From Methanolobus tindarius DSM 2278 (GTDB lineage: Archaea > Halobacteriota > Methanosarcinia > Methanosarcinales > Methanosarcinaceae), in assembly GCF_000504205.1 (NCBI RefSeq), contig NZ_AZAJ01000001.1:2702879-2766878 (forward strand): a stretch of 64,000 bases of DNA, read 5' to 3'. Below, in pieces: positions 1-64,000 of this stretch. The notes below the pieces were generated by a model. It did not search any database, was not told where the DNA came from, and worked only from the letters and a program-made list of their open reading frames with translations. Position 1 is the stretch's first letter. Every line of letters begins with the position of its first letter. The translations under genes and the position numbers were made by a program.

Positions 1-10
1 GGTATGTGCC

Positions 11-892
11 ATGCAACATGCAAAAGAGATTATCAGACAGGTAAGAAAAATAGAGATCAGTACAAAACAACAGGTTGACGGACTGATAGCCGGAAACTAC
101 CACTCAGTATTCAAAGGTCAGGGTATCGATTTTTCAGAGATACGTGAATACCGGGCCGGAGATGATGTCCGTGCCATCGACTGGAAAGTAACTGCAAGGT
201 TTAACCATCCTTTCATAAAAGAGTTTGTTGAGGAAAGAGACCTGCGTGTCTATTTTGCTATAGACGTATCAGCCTCAGGAAGCTTTGGGAGCAATATCAG
301 CAAAATGCAAAAAGCGACTGAAATTGCTGCAAGCCTGATGTTTTCGGCCATGAAGAACAATGATAACGTTGGTCTGTTCCTTTTTACAAACGATGTCGAG
401 AAACACATCCCTGCAAGAAAAGGCAGGAAACATGTCCTGAAATTGCTTGGAAACATGGTTTCTTACGAGCCACTTGAAAAAAGAACTGACATCATGAAGA
501 GCATGGAATCCATATCTAAAATGCTCAAAAGAAGAAGCATTGTTTTTGTTATTTCAGATTTCATCTCCGAGGATTTCTCCAGACCCCTGAACATCATGAA
601 AAGCAGACATGATATCGTGGCTTTAAGGGTCATGGATGCACGTGAACAGGAACTTCCTGATGTTGGTCTCATAGAACTTGAGGACGAAGAAACCGGTGAG
701 CAACTACTTGTAGACACTTCTGATGAGGAAATAAGAATGCGCTACGCAGAACTTGTCAAAGAGCATAATGAAAGTTTGCAGAAGCTTTTCAGGAAACTGA
801 AAATTGATATGGTAGATCTGGTAACAGATGAACCTTATGAAGCTGCACTAAATAAGTTCTTTAAAACCAGAAAAATAAAGGAGATACGATAA
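11..892 (+). CDS. DUF58 domain protein
   Basis: 293 aa. The DUF58 core motif is visible near residues 36-64 (GIDFSEIREYRAGDD, then RAIDWK), followed by a von Willebrand A-like half with the metal-site-like sequence DVSASGS starting at residue 85. Proteins of this family usually sit between a MoxR-type AAA ATPase and VWA-domain membrane proteins and are thought to act as adaptors in metal insertion or chaperone-like complexes. The next gene is a VWA protein starting one base before this stop codon, which fits that arrangement; a moxR gene would be expected just upstream, outside the window. The exact function is unknown for most members. Confidence 0.9.
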   Translation: MQHAKEIIRQVRKIEISTKQQVDGLIAGNYHSVFKGQGIDFSEIREYRAGDDVRAIDWKVTARFNHPFIKEFVEERDLRVYFAIDVSASGSFGSNISKMQKATEIAASLMFSAMKNNDNVGLFLFTNDVEKHIPARKGRKHVLKLLGNMVSYEPLEKRTDIMKSMESISKMLKRRSIVFVISDFISEDFSRPLNIMKSRHDIVALRVMDAREQELPDVGLIELEDEETGEQLLVDTSDEEIRMRYAELVKEHNESLQKLFRKLKIDMVDLVTDEPYEAALNKFFKTRKIKEIR

Positions 893-1842
893 TGGCAGGT
901 TTTGATTCTCCTTACATTCTGCTATTCCTGCTTTTAATTCCTCTGATCTATTATCTTCAGAAAAAAGCAAGAACACAGAAAAAGAATGAAGCTATAAAGT
1001 TCAGTAACCTTGCGTTCCTTAAATCCGCAATCGGAGATAGCAGGAAATCAAAAAGGGATATGCACCTCTTTTACCTCTCACTGCTTACCATCGGACTTAT
1101 GGTAATCGGTTTTGCAAATCCCCACATTCCTCTGGAACAAACCAAGGAAGGAGTTAACGTTGTGCTTGTAATGGATAATTCCGGAAGTATGCAGGCACAG
1201 GATTACCAGCCGACAAGACTTGAAGCGGCAAAATCATCTGCAGAGATTCTGATTAAATCTCTCAAAGATAAAGACTATGCAGGAGTGGTGGTCTTTGAAT
1301 CCGGAGCAACCACCGCTGCTTATCTTAGTCCTGATAAGGACAAAGTGATAGATAAACTGCAGGACATTACAGCAAAAGAGGGAGCTACTGCCATAGGAGA
1401 CGGACTGAGTCTTGGAATTGACATGGCATCATCCATACCTAACAAGAAAAAAGTTGTGATTTTACTTAGTGACGGAGTTAACAATGCAGGATATATCAGC
1501 CCGGATGAGGCCATACAGTTTGCAAAAGCCAATGACATTCAGGTATACACAATAGGAATGGGATCCACAGGCCAGGTTTTGCTAGGATATGACTGGTTTG
1601 GAAACCCGCAGTATGCGGAACTCGATGAGGCCACGCTTCAAAGTATCGCAGAAGAGACGGGTGGTAAATATTTCAAATCCGTTGATGACGACACACTGGA
1701 TGAAATCTACAAGAACATCGGAGAGAACATAAGCAGGGAAACTGAAGAAACAAACATCAAGGACTGGTTCTTTTTTGCAGCATTTGTGACCTCACTTGTC
1801 CAGCTCTATTACAGGTACGGAAAAGGGAGGATATTACAATGA
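892..1842 (+). CDS. VWA domain membrane protein (BatA-like)
   Basis: 316 aa. Two N-terminal membrane segments (about residues 7-23 and 58-77) precede a VWA domain with an intact MIDAS, DNSGSM with Asp95, Ser97 and Ser99. A last hydrophobic segment lies near the C-terminus (about residues 293-308), so the domain is held at the membrane. This is the architecture of BatA/BatB-type proteins encoded beside DUF58 and MoxR genes. It overlaps the preceding stop codon and the following start (ATGA-type joins), so the three genes are surely translated as one unit. Metal-dependent protein binding is inferred; no substrate can be named. Confidence 0.9.
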   Translation: MAGFDSPYILLFLLLIPLIYYLQKKARTQKKNEAIKFSNLAFLKSAIGDSRKSKRDMHLFYLSLLTIGLMVIGFANPHIPLEQTKEGVNVVLVMDNSGSMQAQDYQPTRLEAAKSSAEILIKSLKDKDYAGVVVFESGATTAAYLSPDKDKVIDKLQDITAKEGATAIGDGLSLGIDMASSIPNKKKVVILLSDGVNNAGYISPDEAIQFAKANDIQVYTIGMGSTGQVLLGYDWFGNPQYAELDEATLQSIAEETGGKYFKSVDDDTLDEIYKNIGENISRETEETNIKDWFFFAAFVTSLVQLYYRYGKGRILQ

Positions 1843-3407
1843 GCAGGAAAAACATTGCATTAGATCTTTTTGTTTTTGTATCCCTGTTGATGATAATGCC
1901 TGTGGTATCCGCACAGGATATCACTTTCACATTACCACAGGATGAATACTATTTCCTGACAGGCGAACAGGCCTCTGTTCCTCTCTATATGAACAACTCT
2001 TATGGAACTGATATTAACGGAATGCTGCAGGCTACTTTTACCCAGGAGATGAATACAGGTTCTGTACACTTTTCCAGTTCCAATTCAAAATCAACAAATT
2101 TTCAGGTTCCTGCAGGAGATTCCGGGACGAACCTTGGTTTTGGGACAAGCAACGACCCTGAAACTCTGAAAGTGTCGCTTACTTTCAGTTATGATGAAGA
2201 TGGAGCTAAGACTGTAACTCTTGAAGATATACTGGTACATTTTGTTGATGATGAATCAGAGATCCAGAGCAATTCAAATGCTGTGCAGAGTTCATCACAG
2301 GATGCCTCATCCACCCAGCAGTCAACTGACCCGTTTGCTCAGCAGGAACAGCAAATGCAACAGGCGATGCAGCAATTTATGAACCAGCATTCCTCCACGC
2401 AGTCCTCTTCACAATCCTCCCAGCAGGCTGCACAGAACAACCAGCTGGATCAGGACACCTCTGCCCTCAAAGCACAGATGGAAGAGCAGATTCAGGAACA
2501 AGAGAAAATAAAGCAGGAATTCCAGGAAAATCTTGCATCAAATATGGATTTCCAGGAAGCTAATCAGGAACTGGAGGATATGGGTTATAACCTGACAGAT
2601 GTCAGTGTAAATCCATCTTCAAACAATACCGGAAGCTTTACGGCAAATTATGAAAAGCCAGATGGAGAGACTGCAACTATTCAGGGAGAAATGGAAGATG
2701 GAGAAATCAAGGAGATTCAGGAAGATATTGCTGAAGACAGGCAAAATCTAAGAGATATACTTGCCCGAAATGAAGAATACCAGAAGTATCTGAAGGAACT
2801 GGAAAGCGATGGGTTCATAGAAACAGATGCTACTTTCTCACTAAATGGTAATGAAACCGATCTCCAGATACAATATGCAAATCCAGCGAACGAAACTGCC
2901 CTGATAAATGCTATATTCACAGATGAAACTGTGGATAGCGTGGAACTTGTCAGGGACAGGGAAAACAACAATTATTCGCTTTATGTGATTATTGCTTTAC
3001 TAATCCTTGCTCTCGCTTATCTGGCATATAACAAATACAAACCTGAGAAAGCAGAGGAAATGCCAATTGCCGTTAATACTGAAGCGAAAAAGGAGAAAAT
3101 TGACTTCAGGAAAGAAGCAAAGGAACTTGTGGATAAATCAGTTCATCTCTATGAAGATGGACAGATAGAAGATGCATATGGAACTGCTGCCCAGGCTTTG
3201 AGACTATATCTAAGTCATTTCTACGGACTCAGGAAAGAAGTGACAAATGCAGAATTGATCCGACACCTGAAGGTGAAGGGAAAGGAATGGAAGGAAATCG
3301 AAGATTGTCTGGAACTCTGTACTCTGGTGGAATTTGCAAAACATTTGCCGGAAGAGGATGAGTTTGAGAAGCTGATAAGAACAGTTAAAAAGGCTGTGAA
3401 TTACTGA
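1839..3407 (+). CDS. secreted/membrane BatD-like protein with Gln/Ser-rich linker
   Basis: 522 aa. An N-terminal signal peptide (about 1-26, ending VVSA) leads to an extracellular beta-rich region, a low-complexity Gln/Ser stretch (about 145-210), a charged coiled-coil-like segment with two related ~60-residue units (DxGY/DGF repeats), one membrane helix near 379-397 and a helical cytoplasmic tail. Position and topology match the third member of Bat-type operons, although I do not see clear BatD sequence motifs. The C-terminal tail resembles the helical DUF4129-like tails found in such proteins. It ends at a strong hairpin terminator. Confidence 0.65.
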   Translation: MSRKNIALDLFVFVSLLMIMPVVSAQDITFTLPQDEYYFLTGEQASVPLYMNNSYGTDINGMLQATFTQEMNTGSVHFSSSNSKSTNFQVPAGDSGTNLGFGTSNDPETLKVSLTFSYDEDGAKTVTLEDILVHFVDDESEIQSNSNAVQSSSQDASSTQQSTDPFAQQEQQMQQAMQQFMNQHSSTQSSSQSSQQAAQNNQLDQDTSALKAQMEEQIQEQEKIKQEFQENLASNMDFQEANQELEDMGYNLTDVSVNPSSNNTGSFTANYEKPDGETATIQGEMEDGEIKEIQEDIAEDRQNLRDILARNEEYQKYLKELESDGFIETDATFSLNGNETDLQIQYANPANETALINAIFTDETVDSVELVRDRENNNYSLYVIIALLILALAYLAYNKYKPEKAEEMPIAVNTEAKKEKIDFRKEAKELVDKSVHLYEDGQIEDAYGTAAQALRLYLSHFYGLRKEVTNAELIRHLKVKGKEWKEIEDCLELCTLVEFAKHLPEEDEFEKLIRTVKKAVNY

Positions 3408-3430
3408 ATATTTAACCTTAAATAAAAAAG

Positions 3431-3454
3431 AATAGATGCTTATTAGCATCTATT
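3431..3454. terminator. bidirectional intrinsic terminator
   Basis: Perfect 9-bp hairpin AATAGATGC / GCATCTATT with a 6-nt loop, T-rich on both sides. It lies between the convergent stop codons at 3407 and 3457 and can serve both strands. Confidence 0.8.
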
Positions 3455-3456
3455 TT

Positions 3457-4299
3457 TCATCTTTTTTGTACTTTACAAAACATAACATTATCACCGTTCC
3501 ACATATCAATATCCGGCAATACATCATCAAAAAACCCGATATCCTCAAAATCTTCCGGCCTCAACATCTGTTTCAGATCATCAGAAGCAAAGAAGTGGGT
3601 CCAGAAGCGATAGACATCGATATTTTCAGATTCATCAGCAATCACAATATGCTGGTAAAGTATAACCTTCTCATCCGGGTAGAGGAAAGAATCTGAAAGT
3701 ATAAGGTATGGCCTGTCCTTCCAGAATCCACTCATTTCCACCTCCCATGATCTTTCTGAGACTTTTGTCTCAAGATTTTTGTCACTCAGAACATCAAATA
3801 CAAAGATTCCACCTGGCTTTAAGGCCCTGTGGACGTTCCTGATAAGTTTTTCTCTTTCATGTGGTTTTAGTACGCCGAAGTCTGTGAAGACCATCATCAT
3901 AAGATCGTACTTGTTATCCGCATTCAGTTCGAGATAATTCAGGTTCACATACTCGATATCCAGACCTTTGTTTGCGGCCTGCTTTCTGGCATACTCAATG
4001 GAATTCTTCGAAAAATCGACTCCTGTAACATTGTGTCCTCTCTTTGCAATGAGTTCGCAATACAGACCGGGGCCGCATCCCAGGTCGAGTATGGTCATGT
4101 TTTCCTTATTCTGCAGATTGAGAATCCAGTCAACTGTACTCTCAATGGATGAACTCCGCCTGCTTGCCAGATCGACATCCGGATTGAGATGAATGTTCAA
4201 CAACTGTTCTGAAATGTGGGCATCCGTCCACATAACTGCATTTCCTTCAGCGTATAGCTGTGGTTTCTGTGTAAATTCAATAATATCTTTAAAATCCAT
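3457..4299 (-). CDS. class I SAM-dependent methyltransferase
   Basis: 280 aa. Motif I (ILDLGCGPG) near residue 70 and the acidic residue of motif II (VTGVDFS) about 20 residues later mark a Rossmann-fold methyltransferase. The later sequence GGIFVFDVLS is a typical post-motif region. The N-terminus is rich in aromatic and acidic residues and the C-terminal third carries the substrate cap. The substrate cannot be told from sequence; similar stand-alone enzymes methylate small molecules. It is transcribed alone, converging on the Bat-like operon. Confidence 0.85.
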   Translation of the reverse strand: MDFKDIIEFTQKPQLYAEGNAVMWTDAHISEQLLNIHLNPDVDLASRRSSSIESTVDWILNLQNKENMTILDLGCGPGLYCELIAKRGHNVTGVDFSKNSIEYARKQAANKGLDIEYVNLNYLELNADNKYDLMMMVFTDFGVLKPHEREKLIRNVHRALKPGGIFVFDVLSDKNLETKVSERSWEVEMSGFWKDRPYLILSDSFLYPDEKVILYQHIVIADESENIDVYRFWTHFFASDDLKQMLRPEDFEDIGFFDDVLPDIDMWNGDNVMFCKVQKR

Positions 4300-4545
4300 A
4301 ATGAGCCCTCCTTAATGGCAAAAACCCGGGACTCGAAATCTTCGATTAATAGCTAACAACTTTCAATAGAACAGGATGCTTAGTTGTTGTTCATCAGGAT
4401 AAATGGACATCACATCTTATTAAAATATTATGCCTGAGTTATAATTGATATTCATAATATCAGAAAAATGAGATGAAATTAAATTTGGATTTCATATTCA
4501 ATCGTGTAAATTAAATATATATAGAATAAAAACACCTGAGAGTTG

Positions 4546-4680
4546 TTTGTTCGGTACTTCATCGGGTGGTTAAAGGCGACCTGTTGCAAATGTGATTGGG
4601 GTCACACGCATCAAAAGCCTTACAATAGGTGAATGAATGAACAAAGATATTCCAAAGCTTAGTGAAAAAGCTACATTTTT
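4546..4680 (+). ncRNA. candidate structured RNA in the intergenic gap
   Basis: A TATA-like box (4511-4524) is followed about 26 nt later by a compact, comparatively GC-rich segment. It can fold as nested stems: TTTGTTC (4546-4552) with GAACAAA (4639-4645), AAGGC (4573-4577) with GCCTT (4617-4621), TGC (4585-4587) with GCA (4608-4610), and TGTGA (4591-4595) with TCACA (4602-4606) around a TTGGGG loop. A short hairpin AGCTT/AAGCT (4656-4672) followed by six T residues looks like a terminator. No open reading frame of useful length is present. The family is not recognised; it could also be an untranslated leader of the gene at 4782. Confidence 0.4.
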
Positions 4681-4781
4681 TGATTTGGAATTTAGATCTC
4701 AGAACAATCTTTCTTTTTTCATATCATCTAAATTATTTATACTATACAATCAAAATCTACTAAGAATTATTTAGGAAAACT

Positions 4782-6788
4782 ATGAGGAAGTGTGACATGA
4801 AATTACTTAAAAGAATTTTAGTTCTAATGCTGCTTATGGCAGTGATATTGCCAGTTTGTTCTGGCAGCACCGCTGAAGAACAGGCAGAACTGATCAGTAA
4901 TTATGATCAGGACAATGAAGCACTGACATTTGATAACAGTGCATGGAACTACGATGAAGACAACGATGTATACTGGCAGATCAACGTCGTTTATTGTTCA
5001 TCTCCTGAAACAACCGATTATGAAAGTATGGGAATCTACGTTCCTGGAGCCTATATGGATGCAACTGAAAATGATGACGGAACTTACACCTGTACCGTCA
5101 ACACGGATAACGAAATAAACGGTTACACTGCAGAAACCGCACCTATCGTATTCCCGGTAAATACTGCAGGTTACTCCGCACAGGCGGCTCCAACATCTTA
5201 CAGCTATAGCAGCATCTCAAGCTACCTCGAAGAAGGGTTTGTCTATGTTTATGCAGGAATGCGCGGCAGGGACAACGGTTATGACGAAAACGACGATCTG
5301 ATCTACAGCGGCGGTGCACCCTGGGGTGTAACAGACCTGAAGGCTGCCATCCGTTACTACAGGTTCAACCAGGAACTTCTTCCTGGCAGTACTGACCTGA
5401 TGTTCACATTCGGACACAGTGGTGGCGGTGCACAGAGTTGCCTTACAGGTGCAACCGGTGACAGTGTACTTTATTATGATTATCTGGAATCAATCGGTGC
5501 AGCCATCTATGATGAAGATGGAAACTATATCAGTGATGTAATCTGTGGCGCAATGTGCTGGTGCCCAATCACAAGCCTGGATTATGCCAATGAAGCCTAT
5601 GAATGGAACATGGGACAATATTCCTCATCCGGAACCCGTGCAGATGATACCTGGACATCCGCCATGTCTGATGAACTGGCAGAAGCATATGCATCTTATA
5701 TCAATGGACTTGGACTTATGGATGAGAACGGAGAAGTCCTGACTCTTGAAGAGTCAGAAGATGGTGTCTATACATCCGGAACCTATTACGACTATCAGCT
5801 ATCAGTCATTGAGGGTTCCCTGAATAACTTCCTGAGTGATACTACATTCCCATATACTGAGTCAGCCGGAACGACCATGGCAGACGGAGGATTTGGAGGA
5901 AGCGGTGCCCCTAGTGGAGAAATGCCTGATGGTGAAATGCCAAGTGGTGATTTCCCTGGTGAAACAACATCTGATAGCAGTATCCAATCTACTGATGATA
6001 CTTCAGATGTGGTATCTGCATCATTCTTTGACAGTATAATCAATTTCCTGAACAGCCTTTTTGGAAATGATGACAATGCAGGCACTGGTGAAGACAGTAC
6101 CACTGACGATTCGACAAGTGAAGATTCCGATGATTCAACTGATTCATCTTCCACAACATATGAAACAGCCCAGGATTATATCGATTCACTGAATTCCGAT
6201 GAAACATGGATCGAATATGATGAAGAAACAAATACTGTAAGCGTTGTCAGTATAGAGGCATTTGCAAACCATATCAAAAGTCCTTCCAAAGATGTAGGTG
6301 CTTTCGATGACCTGGAACGTGCACAGGCAGAGAACAAGCTTTTTGGAAATGACGAAAGCAATGCCCTGCATTTCGACACTGTTATGGCAGCTCTTCTGGA
6401 AGAAAACGAAGACACATACGCCGAATATGATGACTGGGATTCTTCCTACATCGAAGAATATCAGACAGATATACAATCCGTTGATAAGCTGGGATACAGT
6501 TCTGAATACCGCCAGAATGCTTACAATCCAATGTACTATATCTGTGATTACTATGATGGATATGGCAGTTCAACCGTAGCCACTTACTGGAGAATACGCA
6601 CAGGTATCGAACAGGGAGATACTGCTTCTACAGTGGAAACAAACCTTGCTCTTGCACTGGAACAATACGATGCAGTAGAAGGTGTTGATTTTGAAACCGT
6701 CTGGGGACAGGGGCACACCACAGCAGAACGTACCGGTGACAGCACCGAGAACTTCATTGAATGGGTAAACGAGTGCTCTGAGCAATGA
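4782..6788 (+). CDS. secreted subtype-B tannase-like esterase
   Basis: 668 aa. An N-terminal signal peptide (about 1-28) precedes an alpha/beta-hydrolase related to subtype B tannases such as Lactobacillus plantarum TanB. Shared landmarks are GMRGRD, the nucleophile elbow GHSGGG (Ser213), CPITSLDYANEAYEW, the segment near FDDLERAQAENKLFG, YWRIRTG, and the late Asp613 and His645, which line up with the catalytic Asp and His. Unlike the compact bacterial enzymes, a low-complexity Gly/Pro/Ser/Asp insertion (about residues 365-465) splits the domain. The family hydrolyses galloyl or related esters; the substrate here is unknown. A second start at 4797 also has a ribosome binding site. Monocistronic, with a promoter near 4728-4748 and a terminator at 6831. 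Confidence 0.75.
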   Translation: MRKCDMKLLKRILVLMLLMAVILPVCSGSTAEEQAELISNYDQDNEALTFDNSAWNYDEDNDVYWQINVVYCSSPETTDYESMGIYVPGAYMDATENDDGTYTCTVNTDNEINGYTAETAPIVFPVNTAGYSAQAAPTSYSYSSISSYLEEGFVYVYAGMRGRDNGYDENDDLIYSGGAPWGVTDLKAAIRYYRFNQELLPGSTDLMFTFGHSGGGAQSCLTGATGDSVLYYDYLESIGAAIYDEDGNYISDVICGAMCWCPITSLDYANEAYEWNMGQYSSSGTRADDTWTSAMSDELAEAYASYINGLGLMDENGEVLTLEESEDGVYTSGTYYDYQLSVIEGSLNNFLSDTTFPYTESAGTTMADGGFGGSGAPSGEMPDGEMPSGDFPGETTSDSSIQSTDDTSDVVSASFFDSIINFLNSLFGNDDNAGTGEDSTTDDSTSEDSDDSTDSSSTTYETAQDYIDSLNSDETWIEYDEETNTVSVVSIEAFANHIKSPSKDVGAFDDLERAQAENKLFGNDESNALHFDTVMAALLEENEDTYAEYDDWDSSYIEEYQTDIQSVDKLGYSSEYRQNAYNPMYYICDYYDGYGSSTVATYWRIRTGIEQGDTASTVETNLALALEQYDAVEGVDFETVWGQGHTTAERTGDSTENFIEWVNECSEQ

Positions 6789-6830
6789 GCGACAAACAAT
6801 ACTGGCAGATGTTATCAAAATCATCTGCAG

Positions 6831-6870
6831 GTTGATGGTGTTAGTTCAACTCCATCAACTCTTCTTTTTT
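6831..6870 (+). terminator. intrinsic terminator of the esterase gene
   Basis: A long hairpin, 11 of 12 arm positions paired (GTTGATGGTGTT with AACTCCATCAAC), is followed by a T-rich run (TCTTCTTTTTT). Confidence 0.8.
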
Positions 6871-6989
6871 AGAATATAACGTATCTGCAATCAAAATTCT
6901 ATTTTTACAGACTAATGTTTCCGGCCCAAAGCCGAAAACATATGGAAATAGTCTAATTTTATTAAGCACATACTTTAAACAGATGAATA

Positions 6990-7688
6990 ATGTCAGAACA
7001 GAGTAAAGCCTGCAACATAACTCCTATTCCCATGGGAAAATCCAATGCTTACCTTGTTTCCGCTCCAGACTTAGTTATTCTCATCGATACTGGCTGTTCC
7101 AAAAACCTGAAACCATTGAAACAAGTCCTGAGACAAAAAGAACTTCAAATCACTGATATTGATTACATTGTCGTGACTCATGCCCATTATGACCATGTAG
7201 GCCACCTTGCTGAAATCAAGGAAAAAAGCGGTGCTAAGGTTTTAGCTCATAGAGATGCAGTTGATTATCTCAAAAATGGGCATACACCTTTTCCAAAAGG
7301 GACAATGCTTCTCTTTAAAATCATCAGTAATGCTGGAAATCGTTTCTTCTCTGTTGGTGGTAAATTCACTCCAGTTGAACCGGATATTTTAATTGAAGGT
7401 GATTATGACCTTTTGAAATCTGAACCAACAATCCGGATAATTCACACACCGGGTCATACTTCCGGTTCAGTCTGTTTGATAATCAATGACGAGTCTGCAA
7501 TTGTTGGTGATACTCTTTTTAATGTGCTTCCAGAAACAGTTTATCCACCTTTTGCCAATGATGAAAATGAACTTATCAAAAGCTGGGAAAAGTTACTGGC
7601 TACCGGATGCAGTGTTTTTTATCCGGGACATGGAAAGCCGTTTTCACGGGATAAGTTCAGGAAATGTTTTGAGAAGAAGAAAAAGTAG
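6990..7688 (+). CDS. MBL-fold metallo-hydrolase
   Basis: 232 aa. The metal-binding signature THAHYDHVGH (about residues 68-77) is followed by HTPGHTSGS and GDTLF and a terminal YPGHG, all the ligands expected of a dinuclear-zinc metallo-beta-lactamase-fold hydrolase. It belongs to the broad glyoxalase II-like branch acting on small thioesters or similar substrates; the actual substrate cannot be assigned. It stands alone between the esterase gene and the regulator at 7944. Confidence 0.88.
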   Translation: MSEQSKACNITPIPMGKSNAYLVSAPDLVILIDTGCSKNLKPLKQVLRQKELQITDIDYIVVTHAHYDHVGHLAEIKEKSGAKVLAHRDAVDYLKNGHTPFPKGTMLLFKIISNAGNRFFSVGGKFTPVEPDILIEGDYDLLKSEPTIRIIHTPGHTSGSVCLIINDESAIVGDTLFNVLPETVYPPFANDENELIKSWEKLLATGCSVFYPGHGKPFSRDKFRKCFEKKKK

Positions 7689-7860
7689 GATTATTATATA
7701 ACTTTCTATATTTCCATATGTGATAACAGTTCAGTTATGTCTCATTCTTAGATGATTTCCAGAAATACGTTGCTTTTGATACTGTATTTTTAATTTTTTG
7801 ACAAAACAGTAGACTATTTTATTATATCTAAAAATATTCAATTTCTATATTAATATTAAA

Positions 7861-7870
7861 AACCTTTAAA
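7861..7870 (+). promoter_or_regulatory. TATA box of the regulator at 7944
   Basis: The sequence AACCTTTAAA places the expected transcription start about 25 bases downstream, inside the palindromic operator at 7889-7924. Confidence 0.5.
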
Positions 7871-7888
7871 TAGCATTTGTTGCATTAT

Positions 7889-7924
7889 TGTTGTCATGAC
7901 AACAGTTGTGCAAACAACTGTTGT
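7889..7924. promoter_or_regulatory. double palindromic operator
   Basis: Two overlapping perfect palindromes are present: TGTTGTCATGACAACA (7889-7904) and ACAACAGTTG / CAACTGTTGT (7899-7908 and 7915-7924, 6-nt spacer). They cover the predicted transcription start of the regulator gene, so binding would block initiation. A related half occurs before the MarR gene at 8416. A dimeric winged-helix repressor is the likely ligand. Confidence 0.7.
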
Positions 7925-7943
7925 AAAAAACGGAGGACTCATC

Positions 7944-8270
7944 GTGCCAACCATAACGGAGAACATAAAACAGGAAGAAAATATCCAGAACACCATCGAT
8001 GACCAGCTTATCGCATGGGTGCTTGATGTCGACAGACGAATGGTTTTAACAGAATCCATGAAAAAACATACAATCCTGAAGGCATCATTCATTGCTCAGG
8101 AAACAAACAGGTCTGTACAGAATATCAGTCATGCGCTTAAAGAATTCAAAGATCAGGGATTTGTCATGTGTATCAATCCGGAAAAATCAACATGGAAAAG
8201 ATACACAGTTACCGATAATGGAAGAAAATTACTGGAAAAACTTGACAGTATCCGCATTTATCCAAATTAG
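7944..8270 (+). CDS. winged-helix transcriptional regulator
   Basis: 108 aa from a GTG start that follows a good ribosome binding site (GGAGGA). An upstream in-frame ATG at 7896 lies inside the operator palindrome and is probably not used. The protein has a MarR/ArsR-like helix-turn-helix (ILKASFIAQETNRSVQNISH) and a wing followed by YTVTDNGRKLLEKL. It is probably autoregulated through the palindromes at its own promoter, and the matching site before the next gene suggests it, or the MarR protein, controls the exporter operon. Confidence 0.75.
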   Translation: MPTITENIKQEENIQNTIDDQLIAWVLDVDRRMVLTESMKKHTILKASFIAQETNRSVQNISHALKEFKDQGFVMCINPEKSTWKRYTVTDNGRKLLEKLDSIRIYPN

Positions 8271-8303
8271 ACCTATCCGGATTTGAATTATCCTAACTAA
8301 AAA

Positions 8304-8337
8304 GAATGCTGAATTACCTTGGCATTCATCTTTTTTT
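8304..8337 (+). terminator. intrinsic terminator
   Basis: GAATGC / GCATTC stem (8304-8309, 8322-8327) followed by seven T residues closes the regulator gene. Confidence 0.65.
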
Positions 8338-8415
8338 CTAATTTAAAGTCGACAAAACTATTCTGAAAAAGAATTATTTGCAACAACATTCTTAAATATG
8401 TTATTAACAATAGGA

Positions 8416-8440
8416 TGTCATAACAACAGTTGCCACGACA
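8416..8440. promoter_or_regulatory. operator of the MarR-MFS operon
   Basis: TGTCATAACAACAGTTG (8416-8432) differs at one position from the operator core at 7893-7908 and is followed by CGACAACA. A TATA-like element (CTTAAATATG, 8391-8400) lies about 25 bases upstream of its centre, so the site again covers the start of transcription. Confidence 0.6.
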
Positions 8441-8459
8441 ACATTTAAGAGGAAAACTA

Positions 8460-8933
8460 ATGGACGAAATACCCCTCGGGGCATACATTTCAATGGCATA
8501 TCGCAGTCATTTTGTAAGAATAAACAAGCAGATGAAAGAACTTGGCCTCTCATCCGGCCAATTCCATGTTCTTATGGTACTTTCCGATCAGCAGGGAATC
8601 ACGCAGGATTATATGGCAGGATCACTGCTCATTGACAAAGGAACCGTTGCCAGAGCATTAAATGTTCTTGAGAAAAATGGGATAGTCAGACGTATTCCAG
8701 ATGAAAATAACCGCAGGGCTGTGCTTGTGTATCTGACAGAAAAAGGTGAACAGCTTATTCCTCAAATCGAACAAATTGACAGAGAATGGGAAGAAGCTGC
8801 ATATTCCGGATTTTCGGAAGAAGAAAGAAAACAGGCAAAATTGTTTCTTCGCAAAATCGCACAAAACAGCTACGAAAATGCTTACGAAAAAGGTGACAGA
8901 AAATGGAAGGAATTCCCCCTGAAAAACCAGTAA
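8460..8933 (+). CDS. MarR family transcriptional regulator
   Basis: 157 aa from an ATG preceded by AAGAGG; an in-frame TTG at 8430 lies within the operator and is unlikely. The classic MarR order is visible: helical N-terminus, LSSGQFHVLMVLSDQQGITQ, the recognition helix region LLIDKGTVARALNVLEKNG, the wing with DENNRRAVLVYLTEKG, and a long C-terminal dimer helix. The stop codon lies inside the next gene, an MFS exporter, overlapping by 31 bases. This is the usual arrangement of a ligand-sensing repressor with the drug exporter it controls. Confidence 0.9.
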   Translation: MDEIPLGAYISMAYRSHFVRINKQMKELGLSSGQFHVLMVLSDQQGITQDYMAGSLLIDKGTVARALNVLEKNGIVRRIPDENNRRAVLVYLTEKGEQLIPQIEQIDREWEEAAYSGFSEEERKQAKLFLRKIAQNSYENAYEKGDRKWKEFPLKNQ

Positions 8934-10210
8934 CAGGTCAAAAATCAAAGCAAAAGTCTCAAAGATACAAGACTTTAAAACTCATAGTCATTCTCAGTGC
9001 ATCCATGCTCACTATCATGGGTTCAGCTGCCGTTGCACCGGCACTCCCGGAGATGCTGGAATTCTTTTCAGATGTACCGGACGCAAGCCTGCTTGTGTCC
9101 ATGGTTGTTACTCTCCCTGCACTTGGAATAATCATCAGTTCACCTTTCATCGGAATTCTTGCTGACAAATACAGCAGAAAGAATATGCTCATGATAGCTC
9201 TTGGAATATTTGCATTTATAGGAGCTACAGGTGCTGTTCTTAATTCACTCTACATTATACTTGCTTTCAGAGTGCTACTTGGTGTCGGTATCGCAGGAAT
9301 GACAATATGTGCCACAGCTCTTCTTGCAGACAATTATTCCGGTGCTGAGCTTAAGAAAAAGATAGGACTGCAATCTGCCTGTATGGGTTTTGGGGCTGTG
9401 GTACTTGAAGTTGCAGGCGGCGCTCTTGCAGATATAAGCTGGCATGCACCTTTTTACATCTACCTCATAGCACTTTTGATAATTCCCGGAGCCATGATAT
9501 CGCTCAGCGGATCAAAAAAGAGTAATGGAAATGAGCAAAATAATGAAGAAAAGCATCATGCTGTAAACAACAATGTTGAAAAGCATTTTAAAGAAAAGAA
9601 GCTGCCACTCAAAAGTATTGCTCTTATCTATGTCGCTACATTCACCCTAATGGTGCTTTTCTTTTCAGTACCAACGAAACTTCCATTCGTACTGGATGAA
9701 AAAGGAATCACATCAGCCCTGATTATCGGTGCTTTGATATCAATTCCAGGACTATTCGGTACTGTTGGAGCACTGGCGCAGGTTAAGGTCTCGGGTTTTG
9801 TTACAGAGATGAAGACAAATCTCTTTTTCTTCATAATGATGGGAGCAGGCGTATTCATCCTCTCGGTTGCACCTGATATGCCAACTCTTATAGCCGGGCT
9901 GATAATAGCAGGAATCGCTTTTGGAATTATAAACACTACAAACCTTAGCTGGCTTGGAAGAATTGCACCTGAAGAATCACGTGGAAAGATATTCTCAGGA
10001 TTTACCACCGTGCTTTTCCTGGGACAGCTGGCAAGTCCTCTGGTTATTCAGCCAATCCTCAAGACGGGAACACTCTATGATGCATATGCTTTCCTCGGTA
10101 TTGCAGGTATTTGTCTTGGACTGGTGTTTGGAGTTGTCAATGGTATGGGAATCATTGAGCAGACACCTGTAGTTTCCGGACATCCTGTGGGAATTGAGGC
10201 AGAAGAGTAG
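8903..10210 (+). CDS. MFS transporter (DHA1-type exporter)
   Basis: 435 aa with about twelve predicted membrane helices. The family motif A appears after the second helix as GILADKYSRK, and a long hydrophilic central loop (about residues 200-235, rich in Asn, Lys and Glu) splits two six-helix halves. The N-terminal 25 residues are Lys/Gln rich. It is translationally coupled to the MarR gene, which supports a role in drug or small-molecule efflux driven by the proton or sodium gradient. The substrate is not known. Confidence 0.9.
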   Translation: MEGIPPEKPVTGQKSKQKSQRYKTLKLIVILSASMLTIMGSAAVAPALPEMLEFFSDVPDASLLVSMVVTLPALGIIISSPFIGILADKYSRKNMLMIALGIFAFIGATGAVLNSLYIILAFRVLLGVGIAGMTICATALLADNYSGAELKKKIGLQSACMGFGAVVLEVAGGALADISWHAPFYIYLIALLIIPGAMISLSGSKKSNGNEQNNEEKHHAVNNNVEKHFKEKKLPLKSIALIYVATFTLMVLFFSVPTKLPFVLDEKGITSALIIGALISIPGLFGTVGALAQVKVSGFVTEMKTNLFFFIMMGAGVFILSVAPDMPTLIAGLIIAGIAFGIINTTNLSWLGRIAPEESRGKIFSGFTTVLFLGQLASPLVIQPILKTGTLYDAYAFLGIAGICLGLVFGVVNGMGIIEQTPVVSGHPVGIEAEE

Positions 10211-10353
10211 TATAAGGAAAATATAAGGGATAATAAAGAAAAAAGAAAAGATAAAGGATTGCTGAATGTCAAAATCCTTTTAACTTCTTATTGCATAACA
10301 GGCAGAAAAGTCTCAGCGGGATTCCCATCAATCCTGCTTTTAAGGGTGCTAAA

Positions 10354-11352
10354 ATGGATAGGGAAATAAACATTCTCGGTGGAGGAATAAGCGGTCTTGC
10401 TTGTGCCATAATACTTTGCAAGAACGGATATGATGTTAATATCTATGAGAAAAGGGAAGTCACAGGTAAAAGGTTTAACAGCGACTGGCAGGGAATAGAA
10501 AACTGGTCCGAAGAAACTGATGTATTAGATGAGCTGAAATCGTTCGGAATAGACCTGTCCTTTGATTATGTTCCGGTTTGCGAACTTGACCTTCACTATT
10601 CTGACAAGATACGCACCCTTACAGGCGACAATGCCTGTTATCTTGTAAAACGTGGTACAGCCGATGATTGTCTTGACACATGCCTTTTGAATCAGGCTAA
10701 AAATATGGGAGTTAAGATTCTCTATGGTACAATGCCTGATGAGAATACACCTGTTCATGTGATTGCAACCGGTCCTGAAAAAGGGAACATTTTTGCAAAA
10801 GGAATAAAATTCCGGACTAACAGTCCTGATAATTACCACATGGCATTTGGTGATGATATTGCAAAAGGTTTCTACTCATATCTCCTCATCAAGAATGGTG
10901 AAGCTACTATTGCAACGGTTTTTGACAATAAGAACCTGCATGATTCTGAGAATTTCCTGAATAACACTATTGATTACTTTTCCAACTACTACAACCCTGA
11001 AGAAGTCAAATCAGGCAGGAAGTTCGGAGGTTTCGGATACTTTGATATCAGAAAAACTCTCCACGATGACAACGGCGCAATGCTCATAGGCGAAGCCGGC
11101 GGCCTTCAGGATTACCTCTGGGGATTTGGCATGAGATACGCATTCCAGAGTGCAAATTTCGCTGCAAGAAGTATCATGACTGGAGAATCCTATGATATTC
11201 TGATAAGGGAAAATCTCCACCAGAAACTTAAACACTCACAGAGAAACAGGAAACTCTTTGAGATACTTGGACCTCTGGCATGCCCACTGGCATATCATCT
11301 GTTTAACAGAAGCAAGGATCCGCTGAAGCTTTTGAATGTGGTGTATAGGTAA
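10354..11352 (+). CDS. FAD-dependent oxidoreductase (geranylgeranyl reductase-like)
   Basis: 332 aa. The N-terminal FAD-binding motif GGGISGLACAI with a downstream acidic residue (IYEKRE) is clear, and GEAGGLQDYLWGFGMRYA near residue 245 is the second FAD motif of the geranylgeranyl reductase / aromatic hydroxylase fold. The start at 10354 puts the dinucleotide fold at the very N-terminus and follows GGGTG; an upstream ATG at 10291 would add 21 unlikely residues. Related archaeal enzymes reduce isoprenoid lipid chains, but this member is shorter and divergent. Confidence 0.7.
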   Translation: MDREINILGGGISGLACAIILCKNGYDVNIYEKREVTGKRFNSDWQGIENWSEETDVLDELKSFGIDLSFDYVPVCELDLHYSDKIRTLTGDNACYLVKRGTADDCLDTCLLNQAKNMGVKILYGTMPDENTPVHVIATGPEKGNIFAKGIKFRTNSPDNYHMAFGDDIAKGFYSYLLIKNGEATIATVFDNKNLHDSENFLNNTIDYFSNYYNPEEVKSGRKFGGFGYFDIRKTLHDDNGAMLIGEAGGLQDYLWGFGMRYAFQSANFAARSIMTGESYDILIRENLHQKLKHSQRNRKLFEILGPLACPLAYHLFNRSKDPLKLLNVVYR

Positions 11353-11460
11353 GAGTTTTTGGTTTGACTTGTATCTGTGGGGAATTAATTTTAGGATATA
11401 GGTAAGTGTGAAAAACGGAACTCTAGTGACAAATAATAACAGTTAATCAAATCTCAAAAT

Positions 11461-12117
11461 TTAGTATGAGTACAAAATGTATTTATCAGTTTTTTTTCTA
11501 GCATTGTGACCATCAATATGCCAATCACTCTTTATTACAGTAAGGTTACTATCGGAATTTGGAATTATAGTTACCGAATAAATATATCCATCTGAATGTT
11601 TAAAAATCTCAAGAGGATAATAAAATTGTGCTTCCAAATCACAAAAGGCATAGTCATATTTTGAATGAGAATAAATTCTACACATTGTAGTAATCAACTT
11701 TTCTGTAATACTGTCTATTTCCTCATCGGGATAACTGGTTGATTTAAAAATATCTGCTTCCTCAATATCCAAAAGAAAACCAAAAAAATTAGTTTCTTTT
11801 ACAGTTCTTATTGTATAATCTAGTTTTTTACCCTTTATTATTTCAGAATTGAGTAAAATTTCACCGTAATATCCACTTGAAAAGTCCTTCAGATTTTCCA
11901 GTGAAAAAAAAAGCGAGTCTAAATTAATTTCCTTCCAATTCTCTCCATCCGCATTTTCACTATATTTTGCAACTTTGATAGTTCCATTGGAATCCAAAAA
12001 ATACCCTATTATATTTTTTAATTCTTGTTGTAATTTTTCAACGGTAGCATCATCGTAAACAAGAGTTTTCAAATTTCCAATTCCATATGTAAGACCAATT
12101 GATATTCGTGCTCCCAT
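11461..12117 (-). CDS. hypothetical protein, AT-rich orphan
   Basis: 218 aa, not recognised. It begins MGARISIGLTYG and is acidic, with no membrane segment or clear motif. The style (short cytosolic protein, AT-rich gene, small membrane proteins as neighbours) recalls immunity-type proteins of toxin systems, but that is only a guess. It has no operon partner of known function and its base composition is clearly lower in GC than the flanking housekeeping genes, which suggests acquisition by transfer. Confidence 0.6.
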   Translation of the reverse strand: MGARISIGLTYGIGNLKTLVYDDATVEKLQQELKNIIGYFLDSNGTIKVAKYSENADGENWKEINLDSLFFSLENLKDFSSGYYGEILLNSEIIKGKKLDYTIRTVKETNFFGFLLDIEEADIFKSTSYPDEEIDSITEKLITTMCRIYSHSKYDYAFCDLEAQFYYPLEIFKHSDGYIYSVTIIPNSDSNLTVIKSDWHIDGHNARKKTDKYILYSY

Positions 12118-12157
12118 TAAATCATCCTCCCCACATTTCCAACCTTTGACAGATTAT

Positions 12158-12352
12158 TTAAGAAAAGAAATTATTGAACCATAGGAAGAAAATAAGAATT
12201 ACAATATATATTAACACTATCAAAATAATTGATTTGATTGATTTATCTTCACTATAAGCTTTTTTAGCATATATAATATACACAAATGTCAACAATGTTA
12301 CAGGAATCAATAATCCTTTTTCAATTAGTAGTTGAATCATCATTAACCCCAT
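12158..12352 (-). CDS. small membrane protein
   Basis: 64 aa with two hydrophobic segments (about 8-26 and 41-60) separated by a short Lys/Glu/Ser loop. Not recognised. It lies 40 bases upstream of, and on the same strand as, the 218-aa orphan, so the two may be cotranscribed. Confidence 0.45.
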   Translation of the reverse strand: MGLMMIQLLIEKGLLIPVTLLTFVYIIYAKKAYSEDKSIKSIILIVLIYIVILIFFLWFNNFFS

Positions 12353-12434
12353 TATTTTACATGTATTTTATATTGGAACATATTACTTTTTTTGATAATC
12401 CTTCCTTCTTTTATTAAATAATCAATGGTGATTT

Positions 12435-12734
12435 TCATGACTCTTGAGGATACAAAAATGCTAGAGTAGAACTAATTACAAGTTGCATAGCTATTACAAA
12501 TTTAGAATAATTGCTAACAGATGCATTAAATCCTAATTTATAAGGAGTATAAATGATTACCAGAAATGTTAGAATAGCTGAAACAATGTAAATTAATACA
12601 ATTGAAATTACAATTAATCCATATTTATTATCCTTGTACAATAATGAAATATTAAAGCCTTTGTAGGCTATTATTAAGAGTATAATAAGATATGTGATAA
12701 ATAGTATGTCCGCAATTAATTCAATCATATTCAA
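12435..12734 (-). CDS. small membrane protein
   Basis: 99 aa with three predicted membrane helices (about 5-24, 38-62, 78-95). AT-rich, not recognised. It belongs to the same minus-strand AT-rich group as the two preceding orphans. Confidence 0.45.
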   Translation of the reverse strand: MNMIELIADILFITYLIILLIIAYKGFNISLLYKDNKYGLIVISIVLIYIVSAILTFLVIIYTPYKLGFNASVSNYSKFVIAMQLVISSTLAFLYPQES

Positions 12735-12992
12735 TTTGCTTTAGTAGTTTATCGCATTTAAATTTTGTTTTATAGTTATAACTTAGTAACCTCTTCACCG
12801 CCGGAGTATTCAGATTCAAGTCTCCATTATACTATGTTTGATTCCCTGAAACCTGCTCCTTGAAACTCCGAAAGCTTTCGCTTCAGATTGTGACATATGG
12901 AGAATGTTATTCATTTTCCAGAGAATATATCCCTTAGAGTGTTGCAATATCACTCTCTGATCTATAACTCCGGATGATGAACACACTGCAAC

Positions 12993-13856
12993 TTAGAACA
13001 GCTTTTCCACACATTCTTTAAGTTCACGGTAAGCGCGGGTTTCTGCTATGTTCTGTGGACCTGTAGCGAAAGCTTCCAGCATTGAACGGTAGTACCATTC
13101 CTGTTCTTCTTTTGGGGCGTTGAACTTGTCCCAGAAGCATTCTCCATCTATACTTAGTTCGCTGATGAGATCCCTGATGTTTGCAAGCTTGTCCGCACAT
13201 GAGAGAAGCTTGATCTCCCGGTCAGCACTTTTTATCACACTTATGGTATGTTCCTTGCGCTGCTTCCATGTATGTGCCTTATTGCCACTGGCAGGCTGCC
13301 TGAGCTCTTCCGGTTCGGTAACAGCGTTCACGTAATCAGCAACTTGTTGACCGTATTTACTTGATATTGTTTCAATGTCAACATCGGTATCTTCAACAAC
13401 ATCATGGAGCAATCCTGCCATTACAAGTTCAAGAGGTGCATTCTCTTTAAGAAGGATGGACGCTACATTCATCGGATGCGAGATATATAGAGTACCGGAT
13501 TTCCTCGTAGCGTTATTGTGTGCACCAACGGCAAATGCAAACGCATCAGCAAGTCCTGTCAGGTCTGCTTCCTTGTGCACCTCATATTTTTCCTGAAGGC
13601 CATCCAGCTGTATCCTGTAGTTTGCCATCCTCACGTGTTCGTAAACAGTTAATTTGCCATCTATCTCAGTTGCTATCATCCTGTATTGATCACTGGCCCA
13701 TATCTTTCTAAAGGGTTCCTCTGACAGGTAACCCAGATAACTGAACAATTCAGGTGCCTCAATGGGCTCAGGAACATCGAGTGTGTATATAGTGATACCG
13801 TTCCCTTTTTTCTCAGTACTGCTGCAATACTGGCTGATTAGCTCGCGTATTTTCAT
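12993..13856 (-). CDS. HD domain protein (SpoT-like hydrolase fold)
   Basis: 287 aa. After an N-terminal region of about 90 residues without recognisable motifs comes an HD phosphohydrolase domain: the first His within RKSGTLYISHPMNVA, the HD pair in GLLHDVVEDTD and the later Asp in SCADKLANIRDL. These are the metal ligands of the RelA/SpoT hydrolase type. No synthetase or TGS domain is present, so it resembles small alarmone hydrolases or other HD nucleotidases. The substrate is inferred only from family membership. Confidence 0.82.
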   Translation of the reverse strand: MKIRELISQYCSSTEKKGNGITIYTLDVPEPIEAPELFSYLGYLSEEPFRKIWASDQYRMIATEIDGKLTVYEHVRMANYRIQLDGLQEKYEVHKEADLTGLADAFAFAVGAHNNATRKSGTLYISHPMNVASILLKENAPLELVMAGLLHDVVEDTDVDIETISSKYGQQVADYVNAVTEPEELRQPASGNKAHTWKQRKEHTISVIKSADREIKLLSCADKLANIRDLISELSIDGECFWDKFNAPKEEQEWYYRSMLEAFATGPQNIAETRAYRELKECVEKLF

Positions 13857-13987
13857 GATGATAACTCCAAGATCGATGTAGATGATCTTAATACTGAATT
13901 TGCAAGTCCCTATCCATATGCTTTAAAGTTAATGGTAGCCCATTCCTGTCAATAGAATAAAGTGACAAGTAAAATCATCAGGCAGAT

Positions 13988-14629
13988 TCAATTCTTCTCG
14001 TCCCTGAATTCAACATCGTAGTGACTGCCGTCACAAAATGGTTTATTTTTTGATGCACCGCATCTGCAAAGTGAATAATGGTCCTGTGTTTCGGGTACTG
14101 AACCATCTGGATCATTAAGTTCTATCCCTGTGACATTGTAAGGTCCGTCTTTCATAATCGAGATTTCCGGCTCTTCCGAGTAATCCTTATGCAATTCCCC
14201 GTTGATAGTATAACTCAATGCACCGGAAGGACATGACCTGATAAGAGCTGCTATCTCTTCCTGATCTGCAGCATCAGGTTCTGCCCACGGATCTCTACCT
14301 CTTTCAAAAACGTCAGGCAGGTTGTGAACACAGTAACCTACATGACAGCATACACCTCTGTTACGATGGATGCTGATATTTTTCCCGACATAAGTCTCAA
14401 CTTTATCAGGAACACGGTCTTCTTCTTTTTCCCCGGAAAAACCAATCTTTGCATGTGTCCCATCACAGAATGGCATATTCGCTGACCCTCCACACCTGCA
14501 AAGTGTCATAACGGGTTTTGTCTCAATTAAATCACCCTTTGAATTCCTGAGTGTTTCAACGTCTTTTGCAATATATGGACCATTTTTTGATACTTTTATT
14601 GAAGGTCTGAGCTCTTTATCCACTGACAC
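13988..14629 (-). CDS. CDGSH-type iron-sulfur protein with ferredoxin-like domain
   Basis: 213 aa with three modules: an N-terminal CDGSH zinc-finger-like Fe-S domain (CRCGGSANMPFCDGTH), a middle divergent 4Fe-4S single-cluster domain (GVCCHVGYCVHNLP, then CPSGALSY), and a C-terminal second CDGSH domain (CRCGASKNKPFCDGSH). Each CDGSH unit should bind a [2Fe-2S] cluster through three Cys and one His. Such fusions are common in anaerobes and are assumed to work in electron transfer or cluster handling, but the partner is unknown. Transcribed alone. Confidence 0.88.
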   Translation of the reverse strand: MSVDKELRPSIKVSKNGPYIAKDVETLRNSKGDLIETKPVMTLCRCGGSANMPFCDGTHAKIGFSGEKEEDRVPDKVETYVGKNISIHRNRGVCCHVGYCVHNLPDVFERGRDPWAEPDAADQEEIAALIRSCPSGALSYTINGELHKDYSEEPEISIMKDGPYNVTGIELNDPDGSVPETQDHYSLCRCGASKNKPFCDGSHYDVEFRDEKN

Positions 14630-14858
14630 ACCTCTGTAAAGATAAATCTGTGTGCATCAGATTTCAAATTTTTGCAGGTTTAAATTTTGTATATAGTTAA
14701 AAGTTTTCAGAAAAAACTCTCTTTCAAATTTATAGTTTTTCACATTGCAACTGATAGTAATTTAGATTCTCAAATTCTTTTGAAAATCATTGATACAAAA
14801 ATATATATAAAAACATCTTATTTTAGATATAAATTTATAATAATTTTAGGTCATCAAT

Positions 14859-15899
14859 ATGAAATCTGACAAAACTGGTAGAGCTGCATTAAGAGGTTAC
14901 ATGCTTGAAGTCGTTGTAAGAAGATTGTTGGAAGAAAACGACTTCGAAGTTATTAAAAAAGAAACTAAAGGTAAAGTTGAATTTCGTGGTGACAATATTG
15001 AAATAAAAGGAAGAGGGACATGGCATCAAATTGATAGTCCTTGTATTTATAACAAATCTATTCCATTTACGTATGACTTGAGATTATTAGCTGAAGTAAA
15101 ATTTTACAAAGATGAAGTGCAAAAAAATAGAATAAGGGAATATATTGGAGTAATAAAAGATATCTCTGAAAATTATTTCCTTGATGATAACAATACAATT
15201 GATAATCAAAAGAGATATACTGACATTGGAGTCTTTTTTTCAGCTAGTGGATTTCAAATTGAAGCTGAAAAATTAGCTTTTGCTCATGGAATTAAAACGG
15301 TTTCATACAAAAACAATCAAACGATGAGTATCATCAGAGATCTTATTTTAAATTTAGAAGAAAATTATTTATATTCAAAAAAATGTGTTGGAAAAGGAAA
15401 TCTAAAATCGTTCATGAAAGACTTTTATCAATTACTAGAAAATACGAGTGATGAAACTTGGATGAAGTTTGAACGTTATTATAATCCACTTGAAGGTGCC
15501 AGAGATAAAGTTTACGAACTTAGCCAAAATATTAGACGAATTAACTCTTCTTTTTTTGGAGTAACAGAAACTAATTATTTTATACATTTTTTGAGTAATG
15601 ATTCTTTCCCAGCATATCTTTTTCACAATTCAGATGAAGCAGAATGTCAGATTTTTTTTGATCAATTAGGCCAGTTTTATTTAACGATAAATAACTCTGA
15701 AGGTGAAAGATTTTATTTTACTGCTCCACCAGATTTACTGAGTGATTTTGCATTTGCTAATTTTAGAAACATAGCACAGGAAAAAGGTCGTCACTTTAAA
15801 AATATCAAAATCAGCATTACACTTGAAAATATTCAAAGAAATCTTATATTGAAAATTGATGAAGAATGGTTAAGAGAAGTGCTAGATAATACAAGATGA
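14859..15899 (+). CDS. PD-(D/E)XK nuclease-like (Mrr-type restriction endonuclease)
   Basis: 346 aa. The N-terminal ~170 residues resemble Mrr-like restriction endonucleases: a leading helix with Glu (GYMLEVVVRRLLEE), a beta hairpin, LLAEVKFYKDEV with the Glu-x-Lys half of the active site, IREYIGVIKDISENY, and FFSASGFQIEAEKLAF ending in GIKTVSY. The C-terminal half is not recognised. No methyltransferase or specificity gene adjoins it, and the gene is much richer in AT than its neighbours, suggesting transfer and perhaps a modification-dependent or orphan defence nuclease. Confidence 0.65.
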   Translation: MKSDKTGRAALRGYMLEVVVRRLLEENDFEVIKKETKGKVEFRGDNIEIKGRGTWHQIDSPCIYNKSIPFTYDLRLLAEVKFYKDEVQKNRIREYIGVIKDISENYFLDDNNTIDNQKRYTDIGVFFSASGFQIEAEKLAFAHGIKTVSYKNNQTMSIIRDLILNLEENYLYSKKCVGKGNLKSFMKDFYQLLENTSDETWMKFERYYNPLEGARDKVYELSQNIRRINSSFFGVTETNYFIHFLSNDSFPAYLFHNSDEAECQIFFDQLGQFYLTINNSEGERFYFTAPPDLLSDFAFANFRNIAQEKGRHFKNIKISITLENIQRNLILKIDEEWLREVLDNTR

Positions 15900-15955
15900 T
15901 TCAATCATTTTCATTCAATAACTAGATTGTAAATTTATCTAACATAATATATACC

Positions 15956-16981
15956 TCACCAATCACCCAAACACGACTGGCACTCTGAAGCAGCCCTCTC
16001 TTCCAACACCTGAATATTCTTCAACACCTGCTTTTCAGAGAAATCTCTGTCGTTTACAAGATAATCGAACAATGAATCAGAATCAGGTTTTTTCCACTTG
16101 AAACTGTAATCCTCTGTGACAGGAGGATTCAGGAAGAATTCCTTTATCTCTTCAAGCGGAGCACATGCACGAATATCCTTATCCTCTTCTCTGATAAGTG
16201 TCTCGATGTCACCGTGTTTTTTGATGAGTTTCAGGGCTGTTTTTGCACCCACACGGTGCATTCCTTCGTTAAAATCAGTACCTATGCAGATTGCAAGGTC
16301 TATCAACTGCTCACGGCTTAGTTCCAGTTCTTCAAGACTGGCAGAAAGTGAGATGTGTTCGGGAGTTTTTGTAACGTACTTCTTCTGTCCAGGTAACTTT
16401 CGCTTTCCTGTGCTTCCAAGATTGCGAATGACATTCTCGGCTCCAAACAGGAAAACATCATAATCCTGTGAGCCTACATAATCCACATCTCCACGGGAAA
16501 CCATATAAGATGCCTGAGCCTCTGCTTCGGATTCTGCCTGAATCCAGGGGATTCCCATGAGTTCAAGCAGCCTTTTTGAATCAGCAAGGATCTGCGGAGT
16601 TATACAGGATGTAGCCTGGGCGTATTTTTTCATATCCTCAAGGTTGCCTTCATCCTTTGCAATCTCATAATTAAGGGCTGCATTTTCCTTGCATTCCTTT
16701 CGTTTTTCAAGAGTATCTTTTTTCATCTCAGGTGGCTTACCGTCAAAAATGAAAACCGGTTTGATATTTGCTTCCCTGAGCCTGCTTGTTCTTGAAAAAA
16801 GTCCTGTAAGATGCGATACGGGATTACCTGAGGAATCGGTGAGCATTGAGCCGTCACGCTGCCGAATTGCACTGAGGAACTGGTAAATTGTGTTGTATGC
16901 ATCTATTGCTATTACTTTTCCTGAGAGTTCCTCGTAAGTTATCGTGTTTTTGGTGAGTAGTGTGCCTATTTGCGTTCCCAT
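15956..16981 (-). CDS. fen: flap endonuclease 1 (FEN-1)
   Basis: 341 aa, the usual archaeal length. It removes 5' flaps during lagging-strand maturation and repair. The N-domain (AIDAYNTIYQFLSAIRQ, FDGKPPEMK), the internal acidic residues (AESEAEAQASYM, GSQDYDVFLFG) and the helix-hairpin-helix region (CIGTDFNEGMHRVGAKTA) are all present. The start at 16981 (MGTQIG) matches the family, whereas the ATG at 16990 has no room for a ribosome binding site. The last seven residues, QSCLGDW, resemble a PCNA-binding box that ends one aromatic residue early. Confidence 0.93.
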   Translation of the reverse strand: MGTQIGTLLTKNTITYEELSGKVIAIDAYNTIYQFLSAIRQRDGSMLTDSSGNPVSHLTGLFSRTSRLREANIKPVFIFDGKPPEMKKDTLEKRKECKENAALNYEIAKDEGNLEDMKKYAQATSCITPQILADSKRLLELMGIPWIQAESEAEAQASYMVSRGDVDYVGSQDYDVFLFGAENVIRNLGSTGKRKLPGQKKYVTKTPEHISLSASLEELELSREQLIDLAICIGTDFNEGMHRVGAKTALKLIKKHGDIETLIREEDKDIRACAPLEEIKEFFLNPPVTEDYSFKWKKPDSDSLFDYLVNDRDFSEKQVLKNIQVLEERAASECQSCLGDW

Positions 16982-17104
16982 ATTTTCCATCCTTTTTTAG
17001 TGATGCCTGATGATTTTTTGTGCGTTTTATGCTATCTTTGTTTATAGTAGTATCCTGAAATGTATATCTTTGGTGATCTGAACCCAGTGCTTATCAATCA
17101 TGCA

Positions 17105-17114
17105 GTATAAATTA
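17105..17114 (+). promoter_or_regulatory. TATA box of the ferredoxin gene
   Basis: GTATAAATTA would start transcription near 17136, just ahead of the GGGGGAGG ribosome binding site. A second TATA-like run at 17121-17129 would give a leaderless start instead. Confidence 0.45.
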
Positions 17115-17151
17115 AACCAATATTTAAAATTCACAAAAGGGGGAGGGTAAT

Positions 17152-17382
17152 ATAGCAAATATAGATGAGAAGGTACCTGAGAATGTTGAGGGACCTTACT
17201 ATGTGGATAAAAGTTGCATATCCTGCCAATTGTGTGTCGACAGGGCACCGGGGCATTTCAGGATGGCAGAAGCAAATGCAAACTCATATGTTTTCAAGCA
17301 ACCGGAAACGGACATGGAAAAGAAGAATTGCGATGATGCTCTGGAAACTTGTCCAGTGGATGCCATTGGAAATGATGGATGA
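17152..17382 (+). CDS. single-cluster 4Fe-4S ferredoxin, apparent ATA start
   Basis: 76 aa if read from ATA at 17152. The frame gives KVPENVEGPYYVDKSCISCQ, then LCVDRAPGHF and finally CDDALETCPVDAIG, i.e. CxxCxxC plus a distant CxxAxxxCP, the ligands of one [4Fe-4S] cluster in the Methanosarcina/Geobacter-type ferredoxin family. Homologues begin M-A-(N/D)-K, and the codons here read ATA-GCA-AAT-ATA with a strong GGGGGAGG four bases upstream, but no ATG, GTG or TTG is in frame before the cluster motif. Either ATA initiates, or a base was changed. It is an electron carrier, possibly used with neighbouring redox enzymes. Confidence 0.75.
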   Translation: MANIDEKVPENVEGPYYVDKSCISCQLCVDRAPGHFRMAEANANSYVFKQPETDMEKKNCDDALETCPVDAIGNDG

Positions 17383-17509
17383 AAAGACCACTTCAAAATA
17401 GTATCGTCCTGGCAAATATCCTGATATCCCGGTCTTCCACAAATCATAATACTATTCAAAGACAATAATACCTACACCTAAAGAAAATTAGGGTTCGAGT
17501 GGGTATAAA

Positions 17510-19921
17510 ATGACAGGCATCAAATACGTTAGCTGGTTTGAGGAAATTAGTATAGATGACGTGCCTTTAGTTGGAGGCAAAAATGCATCCCTTGGCGAAA
17601 TGTACAGGGAGCTTACAAACAAGGATATCAAAATTCCAAACGGCTTTGCCATAACTGCGGATGCATACTGGCATGTTTTAGAGTCTGCAGGAATAGTTGA
17701 TGAGCTAAAAAAGACACTTCATGGACTTGATATCGATGATGTCACTGACCTTGCTAAAAGAGGAAAGAAAGCAAGAAACCTGATACTTGATGCGGGAATC
17801 CCGGATGATCTCTGGGATGAGGTCAAAGATGCTTACGATAAACTCTGTGAGCAGTATGGAGAGGATACTGACGTGGCAGTTCGTAGTTCTGCAACAGCAG
17901 AAGACCTTCCCAATGCATCATTTGCAGGACAGCAGGAAACCTATCTAAACATTCACGGCTACCATTCACTGAAAGATTCCTGTAACAGGTGTTTTGCATC
18001 ACTTTTCACTGACAGAGCTATTTCCTACAGGGTGAATAACGGTTTTGACCATTTCAAAGTCGGGCTTTCCATTGGTGTTATGAAAATGGTTCGCTCAGAC
18101 CTTGCGTCCAGTGGAGTTATATTCACAATTGATACGGAAACCGGTTTTGAGAATGTTGTATTTATCACCGGAGCCTATGGTCTTGGTGAAAACGTTGTAC
18201 AGGGACTTGTAAATCCTGACGAGTTCTATGTTTTCAAACCTACTCTAAAGGAGAACTTCAAGCCTATAATCAAGAAGGAAAAAGGAAGCAAAGAGATCAA
18301 GATGATCTATGGACGTGGGGATTCCCGTGTTCTTACCCGTAATGTTGACGTTCCTGAGGCTGAAAGAAAGCAGTATTGTATTAATGATGAGGAAGTACTG
18401 CAACTTGCTAACTTTGCAGTGACTATTGAAGACCACTACTCACAGAAAAGAGGAAAACACGTCCCAATGGATATTGAGTGGGCAAAGGACGGTGAGACAG
18501 GTGAGCTGTTTATAGTTCAGGCAAGACCGGAAACGGTTCAATCCCTGAAGCGAAAGGATGTTTTAGAGACTTATTATCTGGATGATTCCTCAGATGTCAT
18601 TGTCACCGGAAGAAGTGTTGGAGCTAAGATAGCAGCCGGAAAGGTGCATGTAATTCCTGATGTTTCACAGTTAAGCGAATTTAACACCGGAGAAATTCTT
18701 GTGGCAGACACCACAACACCTGACTGGGAACCTGTCATGAAACGTGCTGCTGCAATTATTACAAACAAAGGTGGCAGGACATGCCATGCTGCTATAGTGA
18801 GTCGTGAACTTGGTATTCCGGCAGTTGTTGGTGCTGAGAATGCCACGGAAATCCTGAAAAATAATATGGATGTAACGGTGAGCTGTGCAGAAGGCGATGC
18901 AGGCAGAGTGTATGAAGGAATCCTGCCGTTCCATACTGAGACTGTTGAACTGGAAGGTCTGGAGAAAACTAAAACTGAGATCATGATGAACCTCGGAAAC
19001 CCGGAGGAAGCTTTTGCGCTGTCCATGATACCTAATGACGGTATCGGACTTGCAAGACTCGAGTTCATCATCACGAGCTACATCAAGGTGCATCCCATGG
19101 CGCTTATCCACCCTGAAAAGGTTGAGGATGAGGAAGTGCTGGAGGAAATTGACAAACTCACTGGCAGGTACGAGAATAAGGCTGATTTCTTCGTGGAGAA
19201 ACTCGCCCAGGGTGTTGCAACCATTACTGCAGCATTCCACCCGAAACCTGTGGTTGTGCGTATGAGTGACTTCAAGTCCAATGAATATGAGAGCCTTATC
19301 GGCGGGGAATATTTCGAATTCGGGGAAAACAACCCCATGTTGGGCTTCAGGGGAGCTTCACGTTATTACGATGAACGCTACCGGGAGGGCTTTGCTCTTG
19401 AGTGCAAAGCCATGAAAAAAGTGAGAGATGATATGGGACTAACCAACCTGATTCTTATGATCCCATTCTGCCGCCGTATAGAAGAAGCCGAAAAGGTGCT
19501 TGAGGAAATGAAAATGAACGGGCTTGTCAGGGGAGAGAATGGCCTTCAGGTCTACATGATGACCGAAATCCCAAGCAATGTCCTGCTAATAGATGAGTTT
19601 AGCCAGTACTTCGATGGATTTTCCATCGGCTCAAACGACCTCACACAACTGACACTTGGAGTTGACCGAGATTCTGAGATCCTTGCTTCCTCTTTCGATG
19701 AACGAGATGAAGCTGTAAAGAAAATAGTATCAATGGCTGTACAGGGTGCAAAGCGAAATAATAAGCACAGCGGTCTCTGCGGCCAGGCTCCAAGCGATTT
19801 CCCGGAGTTTGCGGAGTTTTTGGTTCGGGAGGGAATAGATTCAATTTCACTAAACCCTGATTCTGTGATGAAAATAGGGTTGAAGGTGCTTGAGGTTGAG
19901 AAGGGGATAGAGAAGAAGTGA
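17510..19921 (+). CDS. ppsA: phosphoenolpyruvate synthase
   Basis: 803 aa, full length. It makes phosphoenolpyruvate from pyruvate, ATP and water, the entry to gluconeogenesis in methanogens. The N-terminal nucleotide-binding domain opens with VPLVGGKNASLGEM and includes AVRSSATAEDLPNASFAGQQ; the central swivel domain has the phosphorylated His426 in GGRTCHAAIVSRELGIP; the C-terminal PEP/pyruvate barrel has the catalytic Cys757 in SGLCGQAPSD. It follows the small ferredoxin gene by 127 bases, but common transcription is not evident. Confidence 0.96.
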   Translation: MTGIKYVSWFEEISIDDVPLVGGKNASLGEMYRELTNKDIKIPNGFAITADAYWHVLESAGIVDELKKTLHGLDIDDVTDLAKRGKKARNLILDAGIPDDLWDEVKDAYDKLCEQYGEDTDVAVRSSATAEDLPNASFAGQQETYLNIHGYHSLKDSCNRCFASLFTDRAISYRVNNGFDHFKVGLSIGVMKMVRSDLASSGVIFTIDTETGFENVVFITGAYGLGENVVQGLVNPDEFYVFKPTLKENFKPIIKKEKGSKEIKMIYGRGDSRVLTRNVDVPEAERKQYCINDEEVLQLANFAVTIEDHYSQKRGKHVPMDIEWAKDGETGELFIVQARPETVQSLKRKDVLETYYLDDSSDVIVTGRSVGAKIAAGKVHVIPDVSQLSEFNTGEILVADTTTPDWEPVMKRAAAIITNKGGRTCHAAIVSRELGIPAVVGAENATEILKNNMDVTVSCAEGDAGRVYEGILPFHTETVELEGLEKTKTEIMMNLGNPEEAFALSMIPNDGIGLARLEFIITSYIKVHPMALIHPEKVEDEEVLEEIDKLTGRYENKADFFVEKLAQGVATITAAFHPKPVVVRMSDFKSNEYESLIGGEYFEFGENNPMLGFRGASRYYDERYREGFALECKAMKKVRDDMGLTNLILMIPFCRRIEEAEKVLEEMKMNGLVRGENGLQVYMMTEIPSNVLLIDEFSQYFDGFSIGSNDLTQLTLGVDRDSEILASSFDERDEAVKKIVSMAVQGAKRNNKHSGLCGQAPSDFPEFAEFLVREGIDSISLNPDSVMKIGLKVLEVEKGIEKK

Positions 19922-20188
19922 TATGGAGGGTATTTTCTTTTTTGGTTTAGTGCTTTATTTAGAAGTAAAATAAATTCATAACTGTCAAATATACTATCAA
20001 TAATATTTAAAATACCTTAAATATGATTAGTGCAAATATGTAAGAAAGTGGGAATTGAGCTATCTGGCTTGAATTTAAAATCAGGTAAGAAAAAGGGAAT
20101 TTCTGACCTGTGAGTGAAGTAACTGTTGAATAGCGATGTTTCTCTGTTATGAAACATACGAGAACAGAACGATAAAGGGGAATTAAAA

Positions 20189-20353
20189 ATGGGATCTTTA
20201 AAAAAGTGTCCTGAGTGTCATGGAGACTTTCACAGACTTCCAAATGGGATACAGGTCTGTAAAACATGTGGCTACTGGACAAGAGAAAACACTGCAAGAA
20301 TGGAATCTTTGATGTTGTATGAAGAAGCTATGCTTAGTGAAGGAGGACTCTGA
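20189..20353 (+). CDS. tiny zinc-ribbon protein
   Basis: 54 aa. MGSLKKCPECHGDFHRLPNG is followed by CKTCGYW, giving CxxC-x13-CxxC, a single zinc ribbon with a short acidic helical tail. AAAGGGG lies 8 bases before the ATG. Its stop touches the start of a second zinc-ribbon gene, so the pair is one operon. No function is known; a nucleic acid or protein contact is inferred from the fold. Confidence 0.7.
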   Translation: MGSLKKCPECHGDFHRLPNGIQVCKTCGYWTRENTARMESLMLYEEAMLSEGGL

Positions 20354-20479
20354 ATGGAAAACCAGCCGGAAAAATCCTGCAAAAACTGCAAGAATATGCT
20401 TAAAAGACAAAAGCTTGGAATGAACATCGTTTATTACTGTTCTAACTGCGGATGCATGACCAGTGCTGATCTTCTATGA
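20354..20479 (+). CDS. tiny zinc-ribbon protein
   Basis: 41 aa with CKNCKN and CSNCGC, a CxxC-x16-CxxC zinc ribbon. It begins directly after the stop of the preceding zinc-ribbon gene, with GGAGGA 9 bases upstream. Not recognised beyond the fold. Confidence 0.65.
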   Translation: MENQPEKSCKNCKNMLKRQKLGMNIVYYCSNCGCMTSADLL

Positions 20480-20647
20480 AGATTAGTTCAACTGGTTAAT
20501 TCTTTAAAGGATAGTTAGAATTGGAATATATATACTTTGCATTTTTCATTTAATGCTAAATATCCCTATAATTTCAACGAAAATCATAATGAATATCCTT
20601 ATATCCTGAGATAATATTTTATACAGTACTGTTAAGGGGGTTTGTTT

Positions 20648-20941
20648 ATGGCAATACATCATGTTAACAAAATAGGGGTTATATCCCTTGGAAAAATATT
20701 TGGTGCAGTTTATGGAATAATGGGACTTATATTAGGGGCTATAATGACCCTGATGTCACTAATGATGGGGTCCCTTATGGGTAACGAAGGAGCATTTGCA
20801 GGACTTATGTTCGGGGTCGGCTCAATAATAACACTGCCTATATTCTATGGGGTTCTGGGACTTATCTCAGGAATAATAACAGCATTGATATACAATGTCG
20901 TAACAGGATTTATCGGCGGACTGGAAATTGAAGTAGACTGA
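20648..20941 (+). CDS. small DUF3566-like membrane protein
   Basis: 97 aa with two or three long hydrophobic helices and a short N-terminal segment (HHVNKIGVISLGKIFG). It ends FIGGLEIEVD. The ATG at 20648 is preceded by a GGGGG tract; an in-frame TTG at 20642 is less likely. A paralogue with the same ending lies 157 bases downstream. The general layout matches DUF3566-like archaeal membrane proteins of unknown role. Confidence 0.6.
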   Translation: MAIHHVNKIGVISLGKIFGAVYGIMGLILGAIMTLMSLMMGSLMGNEGAFAGLMFGVGSIITLPIFYGVLGLISGIITALIYNVVTGFIGGLEIEVD

Positions 20942-20954
20942 AATATTTCATCTG

Positions 20955-20988
20955 CAGGTAATTTTACTTACCTGAACTCTTTTCATTT
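20955..20988 (+). terminator. intrinsic terminator
   Basis: CAGGTAA / TTACCTG stem with a 6-nt loop, then a T-rich stretch. Confidence 0.6.
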
Positions 20989-21097
20989 TTTAATTAGTAC
21001 TTTTAATTATGATTTTTGCATTACATTAACCAATTACTGTCAACATCTTCTTATGTGATATCAGTACATTACATTTATTTAGGAGATGAATGTAAAA

Positions 21098-21394
21098 ATG
21101 ATAGAAGTAAATATTACGAAAATTAATCCATTTTCTCTGGGAAAAGTCATTGCACTCATCACAGGAGTAATAGGCCTCTTTTTTGGACTAGTTGGAATAT
21201 TATTTGCAGGAACCCAGACCATGGGCAGTATTGGTACCACAGAAATAATAGCAATACTAAGTATGATTTTGCTGGCACCTTTAATCTATGGAATTCTTGG
21301 TTTTATTACAGGTCTTATTGCTGCAACCATATTCAATGCTTCAAGCGGATATATTGGCGGTTTGGAAATAGAAATTGAAGAAAAATATGATTAA
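21098..21394 (+). CDS. small DUF3566-like membrane protein, paralogue
   Basis: 98 aa. The layout INPFSLGKVIALITGVIGLF, two further helices and the ending YIGGLEIEIE parallels the preceding membrane protein, so the two derive from a duplication. The ribosome binding site AGGAG (21081-21085) directly abuts an ATG at 21086, so the ATG at 21098 is preferred. The stop overlaps the convergent gene at 21391 by four bases. Confidence 0.6.
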   Translation: MIEVNITKINPFSLGKVIALITGVIGLFFGLVGILFAGTQTMGSIGTTEIIAILSMILLAPLIYGILGFITGLIAATIFNASSGYIGGLEIEIEEKYD

Positions 21395-21618
21395 GGTTCA
21401 ATCCATACCTCAAGCACCCTGTCCTTGATCTCATAATCCTTTACAGTTGTGAGCTTCATGTCCTTTGGATTCTCTATCCAGCCAAGGTCATAATCCTTCT
21501 TTTCCCTGCCACCGCAGCAGACTTTTCTTGTTATTCCAAGATTCAGTTTAACGCGGTCAACATCTACCTCACTTATTTGTTCAACTTCATCCTGATATCT
21601 TCTTTGAATAAGGATCAT
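21391..21618 (-). CDS. hypothetical protein
   Basis: 75 aa, charged and beta-strand rich, with an isolated CC pair (KVCCGGREKKDYDLGW). No domain is recognised. It converges on, and overlaps by four bases, the membrane protein gene on the other strand. Confidence 0.5.
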   Translation of the reverse strand: MILIQRRYQDEVEQISEVDVDRVKLNLGITRKVCCGGREKKDYDLGWIENPKDMKLTTVKDYEIKDRVLEVWIEP

Positions 21619-21712
21619 AAGAATTACCCGGTAAAAATATACCGTCCTGAGAAGATAATCGTTTCTATCTACTGCGAATATTATGGTAATTATAACAGTA
21701 ATTACTACACGA

Positions 21713-22417
21713 CTACATCAGTAGCTTTGCCAGCAGAGGAGCCAGGAATACAGTTACAAGACCTGCAATTCCTATTGCAAGTCCACTCATTGCGCCCTCT
21801 GTTTCACCAATCTCAACAGCCTTGGTAGTTCCAAGAGCGTGGGAAGAAGTTCCGATAGCCACACCAATAGCAACCTCATTTTCAATTTTGAACAGCTTGC
21901 AGACCATTGGTCCAAGCAACACACCTGCAACACCCGTAAAGACAATTGCAGCCACAGTAACCGAAGGCAGACCGCCAAGCTGGTTGGATATCTCAATTCC
22001 AATAGGAGTTGTAACTGATTTTGGAATCATGGAAACACTGAGTATTTCATCAAGTCCAAACATCTTGCACATAATGATGATGCTGGCAATTCCAGCTGCA
22101 GAACCGATGCTGATTCCGGCAATAATAGGAACAACATTTTCCTTCAGCAGACTAATTTTGCGGTACAGGGGAACTGCAAGGATGACAGTGGCGGGCCCCA
22201 GGAAGAATGATATGAACTGGCCACCGTTATTGTAATCATCAAAACTTATGTGAAAGCTCAGAAGCAGGGCTATTATCATAAGCATGCTGAGAACCAGCGG
22301 GTTCATCAGAGGAGAGCCTGTTTTTTTAGAAATCTGAACACCTGCGGAAAATGTCAGCAGGGAAATTCCAATTCCAAATACAGGAGACTGGACAAACTGA
22401 GTTATAATCTCACTCAA
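21713..22417 (-). CDS. lrgB: LrgB family membrane protein
   Basis: 234 aa from a TTG start that follows AAGGAGG at good distance. About seven membrane helices and the family sequences SVTTPIGIEIS and GTSSHALGTTKA identify the LrgB/CidB family. These act with LrgA/CidA in holin-like export or murein-hydrolase control in bacteria; in organisms without murein, transport of small metabolites such as pyruvate or glycolate is more plausible. It overlaps lrgA by eight bases. Confidence 0.87.
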   Translation of the reverse strand: MSEIITQFVQSPVFGIGISLLTFSAGVQISKKTGSPLMNPLVLSMLMIIALLLSFHISFDDYNNGGQFISFFLGPATVILAVPLYRKISLLKENVVPIIAGISIGSAAGIASIIIMCKMFGLDEILSVSMIPKSVTTPIGIEISNQLGGLPSVTVAAIVFTGVAGVLLGPMVCKLFKIENEVAIGVAIGTSSHALGTTKAVEIGETEGAMSGLAIGIAGLVTVFLAPLLAKLLM

Positions 22418-22766
22418 GGGACTGCCTCCTTTTGATAAGTAGCTGTACCGTCGCACCGGTAACAACTGCAATGATAAAAGTGGAAACCACAGAAATTGTC
22501 ACAAGTGCAGTCCATTTTCCTTCAAGTACCGTGAAGCAGGTAATAAGTCCGACTGCTGCCGGGATAAAGAAAAATGCCAGGTGCTTAAGCAGGAAATTGC
22601 TTACATCCTCAATCATAGAAAGCTTGACAACTCCTGTTAAAAGCAGTATCAGGAGCAAGACCATTCCCAGAACATTTCCGGGAATTGGGATGTGAAAATA
22701 ACTGTGGATCAGGTCACCAAGATAGCAGATTGCAAGAATAATGGCGAACTGGAGAATATATTTCAT
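22410..22766 (-). CDS. lrgA: LrgA/CidA family membrane protein
   Basis: 118 aa with four helices and the family motif HIPIPGNVLGMVLLLILL, followed by the FFIPAAVGL segment. It is the usual partner of LrgB and is the first gene of the two-gene minus-strand operon. Confidence 0.88.
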   Translation of the reverse strand: MKYILQFAIILAICYLGDLIHSYFHIPIPGNVLGMVLLLILLLTGVVKLSMIEDVSNFLLKHLAFFFIPAAVGLITCFTVLEGKWTALVTISVVSTFIIAVVTGATVQLLIKRRQSLE

Positions 22767-22917
22767 TTAAGGTCACTTACGTTTTTTATGATCATTGGAG
22801 GACTGCATTTTTACAGTCTGATGAGACGGTATAAGGTTAATCGAAGATATTAGTGTTTTCGGTTCGCATGCAGTGATAACAATTATCAATTGCTTCAAAA
22901 GAAAATTAAAATTGAGT

Positions 22918-22936
22918 AACAGGTTTATAACCTGTT
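22918..22936 (-). terminator. intrinsic terminator of the helicase gene
   Basis: Perfect 8-bp stem AACAGGTT / AACCTGTT with a 3-nt loop. On the minus strand it follows the helicase stop at 22952 and is followed by a T-rich run. Confidence 0.7.
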
Positions 22937-22951
22937 TTCATATCATTTTTA

Positions 22952-24448
22952 TTACGTCTTATTACCAAATCTGGAAGCCGGTGATCCACCTTTATTCTTA
23001 CCCTGGCTGGAACTTTGCTGCCGGGTAGAAGCATTTTTGCTCCTGGAATTATGGGATTGGATAGACTTTGCCTTCATATTCCTTTTTGGCTTTTTATTTC
23101 CATCACCGTTTGGCGAGGATTTCGGAGAAGATTTTTTGGGGCTGGCATTGTTGCCTGCGTTTTTATCCTTGTTCCGATTATTACCACCGCTTTTCCTGCC
23201 GCCTTTATTGTCTCCATTTTTGCCTCTGCCCTGTCCTCTTTTAGAACCGCTTCCCCTTGGCCTTCCATATTGTCTTGGTGCAGGTTTGGCATTATCACCG
23301 GTGGCATTCTTGGCTTTTTCAGAATGGTACTCATGCTCTGCAATTTCTACCTCCATCCTGATGAGTTTTTCAATCTCACGGAGGAAATCACGTTCATCTG
23401 CAGCACAGAATGAGAATGCTGTTCCATCGGCTCCGGCCCTTGCTGTACGACCGATACGGTGTACATAGCTTTCAGGGATGTTTGGCAGGTCATAATTGAT
23501 TACGTGTGAAATGTCCTCAACATCAATTCCACGGGCTGCGATATCTGTTGCAACCAGCACACGAAGTTTTCCTGATCTAAAATCCTGAAGGGCTTTTGTA
23601 CGGTGTGTCTGGGACTTGTTTCCATGAATCGCATCAGCAGGAATCCTGTTCTTGTTAAGCATCTGGGCTACTTTGTTGGCCCTGTGCTTTGTACGGGTAA
23701 AGATAAGTACACATTCCAGATGTTTGCTCCTGAGAAGCTGTAGTATCAACTCGTTCTTGTTCTCTGAATCAACAAAGAATACGAACTGGTCTATGCGCTC
23801 TACAGTTGTTGCCTGAGGAGTCACTTCCACGGTTACAGGGTTTGTCAGCATTTTCCTTGCAAGTTTTGAAACGTCAGGAGACATGGTTGCTGAGAAGAAA
23901 AGCGACTGTCTCTTTTGAGGCAGCATTTCCACGACTTTATAGACGTCATTGACAAATCCCATGTCAAGCATCCTGTCTGCTTCATCAAGCACGAAGTACT
24001 CAACCTCTGAGAGATTTACATGTCCCTGGTCTACCAGATCCAGCAGCCTTCCCGGAGTCGCTACAAGTGAGTCTACGCCCTTTGAAATGGCTTTAACCTG
24101 TGGACCCTGTCCTACTCCACCAAAGATAACTGTGTGCTTATATCGTGTATAGCGTCCATATGAACTGAAACTGTCACCTATCTGGGCTGCAAGCTCTCTT
24201 GTTGGTGCAAGCACAAGCACGCGTGGATATTTCTTACGTGTGTTCCTGTGAGCTGCTGACATGTTGTGTAAAATTGGTAATATGAATGAAGCAGTCTTTC
24301 CCGTACCTGTCTGGGCAATACCAATCATGTCCCTGCCGCCAAGAAGATGCGGTATGGATTGTTTTTGTATAGGAGTAGGTGTTGTGTACCCTTCCTCTTT
24401 TAATGCACGCTGTAATGGGTAAATTAGATTAAGATCATCAAATGACAT
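22952..24448 (-). CDS. DEAD-box ATP-dependent RNA helicase
   Basis: 498 aa from the ATG preceded by GAGG. All helicase motifs are present: Q motif (PTPIQKQSIP), Walker A AQTGTGKT, PTRELAAQ, DEAD as VLDEADRMLD, SAT, ARGIDVEDI and HRIGRTARAG. The last ~130 residues form a basic, Gly/Asn/Lys/Ser-rich tail that probably binds RNA non-specifically. A GTG at 24490 could add 14 residues. A related helicase in Methanococcoides burtonii is cold-induced and has a long leader; the ~140-base AU-rich leader here would fit the same type of control. Confidence 0.92.
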   Translation of the reverse strand: MSFDDLNLIYPLQRALKEEGYTTPTPIQKQSIPHLLGGRDMIGIAQTGTGKTASFILPILHNMSAAHRNTRKKYPRVLVLAPTRELAAQIGDSFSSYGRYTRYKHTVIFGGVGQGPQVKAISKGVDSLVATPGRLLDLVDQGHVNLSEVEYFVLDEADRMLDMGFVNDVYKVVEMLPQKRQSLFFSATMSPDVSKLARKMLTNPVTVEVTPQATTVERIDQFVFFVDSENKNELILQLLRSKHLECVLIFTRTKHRANKVAQMLNKNRIPADAIHGNKSQTHRTKALQDFRSGKLRVLVATDIAARGIDVEDISHVINYDLPNIPESYVHRIGRTARAGADGTAFSFCAADERDFLREIEKLIRMEVEIAEHEYHSEKAKNATGDNAKPAPRQYGRPRGSGSKRGQGRGKNGDNKGGRKSGGNNRNKDKNAGNNASPKKSSPKSSPNGDGNKKPKRNMKAKSIQSHNSRSKNASTRQQSSSQGKNKGGSPASRFGNKT

Positions 24449-24640
24449 GTGAACCTCGGTTGTATTAGTAGAATCAGAGTTGTGCGACACATTAGCGTCT
24501 GCAATGTGAAATTCGTAATATTGGTAAATTTATCGATTATGTTTTTATTTCTACACAAACGATATCAACAAAGTTAAACAGTCAAAATCTTAACAGAAAA
24601 TGTGAATGCTAACTTCAATAATTTATTTGTAAAAATTGTA
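24449..24640 (-). promoter_or_regulatory. AT-rich leader and promoter region of the helicase gene
   Basis: No gene is visible. The minus strand carries TATA-like sequences near 24620 and 24530, so the helicase mRNA probably has a leader of roughly 60-140 bases. Confidence 0.35.
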
Positions 24641-24797
24641 TGGTGCTCCGGCCGGGATACAACCTCATATTATGATGATGATACCCCGGACGGCTCTCCC
24701 TTACCCGATTAATGCAACGTTTGTGAGATTCGCAGGTTACCAAGAAAACGAATCTCGGCTTTCGACCTGTTGACGCAGGTAGCCACATGTCAGGCAA
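24641..24797 (-). ncRNA. candidate free-standing structured RNA
   Basis: A GC-rich block of about 155 bases stands out in AT-rich surroundings. On the minus strand it follows a purine-rich BRE-like run and TATA box (AAAGATATATAG, reverse complement of about 24818-24829) at the right distance, and ends before a T-rich stretch (CAATTTTTAC). Visible stems, in plus coordinates: GAGATTCG/CGAATCTC (24725-24732, 24749-24756), GGCT/AGCC (24757-24760, 24781-24784) enclosing CGACCTG/CAGGT (24763-24769, 24776-24780), and CCGGG/CCCGG (24652-24656, 24885-equivalent 24685-24689). It is not SRP RNA, RNase P RNA or a tRNA as far as I can judge. Confidence 0.5.
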
Positions 24798-24920
24798 CAT
24801 ACAATATTTACGTTTGTCTATATATCTTTTTTTCCTGTAGATTTTGAATGATTTTGAACTTTATTTAGTATGCCAGCGAACTATATACTAATAAGATAAT
24901 AATGTGTCGTTATCCAAAAC

Positions 24921-24988
24921 GTATATATACAAATTAAATTTAATTCAGTGTGTTAAAGTTTGACGACTTTGACAACACCTTAACAGAA
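24921..24988 (+). promoter_or_regulatory. promoter and operator of the small-gene operon
   Basis: TATA box GTATATATAC (24921-24930), followed about 25 bases later by TGTTAAAGT-TTGACG-ACTTTGACAACA, an imperfect inverted repeat over the expected transcription start. A repressor encoded by the element could act here. Confidence 0.5.
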
Positions 24989-24998
24989 GGTTACCAAA

Positions 24999-25133
24999 AT
25001 GAAGAGCATTAACACAGATAGCGAAAGCTCTAGCCCTGTAGCTGGAGTGAGTATTGATAGTGGAAACCAGAAGCAATTAGAAGCACTGGGTTTTGATTAC
25101 ATTTTGCCTGTACTGCAGGAGACACAGGCATGA
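24999..25133 (+). CDS. small protein, first gene of accessory operon
   Basis: 44 aa, Ser/Gln rich at the N-terminus (MKSINTDSESSSPVAG). Not recognised. It has a modest ribosome binding site (AGAAGG) and its stop overlaps the next start (ATGA), so it is read as part of a tightly packed operon. Confidence 0.5.
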   Translation: MKSINTDSESSSPVAGVSIDSGNQKQLEALGFDYILPVLQETQA

Positions 25134-25420
25134 CCGAAATCATCACAGAGCCTGCAGTTCCAACCATTGAGGAAATGCCTACACAGGATGAAACTGAGAA
25201 GCTCACAGAGCTTCAAAAATGGGAAAGAGCAAAGATAGGATTTGTATGTATAGCACTTGGATTTGGTGGCTCTGCAAGCCTTTTGATCGCAGATGCCATC
25301 ATGTACGATGAGATACGCAATGGATCTATCCTGATTATTGGAGGATTCTCTTTCTTAATGTTCATGTTTGCCATAATAGCAGATAAAAAAGCTAAGAAAT
25401 CCAGCAGGGAGGCTCTCTGA
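25130..25420 (+). CDS. small membrane protein of accessory operon
   Basis: 96 aa: an acidic N-terminal segment (about 1-25), two membrane helices (about 36-56 and 65-84) and a Lys-rich end. Not recognised. Overlaps both neighbours by a few bases. Confidence 0.6.
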   Translation: MTEIITEPAVPTIEEMPTQDETEKLTELQKWERAKIGFVCIALGFGGSASLLIADAIMYDEIRNGSILIIGGFSFLMFMFAIIADKKAKKSSREAL

Positions 25421-25719
25421 TGGCAGACAAACTCGCATATAGATATTCCAGAGAAGAAATAGTTCAGATGGTACGTGAAGAACTGAAACTATCAAAAGAG
25501 AACTATGAAACTGCAATTGCACTTTCCACTCCCAATGGAAAGCAAAATGAAATGGGAATCTACTTTTCCGGAAAGAAGGCCACCTATAACAACGTCCTGG
25601 AAATGCTCACCGAAGTCATTAATGGGGATAAAGAAACAGGAGAAAACTCTGGCAGCAACTCTTATAGCTCCTTTGCTCCTGATATTGAACTCCAGACACT
25701 TGTCCATGAGGTGATGTAA
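25420..25719 (+). CDS. hypothetical protein of accessory operon
   Basis: 99 aa, soluble, starting MADKLAYRYSREEIVQMVRE; helical, Ser/Asn rich in the second half. No domain recognised. Start and stop overlap adjacent genes. Confidence 0.55.
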   Translation: MADKLAYRYSREEIVQMVREELKLSKENYETAIALSTPNGKQNEMGIYFSGKKATYNNVLEMLTEVINGDKETGENSGSNSYSSFAPDIELQTLVHEVM

Positions 25720-25859
25720 TGTGCTGTTGGACAAATGTAATAAACGCTTACAATGAACCTGCAGGAGAGAATGGCCACATCGTACACCATCCGCCAGTCT
25801 CCACTCATTCTCCTGCTTTTACTCTACAAACAGAGCCAGAAACTCAGGAGGTGATCTAA
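25719..25859 (+). CDS. small Pro/His-rich protein of accessory operon
   Basis: 46 aa (MCCWTNVINAYNEPAGENGH followed by a His/Pro-rich segment and an acidic end). The ATG overlaps the preceding stop (TAATG) and the stop is directly followed by the next start. Not recognised. Confidence 0.45.
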   Translation: MCCWTNVINAYNEPAGENGHIVHHPPVSTHSPAFTLQTEPETQEVI

Positions 25860-26153
25860 TTGAGAAAACCTTTTCTGAGAACTGAGATTAAAAGAGCCAT
25901 TATAGAGCCTGAAACTGATATGGATGAGGTTTGCATAGTTCCTGAGATGCCTATGCAGTACATCAATAATGCTGTCATTACAGTCTCCGAGGATGGCTAT
26001 GCATTTGTTACATGGCTGCAGCCAGTTAAAGACTGGAAATACCACGTTGCTGATTTTATCGGTGGTTGTCTAGTAGTTGCATTATTCTTTGCAGCATGTA
26101 CAATATTCTGGTCTAGTAGGATCAGTCTCCTGCAGAATCTAGGAGTGATCTAA
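25860..26153 (+). CDS. small membrane protein of accessory operon
   Basis: 97 aa from a TTG start preceded by GGAGGTGATC. A soluble acidic N-terminus, including AFVTWLQPVKDW, is followed by one long membrane helix (about 62-83). The sequence TWLQ recurs in the next gene, so the two may be distant paralogues. Confidence 0.55.
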   Translation: MRKPFLRTEIKRAIIEPETDMDEVCIVPEMPMQYINNAVITVSEDGYAFVTWLQPVKDWKYHVADFIGGCLVVALFFAACTIFWSSRISLLQNLGVI

Positions 26154-26462
26154 ATGAAGCTTCCAGAAAATACTCATGTAGATGCTACAGAATTCCAGAA
26201 TAAGGAGGACGATGATGTAGGATATATCACATGGCTGCAAACGTTGAAAACGGCGTTTGCAGGTTTTTTTGTTGGTACTGCTTTATTCCCCCTGACAGCA
26301 GTCATAGACACAATAGTTCCTGATTCGGACTGGATTGTAACGTACATGGCAAAAATCCTGCTATTTCTGCCAATTCCTGTATTTGTGGTTACTGTCCTGC
26401 TCAGTTATGCCATCAGGCATGAAATTAAGCAATTTGCCATAAAGTACAGGAGAGATGAATAA
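26154..26462 (+). CDS. small membrane protein of accessory operon
   Basis: 102 aa with two membrane helices (about 30-50 and 62-84) and a basic C-terminus. YITWLQTLK echoes the preceding protein. Start and stop abut neighbouring genes. Confidence 0.55.
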   Translation: MKLPENTHVDATEFQNKEDDDVGYITWLQTLKTAFAGFFVGTALFPLTAVIDTIVPDSDWIVTYMAKILLFLPIPVFVVTVLLSYAIRHEIKQFAIKYRRDE

Positions 26463-26626
26463 TGCCAGATCTTTACGTTGTCCAGAACCATGTCAGGCCT
26501 GACAGGCAAACTCACAGGTATGCAGGAAGGCGAAGGCTGACAGGCACACGTTATCCTTTGTCCCGGACTGTTGCCTCTGTCCGGCCAGTTACCAGGAAAG
26601 TAAAGATCTTCTCCGGAGAGATCTGA
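26462..26626 (+). CDS. small Arg-rich basic protein of accessory operon
   Basis: 54 aa, with Arg about every third residue in the middle (RYAGRRRLTGTRYPLSRTV). The ATG overlaps the preceding TAA and the stop is followed at once by the next ATG. Such small basic proteins in viral operons often bind nucleic acid, but that is inference. Confidence 0.5.
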   Translation: MPDLYVVQNHVRPDRQTHRYAGRRRLTGTRYPLSRTVASVRPVTRKVKIFSGEI

Positions 26627-26833
26627 ATGTCTCGTGCTTCAATAATCACGCTGGACGAATCCGGAACACCGGTCTCCAGGGAAGTTGACAATGCAACTTA
26701 TGACGATGAAACCGGTTTTCTTTACGTACATGGAAAAGAAGCCTATCAGGTTGACGAAGTAATCAACATGAGAAGCCCTACATTCTGCGCTGTTCGTTTC
26801 CTGAGAGAAGAAGCCAGGAGAGCTATAGCATGA
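26627..26833 (+). CDS. small hypothetical protein of accessory operon
   Basis: 68 aa, beta-rich with a basic helical end. Not recognised. Overlaps the ASCH gene start (ATGA). Confidence 0.5.
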   Translation: MSRASIITLDESGTPVSREVDNATYDDETGFLYVHGKEAYQVDEVINMRSPTFCAVRFLREEARRAIA

Positions 26834-27498
26834 ACCTGAAAGGCCTTTCACCATCAACCGGGTATTGCAGGGATTCAAAATGTGACCATCTGCAGCCATA
26901 CAGAACGGATGTTGTAGGTAAAAAGAAGCGTGTGAGTTACTGGTGTGAGCTGGCAAAGAAGATCCCTGTCAACATGTCAAAGTGTCCTCTGGATGTTCCG
27001 GAGGATATCAGTGAAATGAAGGTGCTTTCCTTCAGACAACCTTATGCTTCTATGGCAGCTGAAGGCATCATGTTCCTTAACATCAGGTCAACAGACTGTC
27101 ATTATAGAGGTCCTGTGGTAATCTATGCTACACAGGGTCATGTCAGGAGGAGGGACAGAAAGTACTTTGAGAAGGTCCTTGGACGAGAGATCTTCAAGAA
27201 GGAAAATGGAAGATACAATTCCCTCCTTCCTCATGGGAAAATGCTGGCTGTTGCAGATATAACAGGCACAATACGCTTTGACAATCCGGAGAAGTTTGCT
27301 GCATATTCTGAGTGCCACTACCTGTCTCCATTCTATTTTGAGAAAGGTATGGTCTGTTATGGATGGATACTGCAGAATGTCAGGCCACTTACTGCAGAGA
27401 TTGGCTGGAAGATGCCAAAGGGCTGCAGGAACTGGTCTAAGATTAGAACCTCAGTGATTAATCCTTATCTGCCTACAGCTGAGGAGGTGATGGTTTGA
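26830..27498 (+). CDS. ASCH domain protein
   Basis: 222 aa. Residues 1-55 contain four Cys (about 13, 18, 39, 52) that could form a small metal site. Residues 62-180 are an ASCH/PUA-like domain: KVLSFRQPYASMAAEG, VVIYATQGHV, GKMLAVADITGTI and the late CYGWILQNVRPL. ASCH proteins bind RNA or act as small nucleases or deaminases of modified nucleosides, and they are common in phage genomes. It is the only member of this operon with a recognisable domain. Confidence 0.8.
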   Translation: MNLKGLSPSTGYCRDSKCDHLQPYRTDVVGKKKRVSYWCELAKKIPVNMSKCPLDVPEDISEMKVLSFRQPYASMAAEGIMFLNIRSTDCHYRGPVVIYATQGHVRRRDRKYFEKVLGREIFKKENGRYNSLLPHGKMLAVADITGTIRFDNPEKFAAYSECHYLSPFYFEKGMVCYGWILQNVRPLTAEIGWKMPKGCRNWSKIRTSVINPYLPTAEEVMV

Positions 27499-27755
27499 GT
27501 TTGTGGATCTGCATTGAATGTCATGATGGAACACACTGTCTAGTATCAGGTTCCTTGCCTCCAAAGGAATGTGTTATCAGTCCTAATATTGGAGATTCAA
27601 AGTTTAGCGAGCTGAACCTGGAAGACAATGATCTCAAGTTGGAAGCCAGAGAGCGAGGTTTCCATGTCATTAATGAAAAGGATCTGCTGGAGCTTGTTCA
27701 CAAGCTTGCTGAGGCATCAGAAGCACTTGACAATGTTGTGGAAGAGGGGATATAA
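27495..27755 (+). CDS. small hypothetical protein of accessory operon
   Basis: 86 aa from a TTG start with GAGGTGATGG upstream. The N-terminus (SLWICIECHDGTHCLVSG) has a Cys-x-x-Cys-like pair; the rest is helical. Not recognised. Confidence 0.5.
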   Translation: MSLWICIECHDGTHCLVSGSLPPKECVISPNIGDSKFSELNLEDNDLKLEARERGFHVINEKDLLELVHKLAEASEALDNVVEEGI

Positions 27756-28057
27756 TGAAGTTCACAATATCCTCTGGACCCTTTAACGTGCCTTTAGTGA
27801 AGCATGTCATTGTTGCAATGGGTGATTCCTACATAGAAGCAACATGGAACTGGGAAGTTCTCAAATCTGAACTATACACTCATTTTCCACATTTGAGGAG
27901 TACAAAAGCCTACTGTATGGCCAGTGAATATGATAATGATTCCAGGATGTACTGTGAGAATGTACTGTTCTTCATTGAGTGTGATTCTGAGATTCTCAAG
28001 GATATCTGTGTTAGGATGAAAGGAGAGTATCTCACACATGCAGAGGTGAGAGTATGA
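27755..28057 (+). CDS. small hypothetical protein of accessory operon
   Basis: 100 aa, mixed alpha/beta, no recognised motif. Its start overlaps the preceding stop (TAATG) and its stop overlaps the last small frame at 28054. Confidence 0.5.
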   Translation: MKFTISSGPFNVPLVKHVIVAMGDSYIEATWNWEVLKSELYTHFPHLRSTKAYCMASEYDNDSRMYCENVLFFIECDSEILKDICVRMKGEYLTHAEVRV

Positions 28058-28140
28058 CCTTCCAGAACAACTTTTCTAATGATTCCCAGAAAGGTCTCCC
28101 TGATTTCTTATGGATCTCTCTGACTGATATAGGAGTGTGA
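28054..28140 (+). CDS. very small frame at the operon end
   Basis: 28 aa (MTFQNNFSNDSQKGLPDFLW then ISLTDIGV). Supported only by the ATGA overlap that all genes of this operon share and by GAGGTGAG upstream. Confidence 0.3.
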   Translation: MTFQNNFSNDSQKGLPDFLWISLTDIGV

Positions 28141-28162
28141 TTTTCGAAAATTCAGATAAAAA

Positions 28163-28288
28163 TACGTACCCATACGTACGCCAAAAATCCCCTATCCCCT
28201 ACATCGTATCGTTATGCTGCGGCGTAGCCTAAAAGGTAACTGAGCCGAGGCTCTGTTGCCTTGGCATACGTACGTACCCATACGTACG
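28163..28288. repeat. 18-bp direct repeats, iteron-like
   Basis: TACGTACCCATACGTACG occurs at 28163-28180 and again at 28271-28288. Each copy is itself nearly palindromic (ACGTAC-CCAT-ACGTAC), and the second is flanked by extra CGTA steps. The spacer holds GAGCCGAGGCTC-type short inverted repeats and is GC-rich compared with the region. Candidate replication origin iterons, partition site or attachment site of the accessory element. Confidence 0.6.
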
Positions 28289-28359
28289 TATGCGGCTCTC
28301 GGTTTTTGATGGGTATTATACAATTTGAAATTCGATCAGAAATACAGGTGATGATTAAC

Positions 28360-28821
28360 ATGCAAATCAAGGTTACAACTTCTATAGATCCATATCTTAA
28401 AGCCTCGTTCGAGGCTACAAAGTCTATTCATAATAAATCATTTTCAGAGATTTTAGAGGAGGGAATCAGGCAGATTCTGGATGAAGTCTCTCCTCTGGAA
28501 TCTGTCAGGCTTACAATTTTGCAACGGGAGCAGGAATTATCTGAGTTCAGATCAAAGCTTGCTGAGCTGGAAGTTCTGGAGAAGCAGAGAAAGGCTAGCA
28601 AGAGAGATGAAACAGAAACAAATCCAGATATTGAGAGATACTTGGAAGACTTCCGAAACAAGAAGTTTTCAGAACATATTGAATCAGCTTTAAAAATGTT
28701 GAAAAATGGAAGTCAACCTAACTGGAAGCATATGGCTCCAATGTATCAGTTCTCAAATGAGAAGGAGTTTAGGCAATGGTTCATTGAAAAAATGAATAGA
28801 GAAGGAGTGATTATTTCATAG
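28360..28821 (+). CDS. ribbon-helix-helix protein with coiled coil
   Basis: 153 aa from the ATG at 28360, preceded by AGGTG. Residues 1-40 look like an RHH DNA-binding unit (QIKVTTSIDPYLKASFEATK, then SFSEILEEGIRQIL); residues 48-80 form a heptad-like coiled coil. Such proteins act as plasmid copy or partition regulators, antitoxins or viral repressors. It directly follows the direct repeats, which may be its binding sites. Confidence 0.6.
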   Translation: MQIKVTTSIDPYLKASFEATKSIHNKSFSEILEEGIRQILDEVSPLESVRLTILQREQELSEFRSKLAELEVLEKQRKASKRDETETNPDIERYLEDFRNKKFSEHIESALKMLKNGSQPNWKHMAPMYQFSNEKEFRQWFIEKMNREGVIIS

Positions 28822-28951
28822 ACTTTTAAAATAAATTCCATGGCTTTTAGATATATGTTTTTTTGTAAGTTAATTGACCCATTCCCATTTTGTATATTTA
28901 GCATGAATTTTTTAGAATTAAATAAAAAACATAGAAAAGGAAAGTGTACAG

Positions 28952-29167
28952 ATGAAAATAGTAAAAGAGCTTGATACAGGGCTTATGTATATACTGATTA
29001 GTACAAGAGAAATAATGCAAAGCCTGCCTGAAGAGATTATGGAAGAATTAGGAAAAAACTGGACAGATTATGATATCGACTCTTTCAAATCTAAAGGTCG
29101 TTATATTCTGGCAGATCAAGAATATGTTGAGATTTCATCTAGGGATAAATTAAAGAATATAATATAA
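28952..29167 (+). CDS. small hypothetical protein
   Basis: 71 aa, acidic, helical (MKIVKELDTGLMYILISTRE). Preceded by AAAGGAAAG. Not recognised. It lies between the RHH gene and the convergent ATPase operon. Confidence 0.45.
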   Translation: MKIVKELDTGLMYILISTREIMQSLPEEIMEELGKNWTDYDIDSFKSKGRYILADQEYVEISSRDKLKNII

Positions 29168-29252
29168 CTTGAAACTTTATTGTATACAAAGAACAATCCT
29201 GTGGCTTAGTATATAGTAATATTTAAATGAACAAATAGTAGCTATGTATCTA

Positions 29253-29717
29253 TTACAGTTTCTTACCAAAAAGTTCTTTTTTTGTTTTTTGTATATTTTC
29301 TTTTTCAACGAGCTGATAACCTTTTAAATCTTTATCATTTTCTAGTGACTCGTCAATTGTCATCTTAACTATATCAAATTCAGGTTCTATTTTACGGAAA
29401 TAGTTGATTAAACTTTCAATCCATAATTTCCCTTTATCTTTAATAATGTAGGTTTTTGATTTATTCTCTAATTCGTTTTCTATTTCCAGTATATCCATCA
29501 TTTCAAATTTTAGATTTGCTTTTGAGATGCCAGGATCTCGAGGACCAAAACTATCCCGTTTAAAATCAAAGTTAGATCCACATTCATGGCCACTAGTTAT
29601 AAGCGATTCTTTTAAATTAAAACACACTTTTTCAAATTTCAAATTTCCATCAATAGAATTCAACTTATAGAGGCAATATACTTGTAAGAAATTCTTATTG
29701 ATTTTGTCGGTAGTCAT
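29253..29717 (-). CDS. winged-helix protein, third gene of ATPase operon
   Basis: 154 aa. The centre (DSFGPRDPGISKANLKFEMM) and the following TYIIKDKGKLWIESLI resemble the turn and wing of small winged-helix proteins of the YwgA or ABC-3C middle-component type, which are encoded with SMC-like ATPases in anti-phage systems. Its start is one base from the stop of the ATPase gene. A role as adaptor between ATPase and effector is inferred; the C-terminus is Lys/Glu rich. AT-rich like its partners. Confidence 0.6.
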   Translation of the reverse strand: MTTDKINKNFLQVYCLYKLNSIDGNLKFEKVCFNLKESLITSGHECGSNFDFKRDSFGPRDPGISKANLKFEMMDILEIENELENKSKTYIIKDKGKLWIESLINYFRKIEPEFDIVKMTIDESLENDKDLKGYQLVEKENIQKTKKELFGKKL

Positions 29718-29718
29718 A

Positions 29719-31539
29719 CTAACTGTACCCGGTTATATCCATATTAAATGTAATTTGTGCTTTTGGTAGCTCCAACACCTGCTCATATATTTTGTCAGCT
29801 GTAAGTATTATAAATTGTGTTTCATCCTCTTCACATTTAATCTTGATTAAATTAAGAAGATTAGATAATACTTGAATTTCATCTGGAAGATCTGAATCAT
29901 TTTTTAATCCTTCTGCAGGCTCATCGAGGATTACAAAATCAATACGGGATGCATTGTTTTCTTTGTCTAAATCGTTGAGGGTGAGTAAAAGAGCGATATC
30001 TAAACATTTCTTTTCAGATTCACCTATTGTTTTAGATGACGAAATATCCTCAAATTCTTCCTTTTTATCAGCTAATTTCATTTTTAAGTAAAATTTGTTG
30101 TTTTTATATATGATTGGCTGTTTTTTGTAGCCCATTAATTGTGAATAATAACTATTTAGTTTAAGCAAAAAATTATCAATGCAAGTATCAAAATATTTCT
30201 TCTCAATGTTTTTCTTTTCATCTTCTAATTGTTTTATTTCTGATATCAATGTATCAGTTTCACTTTTTTTAGCATTGATTTCCGTGTTAAATCTATGTAT
30301 TTCATCGTCAATTTGCTTTAAATCATCAATCCATTTAAGGTATAATTGTTTTTTATCCTGGATATGTGCTTTAAAATCAGCATCATCATAAGATTTATAT
30401 TTTTCAACTCCTCTTATTATCTCAGGGTTAAATAGCATATCTAATTCACTAGAATTCTTTTTTAGGTGCTCTATCTTTAGGTTATTATCTTTTAACTCCT
30501 TCTTAATGTCCATTAATTTAAAATCAATTAGCGGTATGTTTTGTTTTGAAATAGCAATTTTTTCCCTTATTTTATTATCCAGTTCGAAATCGTATTCATC
30601 ATCACCACAATAAGGGCATTTTTTATTATAATATTTATTTTCAATTTTTGCTAAGTTAGTTCTTTTACCACATACGGGACAAATGAGGACACTTATAATT
30701 TCTTTTAACACATCTATGATTTTCTCTTCATAATATTTTTGTAATTCATTTTTTTCAATTATAAGTTTCTTTTTTTCTTGATTTAGATATGTATTTCGTT
30801 CTTGAGTTTTTACAATTGTATCCCATATTTCTCGCTGCTTTTCTTTTATTTCAAAAACATCTTTTAGACTTTCATTCTCATAAGATTCAATCATCTTTTT
30901 CAAATATGCCATTTCGTCAACTGAAGATTTAACTATAGTTTCTTGTTTCTTTTTCTCCTCTTCAAGCTCCTTTATTCGAATTTCAATATACTGTTTATTT
31001 TCTTCTTTTGATTGTATTTGCCTGTCAAGAAGATCGATATCATTCTGTTTGTTTAGTAGCCCACTATAATAACTGATTATTCTCATTATACTTTTGTCAT
31101 CATTTCTTTTTAATGAAGACTCTTGATCTTGATACAACAGCTTTGTTTTAAACTCTAAAAAATCAGGACTTGGCAATTTGAATATATCACAGATTTTTTG
31201 ATCAATTTTTTCAAGATCAGTCAGTGTTTCTGTTATTTTAGAAGTGCTTGTATCAATCACTTCTAATCTATGATTTGTCCCTGCTTTCCTATTTATTTTG
31301 ATTTCCTGAGTACCATTAGTAATTATTATACATGTTTCTGCAATCTTGTTAATTGGCCTCCGAGATGCTTTTATCCCAAAAAGAGCGTATGCTAAAGCAT
31401 CTAAGGTTGTTGATTTGCCACTTTTATGCTCCCCATAAATTAGTAAATGATTGCTCATTACTTTTGTGTGCTTAACTCCTAAATACTTATAAGAATTAAA
31501 CTCTTTAATACTGAAATTCTTTATTCTGTATTTGTCCAT
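29719..31539 (-). CDS. SMC/Rad50-like ATPase with internal zinc ribbon
   Basis: 606 aa, short for an SMC protein. Walker A is YGEHKSGKST (about 35-44) and Walker B is FVILDEPAEG with Asp539-Glu540; the signature region reads GESEKKCLDIAL rather than LSGGQ. Two coiled-coil arms (about 175-285 and 320-480) flank a four-Cys zinc ribbon, CPVC at 287-290 and CPYC at 308-311. Rad50 has only one CxxC at this place, so this tip is a self-contained zinc knuckle. Compact SMC-like ATPases of this type work in Lamassu, ABC-3C and related defence systems as sensors of foreign DNA. It sits between a membrane protein and a winged-helix protein with almost no spacing. Confidence 0.8.
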   Translation of the reverse strand: MDKYRIKNFSIKEFNSYKYLGVKHTKVMSNHLLIYGEHKSGKSTTLDALAYALFGIKASRRPINKIAETCIIITNGTQEIKINRKAGTNHRLEVIDTSTSKITETLTDLEKIDQKICDIFKLPSPDFLEFKTKLLYQDQESSLKRNDDKSIMRIISYYSGLLNKQNDIDLLDRQIQSKEENKQYIEIRIKELEEEKKKQETIVKSSVDEMAYLKKMIESYENESLKDVFEIKEKQREIWDTIVKTQERNTYLNQEKKKLIIEKNELQKYYEEKIIDVLKEIISVLICPVCGKRTNLAKIENKYYNKKCPYCGDDEYDFELDNKIREKIAISKQNIPLIDFKLMDIKKELKDNNLKIEHLKKNSSELDMLFNPEIIRGVEKYKSYDDADFKAHIQDKKQLYLKWIDDLKQIDDEIHRFNTEINAKKSETDTLISEIKQLEDEKKNIEKKYFDTCIDNFLLKLNSYYSQLMGYKKQPIIYKNNKFYLKMKLADKKEEFEDISSSKTIGESEKKCLDIALLLTLNDLDKENNASRIDFVILDEPAEGLKNDSDLPDEIQVLSNLLNLIKIKCEEDETQFIILTADKIYEQVLELPKAQITFNMDITGYS

Positions 31540-31542
31540 TTC

Positions 31543-32160
31543 TCATTCCTCAAATACACTGGCATATTCAATAGAAATCATATTTCCAATTTCAATAAAT
31601 GATTTTATTATCAATAAAATAAAAAAAATGGAAGCGATGCTACTAAACATTACATAACACAAGTTATTTTGAAGTAAACTTAATACCATAAAAAAAAAGA
31701 TATTCATAAAGCCTAAAGTTAAATCATAAAAATGTGGAAGCTTATCCTTATAGAATAATTCATCTAACTTATCAATTGTTTCTTTGATACTAGATGGTAA
31801 TTTATCATGATTTTTTAATGTTTCTTTGATACTAGGCGGTAAGTTATCATTACTTTTTAATGTTATTCCATTTACTTCCTTATTCTTATTTTGATAGTTT
31901 TTCTTTTTATACGTATATTCTAACATTTGTCGTCTAAATAAAAAACGAGTAATTTTTTCATAAAATTCATCTAATATTGTTTTTATAAAAAAGTCTAGCA
32001 GAAGTAAAAATCCTACTATGTATATGATATCAAAAGTTCTCAAATCTGAGATATCTAATATTTGATTTGATTTTAGTAAATTATATGCTACAATTGACTC
32101 GATGATGGCTAGTGAAAATATTGTAAATTTACCTAAAGACAAATTAAAGCTGCTTGACAT
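31543..32160 (-). CDS. four-helix membrane protein, first gene of ATPase operon
   Basis: 205 aa with two helices near the N-terminus (about 10-28 and 44-62) and two near the C-terminus (about 147-190), separated by a charged cytosolic loop of ~80 residues. The loop contains an internal repeat, LPPSIKETLKNHDK then LPSSIKETIDKLDE. The topology recalls SLATT-type and other predicted pore-forming effectors in prokaryotic defence. Three bases separate it from the ATPase gene. An effector that damages the membrane when triggered is the leading inference; no family is recognised. Confidence 0.65.
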   Translation of the reverse strand: MSSSFNLSLGKFTIFSLAIIESIVAYNLLKSNQILDISDLRTFDIIYIVGFLLLLDFFIKTILDEFYEKITRFLFRRQMLEYTYKKKNYQNKNKEVNGITLKSNDNLPPSIKETLKNHDKLPSSIKETIDKLDELFYKDKLPHFYDLTLGFMNIFFFMVLSLLQNNLCYVMFSSIASIFFILLIIKSFIEIGNMISIEYASVFEE

Positions 32161-32472
32161 TTTAACCCTGTATTATAATTAATTTTTACTCTCCCCTTAT
32201 ATGATTTAGAACAGTTAGAGTTTATATACTTTATTATTTTATCTGATTAAATTGCCAGTTATTTTGAGTTTTTTATGGTAGAAGGATTTAGATTATGACT
32301 GTCATTTTGTATTCTTACGTAACCTTTTGAATCTTAAAGATTCCATTGATTAGAATCAAAAAAGCTATGTTGAAGATAAAACTCATTTTATTTACGATGT
32401 CTAGAAAAAGTTATAGTCAAGTAAAACTATTTAATGAGATACAAACTGTCGAGATTGATGGAGGATTGTTTC
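32161..32472. promoter_or_regulatory. divergent AT-rich intergenic region
   Basis: About 310 bases between the ATPase operon and the caspase-like fragment. Minus-strand TATA-like sequence (TATATAAGG type, near 32198-32204) and plus-strand AT-rich boxes are present; no gene seen. Confidence 0.3.
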
Positions 32473-32850
32473 ATGTCTAAGTATGTCTCAGGTGTTTTTG
32501 CCGTTCCAAAATACGATTCACGATACATAAAAAACTTGCCATTTTGTTCTACTGATTGTCAGAAACTAAAAGCGGTATTAAAGGACAATATTGGTATTGA
32601 AGAGAACAACATGAAAGTATTTGGTGAAGAAGCAAAAGACGAAGTAAAAAAATATGATATTATAAGAGCCACTCAATTAGTTTGCGATAAAGCTCAACAA
32701 GACGACACTGTTATTTTATATTTTTCAGGACATGGGTATGCGAAAAATAATGAAGCTTATTTAATTACATTTGATACAAAAGATGATTTAATTGAGGATA
32801 CTGCAGTTCCAATTTCAAGAATAAAAAAAGAAGGATCTCCTCAAGATTGA
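32473..32850 (+). pseudogene. caspase-like peptidase, truncated by an insertion sequence
   Basis: 125 aa remain, from an ATG preceded by GGAGGA. The N-terminal half of a C14 caspase/metacaspase p20 domain is clear: VSGVFAVPKYD, the helix after CSTDCQKL, and VILYFSGHGYAKNNEAY with the catalytic His87. The catalytic Cys, expected about 45 residues later, is missing because the frame runs into the end of an ISL3-type element and stops at once. No remainder is visible beyond the element, so the 3' part was lost. Caspase-like proteins are frequent effectors in defence modules. Confidence 0.75.
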
Positions 32851-34093
32851 GTGGGTAATTTAATATTCTGTTCATCCAATCCATATTGGATGGACGATAA
32901 ACTCTTGATTCAAATGGCTCTGGGAATAACCCCTCCATGGTATGTGAAAGACATTGATCTTAATGTTTCTAAGAAAAGAATGGATATTTATCTAGATTTT
33001 ACCAAGGGAACGAAGTTCCCTTGCCCAGTTTGCAACAAACTGTGTGATCTCCATGATACCAAAGAAAAAGTATGGAGACACCTTGATTTCTTCCATCATG
33101 AAACATACATTCATGCACGAGTTCCCCGAACAAAGTGTGATGGAGATGATGTAAAACTTGTTGAAGTTCCATGGACAAGACAAAATACTGGATTTACATT
33201 ATTTTTCGAAGCACTAATCGTTGCAATGTCCAAAGAAATGAGTGTTTCTTCAATTGCTGAATTGATCAATATTCATGAAAATTCTGTATGGATAATTCTA
33301 GCTCATTATGTTGAAGAAGCCAGAGCAAAGATGGATCTCTCTGAGTTAGATACTATTGGAGTAGATGAAATATCTGTCAAAAAAGGTCACAGCTATGTGA
33401 CCTTGTTCTATGATCTACATCAATCAAGAGTAATTCATATTGAAAATGGAAAGAAAAGAAGTGTTTTCAAGAACTTCAGGGAAGTTCTTTCCAGAAAAAT
33501 AGACCCTGATAATATCAAGTATATTTCAATGGACATGTATCCTGCTTTTAGGGGTGGAGCAAGGGAATATTTCCCAAATGCTAAGATCGTTTACGATAAG
33601 TTCCATATTGTCAAAATGATGAATGATGCAATTGATAAGGTTCGAAGAAAGGAGTATCAAACAAATAAAGATCTGGGTAAAACGAGATTCATGTGGTTGA
33701 AAAATCCTGAAAATCTATCGGATAGGGAAATAGCTAAGATTCGATCAATCAAAGATTTGGATACTAAAACAGCAAAAGCTTACAGATTTAAGCTTGGACT
33801 TCAACGTCTGTGGGATATAAAAAATATAGAGGTAGCGAGGGAATATCTTGACAAATGGCATTATTGGGGAACACATAGCAACATCAAGGAAATTATCACA
33901 TTGGCCAAGATGATTAAAAGAAATTCTCATGGGATATTGGAATCAATCAAACAAGGTATCAGCAACGGTGTTGTTGAAGGATTGAACAACAAAATTAAAA
34001 CTGCTTTTAAGAGATCATATGGATTGAAGACTGAGAAGTGTAGGAATACAATGATATTCTTGATGGCGGGTAAACTTCGTTTACCCACACGAT
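32846..34093 (+). mobile_element. ISL3-family insertion sequence
   Basis: About 1.25 kb. Imperfect terminal inverted repeats (ATTGAGTGGGTAA at 32846 and, inverted, ATCGTGTGGGTAA at 34093; 11 of 13 match) enclose one transposase gene. I found no clear 8-bp target duplication (TCCTCAAG against GTTAAAGA), and the transposase stop falls just outside the right repeat, so the limits are approximate or the element caused a deletion. Confidence 0.7.
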
Positions 34094-34098
34094 GTTAA
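32890..34098 (+). CDS. ISL3 family transposase
   Basis: 402 aa from ATG at 32890; a GTG at 32851 lies inside the terminal repeat. An N-terminal zinc finger (CPVCNKLCDLHD, with the later KC) and helix-turn-helix are followed by the DDE domain: Asp in TIGVDEISV, Asp in ISMDMYPAF, YDKFHIVK and Glu in GVVEGLNNKIK. Length and order fit intact ISL3 transposases, so the copy could be active. Confidence 0.9.
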   Translation: MDDKLLIQMALGITPPWYVKDIDLNVSKKRMDIYLDFTKGTKFPCPVCNKLCDLHDTKEKVWRHLDFFHHETYIHARVPRTKCDGDDVKLVEVPWTRQNTGFTLFFEALIVAMSKEMSVSSIAELINIHENSVWIILAHYVEEARAKMDLSELDTIGVDEISVKKGHSYVTLFYDLHQSRVIHIENGKKRSVFKNFREVLSRKIDPDNIKYISMDMYPAFRGGAREYFPNAKIVYDKFHIVKMMNDAIDKVRRKEYQTNKDLGKTRFMWLKNPENLSDREIAKIRSIKDLDTKTAKAYRFKLGLQRLWDIKNIEVAREYLDKWHYWGTHSNIKEIITLAKMIKRNSHGILESIKQGISNGVVEGLNNKIKTAFKRSYGLKTEKCRNTMIFLMAGKLRLPTRC

Positions 34099-34118
34099 AG
34101 AGAACCAAAAATGTTATT

Positions 34119-34145
34119 ATAGGTAAGATCAACTGATCTACCTAT
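34119..34145. terminator. strong hairpin beyond the insertion sequence
   Basis: ATAGGTAAGATCA pairs with TGATCTACCTAT with one bulged base. It lies just after the element and may terminate the transposase message or be part of older flanking DNA. Confidence 0.4.
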
Positions 34146-34255
34146 TATTCATTTCATTTTCAATATTTCATCTTTTTTTGGAATATGGGTTACAGCTAGC
34201 TTCATAAATTGTGAATGGCTGATATCTCTGAGGATGAGACAGAACAAGTTAAAAA

Positions 34256-34280
34256 CAGTATAAAGTCAAACTTTATACTG
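34256..34280 (-). terminator. terminator of the VTC-DUF4956 operon
   Basis: Perfect 10-bp stem CAGTATAAAG / CTTTATACTG with a 5-nt loop. On the minus strand it follows the stop at 34288 and precedes TTTTTAAC. Confidence 0.8.
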
Positions 34281-34287
34281 CAAATCA

Positions 34288-35511
34288 TTATCTTCGCATT
34301 CCTCCTCCAGGTCCTCCGGCCATATTTCCGCCGCCCATCATTTCTGCTCGTATCTCATATATTTGGACACCATTTACAATCACAGTTCCTCCATTTATGT
34401 AAGATTCTTTATCTACATCAATTCCGGAATTACATGTGATTGTTATATAACCATCATTAATGGTTACCGAGCCATTTGCATCAATTCCATCAGTATCTCC
34501 GCTGGCCATCTCTATATTAATAGTTCCGCCATTAATGATGATTTCAACATTATAAGCAGTGCTTTTACTGGCAGCGTTAATTCCGTCATCGGTAGCGTAA
34601 ATATCAATATTACCGTCATTAATTACTATATAGGTCGCTTCAATTCCTTCAGAAGCTTTTGTAATTGTGATATTTCCGCCATCTATCTGTATAAATCCGG
34701 CAGCAGTTATTCCGTCATCAGCTGCATAGATCTCAAACGTTCCATCGTAGATGTAGATATTTCCTAAACTATCGTCATCATCATTTTCACAATGGAATGC
34801 ATCTTTTGAAGAAGTAACATCAAATGTTCCATCGTAGATTAAGATTCTATCATTTGCCTCGAATGAATCCAGTTCTGAAGTAACATAATAAGTTCCTCCC
34901 GTTACCTTAAGATCATCTTTACTACTAATTCCGTTTTCAGACGAAACTATTTCTAAAGAGCCGACACCATTGAAAACCAAATCATCCTTTGAAAATATGA
35001 CTGCATCGAGATTTGTCTCGCCGTCACTAACAAAAGACCCTGATGTTTCCATATAATTTACGGTATCCGTAGTAGTAATGAACACTTTGTCTGCTGACTT
35101 GACGTAAATGACTGGCATATCTTCATTAACGATATTTACACCATCTAAGACAATCTGGACTTTGCTTTCATCTTCTACATCTACATATATAGTAACTTCA
35201 GTAGCATCTCCGCTTATTACATAAACACCTTCTTCAGATATTGTAATATCAGTGTCTGACTTCGCTTCTATATATGTTGCATCTTCTAAATCTGCTTCTT
35301 GTTCTAAATCCCTGTCAGTAAATTCTGAACTTGCTACATATATGGAACTATCATCATTACTTTCTTCGGTAATTGTAGAGACAGTACTTCCTTCACCACT
35401 TAAATTGTTATTACTTTCTCCTGTAATTGTGGAGACAATACTTCCTTCTGCACTTAAAAAAATAAGTAATAAGGCTAGTAAGGCTCCTACAATCAAAATG
35501 TACTTTTTCAT
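34288..35511 (-). CDS. secreted Cthe_2159-like carbohydrate-binding beta-helix protein
   Basis: 407 aa with a signal peptide (about 1-22) and a Ser/Thr/Asn-rich start with an imperfect repeat (STVSTITEESN). The body is a run of short strand-turn units with many GG, NGG and DDG turns (ADDGITAAGFIQIDGGNI), ending in a Gly/Met-rich tail. This matches the Cthe_2159 family, a parallel beta-helix that binds acidic polysaccharide such as polygalacturonate. The family is typically encoded with VTC-domain and DUF4956 proteins, exactly the two genes upstream here. Confidence 0.75.
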   Translation of the reverse strand: MKKYILIVGALLALLLIFLSAEGSIVSTITGESNNNLSGEGSTVSTITEESNDDSSIYVASSEFTDRDLEQEADLEDATYIEAKSDTDITISEEGVYVISGDATEVTIYVDVEDESKVQIVLDGVNIVNEDMPVIYVKSADKVFITTTDTVNYMETSGSFVSDGETNLDAVIFSKDDLVFNGVGSLEIVSSENGISSKDDLKVTGGTYYVTSELDSFEANDRILIYDGTFDVTSSKDAFHCENDDDDSLGNIYIYDGTFEIYAADDGITAAGFIQIDGGNITITKASEGIEATYIVINDGNIDIYATDDGINAASKSTAYNVEIIINGGTINIEMASGDTDGIDANGSVTINDGYITITCNSGIDVDKESYINGGTVIVNGVQIYEIRAEMMGGGNMAGGPGGGMRR

Positions 35512-35550
35512 TTTCTTTACCTCATACTATTTTACAGGTCTCTCACAATT

Positions 35551-36246
35551 TCATAGGTCTGTGGTGTTGTAACCGGTTACCAGGAATACTTTCTGGTTTC
35601 CGTTCAGATTTTTTATGGATTGGATAAACTCATGCCTGTTGATTTTTTTCTTGGGTATTACGCTATAGACGAGTTCAGTCACTGTTCCTGAACGGACTGA
35701 ATCTATCCCTATCAGGTCTGCTGATTGTGTGTATTTGACGAATACCTTGTCAAACAGTTCTTCGAAATCAACATCTCTGTCAAGCTGTATTTTCAATATC
35801 TGGCTCATTGCAGGTCTTGCAAACCAGTCAAATTCATACATTATGAAGATAAGACTTCCGATTACTCCGGTTGCGATGATTGCCAGCATGTAGAATCTTG
35901 TACCCATTGCCATACCTATCGCCATAGCGAAGAATATGAAACCAATGTCACGGATTTCTTTCACTGCATTTCTGAAACGTATGATGGACAGTGCACCGAC
36001 AAGTGAGAACGCACGTGCGATGTTTGAGCCCACAATGAGCATGATTACGTCTACTATCAGTCCCATCATGATGAGAGTGTGGACGTAACTCTGGGTGTAA
36101 GATGTTCCTTTATGCGTTCGTTTGTACAGCCATCCGATGCCTGCCAGTAATATGAAACCTAAGACCAGGCCCACAAAAACGTCGGTGGCCGTGAAGGTTC
36201 CACTCAGGTCTTCAAAATCGAATAGACTTTCAATATCTATTGTCAT
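35551..36246 (-). CDS. DUF4956 membrane protein
   Basis: 231 aa with four membrane helices (about 25-41, 56-74, 83-101 as a re-entrant part, 111-135) and the conserved loop ARAFSLVGALSIIRFRNAVK. The C-terminal ~90 residues are cytoplasmic and alpha/beta. DUF4956 proteins of unknown function are found with VTC-domain enzymes and secreted CotH or beta-helix proteins. Two bases separate it from the VTC gene. Confidence 0.85.
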   Translation of the reverse strand: MTIDIESLFDFEDLSGTFTATDVFVGLVLGFILLAGIGWLYKRTHKGTSYTQSYVHTLIMMGLIVDVIMLIVGSNIARAFSLVGALSIIRFRNAVKEIRDIGFIFFAMAIGMAMGTRFYMLAIIATGVIGSLIFIMYEFDWFARPAMSQILKIQLDRDVDFEELFDKVFVKYTQSADLIGIDSVRSGTVTELVYSVIPKKKINRHEFIQSIKNLNGNQKVFLVTGYNTTDL

Positions 36247-36247
36247 T

Positions 36248-36994
36248 TTAGTAAACCTCTATTCTTTGGGGGAATTCGCTTGCTACATCCAGTCCTGTGC
36301 AGTACTTGCTGATTCTGATGAGTCTGTAATTGTTCTGGGCGATCAGTTCTGTAAGCCAGTAAGGAACTCTCTCATTGACTTTTATCTCAAGTATCACCCG
36401 GTCCGGGGATACTATATATCTTCCAAGTTGCTTGGAGGCCAGGTCCAGGTCATTGACTCTGTATCTAATGTTCGAGTCAAAAGTCACCCTCAGACCGTTG
36501 TCAAATTCAGTTCCCGTGTACGCATGTCTGAAATAACTTGTGATTAGTGTTGGCTGGAGATTTCTTTCCTCGATCATTCCGAGGACCTCTTCCATGACAG
36601 GTCTGTCCCTTTCATCATACTCATCAGGAAGACGATGTTCGTCACAGAGTGCCATAGCATCCCTGTAAGGTATCGCAATCCTGCGTTTCTGTATTGTTTT
36701 GTCGTAACGCTGTTTGATCTCGACGAATACTATGGAATCTTCTGTTATGCTCTCTTCAGTTTCGTATATGCGAACCCTGAGTTTTTTTCTAAATTTCAGT
36801 CCGTCAATCTTTTCCCAATAACATTGAAGATCCGGGCTGTCATAGTACAGACTTGAGATTACGTAGTCTCCTGAATTCCAGGCATACTGGTCAGGAAACA
36901 TATACGCCTCGAGCTGCTGTTTGAATTCGCGTGTCTGCTCCATTGTTAGCAGATACTTCAATTCAAACCGATTGAACTTTCGTATTGGTTCCAT
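36248..36994 (-). CDS. VTC domain protein (polyphosphate polymerase-like)
   Basis: 248 aa from the ATG preceded by AAGGAGG. Features of the VTC/CYTH tunnel fold are RFELKYLLT near the start, SLYYDSPDLQCYWEK, the basic strands KFRKKLRVRIYE and VFVEIKQRYDKTIQKRR, and the late VILEIKVNE. In yeast the domain makes polyphosphate from ATP at a membrane; in prokaryotes the product is unknown. Co-location with a membrane protein and a secreted polysaccharide-binding protein suggests work at the cell surface. Confidence 0.85.
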   Translation of the reverse strand: MEPIRKFNRFELKYLLTMEQTREFKQQLEAYMFPDQYAWNSGDYVISSLYYDSPDLQCYWEKIDGLKFRKKLRVRIYETEESITEDSIVFVEIKQRYDKTIQKRRIAIPYRDAMALCDEHRLPDEYDERDRPVMEEVLGMIEERNLQPTLITSYFRHAYTGTEFDNGLRVTFDSNIRYRVNDLDLASKQLGRYIVSPDRVILEIKVNERVPYWLTELIAQNNYRLIRISKYCTGLDVASEFPQRIEVY

Positions 36995-37524
36995 TGCAAT
37001 CCTCCTTGTGATTTTGACCGTCTTCAATAATCTCCTGATTTTTTCAAGATGATTTTTTGTGGTAGACGATATGAATTTGTGATTGTAAGAAAGATCACAT
37101 GTTATCTGGTGTACGATATGTATGGTGGTACATTGTTGTTTGGTGATGATGGTGGTTGGTGTTACGCTAACATGCGATCTTACAATTCGAGAATTCTCAA
37201 ATGCAAATATAAAGATACTTATAATAAAAAAGATGGAATAAAGCTTTAATTTATGATTAAAAGAGAATAAAGGTTTGAAATATGAATAAAGCTATAATGG
37301 CTGATATTTAGTTGATTAAATGTGTTATAAAGTTTTATTTTACATTATAATCCCATAAATTAAATTTTGTAGTCTGTTTAAAAACCATAATTAATTATGA
37401 TACATTATAGATAATTCCGTATGGACTGCAATATTCAGATTAAATTGAAAGTAGTTTTGACAGAGTCAAATATATCATATTTTGATATCGACAATGATTT
37501 ATTCCAGCATTCAGAATCTTAATT
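36995..37524. promoter_or_regulatory. 530-bp intergenic region with a long inverted repeat
   Basis: Arms ATTGTAAGAAAGATCACATG (37082-37101) and CATGCGATCTTACAAT (37171-37186) pair imperfectly around a 70-base G/T-rich loop. A 66-codon frame across the loop (37049) has no ribosome binding site and is not accepted. The rest is very AT-rich and holds the promoter of the VTC operon. Confidence 0.4.
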
Positions 37525-37731
37525 ATGGGCTCAGAAGACAGCTATTTTCGGGAATGTATAAACTGTGGGTATCAGCGTGGTTTCCATGTATATTTTAAGG
37601 AAATAAAAGATGGGAAAGCAAGACTTGGACTGATATGCCCAAGTTGCGGGCAGAGTTATGACATCGGGTGGCTTACAGCCGATATTGGTGAGTTTGAGCC
37701 GAAAAAAGAAAAAGTATATGAAGACCATTAG
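37525..37731 (+). CDS. small zinc-ribbon protein
   Basis: 68 aa with CINCGY and CPSCGQ about 27 residues apart, one zinc ribbon. Not recognised further. Stop overlaps the convergent gene by four bases. Confidence 0.65.
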   Translation: MGSEDSYFRECINCGYQRGFHVYFKEIKDGKARLGLICPSCGQSYDIGWLTADIGEFEPKKEKVYEDH

Positions 37732-38741
37732 GTCTTTTTCATATTCTCCATTTCTCTCTTTATCTTAGATGCATTCTCACTGTGTTTTTTATTAAGTTTT
37801 TCAAACTCTTCCTGACTGAGTTTATTATTTTTCCTGTCCTTCTTTATTTGTGAAAGTACAGTCATTTCTGCATCATAGAGGTCTTGCAGTTCATTAATGT
37901 CCTTTGAATTTTGTGGGGCATATTTTCTTGTATAATAAAATGCGGCTGGTGCTACAATTATAATCACGATCAGAATTGGTATTGTCAGATTAGTATCTGA
38001 GGCTGCAGTGTTTTGTACAGGTTCCTTTTCTTCCCGAAAAATTGTAAATTCATTGAATTCCGGTGTGCTCCAGGTGTATGTACTATAATTCGCTTCCATT
38101 ACAGTATCATCTGCTATGAGCAAAACTCCATTCTCAGAACTAAGACTGATACCTGTGTTTTCATCATGGTATACTGTAAGAATGAGCCTGGATATTGGCT
38201 GCTCAAGTTCTCCATTTTTGTAAATGACCTTCCGGAGAACTTCATCTCCGGTATCAGGTAATACATATCTTATGCCGTAAAGGAGTGGCATTTCGCTGGA
38301 AGCTTCATTATCATCTGAATAAAAATACAGGTAATTATCATCCCTTGTAAAATTAACAGGTACAGCAGAACTAGTACTACTCATATCCACAACCTGGAAT
38401 TGCATAATTTCAGCATTTTCAGGTAGCCAGAGTTTTATTTCAGTTTGATTAAAATCCTCATCTTCAATTGAATCTATAAGATACACCATTGATTCACTAA
38501 CGACAATGTATCCGGTGTTCAGAAGACTTACTTCTATCAGGTGACTGTATTCGGAAACATTTCCCTGTTCAGTCATCATAGATTCAGTAGCTAATGTCTC
38601 ATTACCAGAAGTAAGTGCAATGGCAGATGTGGTCATTGACATTATGAAAAGTACCAGTGCAAGACAAACTAAGAATGATGGTTTGACTTTACCTGGAAAT
38701 GACCTGATATAAAAGAAATAGGAAGATGAGTTTTGTTTCAT
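37728..38741 (-). CDS. membrane-anchored extracellular protein
   Basis: 337 aa from the ATG that follows CAGGAGAT. A signal peptide (about 20-45) is followed by an extracellular beta-rich domain of ~190 residues (YLYFYSDDNEASSEMPLLYG), one membrane helix (about 255-275, LTIPILIVIIIVAPAAFYYT) and a short cytoplasmic coiled coil rich in Lys and Glu. Similar proteins occur in methanogens without known function. A longer frame up to 38852 lacks a ribosome binding site. Confidence 0.65.
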   Translation of the reverse strand: MKQNSSSYFFYIRSFPGKVKPSFLVCLALVLFIMSMTTSAIALTSGNETLATESMMTEQGNVSEYSHLIEVSLLNTGYIVVSESMVYLIDSIEDEDFNQTEIKLWLPENAEIMQFQVVDMSSTSSAVPVNFTRDDNYLYFYSDDNEASSEMPLLYGIRYVLPDTGDEVLRKVIYKNGELEQPISRLILTVYHDENTGISLSSENGVLLIADDTVMEANYSTYTWSTPEFNEFTIFREEKEPVQNTAASDTNLTIPILIVIIIVAPAAFYYTRKYAPQNSKDINELQDLYDAEMTVLSQIKKDRKNNKLSQEEFEKLNKKHSENASKIKREMENMKKT

Positions 38742-38983
38742 AGTATCTCCTGAGTAATTGAATAAGGAATAATAAAAATCATTATATTTCTCTATTCCTG
38801 TCATTATCATCTGATTCTTTGCAACAATATTGCCGGCAGTTGTCACTTGCATATAAATGTTATGTTGTAATAATTACTTCATTTATTTTATAATTTCAAT
38901 GCTACGGCTATTACCAATAATTCTTCATAAATAATAATTCACATTAAAAAACATTATATATAGGAACTTAAATGTAAGGTGTC

Positions 38984-41353
38984 ATGGATTCGTTTACAGC
39001 AATTACTATAGCGGTTTTTTTGCCATTTATTTTGGCCGGTATATTGCCTGCCGTTGAAAAACTTCTAAAGGAAAAAGTAGGATGGTACGCTTCCGCCACT
39101 GCATTGCTGAGTTTACTGTTGATTGCTCAGGTTGCACCGGAAATTATACACGGGGAGACTATTCAGGGAACTATCGAATGGCTTCCTTCAATGGGAGTTA
39201 ATCTCTCTTTCTATGCCGATGGTCTGAGTGTCATGTTCGGTTTCATCGTATCTGGCATTGGTGTTATTATCATGTCATACTCCAATGGGTACATGTCAAA
39301 GAAAGAAGATCTTCCAAGATATTATCAGCAGCTCCTTTTCTTCATGGGATCAATGCTCGGTATGGTGTTCTCTGCTAATACTATTCAACTTTTCATATTC
39401 TGGGAACTTACCAGCATAACTTCATTCATGCTTATCGGTTACTGGCGTAACAGGCCAATGTCTGTGTACGGAGCAACCAAATCAATGCTTATCACCGCTT
39501 CAGGCGGTTTATTCATGCTTGCAGGATTCTTGGTGTTACACGCTATCACCGGAACATTTGACATTCCCACAATATTACATAATGAATCCATAAGGGAAGC
39601 CCTGCAAAGTCATAATCTTTTCATTTATGCACTTATTCTCATATTCATCGGTGCTGCTTCAAAGTCAGCACAGGGTCCGTTTTACATATGGCTCCCAAAT
39701 GCAATGGAAGCACCAACTCCGGTCAGTGCATTCCTGCACTCAGCCACAATGGTAAAGGCCGGTATTTATCTCGTAGCAAGGATACACCCGATGTTCTCAG
39801 GTACGGAAGCCTGGTTCATCCTGGTAAGTGGTGTAGGAATATTCACAATGCTTCTTGCAGGTTTCCTTGCATTCAGGCAGACTGACATCAAAGGAATTCT
39901 GGCATATTCAACAATCAGTCAGCTTGCTTATCTTATGACAATGTACGGCTACACAACACACGAGGAACCAGGAATTGGTGTGGCTGCTGCAACATTCCAT
40001 CTTCTCAACCACGCAACATTCAAGGCATGTCTTTTCCTTGTGGCAGGTATAGTAGCACATGAAACGGCGACAAGGGATATTACGAAAATGGGTGGTTTGC
40101 GTAAGGAAATGCCAATAACATTCATAGTGGCGACAATCGGAGCATTATCCATGGCGGGTATTCCACCTCTTAACGGTTTCCTGAGTAAGGAAATGTTCTA
40201 CGAGGCATCCGTTGAAATGGGTCATCTCCTTGGCGGACCATACACAGTACTCATCCCGGCACTTGCGGTACTTGGTGGTGTATTTACATTCGCTTATTCC
40301 ATCAAACTCATAGACGGTATCTTCCTTGGTAAAAGACCAGCAAAGGGGCTGCCTGAACACATACATGATCCTTCAATGATAATGCTTGCACCGGCAATTT
40401 TCCTTGCAGGCCTTATAATACTGTTCGGACTTGTACCTTCAATTCCGGTACACAATTTCATTGAACCTACAGTTTCAGGAATTACTCTTGAGGAAGCTCA
40501 CCTTCATGTAAAGCTCTGGCATGGCTTCACTACATCATTGATGATGACCATAGCAACATTCATTCTGGGTATCCTTATCTACACTCAGTATGACAGGATC
40601 GCAGAATGGCAGAACAGGTTCAATGCAAGGTTCCCATGGGTAAGTGTCAATTATTACTATGATGGTGCAGTGAACAATGCAAAAAGTGTTACATCCAAAT
40701 TCTCAAACAGGATGCAGCCTGGTCCGATAAAGACCTATGTTCTGGCACTTCTGCTTTTGACACTTGCAATGTTTGCAATTCCTGCAATTATGCTTGCAAC
40801 AAGTCTTGTACCGCAGAACCTTAATTTCGATGTCCCGCTTTACGAAGCTCTGATATTCCTGTTCATGATAGTTGCAGCTCTTGGAGCAGCATTACTTCCA
40901 AGATACATACCTGCCATAATATCGCTTTCAGGTCTTGGCTATCTGGTTGCTTTATTGTTCATATACCTGCAGGCACCTGACCTGGCTCTAACACAGGTTC
41001 TTGTAGAAACCCTTTCAACTATTATCTTCCTGCTGGCAATTGTAAAGATTCCGCAGAAATTCAAGGAACATATCCCTTCGACAACACTTGCACGGGATCT
41101 TGTAATATCTGTGGCTGTATCAGCAATGATCTTCATTATGCTGATTAATGCAACACAGGGAATAGTTGCACCATTTGAGTCTCTCTCCTATTATTTCATA
41201 GAGAAGAGTCTTACACTTGCAGGCGGTCACAACATTGTGAACGTTATTATCGTGGACTTCAGAGGATACGATACTCTTGGTGAAATCTCTGTGCTCTGTC
41301 TTGCAGCACTTGGTGTTTATAATCTTATACACAGCAGGGGTGAGGACGAATGA
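38984..41353 (+). CDS. mrpA: Mrp antiporter subunit A
   Basis: 789 aa with about 20 membrane helices. The first ~500 residues are the NuoL-like proton-channel core: the Glu in FIFWELTSITSFMLIGYW, the Lys in FIGAASKSAQGPFYIWLPNA, and HSATMVKAGIYL and STISQLAYL; the last part is the MrpA-specific C-terminal domain containing the MrpB-like four-helix segment (QAPDLALTQVLVETLST). It is the large subunit of a seven-subunit sodium/proton antiporter in the cytoplasmic membrane. In methylotrophic and aceticlastic Methanosarcinales, Mrp balances the Na+ and H+ gradients made during methanogenesis for ATP synthase. Confidence 0.95.
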   Translation: MDSFTAITIAVFLPFILAGILPAVEKLLKEKVGWYASATALLSLLLIAQVAPEIIHGETIQGTIEWLPSMGVNLSFYADGLSVMFGFIVSGIGVIIMSYSNGYMSKKEDLPRYYQQLLFFMGSMLGMVFSANTIQLFIFWELTSITSFMLIGYWRNRPMSVYGATKSMLITASGGLFMLAGFLVLHAITGTFDIPTILHNESIREALQSHNLFIYALILIFIGAASKSAQGPFYIWLPNAMEAPTPVSAFLHSATMVKAGIYLVARIHPMFSGTEAWFILVSGVGIFTMLLAGFLAFRQTDIKGILAYSTISQLAYLMTMYGYTTHEEPGIGVAAATFHLLNHATFKACLFLVAGIVAHETATRDITKMGGLRKEMPITFIVATIGALSMAGIPPLNGFLSKEMFYEASVEMGHLLGGPYTVLIPALAVLGGVFTFAYSIKLIDGIFLGKRPAKGLPEHIHDPSMIMLAPAIFLAGLIILFGLVPSIPVHNFIEPTVSGITLEEAHLHVKLWHGFTTSLMMTIATFILGILIYTQYDRIAEWQNRFNARFPWVSVNYYYDGAVNNAKSVTSKFSNRMQPGPIKTYVLALLLLTLAMFAIPAIMLATSLVPQNLNFDVPLYEALIFLFMIVAALGAALLPRYIPAIISLSGLGYLVALLFIYLQAPDLALTQVLVETLSTIIFLLAIVKIPQKFKEHIPSTTLARDLVISVAVSAMIFIMLINATQGIVAPFESLSYYFIEKSLTLAGGHNIVNVIIVDFRGYDTLGEISVLCLAALGVYNLIHSRGEDE

Positions 41354-41766
41354 CAACCCTGATTACAAAAACAATAACAAAGATATGCTTACCTTTGGTT
41401 ATCCTCTTCTCGATATCCCTCTTACTTGCGGGACACAACAATCCAGGGGGAGGATTCATTGGCGGTGTCATGTTCGCTTCAGTTATTGCACTGACTTACG
41501 TGGCATTCGGTCTTAAATACATAAAATCATTCTTTAACCCGGACTGGGGTAACTGGTTTGGATTTGGCTTATTGCTGGCTGCACTTACAGCTTTCTCAGC
41601 AATTGCCTTTTCACACAACTTCTTCAGGAGTGCTGTGGAATTTGTCCACCTGCCATTCTTCGGAGAAATCGAACTGGTATCAGCCGGCCTTTTTGATATA
41701 GGAGTTTATTTCGTGGTAATCGGTGGATTGCTTTCCATCTTCAAAAACGTAGGTGATGACGAATGA
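41350..41766 (+). CDS. mrpB: Mrp antiporter subunit B
   Basis: 138 aa, four helices, with the MrpB signature HNNPGGGFIGGVMFAS. Overlaps mrpA and mrpC by four bases each (ATGA). Required for assembly of the antiporter. Confidence 0.94.
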   Translation: MTTLITKTITKICLPLVILFSISLLLAGHNNPGGGFIGGVMFASVIALTYVAFGLKYIKSFFNPDWGNWFGFGLLLAALTAFSAIAFSHNFFRSAVEFVHLPFFGEIELVSAGLFDIGVYFVVIGGLLSIFKNVGDDE

Positions 41767-42191
41767 ACAATACATTGCTCTCTCTTACAATAGCAATTCT
41801 GTTCGGTATCGGTACTTTCCTTATACTGCGCCGTGATATTGTAAGGGTTATTATCGGACTTGGTGTTCTATCACATGCAGTTAACCTTCTGATAGTTTCA
41901 GCAGGAGTTTTCTCCGGAACAAAAGTGCCAATAATTACAGATGATGGTGGACATGGTGCAACAGAAGCAACAGGAACTATCTTTACAGATTCTCTTTCAC
42001 AGGGAATACTTGCACCTATTATAGAAGCAGGTCATCACGTAGATTATGTTGACCCTCTGGTACAGGCTCTTGTACTCACAGCCATTGTTATCAGTCTGGC
42101 TACAACAGCATTCATCCTGATCCTTGCATACCGCATTTACGAGGAATATGGAACAACTGACATTAAGGAACTCAGGAGGCTCTGGGGATGA
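41763..42191 (+). CDS. mrpC: Mrp antiporter subunit C
   Basis: 142 aa, NuoK-like, three helices with the LVLTAIVISLATTAFILIL end typical of MrpC. A hydrophilic Gly/Thr/His loop (about 60-85) is longer than in NuoK, as is usual for MrpC. Four-base overlaps with both neighbours. Confidence 0.94.
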   Translation: MNNTLLSLTIAILFGIGTFLILRRDIVRVIIGLGVLSHAVNLLIVSAGVFSGTKVPIITDDGGHGATEATGTIFTDSLSQGILAPIIEAGHHVDYVDPLVQALVLTAIVISLATTAFILILAYRIYEEYGTTDIKELRRLWG

Positions 42192-43726
42192 ACCTGTCAA
42201 CTCATATTCCTATCATACTGATAGCTACTCCTATTCTTGTAGCTGCTCTTATGATACTTCTCAGAAAGCAGCCTGGCATACAGAAAGCAATAAGTGTTGC
42301 TGTTTCATTTGCAATGCTGATTCTTAGTGTAATTCTGCTCTCTCAGGTATGGTCTGGTGGAATTCAGGCTTATGAGGTAGGAGAATGGGGAAAATACGGA
42401 ATCATACTGGTAGCTGACCTTCTAAGTTCAGGAATGGTCGTGCTCACATCATTCGTATCATTCCTTGCGCTGATATACTCACTTGATTACATTGAGAAAA
42501 AGTCACTGAGTGCATCATATTATCCGCTTTTCAGTTTGCTTGTGGCAGGACTGAACGGTTCATTTCTTACAGGTGATATCTTTAACCTTTTCGTATTCTT
42601 TGAGATACTACTACTCTCATCATGCGGACTTGTAATAGCAAATGAGCAGGGTGGCGTGACAAAGAGTTCCGATAAAATGGAAGCTACTTTCAAGTACCTC
42701 GTGCTCAATATGGTAAGTTCGATTGTGATGCTCATTGCAGTATCTTCACTTTACGCAACAACGGGAACACTGAACATGGCTGATATTTCAGTCAAACTCA
42801 GTGCAATGAGTGCGGCAGGAACGCTTCCATGGCATGTTTTTGCCATTGCTCTGATGTTTGTTGTGGTTTTTGGTAATAAAGCTGCAATATTCCCGCTTCA
42901 CTACTGGCTTCCGGATGTTCACCCTACAGCACCATCACCAATAAGCGCAATGCTTAGTGGTGTGCTTATCAAGGTGGGAGCATACGGAATGCTCAGGGTA
43001 TTCTTCCTTATATTCATTGATACTCTTGATATTTTCAAGCCTGTCATCATGTATCTTGCGCTGGCAACCATTGTTGTCGGAGCAATTTCAGCAGTGGCAC
43101 AGACAGATGTAAAACGCCTGCTTGCATACTCAAGTGTAAGCCAGATAGGATATGTTTTCCTTGGTATCAGTTTTGGAAGCATTTACGGAATAACGGCAGC
43201 ACTTGTCTATCTTGTAAACCATGCAATAGCAAAGTCAATGTTGTTCCTTACCTCAGGTGGAATTATTCATCACGCAGGGACCAGAGATATGAGAAAAATG
43301 GGCGGCATGGTCGATAGTGCACCGCTAATGTCACTTATGTTCCTGGTAGGGGCAATGTCAATTGCAGGAATGCCACCACTTGGAGGTTTCATTGCCAAGC
43401 TCAGTCTTTTTGATGCAGGTATTGGTGAACAGTACTATTTTGCAATAGGTATTGCACTTTTCTTTGCAATATTCACTCTCTTCTATATGTTCAGGGCAAT
43501 GTTACTAATGTTCTGGGGAGAGAAAAGAGATGTTGAAAAGTATGGGGAATATTCTCATCATGGAACATCATTTCTGATGGCACTTCCAATAGTTGTGTTA
43601 GCACTGACTGTCGTAGCATTCGGAGTATATGCAGAACCATTGATAGCACTTGCAAACGCAACAGCCCATCAGATACTTGATCCGCAACCGTATATTGATG
43701 CTGTAATGACGAGGGTGGTAAGATGA
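42188..43726 (+). CDS. mrpD: Mrp antiporter subunit D
   Basis: 512 aa, NuoN/M-like channel subunit with about 14 helices. The key Glu is in FNLFVFFEILLLSSCGLV, and the Lys residues lie in VFGNKAAIFPLHYWLPDVHP and SGVLIKVGAYGML. Pairs with MrpA to form the ion path. ATGA overlaps on both sides. Confidence 0.95.
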   Translation: MNLSTHIPIILIATPILVAALMILLRKQPGIQKAISVAVSFAMLILSVILLSQVWSGGIQAYEVGEWGKYGIILVADLLSSGMVVLTSFVSFLALIYSLDYIEKKSLSASYYPLFSLLVAGLNGSFLTGDIFNLFVFFEILLLSSCGLVIANEQGGVTKSSDKMEATFKYLVLNMVSSIVMLIAVSSLYATTGTLNMADISVKLSAMSAAGTLPWHVFAIALMFVVVFGNKAAIFPLHYWLPDVHPTAPSPISAMLSGVLIKVGAYGMLRVFFLIFIDTLDIFKPVIMYLALATIVVGAISAVAQTDVKRLLAYSSVSQIGYVFLGISFGSIYGITAALVYLVNHAIAKSMLFLTSGGIIHHAGTRDMRKMGGMVDSAPLMSLMFLVGAMSIAGMPPLGGFIAKLSLFDAGIGEQYYFAIGIALFFAIFTLFYMFRAMLLMFWGEKRDVEKYGEYSHHGTSFLMALPIVVLALTVVAFGVYAEPLIALANATAHQILDPQPYIDAVMTRVVR

Positions 43727-44217
43727 AAAGATATATTGCTTACTCAGCTATACTTGCTCTTGTATGGTGTTTTGTCCACGGTACTGTAAGTGTTAACAAC
43801 TTCATACTGGGACTTATTATTGCGCCATTCATTATCAGGCCGTTCAAGGTCTTGTTCCCATTTGATCAGGAATTCTCTTTCGGTAACGCAATAAAAAAGA
43901 TACCTGCCCAGATAAAGTTCCTTTATGTGCTTATGGTGGAGATCATAAAGGCGAATATCATGGTTGCAAAGATAGTACTTCAGCCAAAGATTAATATTAA
44001 ACCGGGTATCATCGCAGTACCAATTGATTCAAAGACAGACATTGGTATCACTGCCATTGCAAATACCATTACTCTTACACCTGGTACACTGACAATTGAT
44101 GTCTCAGAGGATAAATCCATTCTTTATGTACATGCTATAGATGCAACTGATCCGGAAGGGGTAGCTAAGTCCATAAGTGAGGACCTTGAAAAATATACAA
44201 TGGAGGCATTCGAATGA
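43723..44217 (+). CDS. mrpE: Mrp antiporter subunit E
   Basis: 164 aa. N-terminal helices and the soluble C-terminal domain with TLTPGTLTIDVSEDKSILYV identify MrpE. The KIVLQPKINIKPGI segment is typical. Four-base overlaps. Confidence 0.94.
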   Translation: MKRYIAYSAILALVWCFVHGTVSVNNFILGLIIAPFIIRPFKVLFPFDQEFSFGNAIKKIPAQIKFLYVLMVEIIKANIMVAKIVLQPKINIKPGIIAVPIDSKTDIGITAIANTITLTPGTLTIDVSEDKSILYVHAIDATDPEGVAKSISEDLEKYTMEAFE

Positions 44218-44474
44218 ACCTGCTTGAATATTCACTAATCTTCATGGTAATATCCTTCATACCCTGCCTTTACAGGGTCATCAAAGGACCAACCATTCCC
44301 GACAGGGTTGTAGCCCTGGATGCAATGACAACAGTTATTGTTGTCATGCTCGGTATATACTCATATGTAAAGGAGTCTGTTTTCTTCATGGATGTGGCAC
44401 TTGTACTTGCTGTAATATCCTTTGTAGGAACGGTCACCATTGCAAAATATCTCGATGAAGGGGTGGTATTTTGA
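44214..44474 (+). CDS. mrpF: Mrp antiporter subunit F
   Basis: 86 aa, three helices; the loop KGPTIPDRVVALDAMTT is diagnostic for MrpF. Four-base overlaps with E and G. Confidence 0.94.
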   Translation: MNLLEYSLIFMVISFIPCLYRVIKGPTIPDRVVALDAMTTVIVVMLGIYSYVKESVFFMDVALVLAVISFVGTVTIAKYLDEGVVF

Positions 44475-44842
44475 GTACATTATCAATGGCTCTGAATATG
44501 CTGAGCAATGCAGTTCTTATAATAGGACTTTTCTTCGTATTCCTTGCAATGCTCGGGCTTGCAAGACTTCCTGATGTATATAACAGGTTGCATGCTACCA
44601 CAAAGATTGGTACGCTGGGTGCTTTTGGCGTAATGTTAAGTATATTGCTTAAAGTAGGCTTTTCACCAATGGGTGTTAAGGCGATAACAGTAGCACTTTT
44701 CATTCTGGTAACCTCTCCGGTTGCAGCCCACATGATAAGTCGTGCAGCTCACAGGCACGGTGTTGGTCTGTGCAAGGAATCAGTTATTGATGAGTATGGA
44801 AAGGCTTGCGAGGCAGCCTGCCCGCCTCCAGAAGAAGACTAG
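44471..44842 (+). CDS. mrpG: Mrp antiporter subunit G
   Basis: 123 aa from a TTG start in the ATTTTGAG overlap. Three helices and ARLPDVYNRLHATTKIGTLG identify MrpG. The C-terminus is extended by a Cys-containing acidic tail (CEAACPPPEED). Last gene of the operon; a T-rich hairpin-like region follows near 44885-44920. Confidence 0.93.
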   Translation: MSTLSMALNMLSNAVLIIGLFFVFLAMLGLARLPDVYNRLHATTKIGTLGAFGVMLSILLKVGFSPMGVKAITVALFILVTSPVAAHMISRAAHRHGVGLCKESVIDEYGKACEAACPPPEED

Positions 44843-45066
44843 TTATATTAATGAACAGGTAACGAAACATTAAATGAAAGAGCTGGTGCATCTTTTTTGC
44901 ACTAGTACATCTTTTTTATTCTTAAAGCCATTTAATAGGATTATCTATATGATAATCTATTAGCTATCAACTTTTACCAGATACTTTCAGGTTGAATTTT
45001 AAAATCATTACAACAAGGATTATATTGAGTTCAAAGCCATAACGCTAAAGCCTAATCTGTATATAC

Positions 45067-45220
45067 GGAATACTTCATACCAACTAATATTTGACAGTGT
45101 AAATCTAACTCCCTGTTTTATCTGTGAGCGGGTTGGGGAGTGGGGGTTAGTGTGGGAGTGGGGTTAAAAACAGACCCGCTCACAGCGCGAGTAAACGAAA
45201 TAATACTATATAAGTATTCC
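45067..45220. repeat. nested inverted repeats enclosing a G-quadruplex motif
   Basis: Outer perfect 9-bp arms GGAATACTT (45067-45075) and AAGTATTCC (45212-45220) enclose inner perfect 12-bp arms CTGTGAGCGGGT (45122-45133) and ACCCGCTCACAG (45174-45185). The 40-base loop carries four G runs (45135-45138, 45142-45146, 45154-45156, 45160-45163) with 3-, 7- and 3-base loops, a canonical G-quadruplex pattern. It lies in a 576-bp gene-free gap between mrpG and sua5; the rest of that gap is AT-rich, with a TATA-like box at 45059-45065 at the element edge. Could be a folded RNA, a miniature mobile element or a protein-binding site. Confidence 0.7.
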
Positions 45221-45418
45221 CTCTAATGTTGGATACAGAATTAATTAATGCCTAAAAGGGATAATCAACATATAACAGTGGCATAAATGTCTTTCTTATT
45301 TTATCGATATTTTCGTGCAAATGAACAATAAAGCTTATGAGTATTCTGGTTCATTAGAGTTCATTTTGTTCTTAATGATTATCCCTAACTTATTAAAAAC
45401 CATGGCGATTGCTATAAT

Positions 45419-46474
45419 ATGATGAAAGATACAAAGGTCTTCTACGTAAGTGAAAAGCTTGAACCCAAAGCTCTTGATGAAGCAGCGAAAATACTTTCAC
45501 ATGGTGGAACTGTTGCTTTTCCAACAGAGACTGTATATGGGCTTGGAGCTAATGCTCTGGACGAAAAAGCTGTGATGCAGATATTTGAAGCTAAAGGCAG
45601 ACCTGCTGATAACCCGCTTATAGTTCACATTGCTTCCAGGGAAGACTGTAAATCTCTTGTTCTTGAAATCCCGGAAAAAGCATCATTGCTGATGGATAGC
45701 TTCTGGCCTGGTCCTCTTACTATTATAATGCAAAGGAAAAAGATAGTTCCCGATGTGACTACTGGTGGACTTGATACAGTTGCAATAAGGGTTCCTGAAA
45801 ACAAAATTGCAATTGAGCTTATCAAAAGATCAGGCAAACCACTGGCTGCTCCAAGTGCAAATCTGTCCGGAAAACCAAGCCCTACGTCGGCAGAGCATGT
45901 TATTGCAGACCTTTCAGGCAGAATAGATGCTGTTGTTGATGGAGGCGATGTGATAATAGGTCTTGAATCAACTGTTGTTGACGTAACTTCTGAGGTACCT
46001 GCAATTCTCAGGCCGGGGAAGATAAGTAAAGAAGAGATTGAAAACTGTATAGGGAATGTGAATATTGCATATGATGACAAGGTCCATCCTGAAAGTGAAA
46101 CCGTTCGTTCCCCGGGGATGAAATATACTCATTATTCTCCTAAAGCCGGGGTAATTTTGGTAGAAGGCGAAAATGATGCAGTTGTCAGAAAGATAAAAGA
46201 ACTTGTTGAAGATCTAAGCATGAGGGATGCAAAAACCGGACTGATGCTAACAGAAGAATCCGGGAAGCATTTTTCTGAAACAGAATCATTCTCAATTGGT
46301 GGAAAGGATAAACCAGAACAGGCTGCAAAAAATCTATTTTACGGCTTACGTTTTCTTGATCTTAAAAATGTCGATATTATTATAGTAGATGGTTCATTTG
46401 ATTCCACAGGAATTGGTGCAGCCGTGTTTAATAGAGTTCGTAAGGCAGCAGATATGATAATCAAGGTCAAGTGA
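45419..46474 (+). CDS. sua5: L-threonylcarbamoyladenylate synthase (Sua5/YrdC)
   Basis: 351 aa, the long form. The YrdC domain (about 15-205) has GGTVAFPTETVYGLGANA, KGRPADNPLIVHI and APSANLSGKPSPTSAEHV; the C-terminal Sua5 domain (about 235-348) includes SPGMKYTHYSPKAGV and ends IGAAVFNRVRKAA. The enzyme makes threonylcarbamoyl-AMP from Thr, bicarbonate and ATP for the t6A modification of tRNAs reading ANN codons. ATG at 45419 and 45422 are both possible. Confidence 0.95.
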   Translation: MMKDTKVFYVSEKLEPKALDEAAKILSHGGTVAFPTETVYGLGANALDEKAVMQIFEAKGRPADNPLIVHIASREDCKSLVLEIPEKASLLMDSFWPGPLTIIMQRKKIVPDVTTGGLDTVAIRVPENKIAIELIKRSGKPLAAPSANLSGKPSPTSAEHVIADLSGRIDAVVDGGDVIIGLESTVVDVTSEVPAILRPGKISKEEIENCIGNVNIAYDDKVHPESETVRSPGMKYTHYSPKAGVILVEGENDAVVRKIKELVEDLSMRDAKTGLMLTEESGKHFSETESFSIGGKDKPEQAAKNLFYGLRFLDLKNVDIIIVDGSFDSTGIGAAVFNRVRKAADMIIKVK

Positions 46475-46478
46475 TAGC

Positions 46479-46712
46479 ATGAATCAGGAAAAGAAGAGTT
46501 ATATGAAAAACAGGCAGAGAAATATTGCAATTCTTAAAAGAAACCGGAGCTTGCTAAAAGTAACCATAGTTATACTTGCCGCAGGTCTCTCTTTAAGTTA
46601 TCTTGACAGGACGAACATAGGAGAACCTCTTATCTGGCTTGGTGTTATTATATTTGTGTACGCATTTTTTACAGGAATGATAGCCAGACTACAGTTAAAA
46701 TCAGAAAAATAA
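46479..46712 (+). CDS. small membrane protein
   Basis: 77 aa. A basic N-terminus (KKSYMKNRQRNIAILKRN) precedes two helices (about 27-43 and 51-69). Four bases after sua5 and thus cotranscribed. Not recognised. Confidence 0.6.
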   Translation: MNQEKKSYMKNRQRNIAILKRNRSLLKVTIVILAAGLSLSYLDRTNIGEPLIWLGVIIFVYAFFTGMIARLQLKSEK

Positions 46713-47534
46713 ATCTTTATTATGTGTATTTTTTACTAATATCTGGTACTAAACATTCTTCCTCATTTTAGTTTCTTTAAACTTTATTAGATTTGAAAAC
46801 TATGAAAGAAATGGTGGTCGAAAATTTGTCTCCGTCATCCCCAACTTTTTAGGGGACATAATCCTTAGTACCACTATACTATCAGGTACCACCAACAAGC
46901 AAGCAAAGAGAAGAAGAGATAAAGGAGAGGTTTATGAATTTGACCTGCTCCTTTCATCTCGGATATATTTCAGTAGATATATTTCTTTAAAACTTTATAA
47001 TTTTATAATTTCATTCTTTTCTCTAATCCTATTATTATGTTTCACAAGTAATGTGTTAGCAATGTGTTATATTTATGCACATTTATCATGTTTGTTTGTT
47101 CAGTGATGTATGATATTTATCTTCTTTAAGTTGTGAAAAATCTAGTATTTAGTATGGTATTTACTTATGTAGTATTTGTCATAAATGGACTAATATCATA
47201 CAATTCACAAATTTGTCAATGTTAATAATGAGGCAAATAGAATTTTTTTGCTATTTTTTCTTCCATTTGCAGGACTCTTTTTCTGTATTTTTGGTAACTT
47301 TGTTCTTTAACATTAATACTTAACAAAACTACCAATAATACTTCTGAATTTTTTCTTCTTATGAGTATATATCATTAAATCTCATAGTATTTCATGGGGT
47401 TGTCAATGGGTTATTGTCCAGGGCAACTTAATCTGGTGCCTTAAACAAACCTCGTTTAGACGCAGTCTCGTTTAAATGTGGGAATTGTTAGTGGTACCCT
47501 CTTAATATCTATATAAGAAGGAGGATAGGAAAAT
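46713..47534 (+). promoter_or_regulatory. 822-bp upstream region of the surface-protein gene
   Basis: AT-rich, no convincing gene. It holds a small hairpin TCCCC/GGGGA (46838-46856), the direct repeat CTCGTTTA (47451-47458 and 47467-47474), a TATA-like TTTAAATG (47471-47478) and an AGAAGGAGG ribosome binding site (about 47516-47524). The length suggests a strong, possibly regulated promoter with a leader. Confidence 0.45.
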
Positions 47535-50500
47535 ATGGAGTTTAAAAGCCAGCAGAGGCTCTTAGCTATTGCTCTAGTCATCCTGACTAGTATGGCAATG
47601 GTTCAGACTGCTTTTGCTGCAGATGTAAATACAATCAGGCTCTATGGTGAAGACGGAATGGCAACTCCAAACTTCCCATACGAAACGCCTGAAGGACCAT
47701 TCGATCCACTAAGTCCTGAAGCACCTTACAAGGACTTCATGACATTCAACCCGGCACTTTTCGAGGATGGAATTGTGGTTAACCATGCAAATGCCTACGA
47801 AAAAGTGTTCGCAAGACAATATTTCGTTCCAAACTATGAGGAACCAACAGGTTTCGTCTGGCTTGACGAAGGTGACTATGTCAGAACTTCAAATGACATT
47901 GTAACCGAATATACCTATATGATGGTCAGTAAAGTTGACTACCAGCCAATAGAAGGAACCGCAATGGATCCACAGACCGATTCATACTGGACCAAGTTCT
48001 GGTTCCCAATTGCTGACAATGATGATGCTCAGATAGGTCTTGACGGTATGGATGCTGACGGAGACGGTACAGATGACATGGTACATCTTGAAGTAGCAGG
48101 AGACCTCAATCAGGATGGATATAAGGATGCAATGATCGCCACAGATTCAATGCAGCTTAAGGTCGGTGATGAACTACAGTTCCTTGATCACAAAGTCTTA
48201 GTTAAGGACGTAGCTATCAGCGGTCTCAATTCAAATCCACTTATAACCCTTACTCTTGATGTATACTACACTGGTAATGATGAACCTCAGCTCATTGAGA
48301 AGAACTATCAGGCAAGCATTGTTCCTGGTGACTATCTGGTCGCAAGCAGACACACAGTTGCTGACGCAACACCTAACAGTGACTACTCATGGTTCCTCAG
48401 AGCAGATGCAGTAAGCATGAACTACGCATATGTAACAGTAGGACGTGTACTCTATCAGGGAGAGAGCTTCTTTGTAGACGGTGCAGAATATGATGTTGCA
48501 GCTATTTTCGGCAGCGAATGCTATGGTGACTATGAATATGACAATACTGTAAAATACATCACTATCAGAAACCCTGTTCCTGAAGACTATGATGTAGACC
48601 TTGGTGACCTCTCTGTAATTAAGGAAAGCGTAAGTGCAAATGAAATGATTCCACTTCTGCCACCTTTCAACAGGGAACACATAATGATCGATGATATCGA
48701 TCTTCCAGCACCACAGTACACAGGCATCATTGATCACACATACACATGCTATTATGATGATGGCACAAATGCTGGTGACCGAAAGCTGACAGCTGATGCT
48801 CTTGAGATCTACTTCGTTGATGAAGATACTGAAGCAAGGTTTGATACAAACCTCTTTGAGATTCTTGATGAAGGCCAGACTGAAGAGTGGCAGTGGCTTG
48901 ACATTATGACAATGCCAGATCAGTACAAGGAATTTGTCTATCCGGCACTTCCTGATGTAAGCGGCAGCTATGCAGACTTCATCTTTACAAGCTCATTTGA
49001 GGCACCATACACAAGATTCTGCTATGAGAATTACGGATGTCTTTCAATGGAAGAACTTGACAAGAGAATGATGTTCGAATATGATCAGGAAACTGGAATC
49101 GAAGACATCTATGTCAATGAGATAGATGCAGACACCAACGGTGTCAGACTCTATGGCGGTTCTGCAGATGTAGCTGATATGATGGATGCAACATTCCCAT
49201 ACTCAGAAGACAATCCTGAAGGACCATTTGATCCACTCAACGATGAGGCTCCGGACATGGACTTTGTCACAATGAACCCTGCAGTATACACTCACTCTGC
49301 ATCAGTTGAAGGAGTTCTGGTAAAGAATGTAGATTCTACTGAAAAGGTATTCATCAGACAGTGGTTCGATCCAGATTATCATGAACCTGCTGGTGATGTA
49401 TGGCTTGATGAATCATATGATTACCAGAGAGTAACTGATGATGTAGTTGTTGAGTACACTTACATGCTTACAGACCTGGCTTACGAGCCAACTGAAGGTA
49501 CAGCTCTTGATCCACTCGATGCAGAATGTCCACTTGATCATGTTGCAAGCGGTTCACACTGGACTAAATTCTGGTTCCCAATTGCTGACAATGACGATTC
49601 ACAGATCGGTCTTGACGGCATGGATATCGATGGTGATGGAGACGATGAAATGGTTGATCTGAGAGCAGTCACCGATTTCAACGATGATGGACGTACTGAC
49701 ATTGCAATCGCTTCAGCAGATTCAATCCAGCTCCAGACAGGCGTACAGAATGCAGCAGGTGTCAACTCCGAAATACAGTTCCTTGACCACAAGGTTGTCG
49801 TAAAGGATGTTGCCCTTTCAGGTCTAAATTCCAACCCATTGATCACATTGACAATGGACATTTACTACACTGGTAATGATGAGCCACAGCTCATTGAGCA
49901 GAACTACCAGGCAAGCATTGTCCCAGGCGGAGCAATTTGTGCTGGCAGGCACGTTGCTATTGTCAACCATCCGGGAATCTTTGAATACCCATGGTTCCTG
50001 ACTGCAGATTCAGTAAGTGAGGACTATGTGTATGTGACAGTTGGACGTGTACTTTACACTGGTGAATCATTCTTTGTTGACGGTGCAGAATATGATGTTG
50101 CTATGATTTATGGTAGCACCTTTGAAGAGGGAGACGACGAATGTTGTACTAACTCCACACTTGTGAACACTTTCAAGTATATCACAATAAGGAACCCACT
50201 TCCAGAAGAGTATGAGGTTGACCTTGGTGACCTTTCAATTATTAAGGAACCTGTCCAGCCAATGGAAACTCTCCCACTGTTGCCACCATTCAATGGTGAC
50301 TTCAAGATGATCGATGACATTGATCTTGAACCATTCAACGTGAATGATTACACATGCTACTATGATGACGATACCAATATAGGATCCCGTGTATCTCCAG
50401 TCCAGCCAGCACTTGACATCTATTACACAAGTGCACCAGAGACTGAAGAGAGATTCCACAGCAACCTCTTTGAGATACTCTGTGAATGCAGTGTCGATTA

Positions 50501-50987
50501 CACAGTACCAGCAGAGAGCGCCGTCAGTCTTGTAAATGGCTGCGATGAATCATGGAAGTGGCTGCACATCCGCACAATGCCAGATGAATACAAGGAATTC
50601 GTCTATCCGGATGTATGGAACTACAATGGAATTGGAGACTATCTGGTAACCAGTTCATTCACTGCTCCAAACTCTGATCTCTGTGAGGAAGAATTCGATG
50701 AAGAATACCGCAGTGCAGATGTCCAGAGGCTCATGTTCTACCACGACCCATCAAACGGTGTTGGTCTTTACATGAACCAGGCAGAAGGTGCAGTATTCTC
50801 TGGTGAAGGCACAAAGGGTGACTTCAATGACGATGGAGTCATTGATCTAAAGGACCTCTCAGCTTTCGCATTGGCATATAATTCTGCATCCGGCGATGCA
50901 AATTATGATGCAACTGCAGATTTCAATGATGATGGAATGGTTGACCTGAAGGATCTTTCAGCCTTTGCACTTGTATACAACAAGTAA
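47535..50987 (+). CDS. S-layer-like surface protein, tandem duplication plus dockerin
   Basis: 1150 aa. A signal peptide (about 1-29, ending AFAA) is followed by two homologous halves (about 30-525 and 526-1080). Each contains TRLYGGS/TIRLYGED-type starts, WTKFWFPIADNDD, SGLNSNPLITLT, DIYYTGNDEPQLIE, RVLY(Q/T)GESFFVDGAEYD and KYITIRNP, the layout of Methanosarcina-type duplicated S-layer proteins. Residues about 1095-1150 form a type I dockerin: two loops, DFNDDGVIDLKDLSAFALAY and DFNDDGMVDLKDLSAFALVY, with Ca2+ ligands at positions 1, 3, 5, 9 and 12. There is no C-terminal membrane helix, so attachment must be through another protein; the next gene has cohesin modules. Confidence 0.85.
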   Translation: MEFKSQQRLLAIALVILTSMAMVQTAFAADVNTIRLYGEDGMATPNFPYETPEGPFDPLSPEAPYKDFMTFNPALFEDGIVVNHANAYEKVFARQYFVPNYEEPTGFVWLDEGDYVRTSNDIVTEYTYMMVSKVDYQPIEGTAMDPQTDSYWTKFWFPIADNDDAQIGLDGMDADGDGTDDMVHLEVAGDLNQDGYKDAMIATDSMQLKVGDELQFLDHKVLVKDVAISGLNSNPLITLTLDVYYTGNDEPQLIEKNYQASIVPGDYLVASRHTVADATPNSDYSWFLRADAVSMNYAYVTVGRVLYQGESFFVDGAEYDVAAIFGSECYGDYEYDNTVKYITIRNPVPEDYDVDLGDLSVIKESVSANEMIPLLPPFNREHIMIDDIDLPAPQYTGIIDHTYTCYYDDGTNAGDRKLTADALEIYFVDEDTEARFDTNLFEILDEGQTEEWQWLDIMTMPDQYKEFVYPALPDVSGSYADFIFTSSFEAPYTRFCYENYGCLSMEELDKRMMFEYDQETGIEDIYVNEIDADTNGVRLYGGSADVADMMDATFPYSEDNPEGPFDPLNDEAPDMDFVTMNPAVYTHSASVEGVLVKNVDSTEKVFIRQWFDPDYHEPAGDVWLDESYDYQRVTDDVVVEYTYMLTDLAYEPTEGTALDPLDAECPLDHVASGSHWTKFWFPIADNDDSQIGLDGMDIDGDGDDEMVDLRAVTDFNDDGRTDIAIASADSIQLQTGVQNAAGVNSEIQFLDHKVVVKDVALSGLNSNPLITLTMDIYYTGNDEPQLIEQNYQASIVPGGAICAGRHVAIVNHPGIFEYPWFLTADSVSEDYVYVTVGRVLYTGESFFVDGAEYDVAMIYGSTFEEGDDECCTNSTLVNTFKYITIRNPLPEEYEVDLGDLSIIKEPVQPMETLPLLPPFNGDFKMIDDIDLEPFNVNDYTCYYDDDTNIGSRVSPVQPALDIYYTSAPETEERFHSNLFEILCECSVDYTVPAESAVSLVNGCDESWKWLHIRTMPDEYKEFVYPDVWNYNGIGDYLVTSSFTAPNSDLCEEEFDEEYRSADVQRLMFYHDPSNGVGLYMNQAEGAVFSGEGTKGDFNDDGVIDLKDLSAFALAYNSASGDANYDATADFNDDGMVDLKDLSAFALVYNK

Positions 50988-51013
50988 ATATGAGGCACTT
51001 AGAAGGTGAAAAC

Positions 51014-52840
51014 ATGAATGTCAATAAAATGAAGGGATTTGCGGAAAGTGCCGCATTCCTTTTAATCTTTAGTGCATGCATCCTCATAGGAATAGGGTCT
51101 GCAGCTGCAACAGCTACTGTTACAGTTGATGACTCTGCTGCACAGGCTCTGTCACCCGGAGATACATTTGATGTTGTTGTCACATTAGATTCTGATGGGT
51201 CTATAGTATCAACATTGGGTGTTGAACTAATGTATGATTCGACAGTCCTAGATGTTGTTAGCATTACTCAGAATGGCCTATTTGGTGCCACTGCAAATGT
51301 GGATTACATACCAGATCCAGCTAATGGTGATGATGATGCTGGCACTATCTACTATGCACTCTCCGGAACAACTGCAGAAGCAAAGAATGGTGACTTCATT
51401 ACAGTGGAGTTTACAGTTCTTCCAGCAGTAGCTGACGGAGCATATCCATTGGAACTTTCAATGGTAGATCTACTATATGGTGCAACTGAAGTTCCATACA
51501 GTGCGGTTGATGGTACTGCTACAGTTGGAGATGAAGTTGTAGAAGATGAGTATCCTGAAGTATACGTATCTCCATCAACTACCAATGTAGATGCTGGTGA
51601 CACATTTGAAGTCAAAATCAAGCTCGATTCCATGGGTGAAGATGTTTCCACAATGGAAATATCACTCGCTTATGATTCAGATGCATTGACAGTACTTGGA
51701 ATTACCCAGAATGGTCTTTTCGGTGCTGTAGAAAATGTTGACTACATAGTTGTCCCAGGAAGCGGTGATGATGGAAGCGGTTTAATCATGTACGGCTTGG
51801 CAGGTACAATTTCAGAACCTAAGGTAGGAGACTTCATTACAATTGAGTTTGAAGCTGCATCGACTGCAGATGGAAGCTATTCACTTGATTTAATGGATGT
51901 TGAATTACTGGATGGTTCAAATGAAGTGCCTGATGTAATAGTCACAGGCGGATCTGTAGATGTTACAACTGTACCTGCAATTCCACCAATAGCTGACATC
52001 ACATCACACACATCCGGTGAAACACTTTCACAGATAGAGATTATCTCAGTTGAGGATGACTCTGGTGACGATGATGTTGTAAGTGCTACATTTGAGATCT
52101 TTGCAGATCTTGATGGTGACTGCAACGCTGATGATGTCGGTGAAGACTGGAGTGTGCTTGGAGTAGATACTAATGGAACAGATGGATGGAGTGTTGTATT
52201 CGATTCAACTACTGTTCCTGATGGAAACTACCTCATAAAGGCTACAATAGACGATGGTCAGGACACATCATTTGAGATCATATGTGTCACTGTCTACAAC
52301 CCGGCAGGAATTCTCTTGAAGCCAGGATGGAATTTCATTTCAGTACCTGAAGCACTTGAGAACCCAGCTGTTGCTGACGTACTAACTGACTTTGACAGCA
52401 CTGTGATTGATGCAGTATTCTACGATGACCTTTCAAGTGGAGTAAACACAATGGTAATTCCAACTGAGTTTGAACCACTTAAGGGATACTGGATCCACAA
52501 TGCTATGGATGAAGATGTCATAATTCTTGAGACATATATCCAGAAGTCAACAACAGTTCCAGCAACACCGGCAACACTTCAGCTCTATCCAGGATGGAAT
52601 GCTATTGGACACACCGCTCTTGAAGCACAGTCTGCAGATATTGCTCTCATGGCAATTGGCGATGACTGTCTCAAGGTAATGGGTCCATGGGTACCTTCTG
52701 CAAACAACTATGCATACATAGGTTTGAACATTGAGGACGGTTCATCATTGACCGGAAACTTTGTGACGATCTATGATTTCCAGATGGATGCATACGAAGG
52801 ATTCTATGTCCTGGTACAGGAGGAGTGTCTGCTCGGTTAA
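51014..52840 (+). CDS. double-cohesin scaffold-like surface protein
   Basis: 608 aa from the ATG preceded by AAGGTGA. After the signal peptide (about 1-28) two cohesin-like modules follow (about 35-170 and 182-325). Each has the cohesin opening (SPGDTFDVVVTLDSDG; DAGDTFEVKIKLDSMG), the strand YDSTVLDVVSITQNGLFGA or its copy, and GDFITVEFTV. Then comes an Ig-like module (about 330-430) and two units of the LKPGWNFISVP / LYPGWNAIGHT type. No membrane helix is present. It should bind the dockerin of the preceding protein. It is the second gene of the surface locus, 26 bases downstream. Confidence 0.8.
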   Translation: MNVNKMKGFAESAAFLLIFSACILIGIGSAAATATVTVDDSAAQALSPGDTFDVVVTLDSDGSIVSTLGVELMYDSTVLDVVSITQNGLFGATANVDYIPDPANGDDDAGTIYYALSGTTAEAKNGDFITVEFTVLPAVADGAYPLELSMVDLLYGATEVPYSAVDGTATVGDEVVEDEYPEVYVSPSTTNVDAGDTFEVKIKLDSMGEDVSTMEISLAYDSDALTVLGITQNGLFGAVENVDYIVVPGSGDDGSGLIMYGLAGTISEPKVGDFITIEFEAASTADGSYSLDLMDVELLDGSNEVPDVIVTGGSVDVTTVPAIPPIADITSHTSGETLSQIEIISVEDDSGDDDVVSATFEIFADLDGDCNADDVGEDWSVLGVDTNGTDGWSVVFDSTTVPDGNYLIKATIDDGQDTSFEIICVTVYNPAGILLKPGWNFISVPEALENPAVADVLTDFDSTVIDAVFYDDLSSGVNTMVIPTEFEPLKGYWIHNAMDEDVIILETYIQKSTTVPATPATLQLYPGWNAIGHTALEAQSADIALMAIGDDCLKVMGPWVPSANNYAYIGLNIEDGSSLTGNFVTIYDFQMDAYEGFYVLVQEECLLG

Positions 52841-52867
52841 CGAGACAAACAAAGGAGACAATTCAAT

Positions 52868-52890
52868 GTGAGATACAATTTGTATCTCAC
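52868..52890 (+). terminator. perfect hairpin between cohesin and anchor genes
   Basis: GTGAGATACA / TGTATCTCAC, 10 bp, 3-nt loop, followed by TTTTTATTTC. It would end most transcripts after the cohesin gene while some read on into the anchor gene. Confidence 0.75.
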
Positions 52891-52912
52891 TTTTTATTTC
52901 TTAGGTGGTAAC

Positions 52913-53566
52913 ATGAATAAAATTCGGATCTTTGCTTTAACAACTAAAATCATTCTAATTTGCATATTATTAGCAGGTGTGGCCTCGGCCAATCCGCCTA
53001 TTGTCCTTGAGGGAACTGTTACTATTGATGGTAATCCTGCTCCTGCAGGAACAGTTATCAAGGCAATGTGTGGTGAAGAAGTGGTAGGTACTACCACAGT
53101 TGATAATGCAGGCTATTACAGTGATACAAGGGATAATAAGTTGGGAATTTCCTCTGTATTAGAAGAATGTAGTAGTGTGACATTGTATGTGAACAATATA
53201 AAAACAGAAGATGTGGATATTTCCAGTATGAATGCTGGTGACATAGTCACTGTCAATCTTCAGGCAACAACAAGTACAAGCAGCAGTTCTTCAGAATCCA
53301 CAAAGACTACCTCTGGTGGTGGTGGAGGTTTTTCATCAGCTTCTGTAGAGGAAGAAACTCCTGTTGAGGAGGTCGCTGAAGAAATTCCTGAGGAAGAAGC
53401 TATGAGTAGTGTTGAGGATACCCTTGCCGAAGAAGAAGTTGCTGAAGAGGAAGAATCTGTTCCGGTGGAAGAAACAGAAGCACAAAGCGCTGATTTCCCT
53501 ACAGTTGTTGGTATAGGTTCAATGCTTGTAGTTGCAGGGATATTGATTCGCAAAAAAAATGAATAA
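52913..53566 (+). CDS. membrane-anchored surface protein
   Basis: 217 aa from the ATG that follows TTAGGTGG. Signal peptide (about 1-26), one beta-sandwich domain resembling carboxypeptidase-regulatory modules (VLEGTVTIDGNPAPAGTVIK, residues about 30-115), a Ser/Thr/Gly linker, a long Glu/Val-rich acidic stretch (about 140-190) and a C-terminal helix (VVGIGSMLVVAGILI) with a basic end RKKNE. The topology is that of a cell-surface stalk that spans the cell-wall layer. Its position suggests it anchors the two preceding proteins. Confidence 0.65.
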   Translation: MNKIRIFALTTKIILICILLAGVASANPPIVLEGTVTIDGNPAPAGTVIKAMCGEEVVGTTTVDNAGYYSDTRDNKLGISSVLEECSSVTLYVNNIKTEDVDISSMNAGDIVTVNLQATTSTSSSSSESTKTTSGGGGGFSSASVEEETPVEEVAEEIPEEEAMSSVEDTLAEEEVAEEEESVPVEETEAQSADFPTVVGIGSMLVVAGILIRKKNE

Positions 53567-53690
53567 CTTAACTGAAAAATAGTCTGGAAAGCCGGTAACA
53601 AATATCGGCTAATCCATTATTTAATACCTTAAAAAAGTTCACCTCAAAAACAAGGGCAAATACTAATGATAATATAATGATATTTTTGTA

Positions 53691-53930
53691 GTGGATGTGG
53701 TTATTATAAGAAGGAGCAGAACGGCCATAAGTGTTGAGATCTTACGGGCTGCGCTAGAGGGGGCAAAAAAAACACATATAGTATACCGTGCAAATCTGAA
53801 TTTCGAAGTTGTGAACAGGTATCTTTCCCTTTTACAGGAGAATGGTCTCATAGAGCAGAAAGGCAACATGTATGTCACAACGGATAAAGGTAAGGAATTT
53901 CAGGAAATTGCTAAGGAACTGGGCTTGTAA
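53691..53930 (+). CDS. winged-helix regulator (HTH_45-like)
   Basis: 79 aa. The order RRSRTAISVEILRAALEGAK, KTHIVYRANLNFEVVNRYLS, LLQENGLIEQ, YVTTDKGKEF matches the archaeal HTH_45 family of stand-alone winged-helix proteins. GTG start without a clear ribosome binding site, with a TATA-like box about 20-25 bases upstream, so the message may be leaderless. Its targets are unknown; the suf operon begins 194 bases downstream. Confidence 0.75.
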   Translation: MDVVIIRRSRTAISVEILRAALEGAKKTHIVYRANLNFEVVNRYLSLLQENGLIEQKGNMYVTTDKGKEFQEIAKELGL

Positions 53931-54072
53931 ACTTATTTCATTACAGGTCTTTGTAGGTAACTATCAAAAGTATATCTCTGGCTGGGTATCGAATTATTTC
54001 ATAATTTCAGGGTGTTATTATCCCAAATTTCAATAGGTTTTTAACCGATAACCCGTATAATAAAGCAGGATT

Positions 54073-54095
54073 CCCGTGAAAGCTGCTTTCATGGG
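54073..54095 (+). promoter_or_regulatory. leader hairpin before sufC
   Basis: CCCGTGAAAG pairs with CTTTCATGGG (one G-U pair) around CTG, 30 bases upstream of the sufC start and downstream of a TATA-like TTTTTAAC. Possible attenuator or protein site. Confidence 0.4.
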
Positions 54096-54124
54096 TATAT
54101 TGTCATAAAAAAGGAGGCCATATT

Positions 54125-54871
54125 ATGCTGGAGATCAATAATCTAACAGTTGAAATCGGCGGCCGAAGGATATTAAAAGGCGTTGACCTTAATGTTGAAG
54201 CCGGTTACACTAACGTTCTTTTCGGGCCAAACGGAGCAGGCAAATCCGCTCTACTCATGACACTGATGGGATTCAGTGGCTATAATGTTGTAGAAGGAGA
54301 AATAATCTTCAAAGGAGAGGATATCACCCATATGTCGGTCTATGAAAGAGCGCAGATGGGTATGGGTATCATGACCCAGAGACCTCCTAATATGAGTGGA
54401 GTTAAACTTTATGATCTTTTGAATGTCATTTCCAAGGATATGAAAGATACCGAAGAGCTCGCCGAAACCATTGATATGGTTCGTTTCTATGAAAGAGATG
54501 TTAATGTAGGTTTCTCAGGTGGAGAGATTAAAAGATCTGAGCTTCTTCAGCTTTCTGCACAAAATCCTGATTTCGTATTACTTGATGAACCGGAGTCAGG
54601 TGTAGATCTCGTAAGTATCGAACAGCTTGGAAAAACCATCAATAATCTTCTTCAGAAAGATTGCAAATGTGCTGGTGACAGGTGCAAACATGGAAAATCC
54701 GCACTTGTGATTACACACACCGGTCAGGTACTTGATTATATTGAACCTGACAGAGGTTACATACTGTGCAATGGAACAGTTATGTGCTCAGGAAACCCAC
54801 GTGAAATGCTCACTGAAATAAAAGAACAGGGATATGAGGAGTGTATAAAATGCAAGCTGATGAAGATATGA
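54125..54871 (+). CDS. sufC: SufC-type ABC ATPase
   Basis: 248 aa. Walker A FGPNGAGKSAL, signature VGFSGGEIKRSEL, Walker B FVLLDEPESGVDL and the His switch VITHTGQ. It powers the SufBC scaffold that assembles Fe-S clusters; archaeal genomes often have only SufC and SufB. An inserted Cys-rich segment, CKCAGDRCKHGKS, sits between Walker B and the switch and is common in methanogen SufC proteins. The next gene overlaps it by 22 bases. Confidence 0.9.
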   Translation: MLEINNLTVEIGGRRILKGVDLNVEAGYTNVLFGPNGAGKSALLMTLMGFSGYNVVEGEIIFKGEDITHMSVYERAQMGMGIMTQRPPNMSGVKLYDLLNVISKDMKDTEELAETIDMVRFYERDVNVGFSGGEIKRSELLQLSAQNPDFVLLDEPESGVDLVSIEQLGKTINNLLQKDCKCAGDRCKHGKSALVITHTGQVLDYIEPDRGYILCNGTVMCSGNPREMLTEIKEQGYEECIKCKLMKI

Positions 54872-56073
54872 GAAAGAAGGCAGAAGCAGCCCTCAAGAAA
54901 AATGCAGCATACGGTGAGGATTTTGACCTTAATGACTATGGGCTTGCATCAGATAAGGAAGAAAGTGCTGATGACCTCGAAGAACTGAGTGAAGAGGATC
55001 AGAGAACTCTTCTTAATGTAGGATTCACACCTTCAGAGGATAACAGATCAGGTAGTTTCCTGATGCTTAACAATGCTGTAACGCATTCATCTCTCCGTGA
55101 CGATGATGTTGTCGAGCTTATGTCATTGCGTGATGCAATGAAGGTTCATGATTGGGTAAAAGACTACTCATGGAAGCTTGTAGAACCTGATAAGGACAAG
55201 TATACCGCAATGAGTTATCTTCAGGATGCAAACGGATACTTCATTAGGGCACCTGCAGGCAAGAAATCAAAAATGCCTGTGCAGACATGTCTTCTCATCG
55301 GTTCCAAACAGGTATCTCAGACAGTTCACAATATTGTTATTGTTGAAGAGGGAGCAGAACTTGATGTTATTACAGGATGTTCCACAAAGCATGGAATTGA
55401 GAAAGGTCTTCATCTTGGAATCTCTGAAATGTATGTGAAAAAGGGAGCTACCCTTAATTTCACAATGATACATAACTGGGGTGAAGAGATAGGTGTCAGG
55501 CCAAGGACTGTTGTTCACGTTGAAGAAGGCGGGTCATATATCAGTAATTATGTAACCTTGAAGCCTGTAAAATCAGTACAGTCATATCCTACGGTAATTC
55601 TTGAAGGCAAGGGTGCTTTTGCAAGGCTGAATACTATTGCTGTTGCACATCCGGGTTCGGAACTTGACCTTGGAAGCAAAGTAATATTCAATGCGGAGGA
55701 CACAAAAGCTGAGCTTATTTCAAGGACAATTACCACAGGTGGTGCTGCTATTGCCCGTGGTGAGATGATAGGTAATGCAAATAATGCAAAAGGTCATCTT
55801 GAATGTCACGGACTTGTTCTTGGTGGAGGAATGCAGAGGGCTATTCCTATACTTGAGGCAAATGTTGAGGATATTGAACTGTCACACGAGGCTGCTGTGG
55901 GAAGAATTGCGCGGGAGCAGATAGAATATCTGATGGCAAGAGGTCTTACCGAAGAAGATGCAGTGGGTATGATCGTCAGAGGTTTCCTTGATGTTGGTAT
56001 CCAAGGTATTCCGGATGAGCTTAAGGCTGATATTGATGCCACTATTGCAAAGATCGGAGAAAATGCAATCTGA
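54850..56073 (+). CDS. sufB: SufB/SufD family scaffold protein
   Basis: 407 aa from the ATG preceded by GAGGAG; another ATG at 54868 overlaps the sufC stop. The beta-helix core is recognisable (VIVEEGAELDVITGCS, the GAxLNFTMIHNWG turn, SEAxVGRIxxEQxxYLMxRG-type end). It serves as scaffold for Fe-S cluster assembly with SufC. Methanogen members lack some cluster ligands of bacterial SufB, so the SufB or SufD label is by convention. Confidence 0.88.
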   Translation: MQADEDMRKKAEAALKKNAAYGEDFDLNDYGLASDKEESADDLEELSEEDQRTLLNVGFTPSEDNRSGSFLMLNNAVTHSSLRDDDVVELMSLRDAMKVHDWVKDYSWKLVEPDKDKYTAMSYLQDANGYFIRAPAGKKSKMPVQTCLLIGSKQVSQTVHNIVIVEEGAELDVITGCSTKHGIEKGLHLGISEMYVKKGATLNFTMIHNWGEEIGVRPRTVVHVEEGGSYISNYVTLKPVKSVQSYPTVILEGKGAFARLNTIAVAHPGSELDLGSKVIFNAEDTKAELISRTITTGGAAIARGEMIGNANNAKGHLECHGLVLGGGMQRAIPILEANVEDIELSHEAAVGRIAREQIEYLMARGLTEEDAVGMIVRGFLDVGIQGIPDELKADIDATIAKIGENAI

Positions 56074-56145
56074 TCTTTCCTATTTTTATTTATACTTTGA
56101 ATAAGGTTTATTTAATCCAGTTAATCAATTATTTGAGGAGAATGA

Positions 56146-57003
56146 ATGAATCAAAAATACGGAGCAATTTTTTTAGCTGCTATAATGGTTATGTCTATTT
56201 TTTCATACTTCGTTGCAAGCTTTATAGGAGATTCCAACGATGTTGAAGATACAGTTACAGATGTGCAGGATGCACCAGGCTTTGAAGTTATCGATGGAAC
56301 ACATTTTAGTGCAGATTTGAATTCAATTTCAGACGGACTGGCAATAACTCCGGAGGGAGTAACGAATATAGCTTATGTGGATTATGCGAGAGTGTATAAC
56401 ACCCCTCTTCAGGTCTTTGCTCCTAATATCACTGATCTGTATTCAGTTTATAATACTTTGATAGTCAAGCGATATTCAGCTTCTAACAGTGATGATTTTG
56501 CTTTTGAGGCACATGTGTTGAATCCAGAAACGGTTGGTTTCGAGTACATGGTAGCTGATTCATATAACGGATATGAGATACTTTCCAGAGGTGGAGATCT
56601 TTATAATGTTATTGGAACTCCAACTCTTCTGGGCTCAGCAAGCAGTCTTACAAAAGTGATAGATGTTTCATCAGGTACAGCCAATGTTTCCACTGAATAC
56701 TCAGAAATCATGTCTTATGTGGATTCGGGTGCGGAATACCAGATGCTGAGTTCTGAAGATTTGATAGCTGATCAGCACTATGTTGAGTTCAGGAATATGG
56801 GAGATGGAAATTATTCCAAGACTGAGGTTTTCCTGAATCCTCTTGATACTACGCTTGATAAAATAATATCGCTTGAAGATAATAGTACTGAAAGAAACCT
56901 TATGTATGATGTGGAAATTGTCGATGAAGGAAGGATAGCAAAGGTAGTTGTTACAGCCAATACTTCTAACTTCTATAGTCTTGCAATGGAACAGTATTAT
57001 TGA
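56146..57003 (+). CDS. membrane-anchored exported protein, unknown
   Basis: 285 aa. One N-terminal helix (about 6-25) then an extracellular alpha/beta region with many Asp, Ser and Asn (TDVQDAPGFEVIDGTHFSAD). No domain recognised; homologous exported proteins of this layout are found in methanogens. Its own ribosome binding site (GAGGAG) and 72 bases to sufB leave cotranscription open. Confidence 0.6.
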   Translation: MNQKYGAIFLAAIMVMSIFSYFVASFIGDSNDVEDTVTDVQDAPGFEVIDGTHFSADLNSISDGLAITPEGVTNIAYVDYARVYNTPLQVFAPNITDLYSVYNTLIVKRYSASNSDDFAFEAHVLNPETVGFEYMVADSYNGYEILSRGGDLYNVIGTPTLLGSASSLTKVIDVSSGTANVSTEYSEIMSYVDSGAEYQMLSSEDLIADQHYVEFRNMGDGNYSKTEVFLNPLDTTLDKIISLEDNSTERNLMYDVEIVDEGRIAKVVVTANTSNFYSLAMEQYY

Positions 57004-57021
57004 TAATATTATAGTAAAATT

Positions 57022-57074
57022 GGTCAGTAAAGATATATCATTATCTTTTCTGATCTGACTTTCTTTTTTGTTTT
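57022..57074 (+). terminator. probable terminator
   Basis: GGTCAG...AAAGATA pairs with TATCTTT...CTGATC/CTGAC, followed by TTTCTTTTTTG. Confidence 0.45.
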
Positions 57075-57226
57075 CCTGCCACAAGGTTTATACCTGAACA
57101 GGTTATTTTATGACTCCAATTGCGCATTCTATAAAAACAATAGTTTAAGAATGCAGTAATTCACAGCCATTACTTTGGCATATAACTTTGTGTCAGTTTA
57201 CTTATTGATTAACATTGTTACAATCG

Positions 57227-57240
57227 TAATTGGCCAATTA
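57227..57240. promoter_or_regulatory. palindrome upstream of the ribosomal protein cluster
   Basis: TAATTGGCCAATTA, a perfect 14-bp palindrome, 73 bases upstream of rpl7ae. Candidate operator or promoter element. Confidence 0.35.
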
Positions 57241-57312
57241 GTCGCATTGGCGGCACACAATGAATAATGAAAAACCATGAGTATACAGCATGGTTTCGAA
57301 GGAGAAAATAAT

Positions 57313-57669
57313 ATGGCAGCAAAATTTGACGTTCCAGAAGAACTCGCTAACAAGGCGCTCGAGAGTGTAGAACTTGCAAGAGATACAGGCAAATTAAAGA
57401 AAGGAATAAATGAAGTGACAAAAGCTATTGAGAGAGGCATTACAAAGCTCGCAGTAATTGCTGAGGATGTCGATCCTGCTGAAGTCATTGCACATATTGC
57501 ACCTCTCTGTGAAGAGAAGAACACTGCATACATTTATGTAAAAGAGCAGAAAGAGCTCGGTGCAGCCTGTGGAATCGGTGTCGCTTGCTCTGCAGTCGCT
57601 ATTGTAGATGCTGGCAAGGGTAGCGAAACAGTTGAAGATGTCGCACAGAAAGTAAGTGCACTTAAATAA
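57313..57669 (+). CDS. rpl7ae: ribosomal protein L7Ae
   Basis: 118 aa from the ATG preceded by GAAGGAG; an in-frame start at 57277 would add 12 residues. The L7Ae/L30e RNA-binding core ([20 protein letters not shown], then [18 protein letters not shown]) binds kink-turns in 23S rRNA, box C/D and H/ACA RNAs and RNase P. First gene of the archaeal cluster L7Ae-S28e-L24e-Ndk-aIF5B. Confidence 0.97.
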
Positions 57670-57691
57670 ACCTGATACGTGAGGTATCGTT

Positions 57692-57907
57692 ATGGCAGAC
57701 GAAGATACAGGCTATGCGGCTGAAGTCATCGATGTAATCGGAAACACCGGTATGCATGGTGAAGCCAGCCAGATCCAGTGTCGCGTACTCGAAGGACGTG
57801 ACAAGGGCCGTATAATCACCCGTAATTGCGTTGGTCCTGTAAGAATCGGTGACATTCTGATGTTGATCGAAACTTCCAGAGAAGCCAAGAAACTGACTAC
57901 CAGATGA
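57692..57907 (+). CDS. rps28e: ribosomal protein S28e
   Basis: 71 aa; ends with the S28e signature [15 protein letters not shown] small-subunit protein at the mRNA exit/E site. 22 bases after rpl7ae. Confidence 0.97.
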
Positions 57908-57917
57908 GGTGACTGAT

Positions 57918-58106
57918 ATGGAACAGAGAAAATGTTCATTTTGCGGTGAACTTCTTGAACCAGGTACAGGTAAGCTCTTTGTGAAAAAGGATGGCTCATC
58001 ATATTATTTCTGCACATCCAAATGCGAAAGCAATTTTGAACTTGGAAGATTACCAAGACGTACCGTCTGGACCGAACAGGGCAGAATATACTTGAAGAAA
58101 GCATAA
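57918..58106 (+). CDS. rpl24e: ribosomal protein L24e
   Basis: 62 aa from the ATG preceded by GAGGTGA. Zinc finger [20 protein letters not shown] with the second pair CTSKC. An archaeal/eukaryotic large-subunit protein. Tight spacing in the operon. Confidence 0.97.
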
Positions 58107-58119
58107 TCGGGTGTTCTAA

Positions 58120-58569
58120 ATGGAACAGACATATATTATGATCAAACCGGACGCAGTACAGCGCGGACTTATGGGCGAGATCATTTCAAGAATTGAGAAA
58201 CGTGGTCTTAAGATCGCAGCTATGAGACTTGGTGTCATGAGTGAGGAAAGTGCAAAGGAGCACTACGAGGAACATGTTGAAAGACCTTTCTTTGCTTCAC
58301 TTATAGAATACGTAACATCAGGACCATCCGTCTCATTGGTTGTTGAAGGTAAGAATGCTATTGCAATCATGCGTGCAGTAAATGGTGCAACAAACCCTGT
58401 TGACGCACTCCCTGGCACAATCAGAGGAGACTTCGCAGTTGAGACCGGCAGAAATGTCGTTCATGCATCGGATTCAACAGAATCCGCACAGCGTGAGATA
58501 GCTATTCATTTCAAGGATTCAGAGATAGTTAATTATACCAAGATCGATGAGGTCTGTCTCTACGAGTAA
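58120..58569 (+). CDS. ndk: nucleoside diphosphate kinase
   Basis: 149 aa. TYIMIKPDAVQRGLMGEIIS at the start and the phospho-His in NVVHASDSTESAQREIAIHF. Balances nucleoside triphosphate pools. In the conserved ribosomal cluster. Confidence 0.97.
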   Translation: MEQTYIMIKPDAVQRGLMGEIISRIEKRGLKIAAMRLGVMSEESAKEHYEEHVERPFFASLIEYVTSGPSVSLVVEGKNAIAIMRAVNGATNPVDALPGTIRGDFAVETGRNVVHASDSTESAQREIAIHFKDSEIVNYTKIDEVCLYE

Positions 58570-58670
58570 AAAGGTTAGAGCCAGGGTGTTTGCTTGTTGC
58601 AAATATCCTGAAAAATCTTTCCTTTAAATTCATTTCCAACTATCCGGATAATCTTTGAAGGGGTTTGCAC

Positions 58671-60446
58671 ATGGCTGTAAATGAAAATCTACGTACACCA
58701 ATCGTTTCTGTAATGGGACATGTCGACCACGGCAAAACCAGCTTACTTGACAGGATTAGAGGTAGCGCTGTTGCTGATGGTGAAGCAGGTGCTATTACTC
58801 AGCATATAGGTGCAACTGAGGTTCCCATAGATAATATTGTAAACAAGTGTGGGGATCCTTCACTAAAAGACAAGTTCATAGTACCGGGTCTTCTTTTTAT
58901 TGATACTCCCGGGCATCATGCATTCACATCTCTTCGAAGCAGAGGTGGTGCTCTTGCAGATCTTGCTATTGTCATTGTTGATGTCAATGAAGGTTTCATG
59001 CCACAGACAATAGAGAGTCTCCATATCCTCAAGAGATTCAAGACTCCTTTTGTGGTTGTTGCTAATAAAATAGACAGGATCCATGGCTGGGAAGCTAACA
59101 AGAATCTTCCTTTCCTTGCTACATATAACAAACAGAGTGAACGTGTAAAGTCTGATCTTGATAACAAGCTTTATGAGCTTATAGGAGAACTTTACAATAT
59201 TGGTTTTAACTCTGAAAGGTATGACAGGGTGAATGATTTCCAGCGTAATATCGGTGTCATTCCAATAAGTGCAGCAACAGGCGAAGGCATTGCTGATGTA
59301 CTTATGATTCTTCTCGGACTTGCACAGAGATTCCTTGAGGGCAACCTGCACTATGATGCAACAGCTCCGGGAACAGGTACAGTCCTTGAAGTAAAGGAAG
59401 AAAAAGGTCTTGGAACTACACTTGACATAATTCTTTATGATGGAACCATCAAAAAAGGTGACACTATTGTTGTGGGAAGTCTTGGAGACCCTATCCAGAC
59501 AAAGATAAGGGCATTGCTTAAACCACGCCCTCTTTCAGAGATCAAGGCTGAGGAAAAATTCCAGCAGGTTTCTGAAGTCACGGCAGCAGTTGGTGTCAAG
59601 ATATCCGCTCCTAACCTTGAAGGTGCTCTTGCAGGCTCTCCTGTGAGGGTTGTAAGTACGGATACCATTGATGCAATCACAGAAGAGATTAAGAGCGAGA
59701 TCGCAGATGTCCAGATAGATACAGATACAATAGGAATCACTATCAAGGCGGATACCATTGGGTCACTTGAAGCACTTGTTAACGAGCTGAAGAAAGAAGA
59801 CATTCCAATAAGAAAAGCAAACGTAGGCGATGTCAGTAACAGGGATATTGTCGAAGTAACTGCAATTGAGGATCCGTTCTTCTCAGTAATCGTAGGTTTC
59901 AATGTGAAAATCCTTCCTGATGCAAAGGAAAAGCTTCAGTCAACAGATGTAAAACTTTTCTTAAACGATGTAATATATCGTTTGATAGATGACTACAAAG
60001 ACTGGGTTAAGAAGCAGAAGGAACTGGCTGAGAAAGAGATATCCGATACTATCACAAAACCCGGAAGATTCCAGATTATGCCTGACTGTACATTCCGCCA
60101 GAGCAAGCCTGCAGTTGTAGGTGTTAAGATTATTGCCGGTGTAGTAAAAACTGGTGTGGACATTACCAATGCAGACGGAGAAGTTGTTGGTAAGGTAAAA
60201 GGCCTTCAGATGCGCGGAGAAAATATTTCCGAAGCTAAAATTGGTATGGAAGTTGCAATGGGTATTGAAGGACCTACAGTTGGAAGGCAGATTAAGGAAG
60301 AGGATACACTCTTTGTAAATGTCCCTGAAAGACATGCAAAGAAAATGGAACATGAAATTTACGACTCAATGACGGCAGATGAATTAGAAGCACTTGATGC
60401 ATTCCTTGCAATAAAAAGAAGGGGTAATCCTTTCTGGGCAAAGTAA
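58671..60446 (+). CDS. infB: translation initiation factor aIF5B (IF-2)
   Basis: 591 aa from the ATG; the TTG at 58665 is less likely. The GTPase domain has GHVDHGKTSLLD, DTPGHHAFTSLRSRGG and NKIDRI; domains II-IV follow, including PLSEIKAEE and the late PDCTFRQSKPAVVGVKI. It joins the ribosomal subunits and places initiator tRNA. No intein interrupts the GTPase domain, unlike in some archaea. Confidence 0.96.
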   Translation: MAVNENLRTPIVSVMGHVDHGKTSLLDRIRGSAVADGEAGAITQHIGATEVPIDNIVNKCGDPSLKDKFIVPGLLFIDTPGHHAFTSLRSRGGALADLAIVIVDVNEGFMPQTIESLHILKRFKTPFVVVANKIDRIHGWEANKNLPFLATYNKQSERVKSDLDNKLYELIGELYNIGFNSERYDRVNDFQRNIGVIPISAATGEGIADVLMILLGLAQRFLEGNLHYDATAPGTGTVLEVKEEKGLGTTLDIILYDGTIKKGDTIVVGSLGDPIQTKIRALLKPRPLSEIKAEEKFQQVSEVTAAVGVKISAPNLEGALAGSPVRVVSTDTIDAITEEIKSEIADVQIDTDTIGITIKADTIGSLEALVNELKKEDIPIRKANVGDVSNRDIVEVTAIEDPFFSVIVGFNVKILPDAKEKLQSTDVKLFLNDVIYRLIDDYKDWVKKQKELAEKEISDTITKPGRFQIMPDCTFRQSKPAVVGVKIIAGVVKTGVDITNADGEVVGKVKGLQMRGENISEAKIGMEVAMGIEGPTVGRQIKEEDTLFVNVPERHAKKMEHEIYDSMTADELEALDAFLAIKRRGNPFWAK

Positions 60447-60518
60447 AATGGGATGCACAATTCATTTAGAAAGATCATAACAAACACAGGAAAAATAAAA
60501 CCATAAGGAGGAAAAAAT

Positions 60519-60938
60519 ATGGCAGATTTTAAAGTAGTGGTTGCAGACCCTAAGACAAAGTCATACCAGTTTGATGTCACAGGCGCTGAAGCCAATAAAT
60601 TCGTTGGAAAATCAATCGGAGAAACAGTTGAGGGATCACTTGTCGGTCTTCCGGGATATACATTGAAAATAACAGGTGGAAGCGACAAAAGTGGAATGGT
60701 TATGAGACCAGACCTTCCTGGACCAAAAAGACAGAAGGTTCTTGTTGCAAACGGAACAGGATACTCTCCTGTATCAAAGGGTGTACGCCGCAGAAAGATG
60801 ATGCGCGGAAAAGAAGTTGCACCGGACATTGTCCAGATCAACACAGTCGTTGCAGAATATGGCAGTGACACAATAGAAAAGATTCTCGGCGGCGATGAAG
60901 AGCCAGCAGAGGAAGTTGAAGCAGCAACAGAAGAGTGA
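60519..60938 (+). CDS. rps6e: ribosomal protein S6e
   Basis: 139 aa. FKVVVADPKTKSYQFDVTG at the start and PGPKRQKVLVANGTGYSP identify S6e; the tail is acidic, as in other archaea. Strong GGAGG upstream. Confidence 0.96.
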   Translation: MADFKVVVADPKTKSYQFDVTGAEANKFVGKSIGETVEGSLVGLPGYTLKITGGSDKSGMVMRPDLPGPKRQKVLVANGTGYSPVSKGVRRRKMMRGKEVAPDIVQINTVVAEYGSDTIEKILGGDEEPAEEVEAATEE

Positions 60939-60955
60939 GCTTTTCACTCTTTATT
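60932..60955 (+). terminator. terminator overlapping the rps6e stop
   Basis: AGAGTGA / TCACTCT stem with a 5-nt loop, then TTATTTATCTTTTTT. The stop codon is inside the first arm. Confidence 0.7.
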
Positions 60956-60988
60956 TATCTTTTTTATAACAGACTTTACATTTCTTTC

Positions 60989-62260
60989 TTATACTACTTT
61001 GTGTACCCCAAGATCAAAGGGTTCCTGACGGCAGATTATTTCATTAACTTCAAATGAGAAATTAAGATTTCCAAAATCAATTTTTCCAGGATTTATCGGT
61101 TTTACTACAAGAGATGTAAAACCAGATGAATGAGCTTGTATTTCCCCTATGCAGGCATTTGGATCATGACACTCTATAAATGATGAGAAACAGCTATTGA
61201 AACATACATTATGCAGAATATCATCTGATTTATTGTCGACATATATACCAATGGAATTGCCAACTTCGCTATACAATGATTCCGGTATTTTGATCCTGAC
61301 ATTAACCTCGGGGGTCTGGATATAGTATTTTCCAAATGACACTGGTTCCACTTTGCAGTTGTTTCCCCCGATCTTAAAAAAAACTTCATATTTTCCAAAG
61401 TCAACTTCTCCACCTTTTGCAGGAGTTATGCGGTATTCAGTATTGAAAACCGATCCTGGTGAGAGGTTTTTTGTTTCGGAAAAAGCACTATCATAGTTAA
61501 TGTGTTCAGGGAATGAACACTTGACATGCAATTCCCCAAGTTCGATATTTGATTTGTTAATAAGCTTGAATATAATTTTGCTATCGTGCCCAAATCTGAA
61601 TTTGTTTCCAATATCAACATTTAGTGGAAGATAACTGTGGTTAATTTTTATGTTCTCGTAAAAGTATGGTGGTTTCTGGTGTTTGTGTCCATCGACCTCA
61701 AAGTATAGGTCATAATATCCCATGGAAAGATTACCTGCTACCAGAGGGACAAATGAAATATTTGCACAGATTGATGATCCGGGTTCAAGTGAGCCAAGGC
61801 AGAGGACTGGTTTACTGCAAAGAACTGTTGCCGGAAAAACAGTTCTCATCCAGATATTCTCGATTTTCTTGTCAGTAGGATTATTTACCCTGAGGTAAAG
61901 TGGGTTTTTAAATCCCAGTTCAACAGAATCTGCAAACTTATAGTCAACAGTAACAGAATCCACTACCTGCATTTCCCTGATTCTTCGTCTTTCAATGCCT
62001 ATTTTTTTTTCATAAATCCAGAAGGCATAGATAGGCAGGTATAGAATGATAATATACATTGGTGCACTGGCAAGATATATCGGATCAGGTCTGCTGGTAA
62101 CTGAAAGTATGCGGGTCACTGTTAAGAATGTAGTAAACATGACCCAGAGGAATACGTAAAACTGAAAAAATGTTCCAGTTCTTCCACCTGCTTCATTTTG
62201 AAGTGTATAGGTGAGGGATCTTGTAATATCATTAAGAGGTCCCAGCTTCAGTTGAACCAC
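60989..62260 (-). CDS. membrane protein with CARDB-like repeats
   Basis: 423 aa. Two N-terminal helices (about 30-48 and 65-84) and a basic turn (EKKIGIERRRIREM) lead into an outward-facing region with three beta-sandwich units of ~95 residues, each with the strand pattern LRVNNPTDKKIENI or FKLINKSNIELGEL and paired conserved Cys. These resemble CARDB/NEW3-type Ig-like folds. Similar methanogen proteins have no known role. Convergent with rps6e. Confidence 0.65.
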   Translation of the reverse strand: MVQLKLGPLNDITRSLTYTLQNEAGGRTGTFFQFYVFLWVMFTTFLTVTRILSVTSRPDPIYLASAPMYIIILYLPIYAFWIYEKKIGIERRRIREMQVVDSVTVDYKFADSVELGFKNPLYLRVNNPTDKKIENIWMRTVFPATVLCSKPVLCLGSLEPGSSICANISFVPLVAGNLSMGYYDLYFEVDGHKHQKPPYFYENIKINHSYLPLNVDIGNKFRFGHDSKIIFKLINKSNIELGELHVKCSFPEHINYDSAFSETKNLSPGSVFNTEYRITPAKGGEVDFGKYEVFFKIGGNNCKVEPVSFGKYYIQTPEVNVRIKIPESLYSEVGNSIGIYVDNKSDDILHNVCFNSCFSSFIECHDPNACIGEIQAHSSGFTSLVVKPINPGKIDFGNLNFSFEVNEIICRQEPFDLGVHKVV

Positions 62261-62496
62261 CTTTCTACCTTGATGCCAATTATCTTGTAAAGTATTACTT
62301 ATAAATATATTAGTGAGTCAATAGCTCTTATACGTTTTGCATTCACTTCTTAAAGTAAGATTAATGATGAGTTCATCATTTACCGTCAGATATATATTTG
62401 ATAATACGGAAATAGCATTCCTAATCAACCTGGATTCGTAGCTGCTGATAGTTATATACTGAATTAATTCACAATGTCCTGATGAGGAGGCTAATG

Positions 62497-62940
62497 ATGA
62501 GACTGGAACTTATGGAGAAGAGATCAAGATTTGATGATTTTGAAAAGGAGTATCGTGACTCCAAAGCATACCTTCGCAGGGCTAAACTATTTCTGGAACA
62601 GGGGCAGGATCACACTGTAGTTTTCAATGTAGCTTCACTGGCTCTTGAACGTTATCTTGTGGCACTTTGTTACCTTTATGATATGGAACCCTACAACCAC
62701 AATTATACATGTCTGATGGATACTGTTGAGATGTTCATGAAAGTACCGAAAGAACTCAATGAAGAGATAAGGTCAATGGATAAGATATTCGATATCTGTT
62801 CTCTTGATGATTACTTCCACGGAGATCCGGAAGTTTCAGATATGGAGCGTATCCTGGTAATGTGTGAAGAAGTGGAAGGACTTTTTGACCAGAAAAAAAT
62901 AGAATCATTCAGAGAATCTTTGTTGACTGATTCTGAATAA
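62497..62940 (+). CDS. HEPN-like helical protein
   Basis: 147 aa, all alpha. SKAYLRRAKLFLEQGQ and the following VFNVASLALERYLVALCYLY resemble the first two helices of HEPN domains, but the Rx4-6H nuclease motif is not seen. Preceded by GAGGAGG; several ATG codons (62482, 62494, 62497) are possible and the last has the best spacing. Confidence 0.55.
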   Translation: MRLELMEKRSRFDDFEKEYRDSKAYLRRAKLFLEQGQDHTVVFNVASLALERYLVALCYLYDMEPYNHNYTCLMDTVEMFMKVPKELNEEIRSMDKIFDICSLDDYFHGDPEVSDMERILVMCEEVEGLFDQKKIESFRESLLTDSE

Positions 62941-62953
62941 TCTTGTTTAAAAG

Positions 62954-62991
<38 letters not shown>

Positions 62992-63189
62992 CTATTTTTG
63001 AAAATTATTTAACTTTATTTTATTTTTTAGTATTACATTTTTTAGTATTACTATAGTTGGAACTATAGGCCATAATTCTTAAATATAAATCTTCCCTCTA
63101 AAACATGTAAAATTTTAATTTTATATAAAAATTATAATTATGTTGCTGGCATATCTGAAATGCCAGTAATTTTAATTATGGGTGGATGA

Positions 63190-64000
63190 ATGAAAATGAG
63201 ATTTAAAATACTATTTGTATTACTTTTAGTAAGCACAGTACTTTTTAATTCAGGTTGTATAGGTGAGGATTTCACTGCTGATCAGATAGCTGAGAAAATG
63301 CAGAAAAAGCAGGCAGGTATTGAGGATATGTCTGCTACAGTTCATATGACAATGACAAATGAAGCTGGAACTCAGGAGATGGAGTATGAGACACTCCAGA
63401 AGATGCCTGATAAGACTAAAAGTGTTGTAGTCTATCCAGAAGAGATGGCAGGTCAGGTAACAGTCTCCGATGGAGAGAAAATGTGGATATATTACCCAGA
63501 CGCTAACAAGGTTACAATTATGACAATGCCGGAAATTTCAGATGACTTCGAGGTAGATTATACATCAATAATTGGGGATCTGCTAAATGAAACAGATGCC
63601 TCACTTGTAGGTACTGAAAATGTTGATGGCAGAGACACTTTTATATTAATGCTGGTTCCAAAAGATGAAGAAGACAGCCTGCATGCATCAGATATGAAAG
63701 TCTGGGTAGATGATGAAACATGGACTCCATTAAAAATAGAAATGGGTACAGAAGATACCTATCAGATTACTGTAGAATACAGAAATTTTGAAATAAATAC
63801 TGGCATATCTGATGATGAATTCGAATTCGAGATACCTGAAGGTGCAGAGGTCACAGAGATTGATAATTTTGATGACATGCTTCCTGTTTCAATGACAATT
63901 GAAGAGGCACGGAATTTATCGGACTATGAAATTACCACTCCTTCTTATTTACCTGAAGGTTACGAATTAAATAACGTAATGTTTAGTAATACTTCTATTT
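63190..64000 (+). CDS. LolA-like lipoprotein, cut by the window end
   Basis: 270 codons are present without a stop. A lipoprotein signal (LFNSGC, Cys about residue 21) is followed by a LolA/RseB-like half-barrel domain: DQIAEKMQKKQAGIEDMSAT, KMWIYYPDANKV, DGRDTFILMLVPKDE and KVWVDDETWTPLKIEM. The last residues (DYEITTPSYLPEGYELNNV) begin a DUF4367-type domain. Such archaeal lipoproteins are assumed to bind lipids or hydrophobic ligands outside the cell. ATG at 63190 or 63196. Confidence 0.8.
   Translation, partial: MKMRFKILFVLLLVSTVLFNSGCIGEDFTADQIAEKMQKKQAGIEDMSATVHMTMTNEAGTQEMEYETLQKMPDKTKSVVVYPEEMAGQVTVSDGEKMWIYYPDANKVTIMTMPEISDDFEVDYTSIIGDLLNETDASLVGTENVDGRDTFILMLVPKDEEDSLHASDMKVWVDDETWTPLKIEMGTEDTYQITVEYRNFEINTGISDDEFEFEIPEGAEVTEIDNFDDMLPVSMTIEEARNLSDYEITTPSYLPEGYELNNVMFSNTSI

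Follow-up and report, generated by a model that had tools for sequence, protein, structure and literature searches.

Non-cellulosomal archaeal cohesin-dockerin pairs are known from Archaeoglobus fulgidus (Peer et al. 2009, cited in PMC9012536). In ANME-2c, dockerins are reported on proteins with S-layer domains and are proposed to attach proteins to the outer layer (PMC9012536). What cohesins and dockerins do in non-cellulolytic archaea has been a standing question since they were first sighted. Here, we describe a locus of Methanolobus tindarius DSM 2278, within a stretch of 64,000 nucleotides (the window), which we consider likely to be a surface-display operon composed of a dockerin-tagged protein (ORF1), a cohesin scaffold (ORF2), an anchor (ORF3) and an exchangeable coupling cassette. 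Its features, in window coordinates, are as follows.

47535-50987, + strand: ORF1, a secreted surface protein of 1150 aa, with a signal peptide, two beta-rich units of ~500 aa and a C-terminal dockerin
50814-50984, + strand: dockerin module of ORF1 (residues 1094-1150), two near-identical Ca-loop/helix repeats
50814-52000, + strand: coupling cassette (dockerin, ORF2 signal peptide, both cohesins), exchanged as a block in the relative L058
51014-52840, + strand: ORF2, a secreted cohesin protein; likely start 51014, frame open from 50990
51116-51535, + strand: cohesin 1 of ORF2, residues ~43-182 of the 616-aa frame, PF00963 at 45-179
51554-51964, + strand: cohesin 2 of ORF2, residues ~189-325, second PF00963 stretch at about 191-325, scoring 41.5 bits when the genome was searched
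52301-52837, + strand: GWN tail, forming the C-terminal domain of ORF2 and containing the "PGWN" repeat twice
52868-52890, no strand: in the ORF2-ORF3 interval, a perfect inverted repeat of 11 bp with a T-rich run after it, read from the sequence
52913-53566, + strand: ORF3, with a signal peptide, a small conserved domain, a Gly/acidic linker and a C-terminal membrane segment
53691-53930, + strand: fourth gene, a 79-aa winged-helix protein (PF14947), conserved and directly 3' of ORF3

The three neighbouring genes at 47535-53566 lie where an earlier, sequence-only reading of this DNA had placed them, and most of the modules that it had proposed were recovered as well. The likely starts of ORF2 (51014) and ORF3 (52913, in a frame open from 52868) were assigned from Shine-Dalgarno sites and orthologue alignment. 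The inverted repeat and T-run between these two genes may mark a break in the transcript. The conserved winged-helix gene at 53691-53930 was absent from that reading. The two cohesin-like modules of ORF2 were both located by the PF00963 profile search, with cohesin 1 covering profile positions 4-139 of 139 (E 8.5e-22, 78.3 bits versus a cut-off of 24.1). The profile is matched by 13/13 ORF2 orthologues, the number of cohesins in ORF2 relatives varies from one to three, and a search with the ORF2 alignment recovers solved scaffoldin cohesins. The C-terminal dockerin ascribed to ORF1 also held: the Ca loops DFNDDGVIDLKD and DFNDDGMVDLKD are both intact, each followed by a helix-like stretch, and phmmer with this module retrieves solved cellulosomal dockerins (2y3n_B, E 9.7e-5); the Pfam score itself is sub-threshold (PF00404, 15.7 bits for a cut-off of 22.9, and 22.4 bits in the genome search). 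The module forms the C-terminal end of ORF1 orthologues in 14/14 cases, of which six match PF00404 at E<=0.05 (best 3.4e-6). Among distant relatives, several exceed the PF00404 cut-off, and most of those scanned with Pfam have a recognised dockerin. Dockerin positions 10 and 11 are specificity determinants (PMC8063739), and at both the ORF1 dockerin shows the twofold symmetry of type I dockerins. Across 17 non-redundant proteins, positions 10, 11, 13, 14, 15 and 18 differ among proteins and match between the repeats (p<=0.0004).

The internal duplication of ORF1 is evident from the 52.5% identity of its halves over 558 columns, the beta-rich units spanning residues 30-530 and 531-1085. As expected, neither ORF1 nor ORF2 has a membrane segment except the signal peptide, and the C-terminal membrane anchor suggested for ORF3, which has a signal peptide of its own, corresponds to a hydrophobic segment at residues 209-227. 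This is a plain hydrophobic segment, with no NCBIfam model for PGF-, PEF- or VPXXXP-CTERM signals matching ORF3 at E<=1. A FlgH match of ORF3 (E 6.5e-4) was discarded, being below the cut-off and in a low-complexity region. A cellulosome was likewise dismissed: ORF1 and ORF2 have no carbohydrate-active or other enzyme domain and no carbohydrate-binding domain above the Pfam cut-off, in line with the earlier proposal that something other than cellulases is assembled here.

The operon is kept in all 14 Methanolobus genomes bearing ORF1, and ORF1 and ORF2 strictly co-occur in the genus (both in 14 genomes, neither in 12; Fisher 1e-7). It recurs across the Methanosarcinales, including Methanoperedens, at identities down to ~24%. 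Both units and the dockerin of ORF1 are kept in the 14 genomes and in distant Methanosarcinales, and the order ORF1-ORF2-ORF3 is maintained at distant loci, so that the gene-order survey called for earlier gave a conserved arrangement in related genomes. In related species, a membrane-anchored cohesin gene lies directly upstream of ORF1; the window's clade is without it at the locus. The GWN tail is also found on other N-terminal modules beside ORF3-like genes, and the two occur together without cohesins, for instance in this genome, where they follow a CbiX domain. Judged from gene adjacency, the GWN tail may contact ORF3.

Several lineages have exchanged the contiguous segment from the dockerin to the cohesins as a single cassette and retained the ORF1 body, the ORF2 tail and ORF3. 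DNA identity to L058 is 0.73-0.95 upstream, 0.47-0.65 in the bins covering 50835-52034, and 0.80-0.90 in most downstream bins. The trees of the body and of the GWN tail group the window with L057, L058 and L059 (support 100/100), the cohesin tree groups L058 with L060 and L062 (support 100/99.9), and the AU test, with tree groups named after the identities had been seen, rejects the body/tail versus cohesin groupings in both directions (p 7.6e-6 and 7e-4). With body distance removed, dockerin and cohesin distances are correlated (r 0.87, p 0.0002), the corresponding values being 0.18 for the ORF2 tail and -0.03 for ORF3, and in three lineages the ORF2 cohesins switch type along with the dockerin. 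Since the dockerin and the cohesins are adjacent in the DNA, a single recombination can transfer the two together even if they are not functionally coupled, and the permutation tests correct only in part for shared ancestry. The upstream single-cohesin protein was considered as a co-swapping partner and rejected, as its cohesin departs from the clear type pattern.

Co-occurrence, gene order, the symmetry of the dockerin repeats and joint exchange argue that the probable link between ORF1 and ORF2 is a cohesin-dockerin pair and does not involve cellulases. ORF2 remains the predicted partner that the sequence-only reading had named. ORF1 would be a secreted, calcium-dependent, dockerin-tagged surface protein, and ORF2 a small scaffold whose two cohesins would bind the ORF1 dockerin and thereby, in a stoichiometry that we infer, gather copies of ORF1. 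The GWN tail of ORF2 would attach to ORF3, and ORF3 would be held in the membrane via its C-terminal segment, with the complex presumably located at the cell surface. The dockerin and cohesins would form an interchangeable coupler, with cargo and anchor unaltered by the swaps, and the downstream winged-helix gene probably encodes a regulator of the operon. The locus had also been described as self-contained, which is plausible because the best-supported partner is encoded directly downstream and ORF3 is a candidate for the anchor; the description is weakened by the other genomic cohesins as possible partners and by a link between ORF2 and ORF3 that is itself predicted.

Eight further cohesin matches are present elsewhere in the genome, several of them on small proteins anchored by a membrane segment at the C-terminus. 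The ORF1 dockerin could mainly dock on such single-cohesin proteins, with ORF2 serving something else, and this possibility fits the gene for a membrane-anchored cohesin that directly precedes ORF1 in related species. Nevertheless, we regard it as unlikely, given that ORF2 cohesins and dockerin change type jointly in three lineages, that no ORF2 exists wherever ORF1 is absent, and that the upstream cohesin gene is missing at the locus in the window's clade. It is also conceivable that the modules are degenerate leftovers without binding function, conserved due to the surface proteins alone, as the sub-threshold ORF1 dockerin and the word "vestigial" in the title of early archaeal work (Bayer 1999, cited in PMC9012536) might suggest. 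This is highly improbable: the Ca loops are intact, the recognition positions stay symmetric though they diverge between lineages, the cohesin profile matches are strong, the modules are preserved across an order, and binding has been shown for archaeal pairs (cited in PMC9012536).

The sequence-only reading had gone further, calling ORF1 S-layer-like and suggesting that the surface layer itself is built by the cohesin-dockerin interaction. ORF1 is large, secreted, acidic and tandem-duplicated like the S-layer proteins of Methanosarcinales, in which the PF07752 domain is usually found in tandem. However, PF07752 had no match in ORF1 up to E 1 in Pfam, and profile-profile comparison of the body with the S-layer domains of the genome gave a probability of 0.25-0.28% (rounded, 0.3%). 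As a model covering all of ORF1, built from 14 close sequences, was unusable (pLDDT 43), a single unit was modelled instead from an alignment of 45 rows (pLDDT 80, pTM 0.84), and it had no significant fold match in the PDB. Weak matches to 3u2g, the S-layer structure of M. acetivorans, came up in both fold searches, a hint that is not significant (E 0.07 and 0.12, TM ~0.2). Moreover, the many PF07752 matches of the genome sit in other genes, its two dockerins are both outside them, and 12 Methanolobus genomes lack the operon entirely. In favour of the S-layer reading, proteins with S-layer domains and dockerins have been reported from ANME-2c genomes (PMC9012536). With no sequence relationship between the ORF1 body and the S-layer domain of Methanosarcinales, neither claim was upheld, and it is quite unlikely that ORF1 is an S-layer protein whose cohesin-dockerin binding assembles the surface lattice itself.

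The surface-display operon that we favour also appears with another coupler. In two species of another genus, the cargo is 79% identical and the ORF2 C-terminal region 82%, and the coupling pairs are different, the dockerin and cohesin being exchanged for an EF-hand two-helix module and DUF11-type repeats. It is quite possible, and we put it forward tentatively, that the Methanosarcinales anchoring platform has a slot for interchangeable pairs, either dockerin and cohesin or an undescribed, internally symmetric C-terminal EF-hand two-helix tag with tandem DUF11-type beta modules as sockets, and that lineages switch between them by whole-cassette exchange. If this second pair is real, a function could be given to a tag that recurs, unnamed, at protein C-termini, as well as to certain DUF11-type repeats; the pair would also provide new orthogonal protein couplers.

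The system is compact and conserved, comprises a single predicted pair and a predicted anchor, and has undergone natural swaps from which binding partners can be predicted; it thus makes the question of cohesin and dockerin function in non-cellulolytic archaea directly testable. The same operon is present in the methane-oxidising Methanoperedens, where cell-surface make-up draws wide interest. A literature search found no paper naming it, and we file it as a variant of the non-cellulosomal archaeal cohesin-dockerin systems. The bacterial cellulosome shares with it the repeated scaffold cohesins, the symmetric dockerin on the cargo and the anchoring protein; here, however, the cargo is outside recognised enzyme families, there is no carbohydrate-binding module and the anchor is a separate membrane protein. 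The S-layer proteins of Methanosarcinales (PF07752/DUF1608, MA0829, 3u2g) are similarly large, duplicated, beta-rich, secreted and from the same organisms, but show no significant sequence or fold relation to ORF1 and are encoded by separate genes in this genome. The ANME-2c proteins likewise carry a dockerin on a large surface protein and belong to the same order; theirs are reported to have S-layer domains whereas the ORF1 body has none detectable, and the passages of that report considered here (PMC9012536) name no operon or partner. The A. fulgidus pairs likewise combine both module families in an archaeal context that is secreted and non-cellulolytic, and the Methanolobus locus differs from them in its conserved operon, small multi-cohesin scaffold, anchor candidate and evidence for cassette exchange.

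The genome containing the window is complete (3.15 Mb), and the locus comprises the following features:

47535-50987, ORF1: secreted cargo-type surface protein of 1150 aa with a signal peptide, two units and then a dockerin
likely start 51014, ORF2: cohesin protein; behind its signal peptide come two cohesins, then a linker and the C-terminal domain
52868-52890: inverted repeat (11 bp, perfect) in the ORF2-ORF3 gap, with a T-rich run behind it
likely start 52913, ORF3: signal peptide, small domain, Gly/acidic linker and C-terminal hydrophobic segment
53691-53930 (+): winged-helix gene of 79 aa (PF14947, 83 bits), directly downstream of ORF3

The two units of ORF1 share 52.5% identity across 558 alignment columns, which bears out the duplication proposed in the sequence-only reading, and the hydrophobic end of ORF3, behind its signal peptide and linker, agrees with the C-terminal membrane anchor proposed there. 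The C-terminal domain of ORF2 carries two PGWN motifs and was named the GWN tail. The inverted repeat could be a terminator or a processing site. The winged-helix gene, found 3' of ORF3 in the Methanolobus loci and likewise in a number of operons that use a second, DUF11-type pair (see below), is a candidate regulator of the set.

The two ORF2 modules, initially described as cohesin-like, are genuine cohesins beyond doubt, with 78.3 bits in the Pfam profile search against a cut-off of 24.1 and alignment matches to solved scaffoldin cohesins. The dockerin assignment for ORF1 also held: the window copy scores under the Pfam cut-off (15.7 versus 22.9 bits), but it matches solved cellulosomal dockerins, its orthologues reach a best E of 3.4e-6, and among distant relatives several score above the cut-off. 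For 17 non-redundant dockerins, the agreement between the two repeats within a protein was compared with shuffled pairings. Loop positions 10, 11, 13, 14, 15, and 18 vary among proteins and are matched between both repeats (p<=0.0004; 0.94 versus 0.31 shuffled at position 10, 0.76 versus 0.15 at position 11, and 1.00 versus 0.30 at position 14), and most other loop positions of these dockerins show no such excess. Positions 10 and 11 are known specificity determinants, and the dual-binding mode rests on such symmetry (PMC8063739). This is how a working dockerin should look if its specificity drifts between lineages, and the predicted dockerin-cohesin pair is very probably a genuine, functional one.

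The further proposal, that the surface layer itself is built through this interaction by an S-layer-type dockerin fusion, was not supported. The ORF1 body (ORF1 without its dockerin) has no Pfam family above cut-off, and each half, compared with ten PF07752 domains from this genome, gave a profile probability of 0.25-0.28%. A one-unit model from 45 diverse rows (mean pLDDT 80, pTM 0.84) matched nothing in the PDB at E below 0.001; its non-significant hits included the S-layer structure 3u2g (E 0.12, TM 0.2), which recurred with a poorer model. The 28 PF07752 matches of the genome lie elsewhere, neither of its two dockerins being on a PF07752 protein. The ORF1 body is thus a surface protein for which an S-layer lattice role is not supported.

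Full-length ORF1 is present in 14 of 27 Methanolobus genomes. The survey of gene order suggested by the sequence-only reading found ORF1-ORF2-ORF3 behind the same sua5 gene in all 14 (one case being split over a contig end), and ORF2 is missing from all 12 genomes without ORF1 (Fisher 1e-7 for co-occurrence, one fragmented genome being left unassigned). The same order recurs order-wide with identity down to about 24%, in Methanosarcinaceae, METP1, and Methanoperedens, and also in MAGs labelled otherwise, namely a bin assigned to "Thermoplasmata", whose ORF1 contains an inserted VWA domain, and a bacterial one for which the label is probably wrong. The contig labelled as a candidate-division bacterium (L143), with close ORF1-ORF2 homologues at 43% identity, is probably mis-binned archaeal DNA. 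Complete ORF1 members have two body units as a rule, and ORF2 has one to three cohesins across loci.

Dockerin and cohesins appear to have been exchanged jointly. Compared with the window, the related locus L058 has high identity in the body (83%), tail (87%), and ORF3 (73%) and low identity in the cohesins (35-36%) and dockerin (49%). DNA identity is about 0.8 upstream, 0.47-0.65 in bins 50835-52034, which approximate the span from the dockerin to the second cohesin, and about 0.88 after. L060 and L062, from the second Methanolobus clade, show the same mosaic, each against its own clade. In the body and tail trees, L058 falls inside the window clade (support 100/100), and in the cohesin tree it groups with L060 and L062 (100/99.9); AU tests reject the alternative grouping both ways (body 7.6e-6, cohesins 7e-4, tail 2.4e-4). 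With body distance removed, dockerin distances correlate with those of the cohesins (r 0.87, p 0.0002), versus 0.18 for the tail and -0.03 for ORF3. Since the dockerin-cohesin segment is contiguous, one recombination is enough for each exchange, and linkage alone would yield the correlation, which is a serious caveat. In favour of a functional coupling, the breakpoints lie close to module boundaries and no mixed dockerin/cohesin pair was seen among the loci compared.

The GWN tail also occurs with another front module in the window's genome:

L171:4685-6634 and 3878-4588: CbiX-domain protein with an ORF2-type GWN tail, and the adjoining ORF3-like gene

In this second GWN-tail protein of the genome, the CbiX domain stands in place of the cohesins, and the ORF3-like gene again comes after it; a secreted CbiX domain is odd. 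As tail and ORF3 travel jointly with differing front modules, their gene adjacency suggests that the GWN tail binds ORF3.

Other dockerin and cohesin genes were observed. A 1152-aa protein (L070:3918-7376), encoded upstream of the window at a distance of about 6 kb, has both a cohesin and a dockerin, the recognition residues of the latter being unlike those of ORF1, and many genomes in the genus encode long dockerin proteins resembling it. A CAP-domain protein in genome G002 (L168:7253-8227) has the dockerin specificity type of that genome's ORF1 and is possibly a further cargo for the same cohesins. In the second Methanolobus clade (L060-L069), an extra gene pair upstream of ORF1 encodes a single-cohesin protein (~500 aa) whose C-terminal end is hydrophobic and a protein of ~136 aa with multiple membrane segments.

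In another genus of the family, the cargo proteins of L159 and L172 are 79% identical over residues 1-669 and unrelated to the ORF1 body, and their ORF2 proteins are 82% identical across the last 291 residues. The coupling pair of L159 is dockerin and cohesins; the L172 cargo has at its end an EF-hand two-helix module, which gave no dockerin match in Pfam and adjoins DUF11-type repeats. Among loci with a readable upstream gene end, the combination of an upstream protein ending in this module and then two to four DUF11-type repeats recurs, most of these loci also having a GWN tail together with an ORF3-like gene:

L172:8893-11013, L173:2738-5053, loci L180-L192, L198, and L201: EF-hand two-helix module and DUF11-type repeats

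From sequence, the two are a candidate second docking pair. Downstream of one such operon, at L173:10572-12466, a VPXXXP-CTERM-like protein lies beside archaeosortase B (231 bits).

The chief interest lies in this interchange of coupling pairs, outside the interval marked by the sequence-only reading. A literature search, with subscription journals mostly outside its reach, found no paper on the operon, on how widely it occurs, or on the cassette exchange. Archaeal non-cellulosomal cohesins and dockerins were already known, binding of archaeal pairs has been verified, and proteins combining S-layer and dockerin domains have been reported from ANME-2c (PMC9012536; PMC5244752). Compared with the classical pair, the EF-hand module has internal symmetry of the same kind as the dockerin, its two helices agreeing at positions 2, 3, 7, 9, and 10 (p<=0.0002, 13 loci), and a profile comparison of the DUF11-type repeats with cohesins points to a faint relation (probability 44%, controls 0.3-0.4%). 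The second pair may be distantly related to the classical one or independent of it.
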